Assembly: GCA_021733945.1 (NCBI GenBank)
Contig: JAIPJX010000006.1
Span: 1-64,000 of the forward strand
Direction: 5' to 3'
From: Verrucomicrobiota bacterium
Lineage (GTDB): Bacteria > Verrucomicrobiota > Verrucomicrobiia > Limisphaerales > SIBE01
DNA: 64,000 nucleotides
The notes beneath the pieces are model-generated. The model ran no database searches. It was not told the origin of the DNA and was given only the letters and a program-made list of their open reading frames with translations. The stretch's first letter is position 1. The number at the start of each line of letters is the position of its first letter. Shown in pieces: positions 1 to 64,000 of the stretch. Position numbers and translations under genes: made by a program.

Positions 1-89
1 GAACCTCGAGATCCTCAACAAGGACATCTGCGGCCCGACGCTCACCGGGACGGTTCGCGCCACCTTTCCCCCTCTCCCATTCCAATCTC

Positions 90-173
90 GGTAGGGCGAA
101 GCGTCCCCGCTGAGCCGCTTGGGCACCCGAGATCCAAATACCCCCCAGGCTCAGCGGGACGCTTCGCCCTACC
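90..173. repeat. Inverted repeat, type A (REP-like)
   Basis: The left arm starts GGTAGGGCGAAGCGTCC and the right arm ends GGACGCTTCGCCCTACC, so the transcript can fold into a long hairpin with arms of about 26 bases. Copies or half-copies of the same arm occur at about 32,540-32,785 and 53,800-53,890, always between genes. This is the behaviour of a REP/MITE-like extragenic element. Confidence 0.75.
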
Positions 174-182
174 GCCAGGGTG

Positions 183-286
183 GACTTTATCCCGCAGAGG
201 CGCAGGGACGCTGAGAAAACGGACCCAATAGAATCCCTCTCCTCTCCGCGTCTCCGCGCCTCTGCGGGAGATTTTTTCCCTGTCCC
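183..286. repeat. Inverted repeat, type E copy 1
   Basis: The arm CCCGCAGAGGCGCAGGGACGC (191-211) is mirrored by GCGTCTCCGCGCCTCTGCGGG (248-268) with two mismatches, giving a 21-bp stem. A second copy with the same spacer words (CTGAGAAAACGGACCCAATA) lies at 3981-4078, so the element is dispersed. Confidence 0.75.
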
Positions 287-479
287 ATGTTCGCCAGTCG
301 GCGGACGAATGCAATCGTTCGCAAAGATCAGCTTTCAGTGCTCGTCGGCGAGATCGGTGAGGAACTCCGGACCAAGATACAGCGTTTAATTCAAACAAAA
401 TTTCCGTGTTGACTGTTTTTCGAGTTACCCGAAATTTCGAGCCCGCTGATCGTCGGTTGAACCAATATGCCCTGACCCT

Positions 480-3400
480 ATGAGACCGCATAGATTCTTG
501 AAGTCTGCTCCGCTTTGGGTGTGCGCTTGCCTCCTGCTCGCCAGCGTCACTCAACTCCCCGCGCAATCCCCTGCGGACATTGCCGGATACCTGCTTCGCG
601 GCACCATCACCACCGGGCCCGAGGCTGGCAATTCGTTTGCGGTGTCCCTCCGTTCCGATGCAGGCTATCAATCCGGTGACGGAGGCGGGACCTATACCTA
701 TACGAAACCAACCGCTACCACGGCACAACTCGTGCTCACGAGCACCTTCCCGGAGGACGAAGCGGGCGATGTGGACACCGTGACGATGACCTTTCAGACG
801 GCGACCAACGGCACCTTTCTGGACCGCTTTGTCTATGCGGATGGTGAAACTGGATCGGTCAACGGAACGTTCAACATTTCCAAATTACCACCTCTCATCA
901 CTGCGCTCGCCATTCAACCCAAAGGGATCCTCACCGAGGGGGGATCCGCCACGATCAACGTCTCCGCACTCGCCACGGGCAACCCCACCCATCAGTGGTT
1001 CAGGGACGGCGTGGCCATCGACGGAGCCAGGAGCCCGGTGCTTGAGCTGGTCAACATAACGCCACAGGCTGAAGGCAGGTACCACGTCATTGTCACCGAC
1101 GCCCACGGCTCGACCCGGAGCAGGGACGATTACCCGTTGGTGATCGTGCTTCCCGCAAATCCACCCGGATTTGTCGGGGGCGACGATTTCAACGACAACG
1201 CCCGCGATTCCATCCGTTGGGGCGTTTCCGATTTTGCCCCGGCGGAAGCTTTGGCCGAGCGCAACACGCGGCTCGAATATGTTTCCGCCACGACGAACCT
1301 GGTCCAGGGCCACAGAGTCTGGCATCGAGGCTTGGCACGAGTCCACCAGGATTGGGAAGCCCGCGTCCATGTGAACCTCCCGGATTTACCCTTCACCCCG
1401 GAAGGTTTGGTGGCCCTGCGAATCATGGCGGTTCCGGCGGATGACACCAGCCGAGCCCTTTCACTGGAACTTGAAGCCGGGCGCTCCGCCAGCGGTGCTT
1501 CCTACCGGAGTTTTCTCTCGGTCGTGGACGCGGATGGAAACGGTCTCGATCGTTCCAGCGCCACCACCACAACGTCCGCCACGCTCCGGCTCCGTTGGGA
1601 CAGCGCCAGGGCCATGTTTCACGCCGAATATGACCCGGACGGCCCGGCCAACGGTGATGCCTGGCAGACTCTGCGCACCTATGCACCGGAGGCCTGGAAC
1701 TTGAATTCGACCTCCCCCTTCCTCGTATCCGTCGGAGGCCTTTCCGAGGGCACCCTGGTCACAAGCACCGATGAGGTTTGGTTGGATACATTCGAGACCC
1801 GTATCCCTCCGCCCCAGATCACCAGTTCCCTGATCTCAACTGGCATGGTGGCCACGCCGTTCCAATACCAAATCGTTGCCACCGGCGAGCCCACCAGCTT
1901 CGGCGTCGCGGGTTTACCGGAGGGGTTGACCTTCTCCTCCGCCGCCGGCTTGATCTCGGGAACACCGACCAGTCCCTTTACCGGCACCGTGCGCCTCTCC
2001 GCAACCAACGAGGGTGGAACCGGAACCGCGACTTTGACTCTGAACATCCGGCAGCAACTGCCTCGGTTCACCAGTGCCATCAATGCCACGGCCCAGCTGG
2101 ATCAGCCATTCAGCTTCCAAGTGGCGGCCACCGGCAATCCAACGAATTACTCCAGCTTCTTCATCCCCGAAACCGGGCGCTCTGACAGCCGGTTCCTGCC
2201 CCCCGGCCTCTCCCTGGATACATCGAGCGGGCTTATCTCGGGCGTACCGGTTTTTGTTGGGACCGTCAATGTCAGCCTGTGGGCCTTTAATGCAACGGGC
2301 TCGAGCACCACGAACCTGACGATCTCGGTCGTGCCTCCGCCCCCGGTGCTCAGCGGCGCAGCAAGCGCTGAAGGGACAATGAAACAGCCGTTCCGATATC
2401 AACCTGCGGGCAGCTGGCATTTCAGCACTCGTTTTAGTTCCTCCACCCTGCCGGACGGACTATCGATCGATCCGTTGTCAGGCCTGGTCTCGGGAACCCC
2501 CGCCTCCGCAGGAAGCCACAGCATCACGATCCAGGCAACGAACACAGGCGGCAGTGCCACGATGGCGCTTCAACTGAAAATCGATTCGAACGAGAACTCG
2601 CTTTTTATGCTGGGAAGCCTGATCCTCGCGAATCACGATACCGGTTTTCTCGCGAGCGGTGTTTCCAAGGCGGCGGGTGGCATCTACCACATCCTGTTTG
2701 TGAAAGAGGATGGCAGGATGTATGCAATGGGTTCCAACGAATATGGCCAGCTGGGGGATGGCACCACGGAAAACCGCAGGCATCCCGTCCTCATCGACAA
2801 CGAAGTAAGCGCCGTCGCCGCAGGGGGCCAGCACAGCCTTTTCCTCAAGCGAAACGGGACACTGTGGGGCATGGGCTACAACGGCAGCACCCAGCTCGGG
2901 AACACGGGAACCCGGACGAATCCCGACCCTGTGCTTATCGCGTCCGACGTCGCCTCGATCGGTGCCGGGCGAGACCATACACTCTACATCAAAACCGACC
3001 ACACGCTCTGGGCCTTGGGCCGAAACGATCGTGGCCAGCTTGGAACCGGTTCCTTTGGAGACCAATCGACCGCAATCCAGGTGGCGGATCAGGTCGAGGC
3101 TGCAACCGGCGGCACTTTTCACACCCTGTTCCTGAAGCGCGACAAAACCCTGTGGGGCATGGGATCAAGCGGTTATTTGGGCGTCTCCCAATTTCCGCTG
3201 GAGCGGTCGACGCCGATCGAAATTGCATCGGGTGTGAGTTCCTTTTCCGCCTCGGGCAATCACTCGGTGTTTGTCCGGAACGGTTTCCTGATGGGAATGG
3301 GCAGCAACGTTTCGGGTCAACTGGGCCCGATCTCCACGAACCATGTACAAACCCCGATCGTGATTGAAAGCGGCGTCATCAATGCAGTCGCAGGCAACAG

Positions 3401-3773
3401 CCACACACTCTTCACCCGCCTCGGCCGGGAACTCTGGGGCCTGGGGCACAACACGTCCCTGCAACTTGGACCCAACGCGCCACAAACCTCTCGGATCACA
3501 ACCCCGGTGCGGATTGATCAACGCGTGTCCCAGGTTGCGGCCGGTAATTCGCACAGCCTGTACATCGTCGGCTCCACCGGCCAGGGTCCCGTGCCGGGCA
3601 CGCCGCCCCGCATCAGCATCGAGAACTTAAACGGCGAACTGCGTTTGACCTGGCCAACAGGCACTTTGGAATCTGCACCCTCCATAACCGGGCCGTGGAC
3701 TCCCCAGCCACAAGCCAGCAGTCCGCAAACCGTCGCTCCTGTGGGTCCGGCGGAGTTCTTCCGGGTGCGCTAA
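480..3773 (+). CDS. Secreted RCC1-repeat protein with Ig-like domains
   Basis: A 1097-residue exported protein. Residues 1-29 are a signal peptide ending near LPAQ. A small beta-rich region follows, then an Ig-like domain (about 138-225, with the W...Y core), a beta-rich region, and three putative-Ig repeats (about 445-705) marked by LPEGLTF/SGLISGTP-type motifs. About 705-1030 holds six RCC1 blades with cores such as GSNEYGQLGDG and GRNDRGQLGTG, which should fold as a beta-propeller. A short C-terminal domain ends at the stop. The ATG at 480 is chosen because the signal peptide follows directly. RCC1 propellers bind proteins, and the role here is probably a cell-surface interaction. No ligand can be named. 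It is monocistronic and flanked by repeats. Confidence 0.85.
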   Translation: MRPHRFLKSAPLWVCACLLLASVTQLPAQSPADIAGYLLRGTITTGPEAGNSFAVSLRSDAGYQSGDGGGTYTYTKPTATTAQLVLTSTFPEDEAGDVDTVTMTFQTATNGTFLDRFVYADGETGSVNGTFNISKLPPLITALAIQPKGILTEGGSATINVSALATGNPTHQWFRDGVAIDGARSPVLELVNITPQAEGRYHVIVTDAHGSTRSRDDYPLVIVLPANPPGFVGGDDFNDNARDSIRWGVSDFAPAEALAERNTRLEYVSATTNLVQGHRVWHRGLARVHQDWEARVHVNLPDLPFTPEGLVALRIMAVPADDTSRALSLELEAGRSASGASYRSFLSVVDADGNGLDRSSATTTTSATLRLRWDSARAMFHAEYDPDGPANGDAWQTLRTYAPEAWNLNSTSPFLVSVGGLSEGTLVTSTDEVWLDTFETRIPPPQITSSLISTGMVATPFQYQIVATGEPTSFGVAGLPEGLTFSSAAGLISGTPTSPFTGTVRLSATNEGGTGTATLTLNIRQQLPRFTSAINATAQLDQPFSFQVAATGNPTNYSSFFIPETGRSDSRFLPPGLSLDTSSGLISGVPVFVGTVNVSLWAFNATGSSTTNLTISVVPPPPVLSGAASAEGTMKQPFRYQPAGSWHFSTRFSSSTLPDGLSIDPLSGLVSGTPASAGSHSITIQATNTGGSATMALQLKIDSNENSLFMLGSLILANHDTGFLASGVSKAAGGIYHILFVKEDGRMYAMGSNEYGQLGDGTTENRRHPVLIDNEVSAVAAGGQHSLFLKRNGTLWGMGYNGSTQLGNTGTRTNPDPVLIASDVASIGAGRDHTLYIKTDHTLWALGRNDRGQLGTGSFGDQSTAIQVADQVEAATGGTFHTLFLKRDKTLWGMGSSGYLGVSQFPLERSTPIEIASGVSSFSASGNHSVFVRNGFLMGMGSNVSGQLGPISTNHVQTPIVIESGVINAVAGNSHTLFTRLGRELWGLGHNTSLQLGPNAPQTSRITTPVRIDQRVSQVAAGNSHSLYIVGSTGQGPVPGTPPRISIENLNGELRLTWPTGTLESAPSITGPWTPQPQASSPQTVAPVGPAEFFRVR

Positions 3774-3980
3774 GACCTCCCCTGCTGGGGGGGGTCGGCT
3801 GGGGGTCGGTTCTTGGTACAGAGGTGTTCTCTGATGATTCAATACCAAGACCCCTCGGTGCCCCCCGACTGCGTGAGTGAGCCCCTCAACCTCTTCCCCA
3901 AACAAACCGCATGGCATTGGATCCGCATTCGTGATCCAAATTTCGTGCCCTCTTTCCCCGCATGTTTCGCCAAGCAGAAT

Positions 3981-4078
3981 GTATCCCGCTGAGACGCAGG
4001 GACGCTGAGAAAACGGACCCAATACCCCTCTCCTCTCTGCGTCTCCGCGCCTCTGCGGGAGATTCTTTCGATGTCCCG
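3981..4078. repeat. Inverted repeat, type E copy 2
   Basis: Second copy of the hairpin at 183-286. The left arm has GCTGAGACGCAGGGACGC, the right arm GCGTCTCCGCGCCTCTGCGGG is identical to copy 1, and the spacer CTGAGAAAACGGACCCAATA is shared. The left arm has diverged, so pairing is less perfect. Confidence 0.7.
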
Positions 4079-4209
4079 TTTTCCCGGTCGAAGTGATTCC
4101 CCAAATCGCTTGAAGAACCAAAATCCCGTTCCCTGATGTGGACCTGCGATTTAAATCTGCGGTCATCCTGCTCATCGGTGGTTAAATCCCCATTCCACGC
4201 ATTTCCTGT

Positions 4210-4560
4210 TTCCCCCGCTCACCGGGACGGTTCGCGACACTGCCATTCGTTTAAGGGGAGGAGATGTCCTCGTTGAGGATTTCGAGGTTTCTCATGACTT
4301 GCCGTTGAACGGATTGGGGTCCTGATGGGAGTGAGTGGATTTGCGCCTTCAAGCAAAACCAAAGCGGCGTCGGCGCTGCGCTCTGCCGCGCGCACTCCAA
4401 AACACCGTCGTTCTTCCGACGCCATGCCTTGGAATCCATCCCAACTCCAAAAAACAATCCCTTCGCTCCCACAAACCCTCCGCCCTGTGGAGTGCGGCGG
4501 CCTCTGCCGCACTCCACGACGCTGTCGCGAACCTGGCAAAGACCGGAGCATCCCCGCGGG
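4210..4560 (-). repeat. Composite interspersed repeat, modules B and C
   Basis: Read on the minus strand, bases 4345-4211 give a module that also occurs at about 32,420-32,580 with roughly 90% identity by eye, including ATGAGRAACCTCGAAATCCT and CTTAAACGAATGGCAGTG. The adjoining module (about 4370-4450) contains GGCATGGCGTCGGAA and GTTTTGGAGTGCGC, shared with about 27,960-28,010. The modules are shuffled relative to each other between loci, as expected of decayed mobile or recombining elements. Confidence 0.65.
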
Positions 4561-4622
4561 GTGGTGTACCTCATGAGGTGTGCCTCGCGCTGCGAGGCAC
4601 AGTCGGTCGCAGCGCGACCGAC

Positions 4623-4701
4623 TCCACCCAGTCCACCCAGTCCACCCAGTCCACCCAGTCCACCCAGTCCACCCAGTCCACCCAGTCCACCCAGTCCACC
4701 C
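4623..4701. repeat. 9-bp tandem repeat (TCCACCCAG)n
   Basis: Eight perfect tandem copies of TCCACCCAG followed by a partial copy (TCCACCC). Because nine is divisible by three, every frame is open and gives tripeptide repeats, which explains the proline-rich ORFs in the track. The array sits in non-coding DNA 466 bp from the tRNA gene. A perfect array of this kind is likely to vary in copy number between strains. Confidence 0.9.
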
Positions 4702-5166
4702 GCGCAGGTTCGTTCAAGGGGTATCACACAATCGCAGTAGCCCGCCCGCCCACAAGGTGCAAGCCGATGGATCCAATAGAGAAGAGGCTCAGCCTGCTAA
4801 TCCGCTCGGAGTCTTGCGTATTGATCAACCCCTCTGCTCGCTACATCATTGCCCCCTCCGGACCGGTGAACAACCTTCACTGGAATCCAGAGCTGCGGGG
4901 CGTATATTCTGCCCGAGAGGTCGCTCCAATCGAGTTGCGGCTGTGCCTGGCTTGGGCTTTGTGCTGGCAATCCCCTCGCCATCCTCCTTGAGCCTGGGCC
5001 GGGCATGGCTGCTTCGAGACATCTTCGGCACGCTCTGCGAACACACATGACAGCCCTGGAAAGGCTTGCACTTTCCTGGACTTGTTAGCAGTAGGCGTTA
5101 GCAGTTGAGGCACCTTTCAAATCCGAATACGGCTTCAGTGACTTAGGTTGAGGTTATTGAGAAGAA

Positions 5167-5241
5167 TGGAGGCGAGGGTCGGAATCGAACCGACGCATAA
5201 GGCTTTTGCAGAGCCCTGCCTTACCACTTGGCTACCCCGCC
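5167..5241 (-). tRNA. tRNA-Cys (GCA)
   Basis: On the minus strand the sequence folds as a complete cloverleaf. The acceptor GGCGGGG pairs with CCTCGCC (one G-U), the D-arm is GCC/GGC, the anticodon stem-loop has loop CTGCAAA giving anticodon GCA, and the T-arm is GTCGG-TTCGATT-CCGAC. The discriminator base is U, as expected for cysteine tRNA, and the 3' CCA is encoded (5167-5169). The gene stands alone in an intergenic region. Confidence 0.97.
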
Positions 5242-5461
5242 ATTCCAGCGAACCTGAACGATAATTCGGATTGCCCTGCGTGCAAGCCTTTATTCGCCCG
5301 GATCGGCCGCGGGATGCAGGTCAGGAATCTTCGAGCCGCTGGTCCTGTTGCCGGTTGAACGGCCAGATTCCTAATTATCTTGTTCGCGTGCGTCCGGAAA
5401 CCTAGAGTTTCGCATCACGATGCAAACCTATTCCTCAGCGGGTCAGTGACCACCTTTCCCT

Positions 5462-7093
5462 ATGCGGGTTCTGATCGCCGAAGATGATCCGGTATCCCGC
5501 CTGAGCCTTCAGGCGTCCTTGAAGAAATGGGGATACGAGGTGACGACTGCGATCGACGGAAACGCGGCCTGGGAGATTCTCCAGAAGAACGACTGTCCGC
5601 GCCTGGCCATTCTCGATTGGGAAATGCCCGGCCTCACGGGTGTGGAGGTCTGCCGCAGGGTGCGCTCGTCCGTGGGTCGGGATTACGTCTACATTGCATT
5701 TCTCACCGCACGGGTCCTCAAGGAGGACATCATTGAGGGTTTCGACGCCGGTGCCGACGATTTTATCACCAAACCGTTTAATCCCCGGGAACTGGAGGGC
5801 CGACTGAGGGCCGCCGACCGCATTCTCGACCTGCACGCGGAACTGGGTGCCATCTACAACGCCTCACCCGTGGCAATGATCCTCCTGGATCGCGATTGCC
5901 GGATTAAGAACCTCAACCCCACCGGAGCCAGGCTCTCGGGACTATCGGCCGGGGGTTCGTCCGGGGCGGCGATTGGGGCATCCCTTCGGTGCGCGCATGG
6001 CGGGCCCCACACTCTGGAAAACACCCCCGCGTGCACCTGTTGGCCGTGCCTGCTGCAGCGGTTCGTCGCCGGGACCCAACGCACGGAAAAAATCACCCGT
6101 GAAGAGGTGATCCTGCGTCCGCTGAACCATTCCGGATCCGAGGAACTCTGTTTCCTGGTGTCCACGGAACGTCTCCTGGTCACCGGGGAAGACATGGTGC
6201 TGGTGGTGCTGGAGGATATTTCAGCCCGCAAGAAGGCGGAACGATCGCTGGCTGATTTGAATCGGACTCTGGAATCGCGCGTGGAACAACGGTCCGCGGA
6301 GGTCTATCAGCTCCTGCGTCAAAAGGACGGGTTCGTTCGCCGCCTGGGACACGATCTGAAGACCCCGTTGACACCCCTGGTTGCGTTGCTGCCGACTGTG
6401 GAAAAACGCGTTCAGGATCCGAAAGCGAAGAAAATGCTCCGACTGGCAATCCGGAACGTCGAATTCATGAGAGGCCTCGTCGAGAAGACCCTGCAGCTTG
6501 CAGAACTCAACAATACAAACACCAAACCAATCACGGAGCGAATCGACCTGGGCGAGGAGATCCGGAATGTCATCGCCACACTCTCCTACATTCTGGAAGC
6601 AGCGGCTGCCAGGGTGATCAATCAGATCACCGCCCCCGTTTGGGTGCTGGCAAATCCGCTCGAACTGCGGGAGGTTTTCCACAATCTGATCACGAACGCG
6701 ATCAAATACTCCGAAGGTGGCGCAACGCTCCGGATTGCCGCCACCCGGAACGGCCGGATGGTGACCATGTCCTTCTCCGACGAAGGCATCGGCATGACGG
6801 CGGAGGACACCCGCCGGGTGTTTGAAGAGTTCTACAAGGCCGACCCTTCGAGACACGATCGCTCATCAACCGGCCTGGGACTGAGTGTCTGCAGAACGAT
6901 CGTTGAGAGGCACGGAGGCAGGATCTGGGCGGAGAGTCCCGGTCTTCGCCTCGGTTCAACCATCTCCTTCTCCCTCCCCTCCGGGGAACCGGACATCGAC
7001 CGGGCCGGAGCGACTCCGGAAGAAACCGGACCTTGTCCAACAACCGGAACCCAGAACAATCCGCACAACCCCTTCAAACCAAGCAATGACTAA
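5462..7093 (+). CDS. Receiver-PAS-histidine kinase hybrid
   Basis: A 543-residue cytoplasmic signalling protein. Residues 1-120 are a receiver with acidic residues EDD (7-9), phospho-acceptor D52, T82 and K104. A PAS domain follows (about 125-255) and carries four cysteines in a pattern C..H..........C.C..C. A coiled coil (about 255-290) leads to a HisKA domain with motif LGHDLKTPLTPL and an HATPase_c domain with N, G1 (DEGIGM) and G2 (STGLGLS) boxes. There are no membrane segments. The phosphorylated receiver may control kinase activity. It overlaps the next response-regulator gene by 8 bp, so the two are translationally coupled and probably form a phosphorelay. The ligand of the Cys-containing PAS domain is unknown. 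Confidence 0.9.
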   Translation: MRVLIAEDDPVSRLSLQASLKKWGYEVTTAIDGNAAWEILQKNDCPRLAILDWEMPGLTGVEVCRRVRSSVGRDYVYIAFLTARVLKEDIIEGFDAGADDFITKPFNPRELEGRLRAADRILDLHAELGAIYNASPVAMILLDRDCRIKNLNPTGARLSGLSAGGSSGAAIGASLRCAHGGPHTLENTPACTCWPCLLQRFVAGTQRTEKITREEVILRPLNHSGSEELCFLVSTERLLVTGEDMVLVVLEDISARKKAERSLADLNRTLESRVEQRSAEVYQLLRQKDGFVRRLGHDLKTPLTPLVALLPTVEKRVQDPKAKKMLRLAIRNVEFMRGLVEKTLQLAELNNTNTKPITERIDLGEEIRNVIATLSYILEAAAARVINQITAPVWVLANPLELREVFHNLITNAIKYSEGGATLRIAATRNGRMVTMSFSDEGIGMTAEDTRRVFEEFYKADPSRHDRSSTGLGLSVCRTIVERHGGRIWAESPGLRLGSTISFSLPSGEPDIDRAGATPEETGPCPTTGTQNNPHNPFKPSND

Positions 7094-7460
7094 ACACATC
7101 CTTGTTGTCGACGACGACCCGTCCATGAGGGAGACGGTTGAACTGCTTCTGAACGAAGTCCACCCCTCCATTCGGTTTGCGGACGGCGGGCGCCAATGCC
7201 TGGAAGAACTGCGCGCCGGATTTCGCGGGCTGATCCTGATGGATGTGATGATGCCGGAACTGAACGGATGGGAAACCATCGCGGCGATCGTTGAAGAGGG
7301 GCTGGACGACGGGAATATCTTCTGCATGTTCACGGCCGTCCAGGATCCCGAGCCCAGGATGGAGTTTTTAAAGGAATACGTGCTGGATTACATCCGCAAA
7401 CCGTTCACTTCGGAAGAACTTGTGGCGGTTGTGGACAGTTCCCTGGGATATCTCACCTGA
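7086..7460 (+). CDS. Single-domain response regulator (CheY-like)
   Basis: A 124-residue receiver with no output domain. The acidic pocket is VDDDPSM, the phospho-acceptor is D53 (LMDVMMPELNGWE), the conserved Thr lies in MFTA, and the Lys in IRKPFTS. The ORF track starts much further upstream inside the kinase gene. The ATG at 7086 is chosen because it begins exactly at the canonical receiver N-terminus and overlaps the kinase stop (ATGACTAA). It probably receives phosphate from the preceding kinase and acts by protein-protein contact, perhaps on the CheB-like protein encoded 35 bp downstream. Confidence 0.9.
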   Translation: MTKHILVVDDDPSMRETVELLLNEVHPSIRFADGGRQCLEELRAGFRGLILMDVMMPELNGWETIAAIVEEGLDDGNIFCMFTAVQDPEPRMEFLKEYVLDYIRKPFTSEELVAVVDSSLGYLT

Positions 7461-7495
7461 ACCCACCCCCCGGCAAACGTGAGCAGATCAAGGCC

Positions 7496-8080
7496 ATGAA
7501 CACGGTGATCCTGATTGGTGCCTCCACCGGTGGACCGCGTGCGCTGCAGACGGTGCTGCGCGGCATGCCGCCGCTCGATGCCAGCATCGTCCTGGTGCAA
7601 CACATGCCCGAATACATCTCCGGGCCGTTTCGGAACACGCTCGCCGGGTTGACGGAAATGCAGGTGGTGATCGCAACCGACAGAATGGGCCTGGAACCAG
7701 GCACGGTTTATATTGCGCCGGGCGGCATCCATCTGACCCTGGAAGGCAACACCCAGCTGCGTCTGGTTCAGGGCCCGAAGGTCTGTTTTGTGCGACCCTC
7801 CATCGACGTGGCCATGAAGTCGCTGCAACAAAAGCCGGGCTCCAGGATCATCGGTGTCATCTTGACGGGAATGGGTCAGGACGGCGCCGAAGGGATCACG
7901 CATATCAAGAAGGCCGGTGGCATCACCATCGCCCAGGACGAAAAGAGCAGCACCATATACGGAATGCCAAGAGCGGCCGTGCAGACGGGATCGGTCGATC
8001 ACGTGCTGCCATTGGAGAGAGTGCAATCCAAGCTCATCGGTCTGGCCGGGGTGTTGCTCAAACCACGTTCCGGGGGATAA
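7496..8080 (+). CDS. Stand-alone CheB-type methylesterase
   Basis: A 194-residue protein consisting only of the CheB catalytic domain. The triad is visible as S10 (IGASTGGP), H36 (VQHMP) and D129 (GMGQDGAEG), and the RPSIDV motif is present. Classical CheB has an N-terminal receiver. Here the receiver is supplied as a separate protein by the gene just upstream. The family demethylates or deamidates methyl-accepting glutamate/glutamine residues. No CheR, CheA, CheW or MCP gene is in the window, so a non-chemotaxis target or a distant receptor is possible. An AAGG sequence just before the ATG supports the start. Confidence 0.85.
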   Translation: MNTVILIGASTGGPRALQTVLRGMPPLDASIVLVQHMPEYISGPFRNTLAGLTEMQVVIATDRMGLEPGTVYIAPGGIHLTLEGNTQLRLVQGPKVCFVRPSIDVAMKSLQQKPGSRIIGVILTGMGQDGAEGITHIKKAGGITIAQDEKSSTIYGMPRAAVQTGSVDHVLPLERVQSKLIGLAGVLLKPRSGG

Positions 8081-8101
8081 ACGGAAACGCAATTTCCAGG
8101 T

Positions 8102-9847
8102 TCAAATCTCGAACTGCGCCAGTCTCCTGAAACCTAGGATCATCGGAAACAAACCGAGCAGAAGCGAGAGCAGGAGGAACCCGGCGATGCCCGAAATGGT
8201 TTGCAGGGACCCACCGCCACCCCCCAGGGACCAGGGTGCCCCCAGGGCCAGGAGGGTGACCGATGCCACGATGTAGAGGAAACTCATCACCAGACAGAAG
8301 GTCCCCCCAAATCCGCTGACAATTCTGCTCGGGTTATCCTCCTTGAAATTGGGGTAAAGCACACCGAGTCCGACGGCCAGGCCGTTCAGGGTGAAGGTCA
8401 TGATGACGACCGCCAGGGCGAAGTATGCGAGGCGCGGGGTCGCCACATGGAGCATTCCACAGGAAAGTGTGATCAACCCCAGAGTCACGACCAGGGAGGC
8501 GCAGCTGGCGAGCCCGAGTTTGGTGAGCACCATTCTGCGCAGCCCCAGGGGTGCCATGCCGACGATCCAGAGTCGTTTGCCTTCGAGCGAGAACTGGGGA
8601 TAAACAAACCGCGTCGTCAGCGTGGCAAGGTTGAGGGAACACGCACCGAGGTTGAGGAACGAGACGAGGTTGATCCAAAACGGATTCGACAGTTGATGCG
8701 AGAAATGCCGGAGGTTGAGGATGTAGACACCCAGCAGTCCGAACAACACCACCGTCTGCCCCCACTGGCTGGTGTCGCGCCAGAAAATCCGGACGTCCTT
8801 GACAAGAAACGCGCGGGTGTCGCGCCGCAACCAGAAACACAACCCAAACACCAGTTCCAGCGGTCCGCGCATGCGCCGGGCCGACGCCCGTCGCTGCTGC
8901 CAGGCCTGGAACCACGTCCATCGCCCCAGCACGCTGCCGCGGCTCTGCACGGTGGACAAAGCCTCATAGAACGGGTCCCCCATGCGCGTGAACGAGAGAT
9001 ATCCGAAGAAGAGGGAATGGCTCAACAGGACCATGCAAAAAAACACGGCTCCGGTGAACGCTCCCTCGGCCCAGTTCTGAATGCCGGATGAAAGCCAGTA
9101 GCTCGGAAGGAACGAAAAGTTGGCAAACTGTGTCTTGACCAGCAGGCGATCGAGAACCTCAAGCACCCGTGTCTCGAGCATTTCGTCCGTCACCGTTTCC
9201 GCACGCCACCAGAACACGGCTCCGGCGAGGAATACACCCGCGGCCGCCAGGATGCACACCTGAAACACCCGACGATCCATGAACCGGCCGAGACCAACGG
9301 CGATCCAGGACCCTGCCAGCGAGGGAAGCACGATGAAGAGCGAAAGAAACACCACGGTGACGGCGTAGAAATGCCAGGGCACACCCCGCGTCAATCCATA
9401 CGCCGCAAGCAACGGTGCCACCAGAAAGAGGAACGCCCAGGATGCCAGCAGGGTGGATTCGATGGATTTCCAGCGGAACACCTGAACCTTCGCAATCGGC
9501 AGCGTCAGCAGAAACGCGGTCTCACGATTTCGGAAGAAGTTTGTATAGGAAATGATCAGGCTGCTCAGCAGAAGGAGTACAAACAGGAACGCGAACAACA
9601 AAAAAATCATGCGCTCGGTCAGAAGCGGTCCGAGTCCGGGAAACTGTTCCACAAACGTCAGGCCCTTGTGAAAAATCCAGAACGAGAGCACGACATAACC
9701 CATGATAAACCCAACGATCAAGGCGGTGAGCAGACGCGATTGGTGAAGCACCGCCCGAAGCCGCCGCGAGGCCTGCAGCAGGGAGATCCGGGTCAGAAGA
9801 ACAAGCACGTGCCGGCTGGTTCCACGGTTTGATTGGGATCGGTTCAT
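8102..9847 (-). CDS. ABC-2 type transporter permease, large
   Basis: A 581-residue polytopic membrane protein with about a dozen hydrophobic segments spread over its length, including LLTALIVGFIMGYVVLSFWIF and several pairs in the C-terminal half. The arrangement suits a permease of the ABC-2 superfamily with two sets of helices. It is encoded downstream of an ABC ATPase gene on the same strand (about 120 bp gap), which is its likely partner. The substrate is unknown and export is more likely than import because no binding protein is present. The ATG at 9847 is preferred over the upstream TTG of the ORF track. It is the last gene of the minus-strand block. Confidence 0.7.
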   Translation of the reverse strand: MNRSQSNRGTSRHVLVLLTRISLLQASRRLRAVLHQSRLLTALIVGFIMGYVVLSFWIFHKGLTFVEQFPGLGPLLTERMIFLLFAFLFVLLLLSSLIISYTNFFRNRETAFLLTLPIAKVQVFRWKSIESTLLASWAFLFLVAPLLAAYGLTRGVPWHFYAVTVVFLSLFIVLPSLAGSWIAVGLGRFMDRRVFQVCILAAAGVFLAGAVFWWRAETVTDEMLETRVLEVLDRLLVKTQFANFSFLPSYWLSSGIQNWAEGAFTGAVFFCMVLLSHSLFFGYLSFTRMGDPFYEALSTVQSRGSVLGRWTWFQAWQQRRASARRMRGPLELVFGLCFWLRRDTRAFLVKDVRIFWRDTSQWGQTVVLFGLLGVYILNLRHFSHQLSNPFWINLVSFLNLGACSLNLATLTTRFVYPQFSLEGKRLWIVGMAPLGLRRMVLTKLGLASCASLVVTLGLITLSCGMLHVATPRLAYFALAVVIMTFTLNGLAVGLGVLYPNFKEDNPSRIVSGFGGTFCLVMSFLYIVASVTLLALGAPWSLGGGGGSLQTISGIAGFLLLSLLLGLFPMILGFRRLAQFEI

Positions 9848-9966
9848 TCCGGTTGGGAGACAAGGGGCTGGATGCAACGTGGCAGCGGCGGATCAGCCGA
9901 ACAATCCCGGGACATTGAGGCGCAACCTGTCATTCGAGAATGCTTTCGTTCACTCATCGCACAGGA

Positions 9967-10695
9967 TCAACCCGCCTCCTCCCGCGTCAGGGCCAGGAAA
10001 CTCTCCTCCAGGGCTCCGGCGGCTCCGCTCTTCTCGCGCAGTTCCTCCCGGGAACCAATGGCCACGATCCGGCCGCGATGCATGATGGCGATGCGATCGG
10101 CCATCTCCTCGGCCACACTGAGCTGGTGTGTGGAAAGGAACACCGTCATTCCGGCAGCAGACCGCTCCTTGAGCACATCCTTGACCACGCGCGCATGGAA
10201 GGGATCCAAACCAACCATCGGTTCATCGATCACGAAGACTTCGGGATCGTGCAACAGGGCGGAAACGATGGCAACGCGTTGCCGGGTTCCATGAGAAAGC
10301 CCCTCGATTGGTTTGTTGAGATACGGACCCAGGCTGAAGCGTTCGATGAGCCCGGAGGATGCGGAATCAATGCGTTCGGGACTCAGGTCGAAGAGTTCCC
10401 CTGTGAACCGGAGAAACTCCGCCGGAGTCAGCTTGTCGTAAAGAAATGGAAAATCGGGCACATAGGCCATCCGCCGGCGGGCCTCCAGCGGATCGGTCTG
10501 CACATCGAAGCCGGCCACGGCAACAGACCCTGCCGTGGGCCGGATCAGGCCGGCGATCATGCGGATGGTGGTGGTTTTGCCGGCTGCGTTTGGCCCGAGC
10601 ACCGCGAGGAACTCTCCGCGCGGAACCGCGAGGTCAATGCCGTCGACGGCGGCGAGGTCACCGAAGCGTTTCTGGAGATTCACCAATTCGATCAT
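9967..10695 (-). CDS. ABC transporter ATP-binding protein
   Basis: A 242-residue single nucleotide-binding domain. Walker A is GPNAAGKTTT, the Q-loop region follows, the ABC signature is LSHGTRQRV, Walker B is VFVIDEP, and the switch His is in STHQL. The full domain has no extensions, as in the CcmA/NatA class of ABC-2 exporters. It lies between an uncharacterised envelope protein gene and the large permease gene at 8102-9847, with which it should form the transporter. Confidence 0.9.
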   Translation of the reverse strand: MIELVNLQKRFGDLAAVDGIDLAVPRGEFLAVLGPNAAGKTTTIRMIAGLIRPTAGSVAVAGFDVQTDPLEARRRMAYVPDFPFLYDKLTPAEFLRFTGELFDLSPERIDSASSGLIERFSLGPYLNKPIEGLSHGTRQRVAIVSALLHDPEVFVIDEPMVGLDPFHARVVKDVLKERSAAGMTVFLSTHQLSVAEEMADRIAIMHRGRIVAIGSREELREKSGAAGALEESFLALTREEAG

Positions 10696-10735
10696 GACGA
10701 CAAGGCAGGCACACCAGCACGTGACCCATCACGGT

Positions 10736-11539
10736 CTAGAGTCTGTTGAAAGCATCGTTGGAAAGCACGATTTGGTTGGGCAGTTCGACCCGCAGGATCT
10801 CGCCAATGCGGCTCACAATCACGACAAACTCGAAGCGGTCGACCAGTTTCGCGCGAAGGCGGTAGACCCGGATCCGGGAATGACCGATCGTGAACCAGTC
10901 GTTGTTGGCCTGCCACTGGAGTCCGAGAGACATCTCCGAGGGGGTGTTGCTGAGACCGAGCGGCGCGAGCGCCAACTGTGCCATCGGCAACCCGAGTTCC
11001 CCCAGGATGCTCGAGGGGTTGCGCAGGTCGCTCAATCGAAGTTTCTTTTCCCAGGGCGCTTCGGCGGAACCGGAGCGCACCGTCAAGGTCTGCTCCCCGG
11101 CCCGAGCCCGCACCTCCCAGAGACCGGAGGGGTTCGGAAACCGGCCGGCGATCTCGGTCCATTGGTGGTCCGTATCGAAAGCCGCATGCAGGTTGAAACG
11201 AAATCGTTCGTTCGGCGCCTCGTTGCTGACACTTCCCTCCAGATCAATCCGATAGCCACTCAACGCCTGCACCCTGCCTTCCAAATCCTCGTCCCCCACC
11301 TTGCCGGCCCGGAGTTCTTCACCCACATTCGGCCGCCAGCGGCAGTACCCAATCTTCCTCCCGTTCCTCGAGATCTCCAGCGAGGAATCATCCGGGGCAG
11401 CCAGAATGCGATGCCATACGGACTCGACGGGGACCGCACTTCCGAGCTCCACGCCTCCCGAGAACTCGGAACGCCAGAGCAGCACGTTCATGCTGATCCA
11501 GAACAGGGTGATGACCGGAAAGAGAAGGCGGTTGACCAT
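10736..11539 (-). CDS. Membrane-anchored protein of unknown function
   Basis: A 267-residue protein not recognised. An N-terminal hydrophobic segment (about 4-22) can act as an uncleaved signal-anchor, leaving a soluble, beta-rich, extracytoplasmic domain of about 240 residues with no cysteines beyond one and no clear motif. Its gene starts 4 bp after the stop of the LysM lipoprotein gene and ends 40 bp before the ABC ATPase gene, so it is almost certainly co-transcribed with both. A role at the periplasmic side of the exporter is an inference from context only. Confidence 0.6.
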   Translation of the reverse strand: MVNRLLFPVITLFWISMNVLLWRSEFSGGVELGSAVPVESVWHRILAAPDDSSLEISRNGRKIGYCRWRPNVGEELRAGKVGDEDLEGRVQALSGYRIDLEGSVSNEAPNERFRFNLHAAFDTDHQWTEIAGRFPNPSGLWEVRARAGEQTLTVRSGSAEAPWEKKLRLSDLRNPSSILGELGLPMAQLALAPLGLSNTPSEMSLGLQWQANNDWFTIGHSRIRVYRLRAKLVDRFEFVVIVSRIGEILRVELPNQIVLSNDAFNRL

Positions 11540-11543
11540 GCCG

Positions 11544-12341
11544 TCAGTTCCGAGCCGAAGGAATATTGATCACCTGCCCGACCCTGAGGCGCTCCGGAAC
11601 CACGGAGGGGTTTGCCGACTTGATCGCCGTAAAACTGACTGAGAATTGTTTGGAGATCCGGTAAAGATTATCCCCTGCCTTGATGGTGTAGGTGCGTGGG
11701 GTGCTCGTCACGGGAGATGGCGGAGCCGCCTGCGCGGGGGCCTCGGCGGTTTGGGTCGATACGACCGGAGCGCCGCCACTCGGCACGGGTGCCTGTCGGA
11801 GCAGCGTCGCTTCCACGGCCGCAGCCCGTAACACCGTATTGGAGGGTGGAGGCGGCACGGCCGCCAACCGCATGTTCAGCTGCATGATCTGCTCGCGAAG
11901 CTGGGTGTTTTCGGTCGCGAGTCGTGTCATTTCAGCGAAGGCCTTCTTGCTCACCAGGGAAAACGAAACCGTCTTTGCCAGCTCGACCTTGCACGAATTC
12001 ACACGGGCCTGGACCATCTCCGAGAGATTGGACTCAGGTTCAAGCTTCAGGAATTTCTGAAAATGATAGATGGCCGAGGCGTAGTCGCCCAGATGCTGCT
12101 CGCCCAACAGGCCCAGCTCGAAATGCGCCTGACCGGAGGTCGGGTTTGTTTGCAGGACCCGCTCAAACGAATCGATCGCTCCATCGAAATCCATCGCGCT
12201 CTTGCGTCGTTTGCCCGCCTGAAAATCCGGGTTGTCAGCGTCACTCAACGGATTGCCGTTAAAGTTCGAGCAGGCCGCAAGACCCAACAGGACCGCTGCG
12301 CAGGCGGCCAAGCGGATCAGCGCCAATGGAACTTTCATCAT
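11544..12341 (-). CDS. Lipoprotein with TPR and LysM domains
   Basis: A 265-residue lipoprotein. The signal peptide ends in the lipobox GLAAC (Cys24). A TPR-like pair (about 45-110: GAIDSFERVLQTNPTSGQAHFELG and following) is followed by a coiled coil (about 128-160), a Pro/Ala-rich linker and a C-terminal LysM domain (about 217-262: YTIKAGDNLYRISKQFSVS). LysM binds peptidoglycan, so the protein probably links the membrane-anchored TPR platform to the cell wall. It sits between a 498-residue uncharacterised protein and a membrane-anchored protein inside the ABC/SPFH block. Confidence 0.85.
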   Translation of the reverse strand: MMKVPLALIRLAACAAVLLGLAACSNFNGNPLSDADNPDFQAGKRRKSAMDFDGAIDSFERVLQTNPTSGQAHFELGLLGEQHLGDYASAIYHFQKFLKLEPESNLSEMVQARVNSCKVELAKTVSFSLVSKKAFAEMTRLATENTQLREQIMQLNMRLAAVPPPPSNTVLRAAAVEATLLRQAPVPSGGAPVVSTQTAEAPAQAAPPSPVTSTPRTYTIKAGDNLYRISKQFSVSFTAIKSANPSVVPERLRVGQVINIPSARN

Positions 12342-12437
12342 GCGGGGAAATTAGTCGAACGGTGCTCCAGTTGCAAGGATCTCCGGTGGCGTTGCGCTCC
12401 GCCTCAATCGCGGTGCACCCAGGTGCTTCAGCTCCGT

Positions 12438-13934
12438 TCAGGGAGTCGCGGGCGCGGGAGCTTCCACGGCCGCGGGGGGAGCGTTCGTGACGGCCGGGTC
12501 CGCGGTGGGAGCCGACAAACCGAGCTGGGTTCTGAGCTGAGCCCGCAATTGTTCCTCCAACCCCACCTCAGGATCGAGAAGCTGGTCGAGAACCACCTTC
12601 TTCAATTCACCCAGGGGCGGCAGACCGACCCGTTCCTTGGACGCCTCGGGCAATTCGCTCTCAAACCGGTTCCAAACCTTCTGCGCAAACCGGTCAAGAC
12701 CCACCGCCCTGTCATCCTCACCAATGGCCAGGCTCGTGAATGCGCTCGTGAGCAACCCCTCGAGCACCGCCTTGACCCGGTCGTGACTGCTTTCCCCCAC
12801 ATCCTCAGTGACCTTGGCCAGGGCGAATTCATCGAGCGTCTGGCCGTCCGGGACCGCGCCCGGATACTTCTTGACCATGTATTGGAACCATTGATTCGCG
12901 AAGGCCAGCCGATTGTAGCTGTAGAGGAAGTACACGGCCGTCTTGAGAAAGTTCTTATGGGCCGTCTCGAGGTTCTGCAGCATGTCCGGCTCGAACTCCA
13001 TCATCTCCTCATAAGCCCGACTGGTTCGATTCACGATGTCCAGGTTCGGCGCATACATGAACTCCGTGGTGCCTTTTCTGGGAAAAATCAGGCGGCCACG
13101 ATGGAATGCAAGCTGCATGGATTGGAAAATGACGCGCCGCAGGGAAATCAGATCCTTTTCCTTCAGTTTCTCGGACGCCGTTTTTTCCAGTCCTACGATC
13201 GCCCAATAGATGGCGTGGGTTTCAGGGAGCCGCCATTCCAGGGGGCCGTAACGCTCGTCGACCTCCCTGATCCAGGCTGGATCCATCTTGAAATGGTTTC
13301 GCAACCGATCGACCCGTTTCCGGGTCTCATCGGTCGTGGGATTGAGCAGTTCCTCGAAATCCGGGTGACCGTTGGGGAAGATATCGAGCGTTTCCTCGAT
13401 CCAGGCACCCTTGTAGTAGTTGTGCGCATCATCGAGGTATTGCCCCATCTTGTGCTGGAAGTGCCAGGCCAGCTCCCGGTAGAGCAGCGGTTCGCCCGGA
13501 TTATAGCGCAAGCCCTCGTCACGCAGCAGTTCAATGCCGCGCTTCACCCATTCCCAACGATCCTTTGGATCGTTGAATTTTACGGAGATGTTGTAGGACA
13601 TGTTCCACGCCAGATGAATCCAGACCGACGTGAAATGCGGCTGCAGCTTGGTGATCCAGTCGGACAACTGCACCATTTCAAAGAATTTATCCTGCTCCTG
13701 CAGGTCGTTCACGCGCATCCAGAGGGCGTTGGCGATGAGCCCGCGGAATCCGCCCAGAGCGACGGTGGTGAACGCAAGCATCGGGGGTGCGTTCTCGAGG
13801 GGTTCCATCCGTGTGAGGCCCATGGAGTCGCGCTGGGCATTCAGGCGGCTCTGGACCCGGGAGACCCCGAAAATCAATACGACCGCCAGAGCGATGAGGA
13901 CCGGCTTTTGATAACGTGTCAGAAATGGACTCAT
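12438..13934 (-). CDS. Uncharacterised membrane-anchored TPR-like protein
   Basis: A 498-residue protein with one N-terminal transmembrane segment (about 11-28), a long helical region rich in Trp and aromatic residues that reads like degenerate TPR repeats, and a low-complexity Ala/Pro tail (about 465-498). No catalytic motif was seen. Its gene begins 7 bp after the stop of an ABC-2 permease gene, which strongly suggests a dedicated accessory subunit of that transporter. No specific function is assigned. Confidence 0.65.
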   Translation of the reverse strand: MSPFLTRYQKPVLIALAVVLIFGVSRVQSRLNAQRDSMGLTRMEPLENAPPMLAFTTVALGGFRGLIANALWMRVNDLQEQDKFFEMVQLSDWITKLQPHFTSVWIHLAWNMSYNISVKFNDPKDRWEWVKRGIELLRDEGLRYNPGEPLLYRELAWHFQHKMGQYLDDAHNYYKGAWIEETLDIFPNGHPDFEELLNPTTDETRKRVDRLRNHFKMDPAWIREVDERYGPLEWRLPETHAIYWAIVGLEKTASEKLKEKDLISLRRVIFQSMQLAFHRGRLIFPRKGTTEFMYAPNLDIVNRTSRAYEEMMEFEPDMLQNLETAHKNFLKTAVYFLYSYNRLAFANQWFQYMVKKYPGAVPDGQTLDEFALAKVTEDVGESSHDRVKAVLEGLLTSAFTSLAIGEDDRAVGLDRFAQKVWNRFESELPEASKERVGLPPLGELKKVVLDQLLDPEVGLEEQLRAQLRTQLGLSAPTADPAVTNAPPAAVEAPAPATP

Positions 13935-13941
13935 CGCGGGA

Positions 13942-15321
13942 TCAGTGATTGCCTTGCGCGGTGGCCAGTTCCCGGCGGTTGAAGATTGTAATTCCGATCA
14001 ACCCAAACATGCCGCCGATCAGGAGGATAATCTGCGCAAAGGCCCGGGCAAGCTGCCACCAGGTAATGCTGCGACCCGTGCTCAGCGCGTCGATCGGCGA
14101 AAATCCGAGCACCAGGTTGATCAGGGACAGAATCAGCTTAAAGAGCGGCAGGGCGACGTAATCAATCCACGCCATCTTGTCCGCAAATCCCGTTTCGTGG
14201 TTCACTTCAAGCACGGTGCCCTGCTCCAGTACCAGAGCCAGAATTCCACTCGAGAACGCAACAATGAGGACCGACACGGAAACAAATGCGGCGACGGGAA
14301 ACGAGAGGAAGCTGGAGGCGGACAATCCGATTGCGGCCAGCAGGGCCAGCCAGAAGAAGATGATGGTGACACCGCGGAAATAGTTGACCCCGAAACTGCT
14401 CTCGGGATAGAGCACTTCCATGCCCTCTTCGGCGGAGAAAAGAAGCGCCGTCGGATTGCGGTTGACGAAGTTCACGATCAACACGCCTTCTTCATTGTAA
14501 AGGTTGGGAGGCACGATCAGTTCGTGAAACGAGTCCGGCGACAGGCTCATGTTCGTCTGGTAGAGCTCAGCGGAATTGGGGTCCCCCACCGCGAAGAGCC
14601 CCAGATAGGTGGGTGCCTTGCGGGTTTCGGCCACATTAAACTTCACGCGCAGAAACAGGGGCTTGTCCTTGAGGAAAACCTGGGCGCCCCCGAGGGGGAT
14701 TTCCCATTGCCGCCTGTAATCCGAACCCACCACCTGATCCATCGCTTTGAGTTGCTCCCGGATCTGGGTGCGCATGTAATCGAAATCCGAGACCGGCAGA
14801 TCTGTCTTTTCGATCCGCCTCTTGAGCTGTTCCTCCACCTGTTTTTCGAAATCAGGAATCGGCTCCCGGGCCGATCCCCGGGCGACCATGATCTCACTTT
14901 TCAGGATGGCCTGTTCATCGGGAGGGAGCTTCTGGGCGCGCCACTGCATCAGGCCAAAAACCGCTCCGGAGGAGATGCCGAGCAGAATTGCGTTGAGGGC
15001 CAGAATCCCGAACCACTTCCCAATCCAGATTTGCCACCTCGGAATCGGTTTCACCGCGACCATCTGGATCTGCGCCTCCTGGACATCCCGAGCCAAGGTC
15101 CCACAGGCGAGCCACAGGGTCGAAAAACCGAGGAACGCGGTGATGAGCGCCAGGGTGTAGGTGAGGATGATCTGTGTCAGACCGCGCGCAGTTCCATCAT
15201 CCTTGATCACCATCGGCAGTACGATCACCGATCCGATCAAAACCGCGCTCAGCACCAGCACGAGCCGGTACCGAATCGCTGCTCGCATCGTCAGCAGGGT
15301 GATCGCCAATATCCTTTGCAT
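13942..15321 (-). CDS. ABC-2 permease with large extracytoplasmic domain
   Basis: A 459-residue membrane protein. One transmembrane segment near the N-terminus is followed by two more (about 60-110), then a soluble domain of roughly 190 residues (about 120-310), then a cluster of four or so helices at the C-terminus. This is the ABC2_membrane / GldF-NatB-like layout. The ATG at 15321 (MQRILAITLL) is preferred over the ORF-track start because the N-terminal helix follows it directly. It pairs with the ATPase encoded immediately upstream and the 498-residue protein encoded downstream. Confidence 0.75.
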   Translation of the reverse strand: MQRILAITLLTMRAAIRYRLVLVLSAVLIGSVIVLPMVIKDDGTARGLTQIILTYTLALITAFLGFSTLWLACGTLARDVQEAQIQMVAVKPIPRWQIWIGKWFGILALNAILLGISSGAVFGLMQWRAQKLPPDEQAILKSEIMVARGSAREPIPDFEKQVEEQLKRRIEKTDLPVSDFDYMRTQIREQLKAMDQVVGSDYRRQWEIPLGGAQVFLKDKPLFLRVKFNVAETRKAPTYLGLFAVGDPNSAELYQTNMSLSPDSFHELIVPPNLYNEEGVLIVNFVNRNPTALLFSAEEGMEVLYPESSFGVNYFRGVTIIFFWLALLAAIGLSASSFLSFPVAAFVSVSVLIVAFSSGILALVLEQGTVLEVNHETGFADKMAWIDYVALPLFKLILSLINLVLGFSPIDALSTGRSITWWQLARAFAQIILLIGGMFGLIGITIFNRRELATAQGNH

Positions 15322-15428
15322 GTTTTCTGGCTTGCCGGTCAGTTGTCGAATGTTCGGTTTCGCCCACCATTCCCGCCCCCGGGCAACCGCCACGCGGAAA
15401 GGTAACGGTGGGACATCAAAGCAGGGTT

Positions 15429-16667
15429 CTAGTCTTTTTTCCCCAGCAGGCTGGACAGCTTTTCATCCGCTTTTTTAAGATCCGCTTCCTTGGCCGCAGC
15501 CGGTTTCTGGGCGGTGGGCTGGGGCGTGGGTGTCTCCGCTTTGGTGAACCCTTCCAATTTCCGGTGATCGACCGCGTCGCTCGGCGCGGCAGGGGCAGCG
15601 GTGGCGGGCTTGGATGCCTGCGCCTCGGATGCCGCCGTCAATCGTGTGAGGACTCGCTCGGTGCGCGATGAAGATTCTTCGGCTTCACCCCGCAGATAGG
15701 CCGCCACACGATGGCCCGAGGTCGCCCCCGAGGTGGACGCATCGGTTTGGCGCGCCTGGTTGACCACTCCAAGAAAGTAGCTCTCCAGATTCTGTGTCGG
15801 CGTATCAATCCGAATGCGATCCTCGGCAACATCCTTGCGGATGATCTCGAGCACCTTCTCCGTGGTTGCGCGCGGCAACACCGGCGTGGTGATTCGCATG
15901 GCGTCCGGAGTGGCCAGCAGTTCCCTGAGCGTTCCCATCGCCCGGATCTTGCCGCCATAGTAAATGACCACCCGGTCACAGACGTCTTCGACATCCGCCA
16001 GCAAATGACTGCTCAAGATGATCGTTTTGCCACGAGCCGCCAGCGCGAGGATCAGGTCCTTGACCTCACGACAGCCAATGGGATCGAGCCCGGAGGTGGG
16101 TTCATCGAGAATCACCAGATCGGGATCGTTGATGAGCGCCTGTGCCAGGCCGATCCGGCGCTGCATGCCCTTGGAAAATTCGCCAACCTGCCGGGTGCGA
16201 GCCTTGTCCAGTCCCACCATTTCCAGCAGCTGTTCCGAGCGTTGCTTGCGTTCCTTGGGAGGCAATGAGAACAGATTACCGAAAAAATCGAGGGTCTCGT
16301 CTGAATTCAGATACCGGTAGAGATAGGATTCCTCGGGCAGGTAGCCGATGCGCGATTTGGTGGCGACATGCCTTGGGCTGTGACGAAACACCTCCACGTG
16401 ACCCCGGGTGGGGTAGAGCAGGCCAAGCAGCATTTTTACCGTGGTGGACTTGCCGGAACCGTTTGGTCCCAGGAGCCCGAAAACCTCTCCACGCCGCACT
16501 TCAAAATCCACATTGTCAACCGCCCGCGCCTTCGGCCGACCCCAAAAGTCCTTGAACACCTTGGTGAGGCCGCGGACCGCCACCACGATCTCACCCGTTT
16601 GATGGGGCGACCGGGCGGAAGGTTCGGATTGCGGTGTGCTCAGGCTTTCGAGTGTGGCTGCGCTCAT
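15429..16667 (-). CDS. ABC ATPase with C-terminal low-complexity extension
   Basis: A 412-residue protein. The ATPase domain (about 25-245) has Walker A GPNGSGKSTT, signature FSKGMQRRIGLAQAL, Walker B LVILDEP and the switch His in SSHLL. A DrrA/CcmA-type accessory region follows (to about 315). The last 90 residues are Ala/Pro/Lys-rich and probably disordered. The track start lies inside the P-type ATPase gene. The ATG at 16667 (MSAATLES) removes that overlap and leaves a 22-bp spacer. The partner permease is encoded next on the strand. Confidence 0.88.
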   Translation of the reverse strand: MSAATLESLSTPQSEPSARSPHQTGEIVVAVRGLTKVFKDFWGRPKARAVDNVDFEVRRGEVFGLLGPNGSGKSTTVKMLLGLLYPTRGHVEVFRHSPRHVATKSRIGYLPEESYLYRYLNSDETLDFFGNLFSLPPKERKQRSEQLLEMVGLDKARTRQVGEFSKGMQRRIGLAQALINDPDLVILDEPTSGLDPIGCREVKDLILALAARGKTIILSSHLLADVEDVCDRVVIYYGGKIRAMGTLRELLATPDAMRITTPVLPRATTEKVLEIIRKDVAEDRIRIDTPTQNLESYFLGVVNQARQTDASTSGATSGHRVAAYLRGEAEESSSRTERVLTRLTAASEAQASKPATAAPAAPSDAVDHRKLEGFTKAETPTPQPTAQKPAAAKEADLKKADEKLSSLLGKKD

Positions 16668-16689
16668 GATTTTCTCTGTGGGTCGGAGG

Positions 16690-18720
16690 TCAGGCGATCT
16701 TCGGCTCCAGCCGCGGTGAGGAGGCTGGCTCCGGTGTTTCACTCGATTCGAACGGTTCGAGTTCTTCGCCGTACCGCACCAGACGGGCACTATTGAATAC
16801 CACGATGAGGGATCCGACGTTGTGCAGCACCGCCGCAAGGATCGGGTGCACGTAACCAAATGCGGCGGCGATCAGGCCGCCGATGATGAAGATCACGCCC
16901 ACCATGAAGTTCTGGTTGATGACCGAACGAGTGCTCTTCGAAAGGCGCATCAGGAACGGAAGGCGGCGAAGATCGTTGTTCATGAGTGCGATCGTCGCGC
17001 TGTGAATGGCCACCTCGCTGCCGGCCGCCCCCATGGCAATGCCGATGTCGCCTGCCGCCAGTGCGGGGGCATCGTTTACACCGTCGCCCACCACCGCCAC
17101 ACGGTATCCCCGTTTCTTGATCTGCCGGACAAATTCCACCTTGTTTTGCGGGAGACACTCGGCCACCACCTCCTCGCAGCCGATTTCCAACGCCACCCGC
17201 GCCGCCACCGGCTGCCGGTCGCCCGACACCATGGCCACCCGACGCACACCGACCTCAAAGAGAGCGGCCAAAGACTCCCGCGCTTCGGCGCGTGTTTCGT
17301 CCCGCAGCCCGATCCAGCCGACACAGATTCCGTCCCGAGCCGCGAAAACCAGACTAAACCCCTCGGTCTCGTTGAGGTCCACCGTTTGTTCGAAATCACC
17401 GGTCACTCCATTGTCTCGCAGCCACTGCGCCCGTCCAATCACGACCTGAGCATCATCGACCCGAGCCTTGATGCCGCGTCCGGCGGTTTCAGTAAAATCT
17501 TCAGGATTGCCCATCGGCACACCGGCCTCCTCGGCCAGGATCGCCAGGGCCTTGGCCGTGGGATGATTGCTGTAACGTTCGGCGGTGGCCGCTATGCGGA
17601 GCAGCTCAGCCGGTTTGACGTCGCCGATCGGATTGAGCCGGCTCACGCTCAATTTGCCGGTCGTCAGTGTGCCCGTCTTGTCGAACACAAAGGCATTGAT
17701 CCGGGAAGCAGCCTCGATGTCGCCGACGTTCTTGATCAGGATTCCCAGGCGGGCAGCCGCCGAAAGCGCCGCCACCATCGCGGTGGGTGTTGCCAGAATA
17801 AAGGCGCACGGACAAGCAACGATCAGAACGGCGATCACGTTGTTCAGGTTCTGGGAGAACGCCCAGACCAGGGCGCCAATGACCAGCACGAACGGGGTGT
17901 AATAGCCCATGTATTGGTCGACAATGCGCATGATCGGCAGTTTGGTTTTCTCCGCCGCCAAAATCAGCCCGCGCACACGGCCCAGCGTGGTATCCTGTCC
18001 GGCCCGGCTCACGCGGATCTCCAGCACGCCGGTGAGATTCTGGGTTCCTGCAAAAACTTCATCACCGGGTTTCTTGTCAACCGGCAGCGATTCACCCGTG
18101 ATGTTCGCCTGGTTGAAAGATCCCTGTCCGTTCACGATCTCGCCGTCCGCGGCCACATTATCACCGGGGCGCACCCGGATGACATCGCCCACGGACAAAT
18201 CCTTCGCGGCGACCTCGTCCTCGTCACCGTTGCTGTTGATGCGCCGCGCCTTGGTCGGGGTGAGTTTGATCAGGGACTCGATCGAAGCGCGCGCGCCGGC
18301 TGCGGTGCGGGACTCGATGATTTCACCCATCAACATGAAAAACGCGACGATGCCCGCAATCTCGTATTGACCGGAGGCGAACGCGGCCAGAACGGCGATC
18401 CCGACCAGTTCGTTGATGCTGAGAATGCCGCGCCGGACATCCTTCAGGGCGGTCCAGACAATGGGGTATCCCAGAATGATCGCACCGATCATGGCGCTGA
18501 AGTTGGCGACCATGGATTCGGCGTTGGTGCCCTTGTCGAGAAACCACTGCACGACCCAGGCGTTGACGATGAAGATCAGGCCCACGAGGGTCTGCTTGAG
18601 GCGCACGGGCGTATGCTCGTGATCGTGCTCGCAAGTCTCGCAGTCCGGGTCGGACGGGTGCTGGGCATGATTCGGATCGAGCTCAGACTCTTTTCGGCTC
18701 ATGAGAGAGGTTACTTGCAT
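16690..18720 (-). CDS. P1B-type heavy-metal ATPase
   Basis: A metal-transporting P-type ATPase of about 676 residues. It has the P1B hallmark CPC in the sixth transmembrane helix (IVACPCAFILATPTAM), the phosphorylation motif DKTGTLTTG, the TGES actuator loop (ANITGESLPVDKKPGD), an HP motif (YSNHPTAKA) and the hinge GDGVNDAPAL. There is no HMA domain. Instead the N-terminus has a Cys/His-rich stretch, CETCEHDHEH, that could bind metal. The last helix reads HNVGSLIVVFNSARL, unlike the Cu-ATPase pattern and closer to the Zn/Cd/Mn-type groups. The metal cannot be fixed from sequence. The start is uncertain between 18720 and 18702. It lies between the SPFH genes and an ABC ATPase gene. Confidence 0.9.
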   Translation of the reverse strand: MQVTSLMSRKESELDPNHAQHPSDPDCETCEHDHEHTPVRLKQTLVGLIFIVNAWVVQWFLDKGTNAESMVANFSAMIGAIILGYPIVWTALKDVRRGILSINELVGIAVLAAFASGQYEIAGIVAFFMLMGEIIESRTAAGARASIESLIKLTPTKARRINSNGDEDEVAAKDLSVGDVIRVRPGDNVAADGEIVNGQGSFNQANITGESLPVDKKPGDEVFAGTQNLTGVLEIRVSRAGQDTTLGRVRGLILAAEKTKLPIMRIVDQYMGYYTPFVLVIGALVWAFSQNLNNVIAVLIVACPCAFILATPTAMVAALSAAARLGILIKNVGDIEAASRINAFVFDKTGTLTTGKLSVSRLNPIGDVKPAELLRIAATAERYSNHPTAKALAILAEEAGVPMGNPEDFTETAGRGIKARVDDAQVVIGRAQWLRDNGVTGDFEQTVDLNETEGFSLVFAARDGICVGWIGLRDETRAEARESLAALFEVGVRRVAMVSGDRQPVAARVALEIGCEEVVAECLPQNKVEFVRQIKKRGYRVAVVGDGVNDAPALAAGDIGIAMGAAGSEVAIHSATIALMNNDLRRLPFLMRLSKSTRSVINQNFMVGVIFIIGGLIAAAFGYVHPILAAVLHNVGSLIVVFNSARLVRYGEELEPFESSETPEPASSPRLEPKIA

Positions 18721-18801
18721 AAATTTTCTTTCGCAAATTGCGGATTCAGGCGCGCCCAAGCCGTTGTTCCCCATTTGGGAACCGGCACGCCCGGACGCCG
18801 A

Positions 18802-19908
18802 TCAGCGTCGCGATGGTTTCTGTGGTTCGCGGTTGAGCAACATTCTCAACTCACGCTCGCGCCCTTTCTGTCCCTCGGGGACGAAAAACTTCTCGATGGC
18901 GGAATTGGTCAGAATCCGTTGGACCGCCTCGTTCCGCAGGCGCGCCATAAACAGACCCGGGTTGCGCTCGAAATGCGGCAATTGATTTGTGAAATAACGT
19001 GCTTCGGCGGTCACCGCCTGGACCAGGCGCGCGCGGGTGGTTTCGCCGGCATTGACGATCGAGTTGGCTTCGCCCCGTGACGTGCTGTAGCTGCGGCTGG
19101 CGTAGGACCTGGCAACTTCATTGGTCTGGCGGCTCTCCTGTTCGGCCGAAAGCACCGCCTCGAACGCGGGTTTCAGATACCTGGGCGGGATCGACTTCAT
19201 TTCAACCTGTTCCACCGTCACGCCCAGCCCCTGCCGATCCACCATCGTCTGCACCCGGCCCGTGATTTTCTCCTTCAAACCCAGAATGTTCAACCGGAGT
19301 GCGTCATCCGCGGTGTATTGGGACGAAGCGTAGAAGAGGGCGTTGTTGAGTGCGTTCTGCACCAGGTTCGATGCGTTGACAAAGTTCAGCGCGTAATCGA
19401 GGGGTTTGTTGATTCGATACCGCAGCGTGGCGCGCAGGTGAATGATGTTCGTATCGGACGTCAGCGTGTATCCATCTGCCGCCGGGTTCAGGGAAGGCCC
19501 CGGATACGGTTCCGTTCCGGATGCTTCCATTTCCGGCGTGGTGGCATACCACCCGGTGGAAGAACGAACCGTCTGGAACTCGCTGAAAGGTATCTTCACC
19601 ACTTCGTCGACCGGGTAGGGAAACGACCAATGGGCTCCCGGACCGAGCAGCTGCTGATCCCCCACGCCGAGGGGACGGCCAAACCGGAGGATGATGGCTC
19701 GCTCCTTGGAGGATACGGTGAAAAATCCAGATGAGAAGAAGACCACCACCAGCAGGATCATGACGATCTTGACGATGACAAAACTGCTCCGAAGCGCCTC
19801 GGCCAGCGCGCGGGATCCGGAATCCTCGGCGGCATCGTGCGAAGGCACGCCCGTGTCCGGCAGCTGTTCGTCCTTCTTGGGATCGATGGGATCGTTGGAG
19901 TTGGTCAT
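18802..19908 (-). CDS. hflK: HflK-like SPFH membrane protein
   Basis: A 368-residue SPFH/prohibitin-family protein. One transmembrane segment (about 44-66) is followed by the SPFH domain, beginning SSKERAIILRFGRP, and a C-terminal helical region with Ala/Glu/Arg repeats. It resembles HflK, which with HflC forms a large cage around FtsH in E. coli. No ftsH gene is in the window. Its start codon lies 7 bp downstream of the stop of the HflC-like gene, so the order is hflC-hflK, reversed from the enterobacterial order. Confidence 0.85.
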   Translation of the reverse strand: MTNSNDPIDPKKDEQLPDTGVPSHDAAEDSGSRALAEALRSSFVIVKIVMILLVVVFFSSGFFTVSSKERAIILRFGRPLGVGDQQLLGPGAHWSFPYPVDEVVKIPFSEFQTVRSSTGWYATTPEMEASGTEPYPGPSLNPAADGYTLTSDTNIIHLRATLRYRINKPLDYALNFVNASNLVQNALNNALFYASSQYTADDALRLNILGLKEKITGRVQTMVDRQGLGVTVEQVEMKSIPPRYLKPAFEAVLSAEQESRQTNEVARSYASRSYSTSRGEANSIVNAGETTRARLVQAVTAEARYFTNQLPHFERNPGLFMARLRNEAVQRILTNSAIEKFFVPEGQKGRERELRMLLNREPQKPSRR

Positions 19909-19915
19909 GGCGCGA

Positions 19916-20851
19916 TCAAGGGTTCCGGGGCCTCAACGTCGGCACCGAGGATGCGCCTGAAGACGCTCCCGGAATTCGGGTGAGCAGGTCGTAAGGCGGC
20001 GTGCGTTCGTCAAGAATCAGGGTTGTCTTGTCCTTCAGCGTGGATTCCAGCGTCTCGACGTTCAGAAGGAACATCGCCAGCTCCGCATTCTGCTCAAACA
20101 CCTTGAACCACTCCGCCGCTTCGGCATCCGCTTTGCCACGGATTTCGATCGCCTGGCTGGATGCTTCGGCAAGAATCTTGTCCCGTTCCCGGTCGGCATT
20201 GCTCCGGATCTTCATGGCCGCCGCTTCCCCCTCGGCCTTGATCCGCTGCACCTCGCGGTCGCGTTCGGACTGCATGCGCGCGAACACCTTTTCGGTCACG
20301 CTCTCGGGCAGCCCCAGTTTCTTGATGCCAACGAACTTCACCTCGATGCCGTATTTATCGGCGGCCACCGGTCGGATCGCCTGCATGATTTCGCGTTCGA
20401 TCTCGTCGAACCTGAGCTGCTTGGCATCCGTGGAGACAAAATGAGAGAATGTATGCTTGCCAACGACTTCGTTCTTGCTGCTCTCGACCAATCCACCCAG
20501 AGCGGGTTCCGCCTCGGACGCCTGCCCGCCTGGGAAACTGTTGAAGAAGTTGGTCGGGTTGCTGATCGTCCATCCGACATACACCATGACCAGGAGCGGA
20601 TAACTGTCCTGGGTGAGCGCCTGTTCGAACCGGCCCTCGTAGCTGTGGATCCGGCGGTCAAACCGGTAGACCTTCTGAATGGGGCGCGGCCATTTCCAGT
20701 TCAACCCCGCCTGCTCAATGAACCGGGTCGGTTTGTCAAACGTGGTCACCACCGCCACCTCGGTCTGGCGGACCTGGAAGGTGAACAACAGGATCACAAA
20801 GATGAACAGTAGGAGAAACCCGACGATGACCGTGATTGTATTGCGTTTCAT
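19916..20851 (-). CDS. hflC: HflC-like SPFH membrane protein
   Basis: A 311-residue SPFH protein with one N-terminal transmembrane segment (about 7-27), the SPFH core starting RQTEVAVVTTFDKPTR, and a helical stalk containing QSERDREVQRIKAEGEAAAMKI, the pattern typical of HflC. The gene lies between a 629-residue polytopic SPFH gene (15-bp gap) and the HflK-like gene (7-bp gap), so the three should be made from one message and may assemble together. Confidence 0.88.
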   Translation of the reverse strand: MKRNTITVIVGFLLLFIFVILLFTFQVRQTEVAVVTTFDKPTRFIEQAGLNWKWPRPIQKVYRFDRRIHSYEGRFEQALTQDSYPLLVMVYVGWTISNPTNFFNSFPGGQASEAEPALGGLVESSKNEVVGKHTFSHFVSTDAKQLRFDEIEREIMQAIRPVAADKYGIEVKFVGIKKLGLPESVTEKVFARMQSERDREVQRIKAEGEAAAMKIRSNADRERDKILAEASSQAIEIRGKADAEAAEWFKVFEQNAELAMFLLNVETLESTLKDKTTLILDERTPPYDLLTRIPGASSGASSVPTLRPRNP

Positions 20852-20866
20852 GCTCTTGTTTTCAGA

Positions 20867-22756
20867 TTACTTGGCGGCACCCGGAAGCGGCACATCCAGA
20901 AGATCGGGGCGTAGTTTGTCCTGCAGATCCACCGTCACGACGTCGCGCACATTGGTGACAGTCAAAATGTATTTCCGGGAATTGGTCGCACTCTGCGAGA
21001 GTGCCTTCAGGTAGGCCCGATGTGAAAAGATTGTCGGCGAAGCCCGGAACGCGGAGAGCTGATTGGTGAAGCGCGCCGCCCTGGCCTGAGTCTCGGCCAC
21101 TTTGCGAAACAGGTAGGCGTCCGCCTGGTCAATGGCCATGGAGGCATTGGCCGATGCCAGAGCCACCGTCTCGGCCGCATAACCTTCGGCGGCATGAACG
21201 GCCGATTCCTTCTCCTGACTGGCACCGTTGACCTCTTCAAATTTGGTGGCAACCTTCACCGGCGGATGGATGTCCTGCAATCCGACCAAAACGACATCCA
21301 CTCCGAGTTGAAGCGCGTTGGCCTGGGTTTGAATGCGTTCCCGCAGATCCAGCGCCGCACTGGCACGGCCATTGGACATCACGTCAAACAGATCGACGCC
21401 AACGAGGTAGCGGATCACTTCGCGGGTGGCAATTTTCTCAAGCAACTTGCCGGAATCCACATGGTTGTAAAACCAGGCACGCAGATCATTGATCTGGTAT
21501 TGCACCGGAATATTGATGCTCAGCAAATCGACGGGCGCGCCCTTCTCGGCGGTGACCGAGTTGGTCGAGGCGGAAAGCGAACGGCTGGCCACCATCACGT
21601 TGAACTCTTCCTCACCGGCATGCGCCACCGACCAAAGGACCGTGTGGCTGTCTTCGGCATGCTCCTCTTCGTGCTCCTCCCCTTCCTCGGCACCCACCGT
21701 GAACGTCTGGATTTGACGGGTACGGGCGCGGTAAACGGTGTCAATCGGAGCCGGAAGTTTCAGATGCATTCCAGGCTCGAGCAACGCGCCATTGTCCACC
21801 GGACGGCCGAACCGTTCGAGAAGCCCCTGTTCGCCCGGGCTGATGAACACCACCGTGGTGGAGAGCCAGAGCAATGCAAACTGCAGAAGCACGATCCAGG
21901 CGAAGGCTTTCTCGAGAAACCGGTAGAACCAGGTTTCCGACACCTTGAATCCGAACTGGTAATCAAGCGCCTGTGCAGCCGTGGTCACCAAACCTTCGGG
22001 ATGCCCGAGCAATCCGACCAGCCGGCTCTCGTAGAGCGGACGGGCGGCCTTGCCCTTGACTCGGGGACGGTAGATCTCGAGCACCAGATTGACCAGGTTC
22101 TCGATGGCGGCCAGGGCGATGATGCCGGCAAAGACGCGGGCGGTGTACAAATCGAACCCCGAAAATCCCAGAAGGTCCGCGGCGTGGGACACTGCGACGA
22201 TGAAACAGATATACGAACCCAGCAGCAGGTAGCTGGCACCGGGCCGGAGCAGGCGCGAGTTCTCCAGCTGCGCCAGGCCGGCCGAATATTTGCCAACCAT
22301 GAACAGGATCAATGCGCACAGCCCGAAAAGCGCCATCGAAACCGTTGGTTTCGAGAGTCCCTCCGGCGTGATTTTCATCAGCCAGGTCGCCAGGAAATAG
22401 GCCACACCGGCCTGGATCAGGAAGAGGAACACCGTGAACACGGGGAGAAACACCCGTTCGAACTGCTCCCTGGACCGTTGTGCGGGCAGAATCTCGACAT
22501 CGGTCGCCGTAAACAGCCCGGAGCCACCCTTCGATTTGGTGAGCTCCTCAAATTCGAGCTTCTCCAGCCGCTCGGATTCCTCCAGCCGCATCTGAATGTA
22601 GCTGACACAGGCGACCAGCAGGCCGAGTCCCAGCATCACCAACCCAGCCTGACCGGTCAGGGTCTTGGAATAAAACGCAAGGATCGCCGTGGCGGCGAAG
22701 ACCACCATCGACACAACCACATTGACCAGCCCAGTTTTTAAATGATTTCGTTCCAT
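20867..22756 (-). CDS. Polytopic SPFH protein with His/Glu-rich insert
   Basis: A 629-residue protein with an unusual layout. The first 310 residues hold about seven hydrophobic segments (near 10-28, 32-52, 100-122, 133-150, 168-190, 205-225 and 290-310). An SPFH/HflK-like domain follows (SPGEQGLLERFGRP, then the LSINIPVQYQINDL region) with a helical C-terminus. Between the first SPFH strands there is an acidic/His insert, EEGEEHEEEHAEDSH, that could bind divalent metal. Ordinary HflK has one membrane helix, so the polytopic part is an addition of unknown function. It is the first of three SPFH genes and starts 8 bp after an ABC-2 permease gene. Confidence 0.8.
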   Translation of the reverse strand: MERNHLKTGLVNVVVSMVVFAATAILAFYSKTLTGQAGLVMLGLGLLVACVSYIQMRLEESERLEKLEFEELTKSKGGSGLFTATDVEILPAQRSREQFERVFLPVFTVFLFLIQAGVAYFLATWLMKITPEGLSKPTVSMALFGLCALILFMVGKYSAGLAQLENSRLLRPGASYLLLGSYICFIVAVSHAADLLGFSGFDLYTARVFAGIIALAAIENLVNLVLEIYRPRVKGKAARPLYESRLVGLLGHPEGLVTTAAQALDYQFGFKVSETWFYRFLEKAFAWIVLLQFALLWLSTTVVFISPGEQGLLERFGRPVDNGALLEPGMHLKLPAPIDTVYRARTRQIQTFTVGAEEGEEHEEEHAEDSHTVLWSVAHAGEEEFNVMVASRSLSASTNSVTAEKGAPVDLLSINIPVQYQINDLRAWFYNHVDSGKLLEKIATREVIRYLVGVDLFDVMSNGRASAALDLRERIQTQANALQLGVDVVLVGLQDIHPPVKVATKFEEVNGASQEKESAVHAAEGYAAETVALASANASMAIDQADAYLFRKVAETQARAARFTNQLSAFRASPTIFSHRAYLKALSQSATNSRKYILTVTNVRDVVTVDLQDKLRPDLLDVPLPGAAK

Positions 22757-22764
22757 GCGTAGCT

Positions 22765-23910
22765 TCAGGTCAATTCGCGGTCTTCAAACAGGATCAACGC
22801 CACAGAGAGCGTGGCACCCAGATACCCGAGCACATAACCGAACGCTTGCCCGACGTACGGCCACGGGATCTTTTTTTCGTTCTCAAGCGCGTCTGCAAGC
22901 CAGAAAAGCTGCCAGTTAGGCAAAACACTGTAAAGAATAGAAGCCCACCAGACGGGTCCCAACCCCGCCGCCCGCATCCGGGCCTGCTCCTCGGGGGTAA
23001 CCTGCCCCTGCTCCACCGGCTCCAGTCGCCCATCCTTGTTCAGATCATGGGTCTCCACCGTCTGGGACATCATTCGAATTTGTTCGTCCGTCCAACGGGT
23101 GTCGCGCACCTGAGCCTTGGTGTCGAACAGGTTCCACGCAGGAACCGCCCGTCGTCCCACCAGGAAATCCGACATCAGCCCCAGCAGGAAGAACGCAGAG
23201 CATACCGCCAAAGTCGGGATCATTTCAAGCCTCGTCGAACAGGCCAGCGCCAGTCCCGCCAGTATCCAGAGTGCAAACAGGATCAGGATCGCCGCCGGCA
23301 CCATCCTCCAGTCCACCACCGGTGCCGCCCGGGTCATGATCGCCTCTGCCTTCGTGAAAAATGCAATCACCACGAACGCCACCGTGATCATCCCCACCAC
23401 AAAAAACACGGCATCCGCCACAAACGGACGCCGTAGAAAATAGTTGGAAAACCCGCCGAACCCGTAGCCCAAAGCCACCGCCCCAAAGAATATCAAGAGC
23501 GAGCGGGTGTCCACCTCGCCATAGGCGTCGAATGCCATCCGGCTCGCCAGCAGCGCGGCCAGCAGATTCGTGAAGGTCAGCAGCGTCAACGCCCCGGCCA
23601 CACCCACATATTTCGCGAGCAAAAACTGCACCCGGCTCACCGGCTTGGCCAGGACCGCCAGGGCGGTCCCGCTCCGGATCTCATGCGCCACGGATGAGGA
23701 GGCGCTCAGCACCGCCCCGAACAGTCCCGTCAGCAGCATCGTGGCCAGCGCGCCATCCTTCACCAGCTTGGGATCTTCTCCAAATCCGAAATAGGGCACC
23801 GCCGACAGAAACACGATGAAACAGGCGGCAGCCGTCATGAGCAACAGGAACACGGGCTGACGGATCAGCTCCATGAACGCGTTGCCCGCTATGGTCATTG
23901 CTTGTCGCAT
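22765..23910 (-). CDS. ABC-2 type permease with EF-hand-like loop
   Basis: A 381-residue membrane protein with about six helices in the NosY/ABC2_membrane_2 style (first helix near residue 20-40, then a second pair with VAHEIRSGTALAVLAKPVSR, the coupling-helix-like motif of this family). Between the last two helices is a soluble segment containing DLNKDGRLEPVEQ, which fits the 12-residue EF-hand calcium loop. The ATG at 23910 is chosen over the TTG of the track. It heads the minus-strand block, and no ATPase gene is adjacent, so it may share an ATPase encoded further down the block. Confidence 0.72.
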   Translation of the reverse strand: MRQAMTIAGNAFMELIRQPVFLLLMTAAACFIVFLSAVPYFGFGEDPKLVKDGALATMLLTGLFGAVLSASSSVAHEIRSGTALAVLAKPVSRVQFLLAKYVGVAGALTLLTFTNLLAALLASRMAFDAYGEVDTRSLLIFFGAVALGYGFGGFSNYFLRRPFVADAVFFVVGMITVAFVVIAFFTKAEAIMTRAAPVVDWRMVPAAILILFALWILAGLALACSTRLEMIPTLAVCSAFFLLGLMSDFLVGRRAVPAWNLFDTKAQVRDTRWTDEQIRMMSQTVETHDLNKDGRLEPVEQGQVTPEEQARMRAAGLGPVWWASILYSVLPNWQLFWLADALENEKKIPWPYVGQAFGYVLGYLGATLSVALILFEDRELT

Positions 23911-24125
23911 GCGTCTCAAATAAATCGTTTTCCGCCAATTCCATGGGGCGGTCGGTGGCGTGCCTCAGTTGCATGCCGACCGGCGGACTGACCTAGGTGA
24001 GCGGCGAAATTAACTGGATTCCGCCCTGCTGCACACTGTGCGTTTGATTGCACACCCACTCCCTGGAGCAGGCATCCGAACGCACAGGGTCAAGCACTTA
24101 GATCCCGAAGCCCCCTCGCTCCTGC
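23911..24125. other. Intergenic region upstream of the SPFH/ABC block
   Basis: A 215-bp gap between the parvulin gene's stop and the start of the 12-gene minus-strand block. The block's promoter should be here because all genes run leftward from it, but no clear -35/-10 pair was identified. A short dyad TGCACACTGTGCG-N-TTGCACACC near 24,030-24,055 could be an operator or part of a terminator for the parvulin gene. Confidence 0.3.
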
Positions 24126-25082
24126 TCAGTAATAACGGACCAGCGACTTGGTTTTTAGCCGTTCGATCCACTTGTCATGCAGTCGTTTCATTTCGATTGC
24201 CTTGAGGTTGGTCTCAATCTCGTCCCGCACCTCAGGCAACGATTTTGTATGCGCCGGGATCACCCCTTCCACCAGCAGGATGTAGGATCCGTCCGCTGCA
24301 GTGATCACCCCGCTGAGTTCACCCGGTTTCAGCGAGAACGCAGGCTCAGCCAGATCCTCGCGCAATACGGATCGCTCCACCCAACCCCAGTCGCCACCTT
24401 CCGAGGCCTGTGTGCTCTGGGAATAAATCCGCGCCAACTCGGCAAAGGGCACTCCCGCCTTGAGTTTCGAAATGATTTCCGCGGCCAACCGGCCCGTGTC
24501 CAGTCCCTGCTCCCCCAATCGGCTCGGCAACACGATCATTCGCAGCTTGATCTGATCCTCCACGCGGAAATTCGCACGATTTTCCACATAATAAACCTCG
24601 ATTTTATGGGGTGAGATCAGGGGATCCTGAGGCAGATTATGCCGCCGCATCTCCCGCAGCACGGCCGACTTCCGGACCCGTTCCTTGTAACTTTCAAACG
24701 TAAGACCCTGCGCTTGAAGTGTTTTTGTGAAAGTCAGCCGATCTCCGTACGTTTGGATGTCTTTCTGCACCATATCTTCGATATAGGTCTCCGGCAGCAC
24801 GAACCCCGCTGTCTTAAACTCATGCAGGATCAACTGCTCTTCGACCAGTTCGTCCAGGTACTTTTCCTGCAGTTCACGCAGCTTCTGGGTGAACGTTTCA
24901 GGGTTGGCGGCATACTGGGACTGCAGAAAGGACGCATCGGGCGCAAGCCGGTTCTCGAGATCCTTCTTGGTGATGATGGCTTCGTTGACGCGAGCCAGCA
25001 CCGCGTTGGCGAGAATCGGCGCGGCTCCGGACACAGGTGCCACACAAACGAGTAATGCTAAGACGATTCTCAAGAAACTCAT
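24126..25082 (-). CDS. Periplasmic parvulin-type peptidyl-prolyl isomerase (SurA-like)
   Basis: A 318-residue exported protein. The signal peptide ends near SGAAP. The chaperone-like helical N-domain (LANAVLARVNEAIITKKDLENRL, typical of SurA/PpiC) precedes one parvulin domain (about 175-275) with IYSQSTQASEGGDWGWV and AFSLKPGELSGVI motifs. It probably helps fold outer-membrane or secreted proteins. SurA has two parvulin domains and this protein has one, so the name is only by resemblance. Confidence 0.87.
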   Translation of the reverse strand: MSFLRIVLALLVCVAPVSGAAPILANAVLARVNEAIITKKDLENRLAPDASFLQSQYAANPETFTQKLRELQEKYLDELVEEQLILHEFKTAGFVLPETYIEDMVQKDIQTYGDRLTFTKTLQAQGLTFESYKERVRKSAVLREMRRHNLPQDPLISPHKIEVYYVENRANFRVEDQIKLRMIVLPSRLGEQGLDTGRLAAEIISKLKAGVPFAELARIYSQSTQASEGGDWGWVERSVLREDLAEPAFSLKPGELSGVITAADGSYILLVEGVIPAHTKSLPEVRDEIETNLKAIEMKRLHDKWIERLKTKSLVRYY

Positions 25083-25203
25083 ATTTCAAAGGGACCCACT
25101 GTAGGCGACGCTCCCCGCACGGTCAAGCGGTGCCACGGTCAAGATTTCTAAATCCCCGACCCGTGTCCGTGAAACGGGGAACCACGCTTTCACGCTCCGC
25201 CGT

Positions 25204-25749
25204 TTATCCGGTTATCCGAATCACAATCGCCGCGAGCAGTTTTCCGGATTCGCCCATGCTCCGGTAGATGACATCCACGGTAAAAATCCCCATCATCGCC
25301 ATTCCGCACGCCATCTTTCCGAGGGCACCCGCAAGCAACCCAAGCAACGCCCCGACGCCCGCACGCGCAGCTTCGTCGAACTTGCGTCCACCCACCATTT
25401 CAAACAGGAGCGCCCCGATGAACGGTCCCAGAATCATTCCCGGCAGACTGAAGAACAGCCCCAGGCAGGCGCCAACCACCGCACCCAGGATCCCGCGCCA
25501 GGTGGCACCGAGCTTCCGCGCACCGAGCATGGTGGCCAGATAATCAACGCCCAGGGAGAACAACGTGATGCCGAGCAGGAGCAGGAGCACCGAGGTTCGG
25601 GCGCTGGCCTCCCCGAAATAAAGACGATGCGCCACCGCGCCGGCGAGCACCAGCGGCGTGCTCGGCAGGGCGGGCAGCAGGCTGCCCAGAATTCCAACGC
25701 CCATCACCAAAAGTGCCAGGCAAAGACCAACGATTTGTTCAATACTCAC
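25204..25749 (-). CDS. DUF456 family membrane protein
   Basis: A 181-residue protein, almost entirely hydrophobic with several Gly/Ala-rich helices. It carries the family's N-terminal motif LLPALPSTPLVLAGAVAHRL and glycine-zipper segments such as GAVVGACLGLFFSLPGMILGPFIGA. The function of DUF456 proteins is not known. The GTG at 25749 is preferred over the track start because it avoids overlap with the RluD-like gene and begins at the first helix. The downstream gap to the parvulin gene contains no gene. Confidence 0.75.
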   Translation of the reverse strand: MSIEQIVGLCLALLVMGVGILGSLLPALPSTPLVLAGAVAHRLYFGEASARTSVLLLLLGITLFSLGVDYLATMLGARKLGATWRGILGAVVGACLGLFFSLPGMILGPFIGALLFEMVGGRKFDEAARAGVGALLGLLAGALGKMACGMAMMGIFTVDVIYRSMGESGKLLAAIVIRITG

Positions 25750-25786
25750 GGATTGTATTCGAAATCTCCGGAAACATCCGGATGGT

Positions 25787-26836
25787 TCAGCCCCGGGCTC
25801 CAACACCCTTCACCCGAAGCGCCAGCACCGCCTTCTGAAAATCCTCCGGTGCGGGCACCGTAAAACTCATTCGCTCGCTGCGGACCGGATGCGTGAAACA
25901 GAGCGTGCGGGCATGCAGCAGCACCCGCGGCGCGGCATAGTTGGTGAGCTCGCACAAACGCCGGGTCTGCCGGCTCCCATACACCTGATCCCCCGCCAGC
26001 GGAGCCCCCAGGTGCTGGAAATGCACCCGAATCTGGTGCGTCCGTCCCGTGTGCAGCCGGGCTTCCACATGATCCGCTCCGGACAACCGCTCCAGCACCC
26101 GGTAACTGGTCCAGGCTTCCCGTCCCTTGCCATCGGTCACCGACATGCGTTTCCGATGGGATGGATGGCGTGCAATCGCGGCGTGGATCTCACCACTGGC
26201 CCGCGGCAGATGCCCGCACACCACGGCCTCGTAAATCTTCTCAACCCTGCGTTCCGCGAACTGCTGGCTCAGTGCCGTGTGCGACGTGTCGTTCTTGGCG
26301 ACCACCAGGCAGCCGCTGGTCTCCTTGTCGAGTCGATGCACAATCCCCGGTCGGGCCACCCCTCCGATGCCACTGAGTTGCCCCCGGCAATGGTGGAGCA
26401 GGGCATTGACCAGCGTGTGGGACTCATGCCCCGCGGCCGGATGCACCACCATGCCCGCCGGTTTGTTCAGAACCAGCAACCCCTCGTCCTCGTACACGAT
26501 CTCGAGCGGGATCTTCTCCGGCTCCACGTCGAGCGATTTGGGTTCCGGCCAGTGCACCTGAATCCTGTCCCCGCGCGTCGGCCGATGCGCCGGTTTTACA
26601 GTCTGTCCACCCAAACGAATCTCCCCCTGCTCGATCAACCGCCGAATCGTCTCGCGCGAAACCGCAGGAAACCGGGTGCGCAGGTAGGTGTCCAGCCTCT
26701 GGTTCACGACGAGTTCCGCCACCACCAGCACCTCGCTTCGTGAGTCCATCCCGGCATCGTCAGACGGTTCCATCAGCGACGGATCTTCGTCGATGAAACC
26801 GGGGATGACGGGCATAGACCTTTGTTCAGGGTCCAT
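25787..26836 (-). CDS. RluA/RluD-family pseudouridine synthase
   Basis: A 349-residue RNA-modifying enzyme. An S4 RNA-binding domain (about 46-100: QRLDTYLRTRFPAVSRETIRRLI) precedes the catalytic domain with the conserved motif HRLDKETSG containing the nucleophilic Asp, and LHTGRTHQIRVH downstream. The layout matches RluD, which modifies 23S rRNA helix 69, but other RluA members share it. The extra N-terminal 35 residues are acidic and may not be translated if M8 or a later Met is used. The gene lies 12 bp after lgt. Confidence 0.9.
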   Translation of the reverse strand: MDPEQRSMPVIPGFIDEDPSLMEPSDDAGMDSRSEVLVVAELVVNQRLDTYLRTRFPAVSRETIRRLIEQGEIRLGGQTVKPAHRPTRGDRIQVHWPEPKSLDVEPEKIPLEIVYEDEGLLVLNKPAGMVVHPAAGHESHTLVNALLHHCRGQLSGIGGVARPGIVHRLDKETSGCLVVAKNDTSHTALSQQFAERRVEKIYEAVVCGHLPRASGEIHAAIARHPSHRKRMSVTDGKGREAWTSYRVLERLSGADHVEARLHTGRTHQIRVHFQHLGAPLAGDQVYGSRQTRRLCELTNYAAPRVLLHARTLCFTHPVRSERMSFTVPAPEDFQKAVLALRVKGVGARG

Positions 26837-26848
26837 AAAATGATCCGA

Positions 26849-27619
26849 TTACGTTTTCAACGGGGTGCGTCGTGCCAGCCTCGACAGAAGCACCAGACCC
26901 GCCAGAACTGTCAGCACACTAAAAATCTGCGCCGGGGTGATCATCCCGGCAACATAACGTTTGGGATAATCCCCACGAAACGTTTCTACAAAGGCCCGGA
27001 GCATGGAGTACGCGACCAGGTAGATGCCGAACACCTGCCCCTCGAAACGCCTTTTCCGATACCACCACGCCAACGCAAAATAGAGCGCGAAATTGAGGAT
27101 CGATTCATACACCTGGACCGGGTGCACCGCAACACCGCCGGTCCAGTGATCCGCAGGGAACCGAATGGCCCAGGGCAAATCCGTCGGTCTGCCGTAACAA
27201 CAACCCGTCATCAGGCACCCCAACCGCCCAAACCCGTGTCCCAACGCAATGCTGGGGGAAAGACTGTCCGCCAGAGTCCAGAGCGAGAGCTTCTTTAGAC
27301 GGGCATAAACAATCGTTGCCAGCGAGGCACCCACCAGCCCCCCGTAAAACACCAATCCACTGCGCCGCAACATAAAAACCTCCCACAGAGGTTTCCCTGC
27401 AAACTCTTCTTTCCAGAAGTACAGCACATACCAGGTCCGGGCTCCCACGATCGCGCCCCCAATCAGCCAGGGTGCCAGGTCGATGATCGTTTGCGCGGAT
27501 ATCCCATACCGCTCAGCCCTCCGGCTGGCAGTCCAAAATCCAGCCACAAAAGCCAGAGCAGCCAGAATCCCATACCAGTAGATGGCCACCCCCCCGAATT
27601 GAAAAGCGATGCTATGCAC
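26849..27619 (-). CDS. lgt: Prolipoprotein diacylglyceryl transferase
   Basis: A 256-residue polytopic enzyme that transfers diacylglycerol from phosphatidylglycerol to the lipobox cysteine of prolipoproteins, the first step of lipoprotein maturation. It has about seven helices, the RSGLVFYGGLVGA motif and the Lgt signature HGFGRLGCLMTGCCYG. The start MHSIAFQFGGVAIYWYG is the usual Lgt N-terminus. It would process the LysM/TPR lipoprotein encoded nearby. Confidence 0.95.
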   Translation of the reverse strand: MHSIAFQFGGVAIYWYGILAALAFVAGFWTASRRAERYGISAQTIIDLAPWLIGGAIVGARTWYVLYFWKEEFAGKPLWEVFMLRRSGLVFYGGLVGASLATIVYARLKKLSLWTLADSLSPSIALGHGFGRLGCLMTGCCYGRPTDLPWAIRFPADHWTGGVAVHPVQVYESILNFALYFALAWWYRKRRFEGQVFGIYLVAYSMLRAFVETFRGDYPKRYVAGMITPAQIFSVLTVLAGLVLLSRLARRTPLKT

Positions 27620-28158
27620 GTTTGACCCTGAACCTACGGATCGACCAAACCGCTGACAAGCGGGAATACCGGATCAATCGCCACGGGGAGGAATGAGGTC
27701 CTCCGAGTCCCGCTGCCAGTCGGCCAACGGATCCGGAGGGTGGGCGAAGCGTCCGCAGAGCCGCGGGTCATTGGAAGGCTGGAGTAGTCCGTTTGGAACG
27801 GATGTCTGCCTCGCGGCTCGAGCGGTGGATACGGAATCCGGATCGCCTCATTTTTTCACCGGAAGGTACGGGGAGGACCCTGTGGCTTTTTGCGGGAGCC
27901 TTCCAAAGCGGCGACGGGTTTGGGCGAACCAGGGGATTCGTGTCTGCCATTGGGATGCATTCCAGGGCATGGCGTCGGAAAAATCGATCGTGTTTTGGAG
28001 TGCGCCATTCTGTCTTGCACGTGGAATTCATTTCCGACTCACAAAAACCTTGCACGTTCGTCGAAACACCCCCTACGCTGCACTCCTCAGCGACACTTCG
28101 TTGTTTAATGTTAAATGAAGCGGGCTGTGTTCCGCTCCTCTCAATTGTACCCTTTTTG
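27620..28158. repeat. Interspersed repeat modules D and C; leader of YHYH gene
   Basis: No gene. Bases about 27,776-27,882 match about 32,799-32,900 (shared words TTTGGAACGGATG, CTGCCTCGCGGC, GGATCGCCTCATTTTTTCA). Bases about 27,950-28,010 match the module at 4370-4450 and, in part, 32,970-33,000. The last 90 bp contain TTGTTTAATGTTAAATG and a small hairpin AGCGG-N7-CCGCT just before the YHYH start, the likely promoter or leader region. Confidence 0.6.
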
Positions 28159-30408
28159 ATGAAAAAACTAATTCTGCTTTTGCTTGTTGGAACGATAGTG
28201 CTTGACGATCAATCGTCCCTGCTTCCCATCTCTTCAGTATCTGCCGCTCCGGTGAATCCGCGAATCTCCTCCTGGCTGACGGCACCCTCCGGGCAATACG
28301 CGCGGCTGTACCGCACGTATGCGGACGAACAGGCGGACACTGCCGTATCCGTCTGGAGCAATACAAACTATGCCCAGGAGCAACCCGCCTATGCGGGGGT
28401 GCAGAAGGTCAGTCACTCGGGCAACTTCGTGTATTTGCGCACCACCGGACTGGCCCTGGGCCACGTCATGGGCCCGTGGTATAACAACACCGGAGCCGGG
28501 GGCGCGCTTGAGGTGTTCGGCAACTGGCCCGAGGCGATTTACGGCGATTATCGGTTTCCTCTGCAACCCACGATTCCCTCCGTACGAACCCCGTTTCCCG
28601 GAGGTGCCATCGGTTTGATGGTCGACGGGACCGTGATCTTTTCCTCCAGCGATGCGTATTCCTGGGACAACAACGAGGATGGAACGGGCAACGGAAAAGA
28701 CACGCTGCCCGGCCCGCAAGCGGGCGGCTTCGGGGACGGCATCTGGAACCACGACGCCTACATCACCGAGAGCAACACCTTCGACAAGTCAAACTCACAC
28801 GCCGCCGGAAACCAGCTTCACTACCACGCCGCTCCGATGAAGCTCCGATTCCTCCTGGGCGACTCGGTTCAGGCCGTGCGGCAGGCCAACGGCGAGTTTC
28901 TTTATTCCGACAATTTCAACGGCACCCATTCGCCCATCCTCGGTTGGATGAACGACGGATACCCGCTTTACGGACCTTACGGTTTCAGCAATCCCGATGA
29001 TCCCACCAGCCCCGTTCGTCGCATGATCTCGGGCTTCATCGTGCGCGACGGCAGCAACGGCACCTACGACATTCCGTCCAGCGGACGCGTCCGACTTCCC
29101 GCCTGGATGGTCCGTTCGACCGGCCGCGGGCCGGACCTCACGGTGAATCAGAAGGGCCCCACCCATGCCGCGGTTCCGGTTCCCTATTTCATGGAGGACT
29201 ACGATTTCAAGGGGGACCTCCAGGGTTTCTCCCCTTACGACGGCACGGGAATCTTTGACGAGAACCGGCACTACGACATGAATGAATTCAACGTGCGATT
29301 CTGCAGGACTCCGGAGTTCCCGGACGGGACCTGGGCCTACTTCACCTGCATCGATGGCAGCGGGAATCCCACCTTCCCTTACAACGTCGGCCGCGATTAT
29401 TTTGGCGATCCGGCTCAGGGAGGCATCGTGAGGAACATCACCGAAGACCTGACCACCGATTTCGAAGGGGGACCGAATCTGCCGGTGATTCTCGAATCTC
29501 CCAGCGTCAACGGGGACACGGTCACCCTCACCTGGAACGGAGCGGAGGGCGGTTCGTACACCGTCGAATCGGCGGACGATCCTTCGGCCACCAGCTGGAC
29601 CGAGGTCGTCAGCGGGGTGATCACCACTTCGAACCAGGGCTCGGCAACCGATGCTTCCAGGGTGGGCGCACGGTTCTACCGGGTGACCCGAACCGCTCTC
29701 GCGGCTTATGACGCAGTGGGAAGCGCCAGTGGCGCCGGCGAGGGCGGCGGCCAGGGAGGAGGAGGCGGCGGTGGAGCGGGGGGAATCACGATCGGCCAGG
29801 TCACTCCAAACAGCGCCGACCCGGGGAGCACGGTCTCTGTCAGCATCACCCTTTCCGGTGCCATGCTTCCACCGGCCAACGTTGCTCCGACTGCCGTCTC
29901 CATCGGCTCGATTGCCGCCACGTCCATCACCTACGACGGTTCCGTGGTGACTGCCGTGTTCACCCTGCCGGAGGGCACCACCGGGGCTCAGGATCTGAGC
30001 GTTACCCTTCCTCCGCCGCCAAACTTACAGGACGCCGTGGTGATCACCTCGGCCGGAGCGTTCACCATCACCGGCACCCAGGGCGGAACCGGCGGGGGCG
30101 GGGGGGCCGGCATCAGCAGCGTTTCACCCCAGACCGGGACGCGCGGAACTTCGGTGACCCTTTCGATCGAACTGGATCCCGCGGCAACTCCTGCGGTGCC
30201 TCCGGCGAACGCGCCACTGCCTGCGGTGACGGTGGGAGCGATCAACGCCACCCAGGTCGCGCGCAACAACAATACGATCACCGCAACCCTGGTGATTCCG
30301 CCCAACGCGCCCATCGGCACGAAGGAGATTGTCGTGACCTTCGAACCCGCACCCGGGAAGGAGTCCGGTCCCAGCTACAAACTGGCCGGGGTTTTTCGGG
30401 TTGACTGA
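28159..30408 (+). CDS. Secreted YHYH-domain protein with TIG-like repeats
   Basis: A 749-residue exported protein. The track ORF begins upstream in repeat DNA. The ATG at 28159 starts a good signal peptide (MKKLILLLLVGTIVL). The YHYH domain covers about residues 45-430 and includes GNQLHYHA, GWMNDGYPLYGPYG and the HYDMNEFNVRFC segment. A beta-sandwich (about 450-510) follows, then two similar TIG/IPT-like modules (about 555-645 and 655-749), each preceded by a glycine-rich linker. The function of YHYH proteins is not established. It is 54 bp upstream of an MbnP-like/di-heme enzyme fusion, so the two are probably one operon and one process. Confidence 0.85.
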   Translation: MKKLILLLLVGTIVLDDQSSLLPISSVSAAPVNPRISSWLTAPSGQYARLYRTYADEQADTAVSVWSNTNYAQEQPAYAGVQKVSHSGNFVYLRTTGLALGHVMGPWYNNTGAGGALEVFGNWPEAIYGDYRFPLQPTIPSVRTPFPGGAIGLMVDGTVIFSSSDAYSWDNNEDGTGNGKDTLPGPQAGGFGDGIWNHDAYITESNTFDKSNSHAAGNQLHYHAAPMKLRFLLGDSVQAVRQANGEFLYSDNFNGTHSPILGWMNDGYPLYGPYGFSNPDDPTSPVRRMISGFIVRDGSNGTYDIPSSGRVRLPAWMVRSTGRGPDLTVNQKGPTHAAVPVPYFMEDYDFKGDLQGFSPYDGTGIFDENRHYDMNEFNVRFCRTPEFPDGTWAYFTCIDGSGNPTFPYNVGRDYFGDPAQGGIVRNITEDLTTDFEGGPNLPVILESPSVNGDTVTLTWNGAEGGSYTVESADDPSATSWTEVVSGVITTSNQGSATDASRVGARFYRVTRTALAAYDAVGSASGAGEGGGQGGGGGGGAGGITIGQVTPNSADPGSTVSVSITLSGAMLPPANVAPTAVSIGSIAATSITYDGSVVTAVFTLPEGTTGAQDLSVTLPPPPNLQDAVVITSAGAFTITGTQGGTGGGGGAGISSVSPQTGTRGTSVTLSIELDPAATPAVPPANAPLPAVTVGAINATQVARNNNTITATLVIPPNAPIGTKEIVVTFEPAPGKESGPSYKLAGVFRVD

Positions 30409-30462
30409 ACTCACCCGTCGGACCCGCCCCGATCCGCGGGGCCGCCGCGGCGATACGAACCG

Positions 30463-32235
30463 ATGCGAATGAAGGCACCCTCCCGACTCCCGGCCCTGCT
30501 TGCGCTGCTGCTGGGGTGCGGGACGGTGCCCGCGGGAGAGTTGTCGTTCGTTTTCGAAACACGCCTGAACGACCGCCCATTGATTCTGGACGAATCAATG
30601 GGCACGAATGCGATCGGGCAGGTGGTTTCAGTCAGTCGCCTCGACTGGCTGCTTTCCGAAATCCAACTGCATTCGGAGGAGAACGGCTGGCTGGCAGCAA
30701 GCCGGGATTCGTTTTTTATCAGTGAAGGCAGGGGGCGAAACCGGTTCTCGATGACTGATGCTCCCGCCGGGCGATTCGACCGTCTTTCATTTCGCATCGG
30801 GTTGAATCCGGAAACCAACGCAGCCAATCCAGCAAGCCACGGTCCGGCGCATCCGCTCAACCCGGTTCTGAACGGATTGCACTGGAGCTGGCAGAACGGC
30901 TACGTATTCCTGGCGCTCGAAGGCAAATGGACGGACCCGGAAACATCGCGGTCCGGCGGGTACTCCTATCACCTGGGCAACGATCACATGCGGATGATCG
31001 TCGACCTGCCTCTCGAGTTGACACTGCCCACCGATCGACCCGTCAAACTCCGGCTCGATCTCGACACCGTGCTCGGCGGCCCGGCACCGATTGCCTTTGG
31101 CACGGACACCGCCTCGACCCACGGACGCAGGGGGGATCCGCTGGCAGACAAACTGCAGACCAACGCCGTGGCCGCCTTCAGCGTCGAATGGATCAACCGC
31201 ACCCCGGTCGAGCCAGACAGCAAACCGGCCGCATCCATCGTTCTGATCAACCCCCAGGCAACCCCATACCGGTTCACTTTCGGACGACAGTTTCCGCCAC
31301 CCCGCTTGCCCAGGGACAATCCACTGACTCGGGAAGGAGTGGCCCTGGGGCGGGAGTTGTTCCAAGAACCGCTGCTGTCGCTCACGGAAAACCAGTCGTG
31401 CGCCTCGTGCCATCAGCCCGCCGCGGGCTTCGTGGATCCGGGCAGGGCCTTCAGTCTCGGCGCTGAAGGATCGGCTGGAACGAGAAACACAATGCCGCTC
31501 TTCAACCTGGCCTGGAAGGAACGATTCTTCTGGGATGGCCGCGCCGCAACGCTCAGGGAACAGGTGCTGATGCCGATCCAGAATCCGATCGAAATGCACG
31601 AGACCCTGCCGCGTGCCGTGGCCAAACTTGAGTCGGCCGGTTATTCACCCCGGTTCAATGCGGCTTTCGATTCACCGGAAATCAACCCGGATCGGGTCGC
31701 CCGCGCGCTGGAGCAATTCGTGCTCACCATCATCAGTCAGGATTCCAGGTTTGATCGCGCCATGCGCGGCAAGGCGACACTGACCGAATTGGAGAAGAAG
31801 GGATTCCTGTTGTTCAACACCGAGTACGATCCACGGCGTGGACTTTACGGTGCCGATTGTTTTCACTGCCATGGAGGTCCGCTCTTCAGCAACAACGGGT
31901 TTGCCGACAATGGGCTCGACCAAACCTACCGGGACAGAGGGCTTGGCGGACATACCGGCCGCAAACAGGACGAGGGTCGTTTCGCAGTACCTTCCCTGAG
32001 GAATGTCGAACTCACCGCTCCGTACATGCACGACGGCCGCTTTCGCACCCTGGAAGAGGCGGTGGCCCACTACGGCGGAGGAGTGCGTCCGTCGCCATCG
32101 CTGGATCCAAACCTGGCGAAACATCCGGTCGGCGGAGTGCCCCTGCCACCGGCGCAGCAGCAGGCCCTGGTGGCATTTCTGAAAACGCTGACTGACGACC
32201 AGTTTCGCCCGGACACTGCAGACGGGCGCTTCTGA
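30463..32235 (+). CDS. MbnP-like domain fused to di-heme MauG/MbnH-type enzyme
   Basis: A 590-residue exported protein made of two parts. After a signal peptide (to about residue 25) comes an MbnP-like beta-sandwich (about 25-245) with HPLNPVLNGLHWSWQNGYVF and LALEGKW, the conserved Trp-rich core of MbnP proteins (W141, W143). Residues about 255-585 are a di-heme cytochrome c peroxidase/MauG domain with C313-A-S-C-H317 and C466-F-H-C-H470, plus PYMHDGRF (Y521, M522). In methanotrophs MbnH, a MauG homologue, oxidises a Trp of the separate protein MbnP to kynurenine, creating a copper site. Here enzyme and substrate domains are one chain. That the same chemistry occurs is inference. It is the second gene after the YHYH protein gene. 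Confidence 0.88.
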   Translation: MRMKAPSRLPALLALLLGCGTVPAGELSFVFETRLNDRPLILDESMGTNAIGQVVSVSRLDWLLSEIQLHSEENGWLAASRDSFFISEGRGRNRFSMTDAPAGRFDRLSFRIGLNPETNAANPASHGPAHPLNPVLNGLHWSWQNGYVFLALEGKWTDPETSRSGGYSYHLGNDHMRMIVDLPLELTLPTDRPVKLRLDLDTVLGGPAPIAFGTDTASTHGRRGDPLADKLQTNAVAAFSVEWINRTPVEPDSKPAASIVLINPQATPYRFTFGRQFPPPRLPRDNPLTREGVALGRELFQEPLLSLTENQSCASCHQPAAGFVDPGRAFSLGAEGSAGTRNTMPLFNLAWKERFFWDGRAATLREQVLMPIQNPIEMHETLPRAVAKLESAGYSPRFNAAFDSPEINPDRVARALEQFVLTIISQDSRFDRAMRGKATLTELEKKGFLLFNTEYDPRRGLYGADCFHCHGGPLFSNNGFADNGLDQTYRDRGLGGHTGRKQDEGRFAVPSLRNVELTAPYMHDGRFRTLEEAVAHYGGGVRPSPSLDPNLAKHPVGGVPLPPAQQQALVAFLKTLTDDQFRPDTADGRF

Positions 32236-33078
32236 TCAATCCCAGCTCCAGAGTCGTGGGCCCATCCCACTGAAGTTTCGAGCGGATGTTTACCCCCCGA
32301 CAGGGGTGGGGGATGCGGAATCACCTCCATGTTCGCCCCAGAACGTATGGGGAGGACCCTGTTGTTTTTCGTTGGGAGCGTGCAAAGCGTCGACGCCGCT
32401 TTGGTCCTGCCCGAAGGGACAAACCCACTCACTCCCAATCAGGATCCCATTCCGTTCAAAGGCAAGCCATGAGGAACCTCGAAATCCTCAACGAGGACAT
32501 CTCCGCCCCTTAAACGAATGGCAGTGCGCTTCGCCCTGCCTCCTGGGAGCGGGGGAAGGTGGCGCGAACCGTCCCGGTGAGCGTTTCCAGGATTTGGACC
32601 TTGCAGGGGGGGCGGCTCAGCGGGACGCTTCGCCCTACCGCCATTAGTTTAAGCTATTCGGAGGGTAGGGCGAATCCGTCCCGGTGAGCCGACAAGCGGT
32701 TGAGCGGCTCAGCGAGGACGCTTCGCCCTACCATTTCAGTTCTTAAACTAATGGCAGTGCGCTTCGCCCTACCGCCATTCGTTTAAGAGGATTTGGAATG
32801 CGGGGGTGGTCCATTTGGAACGGATGCCTGCCTCGCGGCGGGAGCAGTGGATACCAAATCGGGATCGCCTCATTTTTTCATCGGAACATAAGGGAAAGAC
32901 CGGGTTGTTTAGGTATCGGCAAAGCGGCGTCGGTCGCAGCGCGAAAGACTCCACCCTCCACAGGGCGATGGGATTGATTTTTGCAGTTCGGATGGATTCC
33001 AAGGTTCAGACAAACCCGGGGCACCGCACCGAACAGTGGGGCTCGACGGCGCGGGATTGAAAGGATATTGAAGAGGCG
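32236..33078. repeat. Repeat-dense intergenic region (modules A, B, C, D)
   Basis: No gene. Bases about 32,330-32,410 hold a module C/D fragment (ATGGGGAGGACCCTGTTG). Bases about 32,420-32,580 hold the type B module (AACCTCGAAATCCTCAACGAGGACATCTCC). Bases about 32,590-32,785 have at least four type A arms (GCTCAGCGGGACGCTTCGCCC and complements) able to form nested hairpins. Bases about 32,799-32,900 hold module D. The order differs from that at 4.2-4.6 kb and 27.7-28.0 kb. Confidence 0.65.
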
Positions 33079-34758
33079 ATGACTCACTTTAAGAAACGCT
33101 CTCTGGTTCGTTCATTCCCAGGTCTTCTCGCCTGGATCTGCACCATCGCGGCCGTGGTCCACCCGCTGCTCGCTCAAAACGATGACAAGATCCTGCGCGT
33201 ATTCATTTTCGCCGGGCAATCCAACATGGTGGGATCGGACTCAAAGGTGAAGGACATCGAGCGCTTCCCGCCGTTTGCCGGTTTGGACAAACCGCAGCCG
33301 GACGTCAGGTTCTCGTACAGCATCGGCCGTGAGAACAAGACGCAATCGGATGGCTGGGTCGATCTGCAGCCCGTCAACAACGTGGTCGGTCCGGAGCTGA
33401 GTTTCGCGCGCAGGATCACTCGGAACATCCGGGCACCCATTGCCATCATCAAGTGCGCCGCCGGCGGCACGCACCTCGGCGGGGATTGGAATCCGGATGA
33501 ACCCCGGGGATTCAAGATGTATCCGCTGGCCCTGGAGTGGGTCCGCTCCGCCCTGAAAGACCTGGATCGGCGGAAGATCCCCTACCGGATCGAGGGATTT
33601 ATGTGGCACCAGGGCGAAAACGACATGTTCGAGAAGGACTACATGCCGAACTACGGAAAGAACCTCGCGAACTTCCTGGCGAGTTGGCGGCGTGATCTCG
33701 GCACACCCGACCTGCGGTTCTACATCGGCGAATTGTGCACCAAGACGATCTGGGGCATGGACCTGCGTCCGCGCATGTACGCGATCAGCCTGGGCCAAAA
33801 GCAGGTCACCGAAGCCGATCCGCTGGCGGACTACATCCCGACCTCGCACGTGGGGGTGGAGATCGGCGGCGGGGTCGGTCTGCACTACCACTACGGAACC
33901 CTCGGGCAGCTGGAGCACGGCGAAAACTACGCGGACGCCTACCTCCGGAACATCGGCAAGGAGAAAAAGACGGCTCGCCCACTTCCCGACTGGCCGTATG
34001 CCGCGAAAAGCAAAGTCAGACTCTTCGTGCTGGCGGGGCATCGGAACATGGAGGGGGAGCGCGCGTTCATCCAGGAACTCGCCGCGTTGCCGGGGAAATC
34101 GAAGTTTTCCGAGGACAATCCCCGCATCGCTTACAAGTACAGCATCGGCGGAGGATACAAGGTGTCCGATGGCTGGGAACCGCTTGGCCCCGCCGGGTTC
34201 TACGATACCTTCGGCCCGGAACTTAGTTTCGGAGCGCGTCTGTCCACGCAACTGAGCGAGAACATCGCGATCGCCAAGTTTACACACAGCGGCACTCAGA
34301 TCATCGACTGGACCCCCGAGGGAAGTATGGCGAAGTCACGCAACATCTTCCCCAATTTCATGGCATTTATTCGGGATTCGATACGGGAACTCACCGAAAA
34401 GGGCCACGAGGTCGAGTTGGCAGGAGTTTTTTATCATCTCGGCGAGAACGACATGTCGTTCCATCCCTTTCGGGAGAGGGCGGCCAGCCAGCTCGCCTCT
34501 CTTGTAACGGGGAGCCGCAGAGATCTGGCACTGCCCGGGCTGCGTTGGTTTGTCAGCCAGCAACCGCCCACGGACGACCCGCAGGTGAACGACATCGACG
34601 TGACAGCCGCCATCGAGAAACTCGCCGCAACGGACGATGACCTGATTCACATCAAGGCCTTCAATCTTCCCAGTCAGGAGGAGAAGCTCGTGATCACGAC
34701 ACCGGGAATCGTTGCGCTGGGCGAGGTAATCGCTGCAGGCTACCTCGAACATCAGTAA
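33079..34758 (+). CDS. Tandem sialate O-acetylesterase-like protein
   Basis: A 559-residue secreted protein with two copies of the SASA (PF03629-type, SGNH-fold) domain. After the signal peptide (to about residue 33), domain 1 (about 38-300) has the nucleophile motif GQSNMVG with S48, AAGGTHLG and the WHQGEND block. Domain 2 (about 312-559) has GHRNMEG, in which the Ser is replaced by Arg, but keeps YHLGENDMSF. So the first domain should be the active acetyl esterase and the second a structural or regulatory copy. The family removes O-acetyl groups from carbohydrates. An AAGAGG ribosome-binding site precedes the ATG. Confidence 0.82.
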   Translation: MTHFKKRSLVRSFPGLLAWICTIAAVVHPLLAQNDDKILRVFIFAGQSNMVGSDSKVKDIERFPPFAGLDKPQPDVRFSYSIGRENKTQSDGWVDLQPVNNVVGPELSFARRITRNIRAPIAIIKCAAGGTHLGGDWNPDEPRGFKMYPLALEWVRSALKDLDRRKIPYRIEGFMWHQGENDMFEKDYMPNYGKNLANFLASWRRDLGTPDLRFYIGELCTKTIWGMDLRPRMYAISLGQKQVTEADPLADYIPTSHVGVEIGGGVGLHYHYGTLGQLEHGENYADAYLRNIGKEKKTARPLPDWPYAAKSKVRLFVLAGHRNMEGERAFIQELAALPGKSKFSEDNPRIAYKYSIGGGYKVSDGWEPLGPAGFYDTFGPELSFGARLSTQLSENIAIAKFTHSGTQIIDWTPEGSMAKSRNIFPNFMAFIRDSIRELTEKGHEVELAGVFYHLGENDMSFHPFRERAASQLASLVTGSRRDLALPGLRWFVSQQPPTDDPQVNDIDVTAAIEKLAATDDDLIHIKAFNLPSQEEKLVITTPGIVALGEVIAAGYLEHQ

Positions 34759-34977
34759 GAGAGGCGCCTTCGGATTTCCTGGAGGGTGTTCAAGAAGTGA
34801 GACTTCTTACGTCGGCTCCCCTTTTTTACACACGCTCTGAGAACGAGTCCCAGGAACTTTGGAGCGCCGTCGCCGGCCATGGAAGTTCACGCTCGCATTG
34901 AAAGGACCCCTCGCCCGTTGGCGGCCCGGTAAAAAACGGCTCGCCTGCGCAGGGCGCATCGGGAAAGCTGCTCCATC
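34759..34977. repeat. Intergenic region with type F repeat
   Basis: The stretch at about 34,787-34,845 (TTCAAGAAGTGAGACTTCTTACGTCGGCTCC, then CTTTTTTACACACGCTCTGAG) is closely matched at about 56,553-56,608. AAGAAGTGAGACTTCTTAC is itself a dyad (AAGAAGT/ACTTCTT). It lies 30 bp after the esterase stop and could double as a terminator. Confidence 0.6.
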
Positions 34978-36354
34978 ATGCGAACTGTATTTAGCGGGAT
35001 CCGCGCCTGCGCCTGCCTGATGGCTGTTGGGTTTGGTTTGAGCCTGGCAGGTGGAATCAATGCGAGCGCCTGGGCGCAAGGCCCGGAGGTGCCCGAGTTG
35101 ACTCTGGTGGGCGATTGGAAGATTCAAGTCAGCTTATCCGGCCCCTCGCCAGGGAAACCACGCATCGTGATCGTGGACGTGCCGCCCGCTCAAGTCCTGG
35201 AAGTCGCGGGGGAACGCCATGAATCGCTGCCGATGTTTAATCCCCGCGCCGGAGGTTGGGCCCGGGGCGCGGCATTGCGTGGCGTCCGGGCGCAGGAGTG
35301 CACCACGCGCTTTCTCGTGGACCCTGAAAGTGTTGTCCTCCGCACCGGTACCGCCCCGGACGCGCCCCTGTGGCAGCGGGACGTGGACTACGCCATTGAT
35401 TTGGAATGGGGAACGTTTGGGCGTCTGGACGAAAGCAAACTCAAACCGGACCAGCCCGTTTTCGCCTTTTACAAGCACGGCCTCCTGCGCCTCGATTCCA
35501 TTGTCCTGCTTCCCGACGGAAACATCCGCCTGCGTCAGGGAGAAGCGCGTTCCTCAGGGCCGCAGCTGCCGAGCCTGCAGGATGGGGAACGTCGTCTGGC
35601 CAATGTGTGGCTGCCCGGGCGCATGACCAAACTGGAGCCGCAAAACTTGTTCCCAATTTCCGAATCGGTTTATCCCGAACCGGACATTGCCAATCCAACC
35701 GTTGCCGAACGATTGATCCCGCGCGCCTGGGCCAAGCTGCGGGAGGGCCGTCCCATCCGCATTTTGGCCTGGGGCGACAGCGTCACCGTGGGGAGTTATC
35801 TTCCCGATCCGGGCCATGACCGGTGGCAGGAACAATTCGTGATCCGATTGCGTCAAAAGTTCCCGCAAGCCAGGATTGAATTGATCACCGAGGCCTGGGG
35901 TGGGCGCAGCACCGCGAGCTACCTCAGCGAACCGCCCGGAAGCGAACATCATTATCAGGAAAAAGTGCTCGCGACTCGGCCTGATCTGATCGTGTCCGAA
36001 TTCGTGAATGACGCCGGACTGAATCCAGAGCAGGTGGAGGAACGTTACGGGAAACTGCTCCGGGATTTTCAGGCTATCGGAGCGGAGTGGATCATTCTCA
36101 CACCCCATTATGTGCGCCCGGACTGGATGGGACTCACACGGGAACGGGACATCGACGACGATCCGCGTCCCTATGTGAAGGGGCTGCGCGAGTTTGCACT
36201 GAAACATCAGGTCGCCCTGGCCGACGCCTCCCTGCGCTACGGAAGATTGTGGCGCCAGGGCATTCCCTACAGCGCGCTCATGCTCAATTCCATCAATCAT
36301 CCCGACGCCCGTGGATTGCGCATTTTCGCGGATAGTCTGATGGCGTTGTTTTAA
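34978..36354 (+). CDS. Secreted SGNH/GDSL hydrolase
   Basis: A 458-residue exported hydrolase. Residues 1-35 are a signal peptide ending in ASAWAQ. A beta-rich N-terminal region of about 200 residues precedes the SGNH domain (about 250-458). Block I is AWGDSVTVGSYLPD, with the nucleophilic Ser in GDSV. Block III-like Gly/Asn residues follow (EFVNDAG), and the catalytic His is in INHPDARG. The family comprises esterases on carbohydrates or lipids. The neighbouring SASA-type esterase suggests deacetylation of polysaccharide. Confidence 0.83.
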   Translation: MRTVFSGIRACACLMAVGFGLSLAGGINASAWAQGPEVPELTLVGDWKIQVSLSGPSPGKPRIVIVDVPPAQVLEVAGERHESLPMFNPRAGGWARGAALRGVRAQECTTRFLVDPESVVLRTGTAPDAPLWQRDVDYAIDLEWGTFGRLDESKLKPDQPVFAFYKHGLLRLDSIVLLPDGNIRLRQGEARSSGPQLPSLQDGERRLANVWLPGRMTKLEPQNLFPISESVYPEPDIANPTVAERLIPRAWAKLREGRPIRILAWGDSVTVGSYLPDPGHDRWQEQFVIRLRQKFPQARIELITEAWGGRSTASYLSEPPGSEHHYQEKVLATRPDLIVSEFVNDAGLNPEQVEERYGKLLRDFQAIGAEWIILTPHYVRPDWMGLTRERDIDDDPRPYVKGLREFALKHQVALADASLRYGRLWRQGIPYSALMLNSINHPDARGLRIFADSLMALF

Positions 36355-36428
36355 AGGAGGCGGAGCCTGATATGCTGGAGGCCGTTCCTCCCGGTGAATA
36401 TCGGTCCGCCCCCTGTTTTATCGTCGCC

Positions 36429-36938
36429 TCACTGATCGCCGGGTTGTCCGCGATCCGGCCGCCGGCCGGATTGAGGATCACGCGGCGAGGGTTTTACACC
36501 CCATTCTCTCCCACTGCCCTCGGGACGGTACTTGTCCATCACTGCGTCAAGTTTCTCAGGGGAAACACCAAGCGCCTCAATGAGGATTCGGTGATTCGCC
36601 TCTCGCTGTGCTTCCGTCGGTCGTTCCCCTCGGGGAGCTGGGCGCACCTTCCTGAATGCCTCGCGGAATTGCTCCGGCGTCACTCCCAGGTCTCTTGCGA
36701 TCAATTCGACCGGACGGCGCGGATCATCGGTCAACAGTTCCGGAGAGCCCGGACGCCTGAGGGTCGGTTGCCGTTCCCCCGGACCGGACTGACGCCTGGG
36801 AGCACGTTCCTTCCCGCGATCGCAGGACCCGGCAGGTCGCGGTCCCTGCGGAGGCTGGTCGATTTCCTGCGCCGCACAGGCGGCAACGATCAAGGTGGAT
36901 GAAAGAAGGGCTCGAATTGTGAGTTGGTTTATTTTCAT
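36429..36938 (-). CDS. Small exported protein with paired helical repeats
   Basis: A 169-residue protein not assigned to a family with certainty. A signal peptide (to about residue 22, with VAAC as a possible lipobox) is followed by a Pro/Arg-rich stretch. Two similar segments follow, ARDLGVTPEQFREAFRKVRP (near 80-100) and IEALGVSPEKLDAVMDKYRP (near 120-140), each a short helical unit with an LGV[TS]PE[QK] start. The tail is Pro/Arg/Gly-rich. The function is unknown. A longer ORF on the other strand is considered a shadow because it lacks any domain or leader. Confidence 0.65.
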   Translation of the reverse strand: MKINQLTIRALLSSTLIVAACAAQEIDQPPQGPRPAGSCDRGKERAPRRQSGPGERQPTLRRPGSPELLTDDPRRPVELIARDLGVTPEQFREAFRKVRPAPRGERPTEAQREANHRILIEALGVSPEKLDAVMDKYRPEGSGREWGVKPSPRDPQSGRRPDRGQPGDQ

Positions 36939-37101
36939 GCACGAACCCTAGCAGTCGGCGCATTAAGAGAAGGTTAAGAGTGAGTGGGTTTACCTCTTCG
37001 GGCACGACCAAAGCGCCGACGCCGCTTTCCGGATACCCTGCAAAAAACGAAGCGCTCCCGATTCCACCTCCCCTGCCGTGGAGTGCCCGGTTGCGGGGAT
37101 T

Positions 37102-38661
37102 TCACCTCGATGACTTGATGTACTTCTCCAGCTGACAATCAAAGCCGCCGAAGTCGACAACTTGAGCGGACTGAAGTTTCAGCGAGCGCGCCGGATTCAC
37201 CAACGGCAATGGGTTCGCGAAGACAAGGCGTCCACCGGGTTTGAGGACTTTCTCTGCCGCAAGGAACAGATCCTTGATCAATCCGGGGAGGTCGGGAATC
37301 GGGACACGTTTTCCCATCGGCGGATTGGTGATCACCAGAGTGACACTGTTCGGCCCCAGCCCGGTCACACCGTCGAGATCTCGGAAGTCACGACAGAGGA
37401 GCGTCGATTTCAGCGATTGAATGTTGGCGGCCCTCAGGTTGTCCCAGGCAATCTGGATCGCCTCGAGACTCAGGTCCGTCCCGTAAACATGGTGAACGCC
37501 TCCAAGCAGGGATCGTTCGACCAACTCCAGGCCGGATCCGCAAAAGGGATCCCAGATGATCTCGCCCTTCATCGGTCCGGCGATCCGGGCCATGGATGCG
37601 GCCAGTTGCGGATGGGAGGCAGCCGGCACGTCATGTTGGCGATAGGAGAAGCGAGGATCAGGACTGAACCGGGGAGAAAGTTCCACCAGATTCCCCTGTC
37701 TCCCTGGATGAACGGCTACCACCCACGGTGCCTGCCTTGGATCGTTGAGGATGTCCGGACAAAGGGCGTAGGCTCGCTCGGTCATTTGCCGGATTGCACC
37801 CCGTTGATGTCCGTGTGCAACGAAATCCAATCGATACCGAATCGATCCCTCGGTGAAGGTCTGCAGGAGTCGCCGGGACAAAGGGGATGTGATCGCGTTT
37901 GGAACAGCTTCTGCCATCCCTGCGGCCTCCGAGGCATCGACGGTCGCGAGAACGAATCCAACCGTTCCAAAACAGCGGAGGGCATAAATGTCGTTCAACG
38001 AGAATGGGGAAAGGGGAGTCAGCGCAACCAACCCGGCACTCACTTCCTCAATTCGAAATTTGTCTTTGGAACGGGAAGATCCCTTGATCTCATCACGAAC
38101 GATGTTCTCCAAACCTCTGCGACCCCGAAGATGAATCCGGATGCCGTCGATTTGAGAGATCACCCGGTGGCTGCATAATCTGCTCGGCGACTGGTTGCGA
38201 GCGACGCTGGCCCGGATCTTCTGTTCGGTTTGACGACTCAACCCTTCGGCACCTCCGGCCAAGGTTTCGAGGGTGGCCGAGCCTCCGACCTTTTCCAGTG
38301 TCCTGGCGAGGTATTTCTTCTCACGATCGGACCCGGTGGTTCGCAGGAGGGAGAGCAGTTCTGTTTCTTCGCCTGACCCGGCACCGAACTTTGGCAACGC
38401 TGCCATGGCGTAGCGGCGGATTTTTTCGGCCGGATCCTGGAGCAGATTGAGCAGCCAGGGTCTGACCAACCTCCGCTGCCCCTCCGTTCCGGACTCCGAG
38501 AGGACGACGCTCACGGCGCGAACCAGAGCCACCTGCTCAACCCGTTCCCGCTGGGTCGCGCGGTTGAACTTCGGCACCTCCTCCGTCCACAGTCGTTCGG
38601 CCGACAGTTTGCGCAACCGGCGGTAGAGCTCTTTGCTTGGATTGGAATCTCGGTTTTTCAT
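37102..38661 (-). CDS. HEAT-repeat / RNA methyltransferase fusion
   Basis: A 519-residue protein. The first 170 residues contain HEAT-like helical repeats (PWLLNLLQDPAEKIRRYAMAALPKFG and neighbours). A middle part (about 170-300) has RIHLRGRRGLENIVRDEI and resembles the substrate-binding module of the UPF0020/Trm14 group. The C-terminus (about 345-519) is an SAM-dependent methyltransferase with WDPFCGSGLELVERS and the catalytic NPPMG motif, as in N2-guanine RNA methyltransferases. The target could be tRNA or rRNA and cannot be chosen. The ATG at 38661 is used rather than the track start because nothing upstream resembles protein. A conserved element lies 245 nt upstream of this start. Confidence 0.75.
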   Translation of the reverse strand: MKNRDSNPSKELYRRLRKLSAERLWTEEVPKFNRATQRERVEQVALVRAVSVVLSESGTEGQRRLVRPWLLNLLQDPAEKIRRYAMAALPKFGAGSGEETELLSLLRTTGSDREKKYLARTLEKVGGSATLETLAGGAEGLSRQTEQKIRASVARNQSPSRLCSHRVISQIDGIRIHLRGRRGLENIVRDEIKGSSRSKDKFRIEEVSAGLVALTPLSPFSLNDIYALRCFGTVGFVLATVDASEAAGMAEAVPNAITSPLSRRLLQTFTEGSIRYRLDFVAHGHQRGAIRQMTERAYALCPDILNDPRQAPWVVAVHPGRQGNLVELSPRFSPDPRFSYRQHDVPAASHPQLAASMARIAGPMKGEIIWDPFCGSGLELVERSLLGGVHHVYGTDLSLEAIQIAWDNLRAANIQSLKSTLLCRDFRDLDGVTGLGPNSVTLVITNPPMGKRVPIPDLPGLIKDLFLAAEKVLKPGGRLVFANPLPLVNPARSLKLQSAQVVDFGGFDCQLEKYIKSSR

Positions 38662-39144
38662 TCGTACTGTTACAAAACGGTTGGCAGGGAAGCAGGGACT
38701 GAAGGTCCCGCCACGTTTGGGCGTGCCCACAAATCGTGCGTCCGCTCCAACCAGGGGATACGATAATCGATCGAACACCGGACCGCGATCAAGAATACCG
38801 AAGATCGAATTGTTTGGGCATGACAGAATTCTTCAGGCTGAACGCAATGGCGTTCTCTCGCGGTGGACAGTTGCTCCCGGCCGGGATCATGCTTATAAGC
38901 AACCATGCCTTTTGCTTGAGAAACGCAATGATTTGAACATTCCCAGAGAAGAAATCCCGGGGTTCGAAGCCACCGAGTGCGCCCCTCCACCCTCACCCGG
39001 CACCGGCGGCATCAAGGGACGTCGCAAAAGCAAAAAGGACAAACTGCGTGAAGCCGCCGCCCGCGAAGCTCGAAACGCCTCGAAGCCCTAGTCCGTGCAT
39101 CGGCATTCACGCCGTGGCGGTAAATGACACGGATAGGGTGGCGT
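38662..39144. other. Intergenic; long leader of the methyltransferase gene
   Basis: No gene is well supported. The 245 bases upstream of the methyltransferase start end in a TATAAG-containing element shared with the 39,602-39,639 site. A plus-strand ORF ending KKSKKDKLREAAAREARNASKP at 39091 has a basic tail but no plausible start or family, so it is not called. Confidence 0.4.
38871..38906 (-). promoter_or_regulatory. TATAAG element upstream of methyltransferase gene (copy 1)
   Basis: On the minus strand ATGGTTGCTTATAAGCATGATCCCGG closely matches the element at 39,602-39,639 (ATGGCTGCTTATAAG, then ATCCTGG). TGCTTATAAG looks like an extended -10 box. It lies 245 nt upstream of the methyltransferase start, against 249 nt in the other copy, suggesting two similar promoters with long 5' leaders. 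Confidence 0.45.
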
Positions 39145-39390
39145 TCAGCCTCTCTTGATTTTCGCGGCCTCCGCGGCGAGTTCGGCTTCAAATTCCGCCT
39201 CCAGCTTGGCTTGAGCGTCCGCTTCGCTTGTCTTAAGAGCCTCCGCTTCGCTTGCCTTGAGAGCCTCCGCGGCGGCGGCCTGCTGCAGCCGGAGTTTCTC
39301 GGTCTTCGCAACCTCGCGGGCGAAGCGCTTGTCGACCTTCTTCTGCTCGCGCTCCCGGCGCTTGTGGTCTTTGCTTGGTGTTAATGCCAT
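39145..39390 (-). CDS. Small highly charged coiled-coil protein
   Basis: An 81-residue protein, very rich in Lys, Glu, Ala and Arg, with no hydrophobic core: MALTPSKDHKRREREQKKVD, then Ala/Glu-rich heptads with near-repeats EALKASEAEALKTSEADA. It should form a single long helix. The track start is 250 nt upstream. The ATG at 39390 is chosen because AAAGAGAG precedes it at good spacing. Function unknown. A nucleic-acid or ribosome contact is possible because of the basic N-terminus. Confidence 0.65.
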   Translation of the reverse strand: MALTPSKDHKRREREQKKVDKRFAREVAKTEKLRLQQAAAAEALKASEAEALKTSEADAQAKLEAEFEAELAAEAAKIKRG

Positions 39391-39791
39391 CGTAAATTCT
39401 CTCTTTAGACATGCCACGGGTTTATCCTGCCCGTTTCGGAGGCGACATCCGTCGCTGCGAAGAACCATACGTTTCCAGAGCAGCGCAAAGCAAAAGAAAA
39501 CGACGCGAGTTGGCGATCTGTCAGAACCCGAAGCGGGAGCTGATCCGTGCAGGCCCCACTTCCGCATTTCTTGGCAGACCAGGGCATTCGAGGTGTAAAG
39601 CGGTTGCCGGTTGCCAGGATTGCTCTTATAAGCAGCCATATCTGCTCCTGGTCTGTCGGATCCGCTGATTCATGCGGTCAGTCCTTGCGCAGGCCCCAAG
39701 CATGGACAATGCGCCCAATCACAGCAGGACGAAACCGGGAATCCTCCATACCCGCAATCCGCATGCGGGGCGTTACGACTTCCAGGCGCTC
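39391..39791. other. Intergenic; long leader of the small charged protein gene
   Basis: No independent gene is supported. It contains the 249-nt presumed leader of the 39,145-39,390 gene with the TATAAG element at its far end. About 150 bp separate that element from the floA stop codon. Confidence 0.4.
39602..39639 (-). promoter_or_regulatory. TATAAG element upstream of small charged gene (copy 2)
   Basis: Minus-strand ATGGCTGCTTATAAGAGCAATCCTGG, 249 nt upstream of the small protein's ATG. See copy 1 at 38,871-38,906. It is a candidate extended -10 promoter with conserved downstream bases. In-frame translation is possible in both copies (M[AV]AYK), so a short leader peptide cannot be excluded. 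Confidence 0.45.
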
Positions 39792-40751
39792 TTATCGCAT
39801 CCCACCGAGAGTTCCAGCTCGGAAAGCCGCGGCCATTCCCAGCGGCACGAGGGCTTCCGCTTCGACGACGCGGGCGCGCATCTCGGCCACGCGCGCTGTC
39901 ATCTCCTGTTCCAGGGCCACGGCTGCAGCGCGCCGGACTTCAGCCTGGGCCTGGGCGATGAGCTTGTTGGCTTCGGCCTGCTCCGCCTGGAGTTTGGCAC
40001 CGACATTCTCCCCGACATCCACGTCGGCGATGTCTATGGACAGAATTTCAAACGCGGTGTTGCTGTCGAGCGCCCTGCTCAAAACGGTTTTGGAAATGAG
40101 GTCCGGGTGTTCGAAAACTTCCTTGTAGGTATTTGACGATCCGATCGTGGAAACAATGCCTTCCCCCACGCGTGCAATAATCGTTTCCTCCGTGGCACCG
40201 CCGACGAAACGATCCAGGTTCGTGCGCACGGTCACACGCGCCTTGACCTTGATGACAATGCCGTCCCTGGCGACACCATCGATGGTGGTCCTGCCCGACT
40301 TCGCGTCCGGGCAGTCGATCACCTTCGGACTGACAGAGGTTTTGACCGCCTCGAGCACGGTTTTGCCGGTTCCCTTGGTGGCGAGATCAATCGCGCACGC
40401 GCGGTCAAAAATGAGATGGATGCCGGCCTTCTTGGCGGCAATCAGCGCCAGCACCACCATCTGCACATTGCCACCCGCCAGAAAATGAGTGGACAGATCG
40501 TCGATGGAAATGAGAAGGCCCGACTTCACACCGGCGATGCGGCTGTCCACGATCAAACCGACGGGCACACTCCTCAATCGCAGGGCGATCAGCTCGGTAA
40601 TGGTGATTTTCGCACCGGAGAAGAGCGCACGGATGTAAACCATCGCGAAATTCCCGATGATGATCGCGCCCACAAGCAGGAGCACGGCCCCGAGCCCGAA
40701 GAGCAGGGGCATGACAGAGGTTACAGCGATAGCTGGATTTATTGAGTTCAT
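39792..40751 (-). CDS. floA: Flotillin-like protein FloA
   Basis: A 319-residue SPFH protein of the YqfA/FloA group. An N-terminal hydrophobic hairpin (about 10-40, [22 protein letters not shown]) is followed by the FloA core ([27 protein letters not shown] and [24 protein letters not shown]) and a helical C-terminus with Ala/Glu-rich heptads. FloA organises functional membrane microdomains. The ATG at 40751 is chosen as the first Met before the membrane segment. The gene is 56 bp downstream of an NfeD-like gene, the usual pairing. Confidence 0.9.
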
Positions 40752-40807
40752 AGTCAAATCAGATTCCTTCCGACCGGAGTGCGTGTGATTCCATGGAATG
40801 CGCCGCG

Positions 40808-41191
40808 TTACAATTCCCGGACCACGACGCGCATTCCTTCCACACAAACCACTTCCACCGAAGCGCCGCGGTCGATGAGCATGCCCTCGGTGATCACATC
40901 GACGCGTTTACCGTTTATGAACGCAGCACCGGAAGGGCGCAACTGAGAAATGGCCACGCCCCTGAGATGAAGCAACCCCGGTTTGACGGCGTCCGGGTCG
41001 GACGCTTTTCTCCGTGAGACAAACAACCGGGCACTCCAGCCTTTGGGGAGCCGTCCCAGTCGTCGCAGCCCAGCCGCGATCAGGCAAATCATCGCTCCGC
41101 TGAGCACGGTTGCCAGAACCAGGAGTGAAACAGTCGGTGTCACAATGCCTGCGATTCCTGAAATTCCCCTATGCCCAAACCAACAAAACAA
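40808..41191 (-). CDS. Short NfeD-like protein
   Basis: A 127-residue protein with one or two hydrophobic segments (about 8-45) and a C-terminal OB-fold (about 70-127) showing [26 protein letters not shown] and [14 protein letters not shown], the NfeD signature. It lacks the ClpP-like protease part of long NfeD proteins. NfeD partners with SPFH proteins, here FloA. The N-terminus is uncertain. Confidence 0.8.
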
Positions 41192-41830
41192 CCGCGAGGA
41201 TCGCGGCTATGGACAGGACAAGGATGATGAACGTCGAATTATAGTCGCTTGTCAGGGGTTCTGAGCGGTCCTCCGGGTCCGCAGGCTCTCCTTTTCCGAT
41301 CTTAAATAATCTCATTCACAGGATTCCGATCGGGGCTGCGGTGATTTCATCGCCTCCCGTTTGCCGCTTCATTTGCAGTGGTAGTTTGACGGGTTCCGAA
41401 TGCGGTCCAGACGTTCGGCCTCGTCCGCGTCCACCCCCTGCTTTCCGCGTCTCTGGCGGATCGCGATCAGGATGGATTTGGGAAACAGGGACACCCGGCG
41501 ACCCTGTTCCATGATCGACCGGAAGATCAGTTTAAGTTTTTGCGTGAGCTGCGTATTCTCGATTCAAGATCATCGGACGATCATTTGTTCTCTCGTGCCG
41601 CTCTCGCTGAAGGATTCATTTTGTTTGGCGCAAGGATCGTAATCCCCGTCTTCATCCCGGACGTGGATCGCTCTTTGATTCATGAACGGATTACTTAAAG
41701 CTAGCTTTGTGCCAGCGGGTGCCCAATGGTGGGAATGCCGGAAAACAACCACCTATGAAGCTGCCGTTCCTCTTTGACTCATCGGAGGTGGTCTGCGGCG
41801 ATTCACCTGTGGCTTCGCGCTAGCCACCTC
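41192..41830. other. Intergenic, nothing recognised
   Basis: A 640-bp gap between the divergent nfeD-floA and histidine-kinase genes. Small ORFs on both strands lack domains, leaders and ribosome-binding sites. Promoters for both flanking operons should lie here but none can be assigned. Confidence 0.4.
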
Positions 41831-42937
41831 ATGAACTTTCGATCTCGATTCCTGGGTTTCGGCATGGCGATCGTCCTGCTGATGGGTCTTGTAGGATGGG
41901 CCGGGCAAACGGCGTGGCAGAGACTGAGCCAGTTGCGGAAGAATTTGGGGGTGATGCCGCATGAAAGCGGCCACGGCTCCAACGGTTCGGAGTCGGGCAC
42001 ACTGGAGCCGAACGAGACGCGCCTCGACGATTTCGTGGCGAATTCGCAGGAGGCCGTCGAAGAACTGCAACATCTGCTGATGATCCTCGTGGTTCTGGTG
42101 CTTGTTTTGGGGTTTACCGCGACGAGCCTCGTGTATCGTGGGAAGATGGGGCCGCTGCGTGCCCAGCTGGTGGAGAGTCGGGCCATCATCGGACGTCAGG
42201 AAAAGCTGGCCGCTCTTGGAACACTCGCCGCCGGCGTGGCGCACGAGATCCGCAATCCGCTCACCGCCATCAACGTTCGATTGCATGGCCTGAAAAAGAA
42301 CCTCACGCCGGACTCCTCCGAACACGAAGACGCCACGGTCATCGGCCAGGAAATCCAGCGCCTCGACCGGATCGTCGGAGACGTTCTGCAGTTTGCCCGA
42401 CCCGCCGAACCGCGACTGGTTGCCGTCACCACGGAAAGCCTGTTCCATCGGGTGCGGGACCTTTTGGGGGCGCAACTGGAAAAGGCCTCGATCCGCCTGG
42501 ACGTGAGCGCTTCACCGGACCAATGGATCCGGATTGATCCGGACCAATTTGATCAGGTCCTGATTAACCTTGTCCAGAACGCCGCCGAGAGCATCGGCCA
42601 GGACGGAACCATCACGCTACGCACGCGAAGCGGTCCGGTGTCCCCCGGCAAATCACCCCTTCGCGGCTTCAAGTCGAAGGGAGGTGACGCGGCCCAGGTC
42701 GTCATTCTGGAAGTGACCGACACCGGCGCCGGAATTCCAAGGGCCGTGCAGGACCGGTTGTTCGACCCGTTTTTCACAACCAAAGAGACCGGGACCGGGC
42801 TGGGCCTCTCGATCGCGGCGCGCATTGTCGAAAAACATGGCGGTGCTCTGGAGTATCAGACCAAGGTTGATCACGGCACGACCTTCGCCATTGTTCTTCC
42901 GGGTATTGAGCGGGTGACTGATGAAATCCAAACCTAA
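41831..42937 (+). CDS. Membrane sensor histidine kinase (NtrB-like)
   Basis: A 368-residue kinase. Two transmembrane helices (about 8-27 and 82-104) enclose a periplasmic loop of about 55 residues. HisKA follows with GVAHEIRNPLTAIN, then HATPase_c with NLVQNAAESIGQDG, DTGAGIP and GTGLGLS. There is no HAMP or PAS domain. The ATG at 41831 (MNFRSRFLGFGM) begins right before the first helix. The next gene's natural start overlaps its end by 17 bp, so the two form an operon and the NtrC-type regulator is the likely partner. Confidence 0.9.
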   Translation: MNFRSRFLGFGMAIVLLMGLVGWAGQTAWQRLSQLRKNLGVMPHESGHGSNGSESGTLEPNETRLDDFVANSQEAVEELQHLLMILVVLVLVLGFTATSLVYRGKMGPLRAQLVESRAIIGRQEKLAALGTLAAGVAHEIRNPLTAINVRLHGLKKNLTPDSSEHEDATVIGQEIQRLDRIVGDVLQFARPAEPRLVAVTTESLFHRVRDLLGAQLEKASIRLDVSASPDQWIRIDPDQFDQVLINLVQNAAESIGQDGTITLRTRSGPVSPGKSPLRGFKSKGGDAAQVVILEVTDTGAGIPRAVQDRLFDPFFTTKETGTGLGLSIAARIVEKHGGALEYQTKVDHGTTFAIVLPGIERVTDEIQT

Positions 42938-44352
42938 GGGTCCTGCTCGTCGAAGACGACGCGGGGATTGTCAGCGGCTTGAAAAAAGCGCTGCAGGCGG
43001 AGGGCTACGACGTTGCCGTCGCCGAGCGGGGAGACACCGGACTGGTTCAGGGCAGGGAACAGGAGTTCGACGTCGTGATCACGGATCTGAAAATGCCCGG
43101 GTTGTCCGGACTGGAGTTGGTGGAGCAACTGCACGCCGTCAAACCGAAACTGCCCATCCTCCTGATGACCGCATTCGGAACCACCGAGACCGCGATCGAA
43201 GCGATCAAGCTGGGTGCCTACGATTATTTCCTCAAACCGTTCGACATGGCCGAACTGCTCGATCTGGTGGCCAGATCGGTGGCCTGCAACCGGATGATGT
43301 CAGAAACGGTGGACATGGGCGAAGCCCGAACCAGCCAATCCGCGATCGTTGGCAGCAGCCGCGCCATGCAGTCTGTCTACAAGGAGATCGGGCGGGTGGC
43401 GGCAACCCCGGTGACCGTGCTCATTCGCGGTGAAACCGGCACCGGAAAGGAATTGGTGGCGCGCGCGATCTACCAGCACAGCGGTCGCGCCGAACGGCAG
43501 TTCATCGCGGTGAACTGCGGGGCGATTCCCGAGACACTCCTGGAAAGCGAGTTGTTCGGCCACGAACGCGGGGCGTTTACCGGAGCGCAATCCCGACGCA
43601 TCGGCCGTTTTGAGCAGGCGGATCAAGGCACCCTGTTCCTTGATGAAATCGGAGACCTGAGCCTGAGCACCCAGGTGAAACTGCTCCGGGTTCTCCAGGA
43701 AAAAACAATTCAGCGCGTGGGTGGCAATGAAAAAATCTCCGTGGATGTCCGCGTCCTGGCGGCGACGCATCGGGATCTCGAAACCGCGCTCAAAGAAAAC
43801 CAGTTTCGTGAAGATCTGTTCTATCGATTGAGCGGCGTCACGATCACGCTCCCACCGCTTCGACAACGCTCGGAGGACATACCGCACCTGGTCAAATATT
43901 TCATGCAGCGCTCGGGAAACGAGGTGGGTGTGGATGCCCCTTCCATTCAGCCCGAAGCCATGGACCTGCTTCAAAACCAGACCTGGCGCGGCAATGTCCG
44001 GGAATTGGAGAACGCAGTCCGGCATGCTCTGTTGCTGGCCCGAAACCATTCCATCGGCAGGGAACACGTCCAGGAGGCCTGCTCTCGAACCCGAAAGGCC
44101 GCTCCTTCGTCCGATCAAACCATCGCCGGTTATTTGTCGGAGTTGTTGGCGAAGGCCCAGCGTGGGGAACTGGACGGCGTGCACGCCGCAATGCACGAGG
44201 GAATGGAACGGGAATTGTTCGCCCGGGCCATTCAACTGGCGCACGGCAATCAAGCCAAAGCCGCCCGCTGGCTCGGAGTGACGCGGACCACGATGCGGGA
44301 GAAACTGATCCTCTTTGGACTGCACCCGACGGGAGACCCATCGCCCGAATAG
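42921..44352 (+). CDS. NtrC-family sigma-54 response regulator, apparent frameshift near start
   Basis: A protein of about 477 residues if read as follows. The ATG at 42921 gives MKSKPK and must then shift by one base near the GGG at 42938-42940 to continue [17 protein letters not shown]. The track's TTG start at 42979 would cut off the acidic pocket, so it is unlikely. The receiver has the phospho-acceptor in [10 protein letters not shown]. The AAA+ domain has Walker [15 protein letters not shown] (the sigma-54 contact), and LFLDEIGDL. The C-terminal Fis-type HTH is [21 protein letters not shown]. It activates sigma-54 promoters, presumably under control of the kinase before it. A sequencing error is the simplest explanation of the shift. 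Confidence 0.85.
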
Positions 44353-44533
44353 TCCGGGAGCCTGTTGGAGATTTCTTTTTGTCGGCACCGCTGAACCAGC
44401 GGCAACCGGTTTCGCTCCATTATGACAGCCTCAGGAACCACTAAAACGACTCTAAACTATATCAAACAGTAACAAACATCATAATAGACTTGTATTCATC
44501 TGGAACCAGGGTTCAATTTCAGGGCATACGACT
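44353..44533. promoter_or_regulatory. AT-rich upstream region of membrane-protein operon
   Basis: Bases 44,440-44,510 are clearly more AT-rich than the surroundings (CTAAACTATATCAAACAGTA and following, with CATAAT). It is the likely promoter region of the 44,534 gene and the HTH gene after it. No exact -35 box is claimed. Confidence 0.3.
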
Positions 44534-45289
44534 ATGAAGACTGAAAAGAATGAAGCCGAGACGGTTGGTGCCGTGAACGAGAGTTTTGGCGGTTTGCTGG
44601 ATCGTGTGCTGCGCGATCGCGAACCGCTCTTTGATGAGCTGTTTGAAGGCCGGAACCTGGGAAGGAATCTGCGGTGGTTTTGTTTGACGATTATGGTTTT
44701 GTCCGGCTTCTACGGACTGACCATGGGATTGGCGGGACTGGTTTCGAATATTGGCAACGGATTGCTGCAGATGGTGTCCTCGGCGATCAAGGTTCCCGTT
44801 TTGTATCTGCTGAGCGTGGCCGTGTGTTACCCGGTGCTGTTCATCGTGGTGGTGTTGATGGGATCCAAGCTCCATTTCACACAGACCCTGGGGCTCATTC
44901 TGCTGGCGTTGACGTTGAATTCGATCCTCCTGGCGAGTTGCGCGCCGATTGTCCTGTTCTTTTTCTTCACGGGGGCCAGCTATCATTTTCTGAAGGTCCT
45001 TCACGTCGCGATCATGGCGTTTAGCGGATGCTGGGCGATGCTCGCGTTGTGGCAGGGATTGCAGGCCGTGTGCGAGAAATCGGCGTTGTACCCAAAGCGG
45101 GCGATCCGAATCCTGCAGGTCTGGATGTTGGTGTTCGGATTCGTGGGAACGCAGATGGCCTGGAGTTTGCGTCCGTTCGTCGGCTCTCCCGATCTGGGCT
45201 TTGAGTGGCTGCGCATGAACCAGGACGGCAATTTCTACGAAGCGGTCTGGTACTCGGTCCGCCAACTGGGGAGCGGCAATCGTGAGTGA
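44534..45289 (+). CDS. Membrane protein of unknown function
   Basis: A 251-residue protein. The soluble N-terminus (about 50 residues) is followed by about six helices (near 48-70, 82-100, 106-125, 130-150, 158-175 and 190-210). A conserved-looking tail TQMAWSLRPFVGSPDLGFEW follows. I recognise the general layout of bacterial YIP1-like membrane proteins but cannot place it firmly. It overlaps the following HTH gene by 8 bp. Confidence 0.6.
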   Translation: MKTEKNEAETVGAVNESFGGLLDRVLRDREPLFDELFEGRNLGRNLRWFCLTIMVLSGFYGLTMGLAGLVSNIGNGLLQMVSSAIKVPVLYLLSVAVCYPVLFIVVVLMGSKLHFTQTLGLILLALTLNSILLASCAPIVLFFFFTGASYHFLKVLHVAIMAFSGCWAMLALWQGLQAVCEKSALYPKRAIRILQVWMLVFGFVGTQMAWSLRPFVGSPDLGFEWLRMNQDGNFYEAVWYSVRQLGSGNRE

Positions 45290-45563
45290 CGACGAAATCA
45301 TGACAGTGGACGAGGTGGCCCGCTATTTGAAACTCAAGCCGCAGACGGTTTACAAGTGGGCGCAGGAAGACCAGATTCCCTGCGCCAAGCTCGGCAAGGA
45401 ATGGCGGTTTCGAAGGAGTTTGTTGGACGAATGGATTGACAGTTCGGTGGTGTTGTCCAAAGCGGGTTTTGATTTGTTGGTACGATCGAGCCTCGGAGCG
45501 GTTCAGCGGAACGCGCTTTCGCGGGAGGAACTCGACAAGATTCTCAGGGAGGTGATGGAATGA
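45282..45563 (+). CDS. Excisionase/MerR-type HTH protein
   Basis: A 93-residue DNA-binding protein with HTH_17 motif MTVDEVARYLKLKPQTVYKW and KLGKEWRFRRSLLDEW. The GTG at 45282 overlaps the upstream stop. The ATG at 45300 is also possible. Such proteins occur in excisionases, but no integrase or attachment site is near, so it is probably a local regulator. The C-terminal third (about 55-93) is helical with no known domain. Confidence 0.75.
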   Translation: MSDDEIMTVDEVARYLKLKPQTVYKWAQEDQIPCAKLGKEWRFRRSLLDEWIDSSVVLSKAGFDLLVRSSLGAVQRNALSREELDKILREVME

Positions 45564-45619
45564 CCTCCGATGCGCATCCCGCAGACGCTTGGCGCGGCAT
45601 AGCCGTTTAAGTGGGTATC

Positions 45620-46030
45620 ATGGATTCCAGTCAGATGGTCGTCGTGCTGGCACCCGATGTCCTGGGACACAGCTTTGACAACCCGGCCTGCGCCCGGGTT
45701 TTGGTGAAGTGGCGTGACGGTCGGTTGGCACCGTCTTTGAACCGGCAGCTGTTGCAACGTTATCTCAAGATGCTGCAGGATCTGGGTCTGACCGCCCCGC
45801 TCTTGCGCCGGTGGGGGTGGTGGCTGACGTCCGCGGACAAGGTTCGGTTTCTGGATGCGCGGACGGATTCGGATGCGAGCGGAAGCGCGTTGTGTGTTGA
45901 GATTGCCAAGGCGTCCGGAGCGGCCTGGGTAATTGCCATGCGCGTTCCGCCAGCATCCGATCCAGGAGGGTCGCCTGTGCCGTGGATCACGCCTCAAGCA
46001 TTCCTGGACGGGCCGGGCTCGGATATCTGA
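45620..46030 (+). CDS. PIN-like protein (degenerate)
   Basis: A 136-residue protein. The N-terminus VVVLAPDVLGHSF plus ARVLVKWRDGRLAPSLNRQLLQRYLKML resembles the PIN_3 family of putative toxin nucleases, with one Asp of the usual acidic set at the normal first position. The remaining acidic active-site residues cannot be matched with confidence, and no antitoxin pair is clear apart from the upstream HTH gene (56-bp gap). The call is tentative. Confidence 0.45.
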   Translation: MDSSQMVVVLAPDVLGHSFDNPACARVLVKWRDGRLAPSLNRQLLQRYLKMLQDLGLTAPLLRRWGWWLTSADKVRFLDARTDSDASGSALCVEIAKASGAAWVIAMRVPPASDPGGSPVPWITPQAFLDGPGSDI

Positions 46031-46138
46031 TCCGCCTTTCGGCAATTCAAACCGGCCTCGGAGAGGCGGCCGAATGCGTGCCAGTTTGAACGGATCCGGT
46101 GTTTGATCGGTCATTCCATGTGAACAACGGCCAGTCCC

Positions 46139-46294
46139 ATGAAACGAACTCTTTTTCCAGTGGCGCTTCTGGTTGCCGGATTTCTCGGCGGCGTGATCGT
46201 GGACCGCCTGGTTCACAAGGATGATGATCCCTCGGATGCTTCTCCCTTAAATTTCGTGTTCACTCTCAATCGAATGGGGGACGAACCCAATTGA
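46139..46294 (+). CDS. Small single-pass membrane protein
   Basis: A 51-residue ORF below the track's length limit. MKRTLFPVALLVAGFLGGVI is a basic N-terminus and hydrophobic helix, followed by a charged tail (DRLVHKDDDP). It could be a small membrane protein. No strong ribosome-binding site is seen and no family is known. Confidence 0.4.
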   Translation: MKRTLFPVALLVAGFLGGVIVDRLVHKDDDPSDASPLNFVFTLNRMGDEPN

Positions 46295-46402
46295 TCCGAG
46301 AATCGGAGTCAGGATCTCCGCTAGAGAGTTCGTCAAGAGTCGAACCTACGACATCGCGCGCGGAAACCCTGACCCTTCCCGGAATTCTACGGATACGCCA
46401 TC

Positions 46403-46672
46403 ATGCAAGACGTCCTGGCAACAACCGGTGGCCAACTTCGAATGGGACCGGGGACCTTGTACGGGGCGATCAAGAGAATGCTCGCCGCCAGCTTGATCGA
46501 AGAATCGGAAGAGCGCCCCGATCCGGACCTTGATGACGCGCGTCGGCGCTACTATCGATTGACAGGTCTCGGTCAGGCGGCTGTGAATGCCGAGGCGCAA
46601 CGGTTGGAGGGCTTGGTCCAGGTGGCCAGAAAACGAGGTCTGCTTCGGCCCATCGCATCGCAGGCGCTATGA
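46403..46672 (+). CDS. PadR-family regulator, N-terminally truncated
   Basis: An 89-residue ORF matching PadR winged-helix regulators from GPGTLYGAIKRMLAASLIEES onward. PadR proteins normally start 15-20 residues earlier with a segment ending HGYAIM. Here the in-frame upstream codons read EFYGYAI before the ATG and then hit a stop (TGA). So the first helix is missing or starts at a non-standard codon. It overlaps the next gene by 4 bp (ATGA). Regulatory function may be lost. Confidence 0.65.
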   Translation: MQDVLATTGGQLRMGPGTLYGAIKRMLAASLIEESEERPDPDLDDARRRYYRLTGLGQAAVNAEAQRLEGLVQVARKRGLLRPIASQAL

Positions 46673-47556
46673 GAACTCCCCCGAAAAGGAAGCCTCGCCC
46701 CGAACCACGGAGATCGGTGCGTTTCTACCGGACCTTGCTCAAAGTGTACCCAAGGAAGTTCCTCGAAGGTTACGAGGAGATGTTCGTTCAGCACTTTCTC
46801 GACCAGTACCGGGAGTTTGGGGTTCGAGCTTCCGTCTGGAGCGCCGCACGGTTCTGGGTGCATATCCTGGCGGACACGGGCCTGTCCGCCGTCCGTGAAC
46901 ACATTCACGAATTAGAAAGAAAACTCGCTATGAACAATCCTTTATCCAGAATCCTCCTCTTGTTTCCTACATTCCGCAGGGCATTCGCGGCTGTATTTAT
47001 CATCGGAATACTCCTGACCGCAGGCGTTCTGTGGGTGCTCCCGAATTCGTATGCCGGCACAGCGCTTCTGGCCGTTTCCTCACATCCACAGACGACCTTT
47101 GATTCAGACTTCTTTCCGAAAGAATTGAACCGAATAGATTCGCAGTCGATTCTCGCGACGGTAGTCCGAACCCTGGACTTGACCAATCGGTGGAAGGATC
47201 GCCTTGGACCGAACGGCAGTCTTCGTCCCGATCAGGCGGCGGAAAGCCTCCGGAGACGGGTGAACACCCGGGTGAATCCAGGAACGTCGCTGGTGGAAAT
47301 CCGTGTCTTTGATGAAGAACCGAAGGAAGCAGCCGAGATCGCAAATGAGATTGCCCTTGCCTACACCGAAGAGCTGAATGCCGCAGCGCCGACTCGTGTC
47401 GCTGATATCATCGATCCGGCCGCACCTGCCGTTCGTCCCATGAGGCCGAACCGTTATCTTGGAATGGCGCTCGGCCTCCTGATCAGTGCACTGGCGGGCC
47501 TCGGATTTGCCATCCTGCTCAAAGCCATCAGTCCTTCGAGCTCGGGTACGGTTTGA
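46669..47556 (+). CDS. Wzz-like chain-length protein with extra N-terminal domain
   Basis: A 295-residue protein. Residues about 16-85 are a helical module (FYRTLLKVYPRKFLEGYEEMF) like the prefix found before some ABC permeases that follow PadR genes. Residues about 100-295 look like a Wzz/polysaccharide co-polymerase: two membrane helices (about 105-125 and 265-285) enclose a periplasmic domain with FFPKELNRIDSQSILATVV and EPKEAAEIANEIALAYTEEL. It may control polysaccharide chain length. An internal ATG at 46930 could start the Wzz part alone. Confidence 0.6.
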   Translation: MRTPPKRKPRPEPRRSVRFYRTLLKVYPRKFLEGYEEMFVQHFLDQYREFGVRASVWSAARFWVHILADTGLSAVREHIHELERKLAMNNPLSRILLLFPTFRRAFAAVFIIGILLTAGVLWVLPNSYAGTALLAVSSHPQTTFDSDFFPKELNRIDSQSILATVVRTLDLTNRWKDRLGPNGSLRPDQAAESLRRRVNTRVNPGTSLVEIRVFDEEPKEAAEIANEIALAYTEELNAAAPTRVADIIDPAAPAVRPMRPNRYLGMALGLLISALAGLGFAILLKAISPSSSGTV

Positions 47557-48141
47557 CTTTCGTCCGTGCAGAAATACTTCCGGTGAGCGATCCAGTTTTC
47601 CCGGTTCGAGGCGTAAGCATCGCCCGCTTTGAAGCCGCCGTCGGTGCCGTAAAGGATGCGATCCTGGTACTTGATGAAAAACTGCCGCACCTTTTCCCGT
47701 TCCCGCTGGGATTGATACTGCACCTGCCCGATGCGTGCGGCGGTTTCGGTCATCGCATTGGGGAAGCGGTCGAGAAATCCGGCCACCTCATCGACGCTCC
47801 ATTCGAGGCTGGCCAGGTGCGCGGCCAAGAAATGTAGCTCCGGATTCCTGGCCAGCATGCGATCGCGGGCGTTCATCTGGTCCTGATAGGACGGCATCTC
47901 CGGATGTTTGAACATGTGATACTGCGGATTCCGGCTGAAGTAACTTCGGTCGTTGTTGACGGTCATTTCGTCCAGCGGCAGCGAGCAGTTCCTGGGTTCG
48001 CCCAGATGGCCCATCAGAATGATGCCTTTCTTCTGGAGGTGATCGAAGACCGGGTCGAACTGGGGAGGATCGATCATGACATCGGACCAACCGGGAAGGG
48101 CAACGGCAGAATCGAAGCGACGCCCCCCAGGCCTTTCCGTC
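47550..48141 (-). pseudogene. Amidohydrolase-family remnant
   Basis: About 197 codons align in my memory to the middle of amidohydrolase_2 proteins: FDHLQKKGIILMGHLGEPRN, LHFLAAHLASLEWSVDEVAG and RILYGTDGG. The N-terminal part with the metal-binding HxH is missing, and after YFCTDESQTVPELEG the frame runs into unrelated sequence antisense to the Wzz gene. Both ends are lost, so it is called a pseudogene. Confidence 0.7.
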
Positions 48142-48739
48142 ATTGCCCGATGATCTCGCGGACAACAAAGAACGCATGAGTTCGTGGCACCGGCTCTGGG
48201 AAGAGAAAATGGGTCATGGATCCCTGGGACATGACACTGCCTCCCAGCGCATCCCAGGTAGCGAGATCCGTCGAAACTTCCACGCCATAGTGCGCATTCC
48301 ATCGTGACGTCCAGCTCAGGCCAACGATTCCAACCTCGGAATCATGGATGAATCCCGTGGCTCTCGGTCGAGCCGGTGGCACGATCGGATTCATTTCGAG
48401 ATCCAGACCATTGAGATAGGCAATCCGGTTCGGGATTGTCCTGGCGATGGTGTTGGAGAGAGTCGCGGAAATCCGGTCGGAACGATGTCTGAGCGCCATA
48501 TAAAGCAGAAAGCTCTCGGCAAGATCTTCCCGGTCCGGATAATCACGCGCGTAGGTCGAGATGAAGGCATCATCCGCGCCTTGAGCTGTCACCCACTTTT
48601 TTGCTGCCGCATGCGCTGCATCCAGAGACGTGTGGGTCGCTTCGTGAATCCTATTCCGATCCAGCTCTGCGACCAAGCGATTAATCGGCAGGCCTTTCCT
48701 TCGATTGACTCCTTTCGAGAACGTATCCAAGTCTCTCAA
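48140..48739 (-). pseudogene. Metallopeptidase C-terminal remnant
   Basis: A 199-residue ORF with HEATH (an HExxH zinc motif) at about residue 32, followed by FISTYARDYPDREDLAESFLL, where a downstream Glu is typical of zinc peptidases. The first 30 residues give neither a signal peptide nor a propeptide, so the gene lacks its 5' part. The C-terminus is a small beta domain. It abuts the amidohydrolase remnant. Confidence 0.55.
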
Positions 48740-48942
48740 GCCCCACGTTCGAATCCGTTAACCGAATGGCCGTAGGTTTCGCGCCACGAAAAAGCGGTAG
48801 AGGGCTACCGCAGTCCAAGACGCTTCGCGAATGTCGCAGAGCGCCAGCCCTGTGGAGCTTTCTCCCTGGAATTGCAGCGCCCGGTCGACCGGATGTGGTA
48901 TGGTGCCAGATGAGTTTATGTTCAACGGGGAATGACAGGGTG

Positions 48943-51900
48943 ATGAAACGGCCACTTTGGCCGGTGTTCGGCGTGTTCGCTTTGATTTTCTTACTTCAAA
49001 TCGAGGTCCGCCTCGAAGCGCAAGCCCCGGTGATTTCGGAGTTTCTTGCGGCCAACCAGACCGGCTTGCGGGACAGCGACGGGGATTGGAGCGATTGGAT
49101 TGAGATTTACAACCCGGGACAGGCAGAGGTTTCGCTGGCGGACTGGCATCTTTCGGACGACCCAGATGATCTGATGCGCTGGAAGTTTCCTCCCGTCACA
49201 ATTCCTGGGCAGGGCTTTTTGCTCGTCTTCGCTTCCGGCAAGGATCGCTCGGCCGCCAATGCGGAATTGCACACCAATTTTAAGCTGACGCAGGACGGTG
49301 AATTTCTGGCACTGACCATGCCGGATGGAACGGTGGCCTCGGCGTTCACACCGACCTTTCCATCACAGATTCAGGACCTGTCCTACGGACTGTCGATGCG
49401 CCAGGAAACAGTGCGCCTGATGGCGACCAACTCCGTGGGCCGAATGTTCGTGCCGGTGGACAATCGTTTTTCTGATTCATGGACACAACCTACCTTTGAT
49501 GATTCCACCTGGAATTCCGTGTCCATGGCGGTGGGCCATGAACTTCCGCTACCGGACAGCGGTCAGGCACCCCCGCCGATCGAATCTCTGCAGGACCTGA
49601 GCGAGCCCGGCGATTTTATCCTGGCAACCTCCGCCAATTCCCCGGCGAACGAAGGTGTGGAAAACGTAATCGACAACAATCCCAACACGAAATACCTGAA
49701 CCGCGACAAACAGAATTCCGGATTTACAGTCAGGCTGGGAGCCGGGTTGTCAGTGATCCGGGCCCTGCGGCTGACCTCCGCCAACGATGCGCCGGACCGG
49801 GATCCAACCAGCTTCCTGCTTTCGGGTTCGGTCGATGGCCAGACCTTTTCCGAAATCGCACGCGGAACGGTTCCGCGGTTCAGTGGCCGGTTTGTTGCCG
49901 TGGTCGTCAGCTTTGCCAATACAACGGCCTACAGCCATTACCAGCTTCTCTTTCCCACGGTTCAGAATGCCGGTGCGGCGGTGGCCATGCAGATTGCCGA
50001 GGTAGAGTTTCTGGGTCAGGCCGGAGCTCCTCCGCCAACCTTGAGGGAGCTGATTGCGACCGATGTCGAATCATCCGTTTTTCGGCACGCTTCAAGTCTC
50101 TATCTGCGTCTGCCGTTCTTTGTTCCACAAAAACAGGCCTATGAAAACCTGGCCCTGCGGGTCCGCTACGCCGATGGATTCGTGGCATGGCTCAACGGCA
50201 TTCCGGTGGCGCGTGCGAACGCACCGGCGACGGTGGCATTCGATTCCGTGGCGATCACCAATCGCCCCGTGACCAGTGCGGTCCTCGAACAACGCTTTGA
50301 TCTGAGCCCCCACGCCGATCTCATCCACGAGGGAGGCAATCTCCTGGCCATACAGGCGCTCAACGACACCATCAGCGGACCGGAGTTTTTCTTTCAGGCA
50401 CAACTCGGGGATTCACGGGTCGAGCTGGGTGAACCCAGGCACCTGGATTCACCAACGCCCGGCACCCTGAACACAGTTCCAATTCTGGGCTGGGTCGAGG
50501 AACCGGTCAGCGATCACGAACGCGGGTTTTACGAAATCGCCTTTGACGCCGCCCTGTCCAGCGCGACTCCGGGCGCGACGATTCGATATACAAGGGACGG
50601 CACCGCCCCCTCCCCCGCCAACGGCACTGTTTACACGTCTCCCATCCGGATCAGCCGCACCACCGTGCTCCGGGCGGCGGCCTTCCGCGATGGCTGGCGA
50701 AGCTCACGAGTGAGCACGCACACCTACCTTTTTCTCAACGACATCATCTCGCAGAATCTCAACCAGGCCCTGGGTGCCGGCTTTCCAACGGACTGGAACG
50801 GGCAGGCCGCCGATTACGGTCTGGATTCGCGCGTCGTGAATCCTTCCGGAGGAGACAACTTCGGCGGCAAATACACCCGGTCCTTCAAGGAAGATCTAAA
50901 ATCCCTGCCAACCCTGTCCATCGTCATGGCCACCGAGGATCTGTTCGGGCGAACGGGCATCTATTCAAATCCGAACAACCGAGGTGCGGCCTGGGAACGC
51001 CCCGCCTCGGTCGAGCTGATCCGTCCCGGCCGACAGGACGGATTCCAGGTGAACGCCGGTGTCCGAATCCAGGGCGGTGCTTTTCGGCGGTTCGATTTGA
51101 CCCTGAAGAAATCGTTCCGACTCGCCTTTCGCGACGAATACGGGGCATCCAAACTGAGGCACCCCTTGTTCGGTGCCGAGGCCACGGACAAGTTCGACAA
51201 CATCGTCCTGCGGGCCAACAGCAATGATGCCTGGCCTTACGCGAGTGGTTCGGTCCTGTACGTCCGCGACGCGTTTGCCATGGAGACCGTGCGATCGATG
51301 GGCGGAGTCTCCTCGCACACCACGTTCATGCACCTCTATCTCAACGGCCAATATTGGGGGCTATACAACCCGGTGGAACGTCCGGACGCCGCATTCTCCG
51401 CAACCTACTACGGGGGCAACAACAATTCGTGGGACGCCATCAACCAGGACTCTGTGCCGGATGGCAACTACGACGCGTGGAATCGGTTGTTGGCGCAGTT
51501 GAACCAGGATTTCTCCCAATCGGCACCTTACCAGCGCCTGCAGGGGAACAACCCGGACGGAACCCGCAACCCGGAGTACGAAGACCTGCTCGATGTGGGG
51601 AACATGATCGACTATTTGATCCTGAATTTCTACGTCGGCAACGCCGACTGGCCCGGACGAAACTGGTGGGCCGGACGGGATCGTGACAACGGGGATGGAT
51701 TTAAATTTTATCCCTGGGACACCGAGACGGCGCTTGGTCTCACGGACGTGAATTACGATTGCACCGGCGTCAACAGCGCGGTCGCCCGGCCTTATGCCGC
51801 CGTGCGCGCGAACCCGGCGTTCCGACGTGATTTTGGGGATCGTGTTTTTAAACATTTCTCGAAGGGCGGCACGCTGTATGTGAACCCGGACAAACCCGCC

Positions 51901-53703
51901 TGGGATCCGACGCATCCGGAGAACAATCAACCGGCGGCGAGGTTGGCAGCGCTGGCCAATCAGATCGACCGCGCCATGGTCGGGGAATCCGCCCGCTGGG
52001 GCGATCAGCTGCGCACCACTCCCTTCACACGTGATGAACACTGGGAAAAAGCGCGCGACAATCTCCTTGCCAATTATTTCCCACGCCGCTCGGCCATCGT
52101 GCTGGATCAGTTCCGTCGGGCGGGATTGTATCCGCGCATCGATCCTCCCGCGATGAACCACCCCGGAGGCACGGTCGAACCAGGTTTTCAACTCACCCTG
52201 CTCTCTTCAAAGGGCGACATTTTCTATACCCTCGACGGGACCGATCCGGGCAGTCCGGTGAACGTCGAGGAACTGTCTCGAACCAGCCTGATTTCCCGGG
52301 ACGCCGCCAAACGGGTACTTATTCCGTCCTCATCAAACGGAGGTCAATCCCTGGGCTCGGCCTGGCAGGGGGGCAGGGAACCGTTTGACGATTCAAACTG
52401 GACTGCCGGAAACGGTGGAGTCGGGTACGACCAGCAAGCCAGTTACCTGCCGCTGATCCAGACCAATGTGCGCAGCGCGATGGAAGCAAAGAATACTTCC
52501 GCCTTCATTCGCATCCCGTTTCAGCTGGACACCGCCGCCCTGACACGACTCAACACGCTGGTCTTGAGAATGCAGTACGACGACGGGTTCATCGCCTATC
52601 TCAACGGGGTGCAGATTGCCTCTGCCAATGCACCCGGAAGCCCGGCATGGAACTCGACCGCCACCGCCGCAAATTCCGATGCCTCGGCCCTTGTCTTCCG
52701 GGACATCCGGATCGACGCAGCGCTAAACACTCTGAAATCCGGCGGAAATCTTCTGGCAATTCACGGTTTGAATGTCAGCGGCACCAGTTCGGACTTTCTC
52801 GTCGCAGCCGAACTCGTCGCTTCCGAGCGCCGCATCACCAGCGCGGCAACGGATGCCATCGCGTACACGGGACCCATCGCGATCAACGATCTCGTCACCA
52901 TCAAGACCCGCGTCTTCGATGGCGAAGAATGGAGCGCCTTGAACCAGGCGACGTTGTCACCGGGAACCCCCAGCCTGACCGTCAGTGAACTCCACTATCA
53001 TCCCGCGGATCCGACCGACACCGAGATCGCCGCGGGTTTCGTGGATGCCAATGATTTTGAGTTCATCGAACTGTTCAACAACGGGTCCGTGACCTACGAC
53101 CTGACAGGGGCAGCCTTTGTCGCCGGAATCGACTTTGCGTTCTCTCAATCCTCCATCACCCGCCTGGCCCCGGGTCAGCACCTGCTGATCGTGCGAAATC
53201 TCGCCGCGTTCGAACTACGGTACGGCCCTGGATTGCCGGTCGCCGGACAGTACTCCGGCAGGCTCGACAACGCCGGCGAACGCATTGAACTGGTGGACTC
53301 GAATCAACAAATCGTCCTTTCGTTCTCCTACAGCCCGCTGGCACCGTGGCCCTCCCAGGCTGACGGTGGGGGCTCCTCCCTCGAACGCATCGACCCCTCG
53401 GCCCCCATCACGGAACCAGGGAGCTGGCAGGCCAGCATGCTGCCGGGCGGATCTCCAGGAAAAGGAACAGGCAGCCCGCTGTTGGTGATTGGGGAAATTG
53501 GCATCGCATCCGGGCAGCTCCGGTTCACCTTCCATGGCATCGCCGGCCTTGGTTACACCGTTCATTCGAAAGATGCGTTGTCCTCCGGCACCTGGGAGGT
53601 TCTGGAACAGGCAGCTCCACTTGCCGCCAGTCAACAAATCGAGGTTCGGGTGCCCTTGGGCACGAGTCCTGTGACCCGATTCTACCGCGTCTCGATTCCA
53701 TGA
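48943..53703 (+). CDS. Giant secreted CotH / lamin-tail-domain protein
   Basis: A 1586-residue exported protein. The ATG at 48943 begins a signal peptide (MKRPLWPVFGVFALIFLLQ). A lamin-tail domain (ISEFLAANQTGLRDSDGDWS, about 27-145) is followed by a discoidin-like region, a second beta-sandwich (about 365-480), a chitobiase-C-terminal-like domain (RYTRDGTAPSPANGTVY), and a CotH kinase-like region (about 640-1030) with YWGLYNPVERPD and FKFYPWDTETALGL. A similar set of beta domains and a second lamin-tail domain close the protein. CotH kinases phosphorylate spore-coat proteins in Bacillus, and the substrate here is unknown. Confidence 0.83.
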   Translation: MKRPLWPVFGVFALIFLLQIEVRLEAQAPVISEFLAANQTGLRDSDGDWSDWIEIYNPGQAEVSLADWHLSDDPDDLMRWKFPPVTIPGQGFLLVFASGKDRSAANAELHTNFKLTQDGEFLALTMPDGTVASAFTPTFPSQIQDLSYGLSMRQETVRLMATNSVGRMFVPVDNRFSDSWTQPTFDDSTWNSVSMAVGHELPLPDSGQAPPPIESLQDLSEPGDFILATSANSPANEGVENVIDNNPNTKYLNRDKQNSGFTVRLGAGLSVIRALRLTSANDAPDRDPTSFLLSGSVDGQTFSEIARGTVPRFSGRFVAVVVSFANTTAYSHYQLLFPTVQNAGAAVAMQIAEVEFLGQAGAPPPTLRELIATDVESSVFRHASSLYLRLPFFVPQKQAYENLALRVRYADGFVAWLNGIPVARANAPATVAFDSVAITNRPVTSAVLEQRFDLSPHADLIHEGGNLLAIQALNDTISGPEFFFQAQLGDSRVELGEPRHLDSPTPGTLNTVPILGWVEEPVSDHERGFYEIAFDAALSSATPGATIRYTRDGTAPSPANGTVYTSPIRISRTTVLRAAAFRDGWRSSRVSTHTYLFLNDIISQNLNQALGAGFPTDWNGQAADYGLDSRVVNPSGGDNFGGKYTRSFKEDLKSLPTLSIVMATEDLFGRTGIYSNPNNRGAAWERPASVELIRPGRQDGFQVNAGVRIQGGAFRRFDLTLKKSFRLAFRDEYGASKLRHPLFGAEATDKFDNIVLRANSNDAWPYASGSVLYVRDAFAMETVRSMGGVSSHTTFMHLYLNGQYWGLYNPVERPDAAFSATYYGGNNNSWDAINQDSVPDGNYDAWNRLLAQLNQDFSQSAPYQRLQGNNPDGTRNPEYEDLLDVGNMIDYLILNFYVGNADWPGRNWWAGRDRDNGDGFKFYPWDTETALGLTDVNYDCTGVNSAVARPYAAVRANPAFRRDFGDRVFKHFSKGGTLYVNPDKPAWDPTHPENNQPAARLAALANQIDRAMVGESARWGDQLRTTPFTRDEHWEKARDNLLANYFPRRSAIVLDQFRRAGLYPRIDPPAMNHPGGTVEPGFQLTLLSSKGDIFYTLDGTDPGSPVNVEELSRTSLISRDAAKRVLIPSSSNGGQSLGSAWQGGREPFDDSNWTAGNGGVGYDQQASYLPLIQTNVRSAMEAKNTSAFIRIPFQLDTAALTRLNTLVLRMQYDDGFIAYLNGVQIASANAPGSPAWNSTATAANSDASALVFRDIRIDAALNTLKSGGNLLAIHGLNVSGTSSDFLVAAELVASERRITSAATDAIAYTGPIAINDLVTIKTRVFDGEEWSALNQATLSPGTPSLTVSELHYHPADPTDTEIAAGFVDANDFEFIELFNNGSVTYDLTGAAFVAGIDFAFSQSSITRLAPGQHLLIVRNLAAFELRYGPGLPVAGQYSGRLDNAGERIELVDSNQQIVLSFSYSPLAPWPSQADGGGSSLERIDPSAPITEPGSWQASMLPGGSPGKGTGSPLLVIGEIGIASGQLRFTFHGIAGLGYTVHSKDALSSGTWEVLEQAAPLAASQQIEVRVPLGTSPVTRFYRVSIP

Positions 53704-54134
53704 TTCCAGACGTCATGACGCGTCTTCCGGGTCCACCCCGCGTGCGTGACCATCATGAGGTCGGGTGGCGCGAAGCGCACTGCCATTCGTTTAAGAACTG
53801 AAATGGTAGGGCGAAGCGTCCCCGCTGAGCCGCTCAACTCACTTTCGCTCAACCGCCCGTCGGCTCACCGGGACGGATTCGCCCTCCGAATAGCTTCAAC
53901 GAATGGCAGTGGCTCGAACCGACCCGGCCCCCGTGGATGGGGCGGCACGGCCAAGACCCGCTCGGCGGGGCGCTTCGCGCTGCCTTCGAGGCAGAACGCT
54001 TCGGGTTGGCATGCTTGTCCGCACCCGCCATCCGCTCGCCCCGGGGCGCGAGCGTTTATCTTGGCGCAACCACGCCGGACAGTTATCCTCGGTCCCGCGC
54101 CGCCTTTAACAACCCGGTCGCACCAACGAACTCC
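53704..54134. repeat. Intergenic region with type A repeats
   Basis: Type A arms at about 53,780-53,905 (ATGGTAGGGCGAAGCGTCC and CTCACCGGGACGGATTCGCCC) form an inverted repeat framed by GCCATTCGTTTAAG and CGAATGGCAGTGG. After 53,905 no features were seen up to the sulfatase start. The track's longer sulfatase ORF includes this unrelated sequence. Confidence 0.6.
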
Positions 54135-56324
54135 ATGATGAACCGACTCCTGATTATGCTTGCCCTGCTTCCGGCTCTGGCAGGCCTGCAAGCGGCCACC
54201 CGCCCGAACATCGTTTTCTTTTTCACGGACGATCAAACAACCAGCACACTGGGGTGTTACGGCAACCCGGTCATCCGAACGCCGAACATCGATTCGCTCG
54301 CGCAGCGTGGGGTGCGCTTCAGCAATGCGTTTGTCAGTCATTCGATATGCTGGGTCAGCCGCACGACAATCCTCACGGGTCTCGTGGGACGGAGCTACGG
54401 AACACGGGAGAATCCCGATGTGGCCCGACCCGACGCGGTCAAGACTCTCTATTCGGATATTCTCCGCGATCACGGGTACCGGACCGGTTCTTTTGGAAAA
54501 TGGCACGCCAAAATGCCCACAGGTTTTAGACGGGAAGACCACTTTGATGTCTTCGAAGCGATCGGCAGAGATCCGTATTACAAGAAACAACCCGACGGAA
54601 GCCTGCGTCACGAAACCGAATTGATTGTCGACCGCGGGATTGAGTTTCTAAAACAACAACCGAAGGGCCAACCCTTCGCATTGAACCTCTGGTTCAATGC
54701 ATGCCATGCCGAGGACGGCGATCGTCGGCCCGGCATCGGACAGTTCCCGTGGCCTCACGCGGTCAACGGCATGTATGAGGACATCACCATCGCACCGCCG
54801 CGCTTGAACGATCCGGCGATCTTTGATGGCCAACCCGATTTCCTGAAAACCACGATCAACCGCGAACGCTATTTCTGGCGCTGGAACACGGACGAAAAAT
54901 ACCAGACCAACATCCGCGCCTATTACCGCATGGTGAGCGGAATCGACGGCGCCATCGGGCGTTTCATGCGCGCGCTCGAGGAAGCCGGGCTGGCGGAAAA
55001 CACGATCATCGTTTATTCAGCCGACAACGGATACCACATGGGCAATCGTGGTTTCGCGGGCAAATGGTCGCATTACGAGGAATCCCTGCGCGTGCCTTTG
55101 ATCGTGGCGGACCCGCGGGCACCCTCCGCGCTGCGCGGCAACGTCAGCGACGCTCCCGCACTCAACCTTGATCTCCCGGCGACCTTCCTCGATTGGGCGG
55201 GTGTGACCGCGCCCGCGAGTTACCAGGGCAGAAGTCTTCAGCCGGTTGTCTCCGGAGAAAAACCCGCGGACTGGCGGACAGAAACCTTTCACGAACATTT
55301 TGCGGTGCGAAATCGAATCCCCGCCTTCGAGGGCATCCGCAACGAACAGTTCAAATACGTGCGGTATTTCGATCACGGAAACCACGAGTTCCTCCACGAT
55401 CTGAAGAACGATCCCGACGAACTGGTAAACCTCGCCAACACTCCAAACCATCGTGCCACACTCGAGGCCATGCGCGCTCGCACAACCGCACAGGTCGCCG
55501 CGTACGGTGGACCGCTCGCCCCGCTCCGGGAGGAATTCACCGCGTCCACCGTCCCGCATCCGGTTGCCTCCGCCGAGGTTTCCTTCAACCCAGACTCCGA
55601 CGGTTTCGTCCGTTTGTTCAACGGCAAAAACCTGAACGGCTGGGAGGGTGATTCAAAATACTGGTCCGTCCGGGACGGCGCCATCACAGGCGTGACCGAC
55701 GGGTCCGTTCGCACGAATCGCTTTCTCACCTGGACAGGTTCCACCATCCGCAACTTCGATCTGCGGGTGAAGGTAAAAATCAGCGCCGGTGGGAACAGCG
55801 GCATCCAGTATCGTGGGACTTCCAGGCCGGATCTGGGATTGGATGTCGTGACAGGCTATCAATGCGATGTAGTGGCCGACACATTACAATACAATGGAAT
55901 GCTCTATGAGGAACGGGGTCGCCGCATCCTTTCGCACACGGGGGAAAAGGTCATCATTGATCCCGCCGGGCAGCCATGGATCGTGGGCCAGTTGCCTTTC
56001 AAGGAGTTCGCAGCCGGCGAATGGCACGATTTCCGGGTTCTGGTGCGTGGAAACCATCACCAGCACTGGATCGACGGTAATCCCACCGCCGATCTCATCG
56101 ACCTCGACCCGAAGGGCCGAGCCCTTGAAGGGGTCCTGGCCGTCCAGGTCCACGTGGGTCCTCCGATGCAAATTCAATACAAGGATTTCAAAATCCGGCA
56201 TCTCCCGGACGACCTGCCGCTGCAGACCGCAGCAGACCATGTCATTCCGAAGAACGCCCTCGGAGTAAAACCACAGGGAAGATTGCCCGAAGGCTGGAAA
56301 CCACCCGTTTACGGAAACCGCTAG
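54135..56324 (+). CDS. Sulfatase fused to DUF1080 domain
   Basis: A 729-residue secreted protein. The signal peptide runs to about residue 22. Sulfatase domain: RPNIVFFFTDDQ, the active-site segment with C72-W-V-S-R76, GKWHAKMP, SADNGYHMGNRG and KWSHYEESLRVP. The usual C-x-[PA]-x-R has Val at the third position here, which may affect formylglycine conversion. The C-terminal 230 residues are a DUF1080/laminarinase-like domain (FVRLFNGKNLNGWEG, GNSGIQYRG). DUF1080 proteins include 3-keto-disaccharide hydrolases, so the fusion may act on sulfated glycans. Confidence 0.88.
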   Translation: MMNRLLIMLALLPALAGLQAATRPNIVFFFTDDQTTSTLGCYGNPVIRTPNIDSLAQRGVRFSNAFVSHSICWVSRTTILTGLVGRSYGTRENPDVARPDAVKTLYSDILRDHGYRTGSFGKWHAKMPTGFRREDHFDVFEAIGRDPYYKKQPDGSLRHETELIVDRGIEFLKQQPKGQPFALNLWFNACHAEDGDRRPGIGQFPWPHAVNGMYEDITIAPPRLNDPAIFDGQPDFLKTTINRERYFWRWNTDEKYQTNIRAYYRMVSGIDGAIGRFMRALEEAGLAENTIIVYSADNGYHMGNRGFAGKWSHYEESLRVPLIVADPRAPSALRGNVSDAPALNLDLPATFLDWAGVTAPASYQGRSLQPVVSGEKPADWRTETFHEHFAVRNRIPAFEGIRNEQFKYVRYFDHGNHEFLHDLKNDPDELVNLANTPNHRATLEAMRARTTAQVAAYGGPLAPLREEFTASTVPHPVASAEVSFNPDSDGFVRLFNGKNLNGWEGDSKYWSVRDGAITGVTDGSVRTNRFLTWTGSTIRNFDLRVKVKISAGGNSGIQYRGTSRPDLGLDVVTGYQCDVVADTLQYNGMLYEERGRRILSHTGEKVIIDPAGQPWIVGQLPFKEFAAGEWHDFRVLVRGNHHQHWIDGNPTADLIDLDPKGRALEGVLAVQVHVGPPMQIQYKDFKIRHLPDDLPLQTAADHVIPKNALGVKPQGRLPEGWKPPVYGNR

Positions 56325-56604
56325 CAGCCCGTTAAAAAAGTAGGAGCCGACGTCAGGAGGCTCTGCAATACCTGAAGATACCTAAGAAATCAGAGTCTCG
56401 TGACCTCGCCTCCTACAAGATCTGGAGTTTTTTAACGGTCTGCTTGCCCCGGGGGGGAAGCGAGGTGGTCAGACGCTCGCTTCCCGATGATTCCGGACAT
56501 TCCGGCCGCCAGCCTGCGGGCGACCGGATGCACGGGAGAATGCCGAGTTTGGCGTTTGAAGAAGTGAGCCTTCTTACGTCGGCTCCTACTTTTCAGACAC
56601 GCCC
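56325..56604. repeat. Intergenic region with two type F repeats
   Basis: GTAGGAGCCGACGTCAGGAGGCTC near 56,339 and its partial complement CGCCTCCTAC near 56,408 can pair, with TTAAAAAA/TTTTTTAA outer arms, giving a long hairpin between convergent genes. A second copy at about 56,553-56,608 matches 34,787-34,845. A bidirectional terminator role is plausible. Confidence 0.55.
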
Positions 56605-57981
56605 TCAGATGCTCCAGCCGTCCCGATAGGAGGCCCGGAGATGCTTGTTGGCGTCCGTGTGGTTGGTAAACTTCATGGCCTTGTCGTCCCATTCAAGCTT
56701 CTGACCCGGGTACCGAATGGCAATGAGACCAAGCAGGGCCACCTGCGTCAACGGACCGCCGTAATCAAAATTCGAACCTGCCTTCCGGTTCGTGCGGATT
56801 GCCTCGATCCAATCCCAGGCATGACCCTTCACCCGTTCGATCTTTTCCTCCGGCGCGTTTTTGCCCGAGTGTTGTTCCATCAGTTTCTCCGGGAGCAGAT
56901 GGCAGTTGGACCCGCCGTGGGAACCGTGCACGATCATTCCCTTCTCGCCGAAAAGAATGCCGCCGGTGCCGGGAACCTCCTCATCCGTTGGAAAGTTTTC
57001 CGGTTTTGGAATGGTCTTGTTTCCATCGTGCCACACAACCTTGACCGGTCCCCGCCCGTTCCGGGCCGGGAACTCGAACGTGATCTGGGTGGCCGCCGGA
57101 TAGGTCAGACCGTGGATTTCAGGATTATAATTGCCCACATCCGCCACCACCGACGTCGGGGCATCCAGATCCAGGGCCCAGAACGCCGGATCCAGCACAT
57201 GACAGATCCAGTCGCCGATCACCCCGCCGCCGAACGGCATCCAACCGCGCCAGTTCCACGGCACCCACAACGGTGAGTAAGGTCGGAAGGGCACCGGGCC
57301 GATCCACAGATCGTAATCCAGTCCCTTGGGCACTTCGTGGGTTTCGTTGGCTTTTACCAGATTCGGGATCTGGCAATACACATTCTTAAAAGCGTCGCAG
57401 CCCACATGCACGGTCTGCACCTTCCCGATCGCTCCATCCCAGATCCATTCACAGACCCGGCGGATGGATCCGCTGGAATGTCCCTGATTGCCCAGCTGCG
57501 TGACCACCTTGAACTCATGAGCCGCCGCCATGAGCTGCCGGACCTCGTGGACCGCATGGGCCAGCGGTTTTTCGCAATAAACATGTTTGCCGCGGCGCAT
57601 CGCCTCCATGGCGAGCAGGGCGTGCGTGTGATCCGGTGTCCCGATGACCACCGCCTCGATCTCCTTGCCCATCTTGTCGAACATCACCCGGTAATCCTTG
57701 AACCGTTTGGCGCCGGGATACTTTTCGAACTCCTTGGCGGCGTAATTGTCATCGACATCACAAAGCGCCACGATGTTGTGACCAAGCCCGGCGACCTCGC
57801 CGACATCGGCTCCACCCCGGCTGCCAATGCCGATGCCCGCCACGTTCACCTTGGAGTTGGGCGAGCCCTGATCCGCGCCGTGCGACCAGCGTCCAGGGAG
57901 AATATTTGCCAACGCCACACCGGCACCGGCGTGCCGCAGAAACTGCCGACGGTTGATTCCTGTGAATGAATGTTTTTTCAT
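56605..57981 (-). CDS. Tat-exported Gfo/Idh/MocA oxidoreductase
   Basis: A 458-residue NAD(P)-dependent oxidoreductase. The N-terminus INRRQFLRHAGAGVALANI is a twin-arginine signal. The Rossmann fold follows (NVAGIGIGSRGGADV, IVALCDVDD), with the family motif CEKPLAHAVHEV. Such enzymes act on sugars or inositols. Together with the nearby DUF1080 protein this suggests oxidised-sugar metabolism. It ends 280 bp from the sulfatase gene in convergent orientation. Confidence 0.9.
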   Translation of the reverse strand: MKKHSFTGINRRQFLRHAGAGVALANILPGRWSHGADQGSPNSKVNVAGIGIGSRGGADVGEVAGLGHNIVALCDVDDNYAAKEFEKYPGAKRFKDYRVMFDKMGKEIEAVVIGTPDHTHALLAMEAMRRGKHVYCEKPLAHAVHEVRQLMAAAHEFKVVTQLGNQGHSSGSIRRVCEWIWDGAIGKVQTVHVGCDAFKNVYCQIPNLVKANETHEVPKGLDYDLWIGPVPFRPYSPLWVPWNWRGWMPFGGGVIGDWICHVLDPAFWALDLDAPTSVVADVGNYNPEIHGLTYPAATQITFEFPARNGRGPVKVVWHDGNKTIPKPENFPTDEEVPGTGGILFGEKGMIVHGSHGGSNCHLLPEKLMEQHSGKNAPEEKIERVKGHAWDWIEAIRTNRKAGSNFDYGGPLTQVALLGLIAIRYPGQKLEWDDKAMKFTNHTDANKHLRASYRDGWSI

Positions 57982-58072
57982 GATTTGGATGGATTAGAAG
58001 GGGCCATTATACGATGGCTTAAAACCTTTCGCCATCATTTGCTTTCAACCGCTCCGGTCAATCTCAAAACAA

Positions 58073-58848
58073 TTGAGTCCGGGAGAGAAGCTGTTCCTTT
58101 GGGTCCCGAACAAAGAGGATGCATGGATGACACCAAGATTGAGCTTCTCTGGATGTGATTATCTGGGACTGGCCAAACACCCGTCTGTACTGGGAGCTTT
58201 GCGGAAAAGCGTTGACCCGGAGATCACCCAGGGAGCCAGGGTCAGCATTTCGGCGTCAAGGTTCACAACCGGCAACCATTCGCTTTACCGGGATCTGGAG
58301 CATGCCCTATCGGGGTTTTTCGGCCGACCGCGCGCGTTTCTCATGCCATCCGGCTACACGGCCGTCATCGCCGCCATCCAGGGCATCGCACATGGATTCT
58401 CCACAATCCTCATCGACGAAGGATGCCATTCGAGCACGATCGATGCGTTGCGTTTTGCCGATTCGTGCCGGGTTCCGTTCAGGCACCTTTCCGTGGCGGC
58501 CGTTCAACGGATCGTGAAGAAATCCCCGCCGGACTCGCGTGTTCTCCTGATCACAGATGGTCTTTTCGGCACGACAGGAGACATCGCGCCCATCGCCGAT
58601 TATCTGAACGTTTGCCCGCGACAGGCAGGCTGTTGATCGACGACGCACACGGCGCCGGTGTCCTTGGAGCTTCGGGCAGGGGCACGGCGGAACATCGGGG
58701 GGCACCCTCCAGCAGGATCATTCAAACGATTTCGCTGAGCAAAGCATTCGGCACTTTTGGCGGTGCCATCCTCGGAGAAAGCGACGACCTCCGGGAAATC
58801 GGGCCGAGGAGCTCCATCGCCCGCGGGGCCACTCCGATCCCAATATGA
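58073..58848 (+). pseudogene. Broken AONS/KBL-type PLP acyltransferase gene
   Basis: The first frame (to 58636) has CDYLGLAKHPSV, ISASRFTTGNHSLYRDLE and LITDGLFGTTGDIAPI. At about 58,605-58,615 the reading must change frame to continue LPATGRLLIDDAHGAGVLG and the PLP-lysine region SLSKAFGTFGG. It then ends prematurely at 58848 without the C-terminal domain. These are the motifs of 8-amino-7-oxononanoate synthase and 2-amino-3-ketobutyrate CoA ligase. A frameshift plus a lost C-terminus means it is probably inactive. Confidence 0.75.
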
Positions 58849-58984
58849 CATCGACCTTCTGGGCTCTGTGCTTGAACGACACCTTCTGAAAGGGGTTCGC
58901 AGCGCCTCCGAAAACGTCCCCGATGTAAAATGAACCACCGGGTGGTTCCGGTCTGATCGCGGAGACCACCGAAGGAACCGGCAA

Positions 58985-59698
58985 TCAAACGGCTGCGGAG
59001 CTCAATGGCAGCAACGTGCGGTGCCTCGGCACTCCGTTGAACGCAAGGTCCAGGTCGAGCCGCTTCCACATCCCCTCCACCGCGCGCCCGAGGATTTCCA
59101 CATCCCCCCGGGCATCGTGGCGGCGGACTCCCCGCGCATCAATCTGCAGGCGCGAAATCAGGTGGTCCATCGAGTGCCCGATCCCCCTGGTTCTGCCAAA
59201 CAACATTTTCGACATGTGAATGGAGTCAATGCACGGAATCTCGCGTGCTTCCAAGCCGTGGCGACGACAGGTGGCCGAAAGGAACTTGCTGTCAAAACGC
59301 AGGCCGTTGTGCGCGATCAGCGTGGCATCACCCGACCAGTCGGCAAACTCGCGCAGCACCTCCTCCGGTCGCTTCGCATCCCGCACATGCCGGTTGCCGA
59401 CGCCCGTGTAACTCTCAATGAACGCGGAAATCGGCCTGCGAGGCCGTGCAAAACTCGTGAAAGTCTCCCCGGAACACAGGCACCCTGCGGAAAACCGCAC
59501 CGCTGCAATCTGGATAAACTCATCCCACTCCGGATCAAGCCCCGTGGTTTCCAAATCATAGACCACGAAGCTCTCACACGCATGCCGGCAATCCGTCCAG
59601 TAGAACGAATGAGCGCACCCGGGACAGGCCACACGGGTGCCCAAGGCAGACTTGGGTCCACTCATGATGGTCCCACACTGTGGACAGGGGACCTTCAT
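58985..59698 (-). CDS. DEDDh exonuclease with N-terminal zinc ribbon
   Basis: A 237-residue nuclease of the DNA polymerase III epsilon family. Exo I: VVYDLETTGLDPEWDEFIQI. Exo II: LIAHNGLRFDSKFL. Exo III: HDARGDVEI, with the His before the last Asp. The first 35 residues form a zinc ribbon, CPQCGTIMSG...CPGCAHSF, with four cysteines. The ATG at 59698 is chosen as it precedes the ribbon directly. It could act in repair or in RNA/DNA 3' trimming. Confidence 0.85.
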   Translation of the reverse strand: MKVPCPQCGTIMSGPKSALGTRVACPGCAHSFYWTDCRHACESFVVYDLETTGLDPEWDEFIQIAAVRFSAGCLCSGETFTSFARPRRPISAFIESYTGVGNRHVRDAKRPEEVLREFADWSGDATLIAHNGLRFDSKFLSATCRRHGLEAREIPCIDSIHMSKMLFGRTRGIGHSMDHLISRLQIDARGVRRHDARGDVEILGRAVEGMWKRLDLDLAFNGVPRHRTLLPLSSAAV

Positions 59699-60113
59699 GG
59701 GTTTACGACGTGCGCAGCCAAACAAACGATTCCCGGGGACGACAGGAGGCACATCACCGGACGGGGAATGAAAGCTTCTGGTTCATCACAGAGGAACACC
59801 ATGGATCGCCGACAACGCCTGGATCAAGAAAAATACCTGCAACCTTTTGTTGCAGGTGCAACAAAAGGTTGCAGTCCCCAGGCGCGTCGGGTCGGGGCGA
59901 CCCAGGGCACCCAAAGACTGCGCCGTCCAAGGGCTGGCGCATGATTGGGAAGTTCCCAGGCCTGCGCGAACACCCTCGTCAATGCCCGATCCATAAGAAT
60001 TCAAGCTGCCGGAATCGATTGCGACTTGCGAATGTTTTCCGGTTTATTCATGTTGAAGCCAGAGTTGGTGGCATGCGTTATGCTATTTTCTGGAAGGTGC
60101 GAATTGATGTTTT
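59699..60113. other. Intergenic with strong hairpin
   Basis: No gene. It contains the perfect 17-bp hairpin at 59,837-59,874 with flanking CGCCTGG/CCAGGCG arms, and about 110 bp of AT-richer DNA before the pseudopilin (TTGAAG and TATGCT near 60,050-60,085) that may hold its promoter. Confidence 0.45.
59815..59884. repeat. Nested inverted repeat with perfect 17-bp stem
   Basis: CTGCAACCTTTTGTTGC (59,837-59,853), a 4-base loop AGGT, and GCAACAAAAGGTTGCAG (59,858-59,874) pair perfectly. CGCCTGG and CCAGGCG pair outside. There is no T-tract, so a simple intrinsic terminator is not favoured. It may be a REP-like element or a structured RNA. Confidence 0.85.
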
Positions 60114-60953
60114 ATGGGAATTAGGTTGAAGCGAACTTATGGAGTCGGTCGTCGTGGGCGTGGCCAAAGCAGTTGCTCAGGGAGAACTGCGTTTACGCTG
60201 ATTGAACTGTTGGTGGTCATTGCCATCATTGCGATTTTGGCGGGCATGTTGATGCCCGCGCTGTCGAAGGCGCGGACCTCCGCCCTGAGAACCTCCTGCC
60301 TGAGCGGAACCCGGCAGTTGACACTCGCGTGGCAGATGTATGCGGATGACAATGAGTACCTGGTTGAGAATTACCATTTTGATCAAGACGGAACAGTCAA
60401 TCAGTATGCCTGGGTGCGCGGGTCCATGGATGACAACCCGGCTTATGGACAGGTGCAAGCAGGCGTGCTGGACTCCACCAACACGCATACGATCTTGCTG
60501 GGCAGACTGTTTTCGTATCATGCCTCGACCGACATCTACCGATGCCCGTCCGATCGGAGTCAGACCCACGGAGTTCCCCGGGTTCGGAGCTATTCGATCA
60601 ACGGATGGATGGGCGGACGCGCTCTGGCGGGACAGGATGCATTCCGGGTATTCCGGAAACAATCCGATCTCGTAGCCCCGCCACCCTCGTCGGCCTTCGT
60701 GTTTCTCGACGAACACGAGAAGAGCCTCAACGACGGGTGGTTTGCGGTGGACATGCTTGGCCGGTGGGGTCTTCTGGATGCTCCGGCGAGCCGGCACGGC
60801 GGGGGATACAATCTTTCGTTTGCCGACGGTCACGCCCAATTCTGGAAGCTTCTGGATCAGCGCACTTTGTCATGGGACTCGCTGCCCATTTCAAACACTC
60901 CCTCCAATCCGGACTGGGAGCAGTTGCGTCAGGCTGCTTCAAGTCTTCGGTGA
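60114..60953 (+). CDS. H-X9-DG type pseudopilin-like protein
   Basis: A 279-residue protein with a type IV prepilin signal: a basic leader and [21 protein letters not shown], where cleavage leaves an N-methylated Phe. The globular part ends with [18 protein letters not shown], the H-x(9)-DG motif of the PVC-type pseudopilin family. It is probably secreted or assembled by a type II secretion-like system. No assembly ATPase is in the window. It is 36 bp upstream of a beta-helix protein gene. Confidence 0.88.
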
Positions 60954-60989
60954 GCCCGGCGCTCGCGCACCCCTTCGACTCCGTTGTCT

Positions 60990-62375
60990 ATGAAAATGCC
61001 CCTTTCGTCCCGCGCACTCCCGCTCATTCTGATCTCCATCCTGGGGATTCCGCAGATCGGCCGCCCGTCCTTCGCGCAGGGCAGCCTCACGCCTCCCGGG
61101 CCACCCGGACCGACGATGAAGACCCTGGGCCAGATCGAACCGCGAACACCGATCTCGACGCTCCCGTTCACCATTTCCGAGTCTGGATCCTACTATCTGA
61201 CCAAGAATCTCACCGTTGCGGCAGCCACAGACGGATTGATAGTTCAGGCCGACAACGTCGCCGTGGATCTCAACGGATTCACCCTGGCAGGAGCGCCCAA
61301 TTCGAAGAGCGGGATCCTGGTATCGGGCGCGCGACGGAACCTGGTGATTCGAAACGGAGCGATTCGCAACTGGAAGACGGGCATTCAAGCCGAAACCGCA
61401 TCCCACGCCCGGTTCCTCTCCCTGATGGTCTTTGACAACGGGGGAGCAGGGATCGTCGCGGGTCCGAACAGCACGGTGAACGATTCGGCGGCCTACTCGA
61501 ATGAGGGAACCGGTATTTCCATGAGTCGGGAGGGCATGATGCGGGATTGCACCGCCCGGGCGAATGCGCAGCACGGCATCGACGCGGGAGGCAGTTGCCA
61601 GATCATTGCCTGCACAGCGTCCTTCAATGGCATGCAGGGAGTCAAAACGGGGGTGAACAGCATCGTGACCAGCTGTTCGGCTCTCAGCAATACCGGGGCT
61701 GGTTTCGAAGCGGGTCAGGGCACCCAGATCAGCCTCTGTTCGGCCTCCAACAACACCTCGCACGGCTTCATCGCGGGCGCCAACAGCATCGTCACCAGTT
61801 GTTCCGGCTCGGTCAACGGCGGTTCCGGGATTCTCGCGACCGAGGTCTGCCAGATCAATGGCTGCAACACCGCCTCCAACGGTCAATCGGGCATCGTGAC
61901 CGGAAGCGACTGCGCCATCAGTCAGTGCACCGCTTCGAACAATCAGGTGAACGGAATCGCCGCCGGACCCGACAGCCAGATCTCCGACTCCAAGGTGCTC
62001 AACAACCGCTCGGCGGGAATCCGGGCGGATCCCAGAACCACCGTCAGGGCCTGCACGGCTCAAAGAAACCTTTCGGACGGAATTGTCGCTTCCACTGAAT
62101 GCACCATCAGCGGGAACAGCTGCAACAACAACTTCAATGCGCGCGATGCTTCCGGGATTCGCGTGACAGGCACCGACAACATCATCCGCGAGAACATTGT
62201 CATTTCAAACGATCGGGGTCTGAGCGTCGAAACCGCCGGAAACATGATCCTGAAAAACAGCGCCACCAACAACTCAATCAACTATTTCATCAACGGAGAG
62301 CAAACCATGGGCAGGGTCTTCAAGGGACCGGGCCCTGTCGAAAATGAAGATCCATGGATTAATTTTGCATTCTGA
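60990..62375 (+). CDS. Secreted right-handed beta-helix protein
   Basis: A 461-residue exported protein. The signal peptide ends near PSFAQ. From about residue 75 onward it is built of short Asn/Ser/Cys repeats such as NSIVTSCSALSNTGAGFEAG and NSIVTSCSGSVNGGSGILAT, about 22 residues each with G-[IF] at the turn, as in parallel beta-helix (pectate-lyase-like) folds. It may bind or cleave polysaccharide, but no catalytic residues were identified. The ATG at 60990 is preferred over the TTG at 60984. Confidence 0.82.
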   Translation: MKMPLSSRALPLILISILGIPQIGRPSFAQGSLTPPGPPGPTMKTLGQIEPRTPISTLPFTISESGSYYLTKNLTVAAATDGLIVQADNVAVDLNGFTLAGAPNSKSGILVSGARRNLVIRNGAIRNWKTGIQAETASHARFLSLMVFDNGGAGIVAGPNSTVNDSAAYSNEGTGISMSREGMMRDCTARANAQHGIDAGGSCQIIACTASFNGMQGVKTGVNSIVTSCSALSNTGAGFEAGQGTQISLCSASNNTSHGFIAGANSIVTSCSGSVNGGSGILATEVCQINGCNTASNGQSGIVTGSDCAISQCTASNNQVNGIAAGPDSQISDSKVLNNRSAGIRADPRTTVRACTAQRNLSDGIVASTECTISGNSCNNNFNARDASGIRVTGTDNIIRENIVISNDRGLSVETAGNMILKNSATNNSINYFINGEQTMGRVFKGPGPVENEDPWINFAF

Positions 62376-63261
62376 GTTCGCCATTGCTTTGAGGCGATTG
62401 AAACTCCTCCTTCTCTGGATCGGGTGGATCACCTCCGCCGCGGCGACATTCGGCGCATCGAATATCAGCCCTGATCGATCACTCGCATGGTCCGCCAACG
62501 GCGGCTGGCTTCAGTGGCACCCCGATCCAGCCCTGGGTGCCGTCATTGGAGAATACATCTGCGCCGGATTCATCTACTCCCAGAATGTCGGCTGGATCAA
62601 CCTTGGTTCCGGCCTTCCGGCCAACGGAGTTCGTTATCAGAATAATTCCGCATCGGATTTTGGAGTGAACCTGGACGCTCAGGGCAACCTGCGCGGTGCG
62701 GCCTACGGGGCGAATGTCGGCTGGATTCTGTTCGAAGAAGCAGGAGCGCCACAGCTTGATCTGAATACCGGATCCATCCGGGGTTTCGCGTACGGTGCCA
62801 ACATCGGCTGGGTGAACCTGGGAGAATTTCCAAATCCGCTTTCAGTGGACTTCATCGCTCCCGGCAATGATCAGGATCTGGATTCGATTCCGGACGCCTG
62901 GGAACTGGAACAAACCGGCAGCCTGGACATCCTGCAACCCGACGCGGATTACGATCAGGACGGACAATCCGACGTACAGGAGTACCTCGCGGACACCGAC
63001 CCCACCGATCCGGGCGCGAGCCTGCGCGTGCTTCAGTGGACGGCCCAGCCGGGGACCGGATCGTTCGTGATTCAATGGAGCAGCCGGGAAACCCGGAGAT
63101 ATACCGTCGAAGCCCGATCCTCCTTCGGAACCGATGTTCCATGGATTCCGTTGACTCCGGAAGGGTTTCCCGGCAAACCGAATTCGATGTCGCTGATTCT
63201 TGAAAGGGAACAAACCGTTCCCCACGCCTGGTTCCGCGTGAAGGCCTCCCGCCGCCTGTAA
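62344..63261 (+). CDS. Secreted protein with thrombospondin type-3-like calcium repeats
   Basis: A 305-residue protein overlapping the beta-helix gene by 32 bp. A signal peptide/anchor (to about residue 38) is followed by a domain with three similar units (SQNVGWINLG, GANVGWILFE, GANIGWVNLG). A calcium-binding segment (DQDLDSIPDAWELEQTG and DADYDQDGQSDVQEYLADTD) follows, then a C-terminal beta domain. The NVGW units suggest a repeated carbohydrate- or surface-binding fold that I cannot name. Confidence 0.75.
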   Translation: MKIHGLILHSEFAIALRRLKLLLLWIGWITSAAATFGASNISPDRSLAWSANGGWLQWHPDPALGAVIGEYICAGFIYSQNVGWINLGSGLPANGVRYQNNSASDFGVNLDAQGNLRGAAYGANVGWILFEEAGAPQLDLNTGSIRGFAYGANIGWVNLGEFPNPLSVDFIAPGNDQDLDSIPDAWELEQTGSLDILQPDADYDQDGQSDVQEYLADTDPTDPGASLRVLQWTAQPGTGSFVIQWSSRETRRYTVEARSSFGTDVPWIPLTPEGFPGKPNSMSLILEREQTVPHAWFRVKASRRL

Positions 63262-63317
63262 AGTCGGGAGGCAGAGCCAGGTGTCGATGCTGCTTTGGGT
63301 TCAACCCCCGGCAAACC

Positions 63318-63893
63318 ATGAGCCCTGTCACTCATTTCCTGGCCAGTTGGATGCTCGCCAACACCGCCCCTCTGGAACGTCGGGAACGCGCCATCGTGGC
63401 TCTCTCCGGCCTGGCACCGGACATCGACGGCCTTGGACTCGCTGTTGATCTCGCGACCCGCGGCACGGCCTGGGAGACGAACTGGTGGGGGGAATATCAT
63501 CACACGCTCGGACACAACCTGCTGTTCGCACTCGTCGCGGGAACGATCGCGCTTGCGTTCGCCCGATCCCATCGGCTCAAGTCCTTTGCTCTGGCAGTCA
63601 CCGCTGTGCATCTTCACCTGCTCTGCGACGTCGGCGGCGGGCGCGGCCCCGAAGGTTATCAATGGCCCATCCCGTATCTCTGGCCGTTTGCGGCTCATCC
63701 CCAATGGGTCTGGTCCGGGCAATGGGCGCTCGATGCATGGCCAAATCTCCTCATCACCGGCATCTGCATTCTGGTGACATTGCGCCTGGCGTGGAGCCGG
63801 GGATTCTCGCCCGTCGAACTCGTTTGCCTTCGTTGGGATCGGAAAGTCGTGGAAACGTTGCGTCAAAGATTTCCCGGGCGGGCGGATCCCTGA
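63318..63893 (+). CDS. DUF457/YdjM-family membrane protein
   Basis: A 191-residue membrane protein of the metal-dependent hydrolase YdjM type. THFLASWMLAN at the start, GLAPDIDGLG and HHTLGHNLLF are the conserved His/Asp residues, and three or four helices follow. The biochemical function of these proteins is not well established. It may be independent of the upstream secreted-protein genes (56-bp gap). Confidence 0.8.
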   Translation: MSPVTHFLASWMLANTAPLERRERAIVALSGLAPDIDGLGLAVDLATRGTAWETNWWGEYHHTLGHNLLFALVAGTIALAFARSHRLKSFALAVTAVHLHLLCDVGGGRGPEGYQWPIPYLWPFAAHPQWVWSGQWALDAWPNLLITGICILVTLRLAWSRGFSPVELVCLRWDRKVVETLRQRFPGRADP

Positions 63894-64000
63894 GCGGGCC
63901 ATCGCCCGGAACGCGCGCTCCGGTCCGCATTCAGCATTCGCCGTTGCGTGGGCCCCTGTGCATTCGATGCGCGCAGGGGACATGCTCTCTTGCGCACCGA
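63894..64000. other. End of window, no feature
   Basis: About 107 bp with no ORF or repeat that can be supported. It may contain the start region of the next gene. Confidence 0.4.

Follow-up and report, generated by a model that had tools for sequence, protein, structure and literature searches.

The window (the whole 64,000-nucleotide stretch of DNA that was analysed) carries on its minus strand a group of genes centred on a polytopic SPFH protein of 629 aa, referred to here as TM-HflK (20867–22756). It was identified from its open reading frame, its Band_7 domain, an AF2 model, and its placement in a clade with proteobacterial counterparts. Downstream lie genes for an HflC-like SPFH protein of 311 aa (19916–20851; open reading frame, profiles, and cassette clade), a second HflK-like SPFH protein of 368 aa (18802–19908; open reading frame, profiles, and tree), and a P1B ATPase (16690–18720; 555.8 bits vs 346.25 for TIGR01525, and cassette clade). 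The start of the ATPase was placed at MQVTSL by comparison with relatives, the open reading frame list giving 18774. These genes are followed by an ABC-2 type transporter ATPase (15429–16667, with an inferred start) and an ABC-2 type permease (13942–15393), and are preceded by another ABC-2 type permease (22765–23919) whose position is conserved in the order; all three were recognised from Pfam and locus comparison. Between the membrane parts of the upstream permease lies DLNKDGRLEPVEQ, a stretch that resembles an EF-hand. The same row (ABC permease, TM-HflK, HflC-like protein, second HflK-like protein, P1B ATPase, ABC ATPase, and ABC-2 permease) is order-wide and holds wherever the contig is long enough, with the ABC ATPase/permease pair going undetected at a few loci. 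This ABC-2 ATPase and permease (13942–16667) also come after the cassette across much of the phylum, and are absent from the proteobacterial loci.

The SPFH domain of TM-HflK, predicted to be periplasmic, is a Band_7 match (PF01145) at residues 305–526 (21179–21844; 59 bits against a gathering score of 23.6), and is the only Pfam match above threshold. In a fold search, this part of the AF2 model matches HflK, HflC, stomatin, and prohibitin. Structure prediction of the whole protein, which had been suggested as a check on the original prediction, gave a mean pLDDT of 90.2 (103 homologues in the alignment, with plasmid-derived rows left out) and placed seven long helices ahead of the SPFH strands, at residues 5–30, 33–76, 91–128, 137–164, 168–195, 201–229, and 276–299. 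The roughly 300 residues ahead of the domain agree with the 310 polytopic residues previously described, although the proposal that about seven membrane segments had been added required correction. The seventh helix (residues 276–299; 21860–21931) lines up with the one helix that E. coli HflK and HflC each have (AF2, and phmmer alignment to HflK/HflC chains) and corresponds to the canonical HflK membrane helix; therefore, six helices have been added, within residues 1–229 (22070–22756; fold, profile, and conservation). Between them and the seventh helix is a highly conserved segment, residues 230–275 (21932–22069), which is conserved as YRPRxxG..YESRLxGLLxxP..TAAxALDYQFGFKVSETWFY and is predicted from the topology to be cytosolic. 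Residue E219 in TM6 (22098–22100) is E in 105 and D in 2 of 107 homologues, and is thus an acidic position within a membrane helix.

The name HflK, as first applied to this protein, is not quite right. Its score against the closest NCBIfam equivalog, hflK TIGR01933, is 133.8 bits (cut-off, 159.4), all three SPFH proteins fall under the HflK/HflC equivalog cut-offs, and HflK has a single N-terminal helix where the AF2 model of TM-HflK has seven. Additionally, a separate canonical HflK/HflC pair is present elsewhere in the same genome (G000:C16:10779-12328, minus strand). This pair groups with E. coli HflK/HflC outside the cassette clades, and both TM-HflK (100/99) and the cassette HflC (98/98) form clades distinct from the canonical proteins of E. 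coli and of the same genome. The TM-HflK proteins of Verrucomicrobiota are monophyletic with their proteobacterial counterparts (100/99); for the second HflK-like protein, the sequences from the two phyla formed no joint clade in the tree. Within the order, TM-HflK matches were found in 96 of 97 genomes, and in about 90 of these 97 the match is full-length.

The original prediction drew attention to a His/Glu-rich insert, EEGEEHEEEHAEDSH, which was said to resemble a metal-binding loop. The insert is present between two SPFH strands (residues 356–373; 21638–21691), but it is not a conserved feature among 107 aligned homologues. The loop varies in length from 9 to 35 aa, has no His in 60 of the 107, and contains 2 His in a relative of 79% identity and 0 or 1 in relatives of 64–67% identity. 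Because most relatives, including those at 64–67% identity, have no His-rich insert, the idea of a conserved metal-binding loop does not survive the refutation test originally proposed for it; a conserved metal site rich in His at this position was rejected on the length and His variation of the 107 homologues. Judged from the aligned sequences, the loop is still not random, and across the family it is a place where His and acidic residues concentrate. His makes up 5.7% of the loop and 10.3% of its indel-prone columns, compared to 0.85% of the other indel-prone columns of the same proteins (Fisher p 3e-19, a site-level value that is not corrected for phylogeny and overstates the enrichment because the rows are related). 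Strongly His-rich loops recur across distant lineages (loci L128, L155, L157, L160, L185, and L038), as do DGHGH-type expansions. Therefore, accessory metal binding by the loop is plausible in some members.

Stronger conservation is found outside the insert. In the alignment, an LWxxxH motif directly following it at residues 374–379 (21620–21637) has W375 in 107/107 and H379 in 102/107 proteins, and a family-specific HPP at residues 497–499 (21260–21268) has H497 in 105/107 and P498 in 107/107; E. coli HflK has RPP at the aligned position. All four residues are retained in four proteobacterial proteins at 21–24% identity. W375, H379, and H497, none of which had been pointed out before, are thus the conserved candidate residues, rather than the insert.

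When the full-length model was used in the fold search, zinc transporters (YiiP and ZnT) were the first matches outside the SPFH proteins. Residues 1–305 were also modelled on their own (pLDDT 87.2, pTM 0.79) and compared to PDB structures with Foldseek, and the top 21 matches were all CDF/ZnT proteins (probability 0.91–1.00, E 0.005–0.36; TM-scores by query 0.39–0.54, the best being 0.54 for 8f6e with an rmsd of 4.0), while each non-CDF fold listed had a probability of at most 0.33. Similarly, hhalign aligned the N-terminal profile to a CDF profile from the same order with scores of 31–37 and E-values of 0.0003–0.002, with TM4–TM6 in register; a subset from other classes gave weaker scores of 20–29. 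Unrelated families and reversed profiles scored at most 26, and a truly related pair (two ABC-2 permeases) scored 48–50. The hhalign probabilities to CDF were about 1–43% over both directions and subsets, compared to 0.1–3.2% for unrelated controls, and neither these probabilities nor the Foldseek E-values, which are at least 0.005, are significant alone. A first profile alignment gave a probability of 1%, and local alignment with default settings performed better. A Pfam search found no PF01545 match in TM-HflK at E<=1, and no conserved D or H was found among the 107 homologues at the positions of the CDF metal ligands (D/HxxxD in TM2 and HxxxD in TM5). Overall, the models and profiles are at most suggestive of homology. 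The added helices appear to adopt a CDF-like fold, possibly that of a CDF descendant, in which the CDF transport site is missing. Because AF2 has been exposed to CDF structures, the similarity requires experimental support.

The P1B ATPase has the hallmarks of its class, namely DKTGT, ACPCAF (the CPC of TM6), and NHP (the HP motif). It had been placed two genes further along the operon and described as having a Cys/His-rich N-terminus. It is the third gene downstream, with two genes between, and the description of its N-terminus was borne out by the N-tail HAQHPSDPDCETCEHDHEH (18613–18669; sequence comparison). In the N-tails examined, His accounts for 19% of the residues and Cys for 5%; relatives show a recurring CxxCxHDH-like motif, and such a tail is present in most, not all, cassette P1Bs. 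A single clade (100/100) holds the cassette P1Bs, and E. coli ZntA and CopA, S. aureus CadA, and nine other P1Bs carried on plasmids fall outside it. In TM8, nearly all members have a His with N, T, S, E, or a similar residue after it, and an NSARL-type end; the references have M or D at this position in copper and zinc/cadmium pumps, and HE in some others. The CPC motif is degenerate in the P1Bs of some relatives. For instance, the cassette P1Bs of family f94 (L154, L155, L157, and L160) have VPAA in place of CPC, and the SPFH loops of this family are among the most His-rich; the loss is possibly a single event because this is one lineage. The cassette P1Bs of another group (L172–L178) have xPC (SIPC, SLPC, or AMPC) for CPC, and HE in TM8.

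Among the 101 loci with at least 5.2 kb of downstream sequence, both other SPFH genes accompany TM-HflK in 101/101 and the P1B gene is on the same strand within 6 kb in 100/101, the sole exception (L179) having it upstream instead. The core four genes are likewise found together elsewhere in the phylum, in classes other than that of the window, and on four plasmids of proteobacteria (Rhizobium, Burkholderia, Paraburkholderia, and Klebsiella); they are present in alpha-, beta-, and gammaproteobacteria. The proposed link between the polytopic SPFH protein and the P1B ATPase is strongly supported by this conservation, by the three proteobacterial classes, and by the single clade of the P1Bs. From these comparisons, the cassette looks to be inherited, or transferred, as a unit. 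In Paraburkholderia sprentiae it is located just downstream of zigA, zinc ABC transporter genes, and PCu(A)C, a context that comes from one proteobacterial cassette only; the annotation of two plasmid records from Rhizobium is not usable. A search for Zur-like boxes found none upstream in the window and no convincing one in relatives, and the plasmid loci scored like shuffled sequence. Several public metagenome-assembled genome records (L101, L104, L036, and L043), titled as Proteobacteria or Akkermansia muciniphila, seem to be mislabelled because their cassette groups with the order of the window.

A similar arrangement has been reported at the hmtA locus of P. aeruginosa. There, PA2434–PA2439, which include HmtA (PA2435) and the HflK/HflC-family proteins PA2437–PA2439, are up 5.6–14.4x in a delta-znuA strain (PMC4542158). 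Zur shifts the promoter of PA2439, the first gene of the locus, and hmtA mRNA is low and flat upon zinc addition (PMC8531726). HmtA and the PA2437–2439 proteins are raised in zinc depletion, not all significantly (PMC11761036). Overexpression of HmtA leads to higher cellular Zn and Cu, although import itself is described there as a claim in need of confirmation (PMC10393844). In gene order and annotation, to which the comparison is limited, PA2439–PA2435 resemble the cassette, with an HflK-family, an HflC, and an HflC-family gene ahead of the P1B gene. The P. aeruginosa locus differs in having an extra gene, PA2436, before the P1B gene, and the operon in the window additionally carries ABC-2 transporter genes. 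Searching plasmids with the copies from Paraburkholderia and Klebsiella matched no Pseudomonas record. By operon identity, which rests on gene order and annotation, the cassette P1B (the TM8-His clade) would correspond to HmtA.

Taken together, these observations are interpreted, with moderate confidence, as a conserved module in which three SPFH proteins serve as a dedicated scaffold for a P1B pump of the HmtA type (Zn/Cu). Weighing against this reading are the search for Zur-like boxes, which found none in the window and no convincing one in relatives, the flat hmtA mRNA after zinc addition in one study, the degenerate CPC of some cassette P1Bs, and the limited significance of the CDF matches. 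TM-HflK would be the lead subunit, acting with the HflC-like protein, the second HflK-like protein, and the dedicated P1B ATPase. By analogy with HflKC, the three SPFH proteins most likely form a periplasmic cage or dome, or a microdomain, with the P1B ATPase in or beside it, and this cage would hold, stabilise, or feed the pump. Because the CDF-like six-helix platform has no CDF metal site, it is probably a docking or structural module and not a transporter; together with segment 230–275 it would provide a membrane and cytosolic docking surface. On the periplasmic side, the LWxxxH hairpin and the His of HPP are candidate sites for handling metal or contacting the pump, and in some lineages the variable His/Glu loop may help to concentrate metal in an accessory role. 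The metal is probably Zn or Cu and the direction probably inward, with Zur/zinc-starvation control and import by HmtA both drawn, as analogies, from the P. aeruginosa literature. For this organism, we infer cage formation, pump contact, metal, and direction. A more specific version, in which a pseudo-CDF/SPFH fusion nucleates a three-component SPFH cage around the P1B ATPase and this periplasmic cage, with its W/H hairpin and HPP histidine, captures Zn or Cu and passes it into the pump, is offered tentatively and remains rather doubtful; if true, a zinc-transporter fold has been reused as a scaffold in a metal-import machine.

Homology to HflK/HflC and the HflKC-like fold also allow the SPFH trio to be viewed as a modulator of FtsH proteolysis, as HflK/C are known FtsH partners (PMC13220708). 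The trio would then govern turnover of the metal pump and the ABC transporters, and the SPFH proteins would not be metal sensors. However, the genome has its separate canonical HflK/HflC pair, the trio scores under the equivalog cut-offs, and the constant partner is a P1B ATPase, with no protease gene identified adjoining the annotated proteobacterial cassettes; this role is thus unlikely. A different possibility is a platform for metal efflux or resistance, in which the SPFH proteins cluster and stabilise an exporting pump. Most P1B ATPases export, and the cytosolic Cys/His-rich N-tail could gather metal for that purpose. PacL1–CtpC provides a precedent (PMC9374683), and yet zinc depletion induces the P. 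aeruginosa operon, to which Zur binds (PMC4542158, PMC8531726, PMC11761036), cells overexpressing HmtA have more Zn and Cu (PMC10393844), and the Paraburkholderia cassette is beside zinc-uptake genes, all of which make efflux improbable. That the insert is itself a functional metal sensor or donor site, as initially proposed, would be in keeping with the His and acid enrichment of the loop and its recurrent DGHGH-type expansions, but with His missing from most homologues and from close relatives, and with so variable a length, this is very improbable.

A scaffold dedicated to the pump would be of wider interest. The mechanism of HmtA-type P1B pumps, and whether import is real, are openly questioned (PMC10393844), and the almost invariant partnership of the P1B ATPase with three SPFH proteins, one of them bearing a membrane domain that resembles a zinc transporter, suggests that work on the pump has so far left its scaffold out. 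The cassette is also a bacterial, genetically tractable case for the contents of SPFH cages, and it spans Verrucomicrobiota and Pseudomonadota and is therefore testable in laboratory strains. In the literature searched, the polytopic domain is undescribed, SPFH–P1B coupling does not go beyond gene listings, and nothing relevant joins CDF or P1B ATPases with bacterial SPFH proteins. The finding is worth following for its cassette and its CDF-like domain, and not for the insert.

Among known systems, HflK/HflC is close to the module, which shares with it the SPFH domain, the helix directly before it, an HflK-type C-terminal half, and paired HflK-like and HflC-like genes; it differs by six extra helices, by three SPFH genes where HflK/HflC has two, and by the constant P1B partner. 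CDF transporters (YiiP, ZnT/SLC30) resemble the TM-HflK model in its predicted six-helix arrangement, with the N-terminus inside and TM6 ending in the cytosol, and in the collinear, weak profile match over TM4–TM6, whereas in TM-HflK the six helices are followed by one more and by the SPFH domain, predicted to be periplasmic, in place of the CDF cytosolic domain. In PacL1–CtpC of M. tuberculosis, a membrane scaffold and a P1B ATPase are likewise encoded in one operon, and the metal-binding motif of PacL1 is required only at high zinc (PMC9374683). However, PacL1 is another kind of protein, its foci are independent of flotillin, and CtpC exports. Human stomatin differs in acting alone and in having a channel and a urea transporter, and no P-type pump, as cargo; nevertheless, its dome encloses AQP1 and UT-B and thus offers a precedent for SPFH proteins around transport proteins (PMC12407830).
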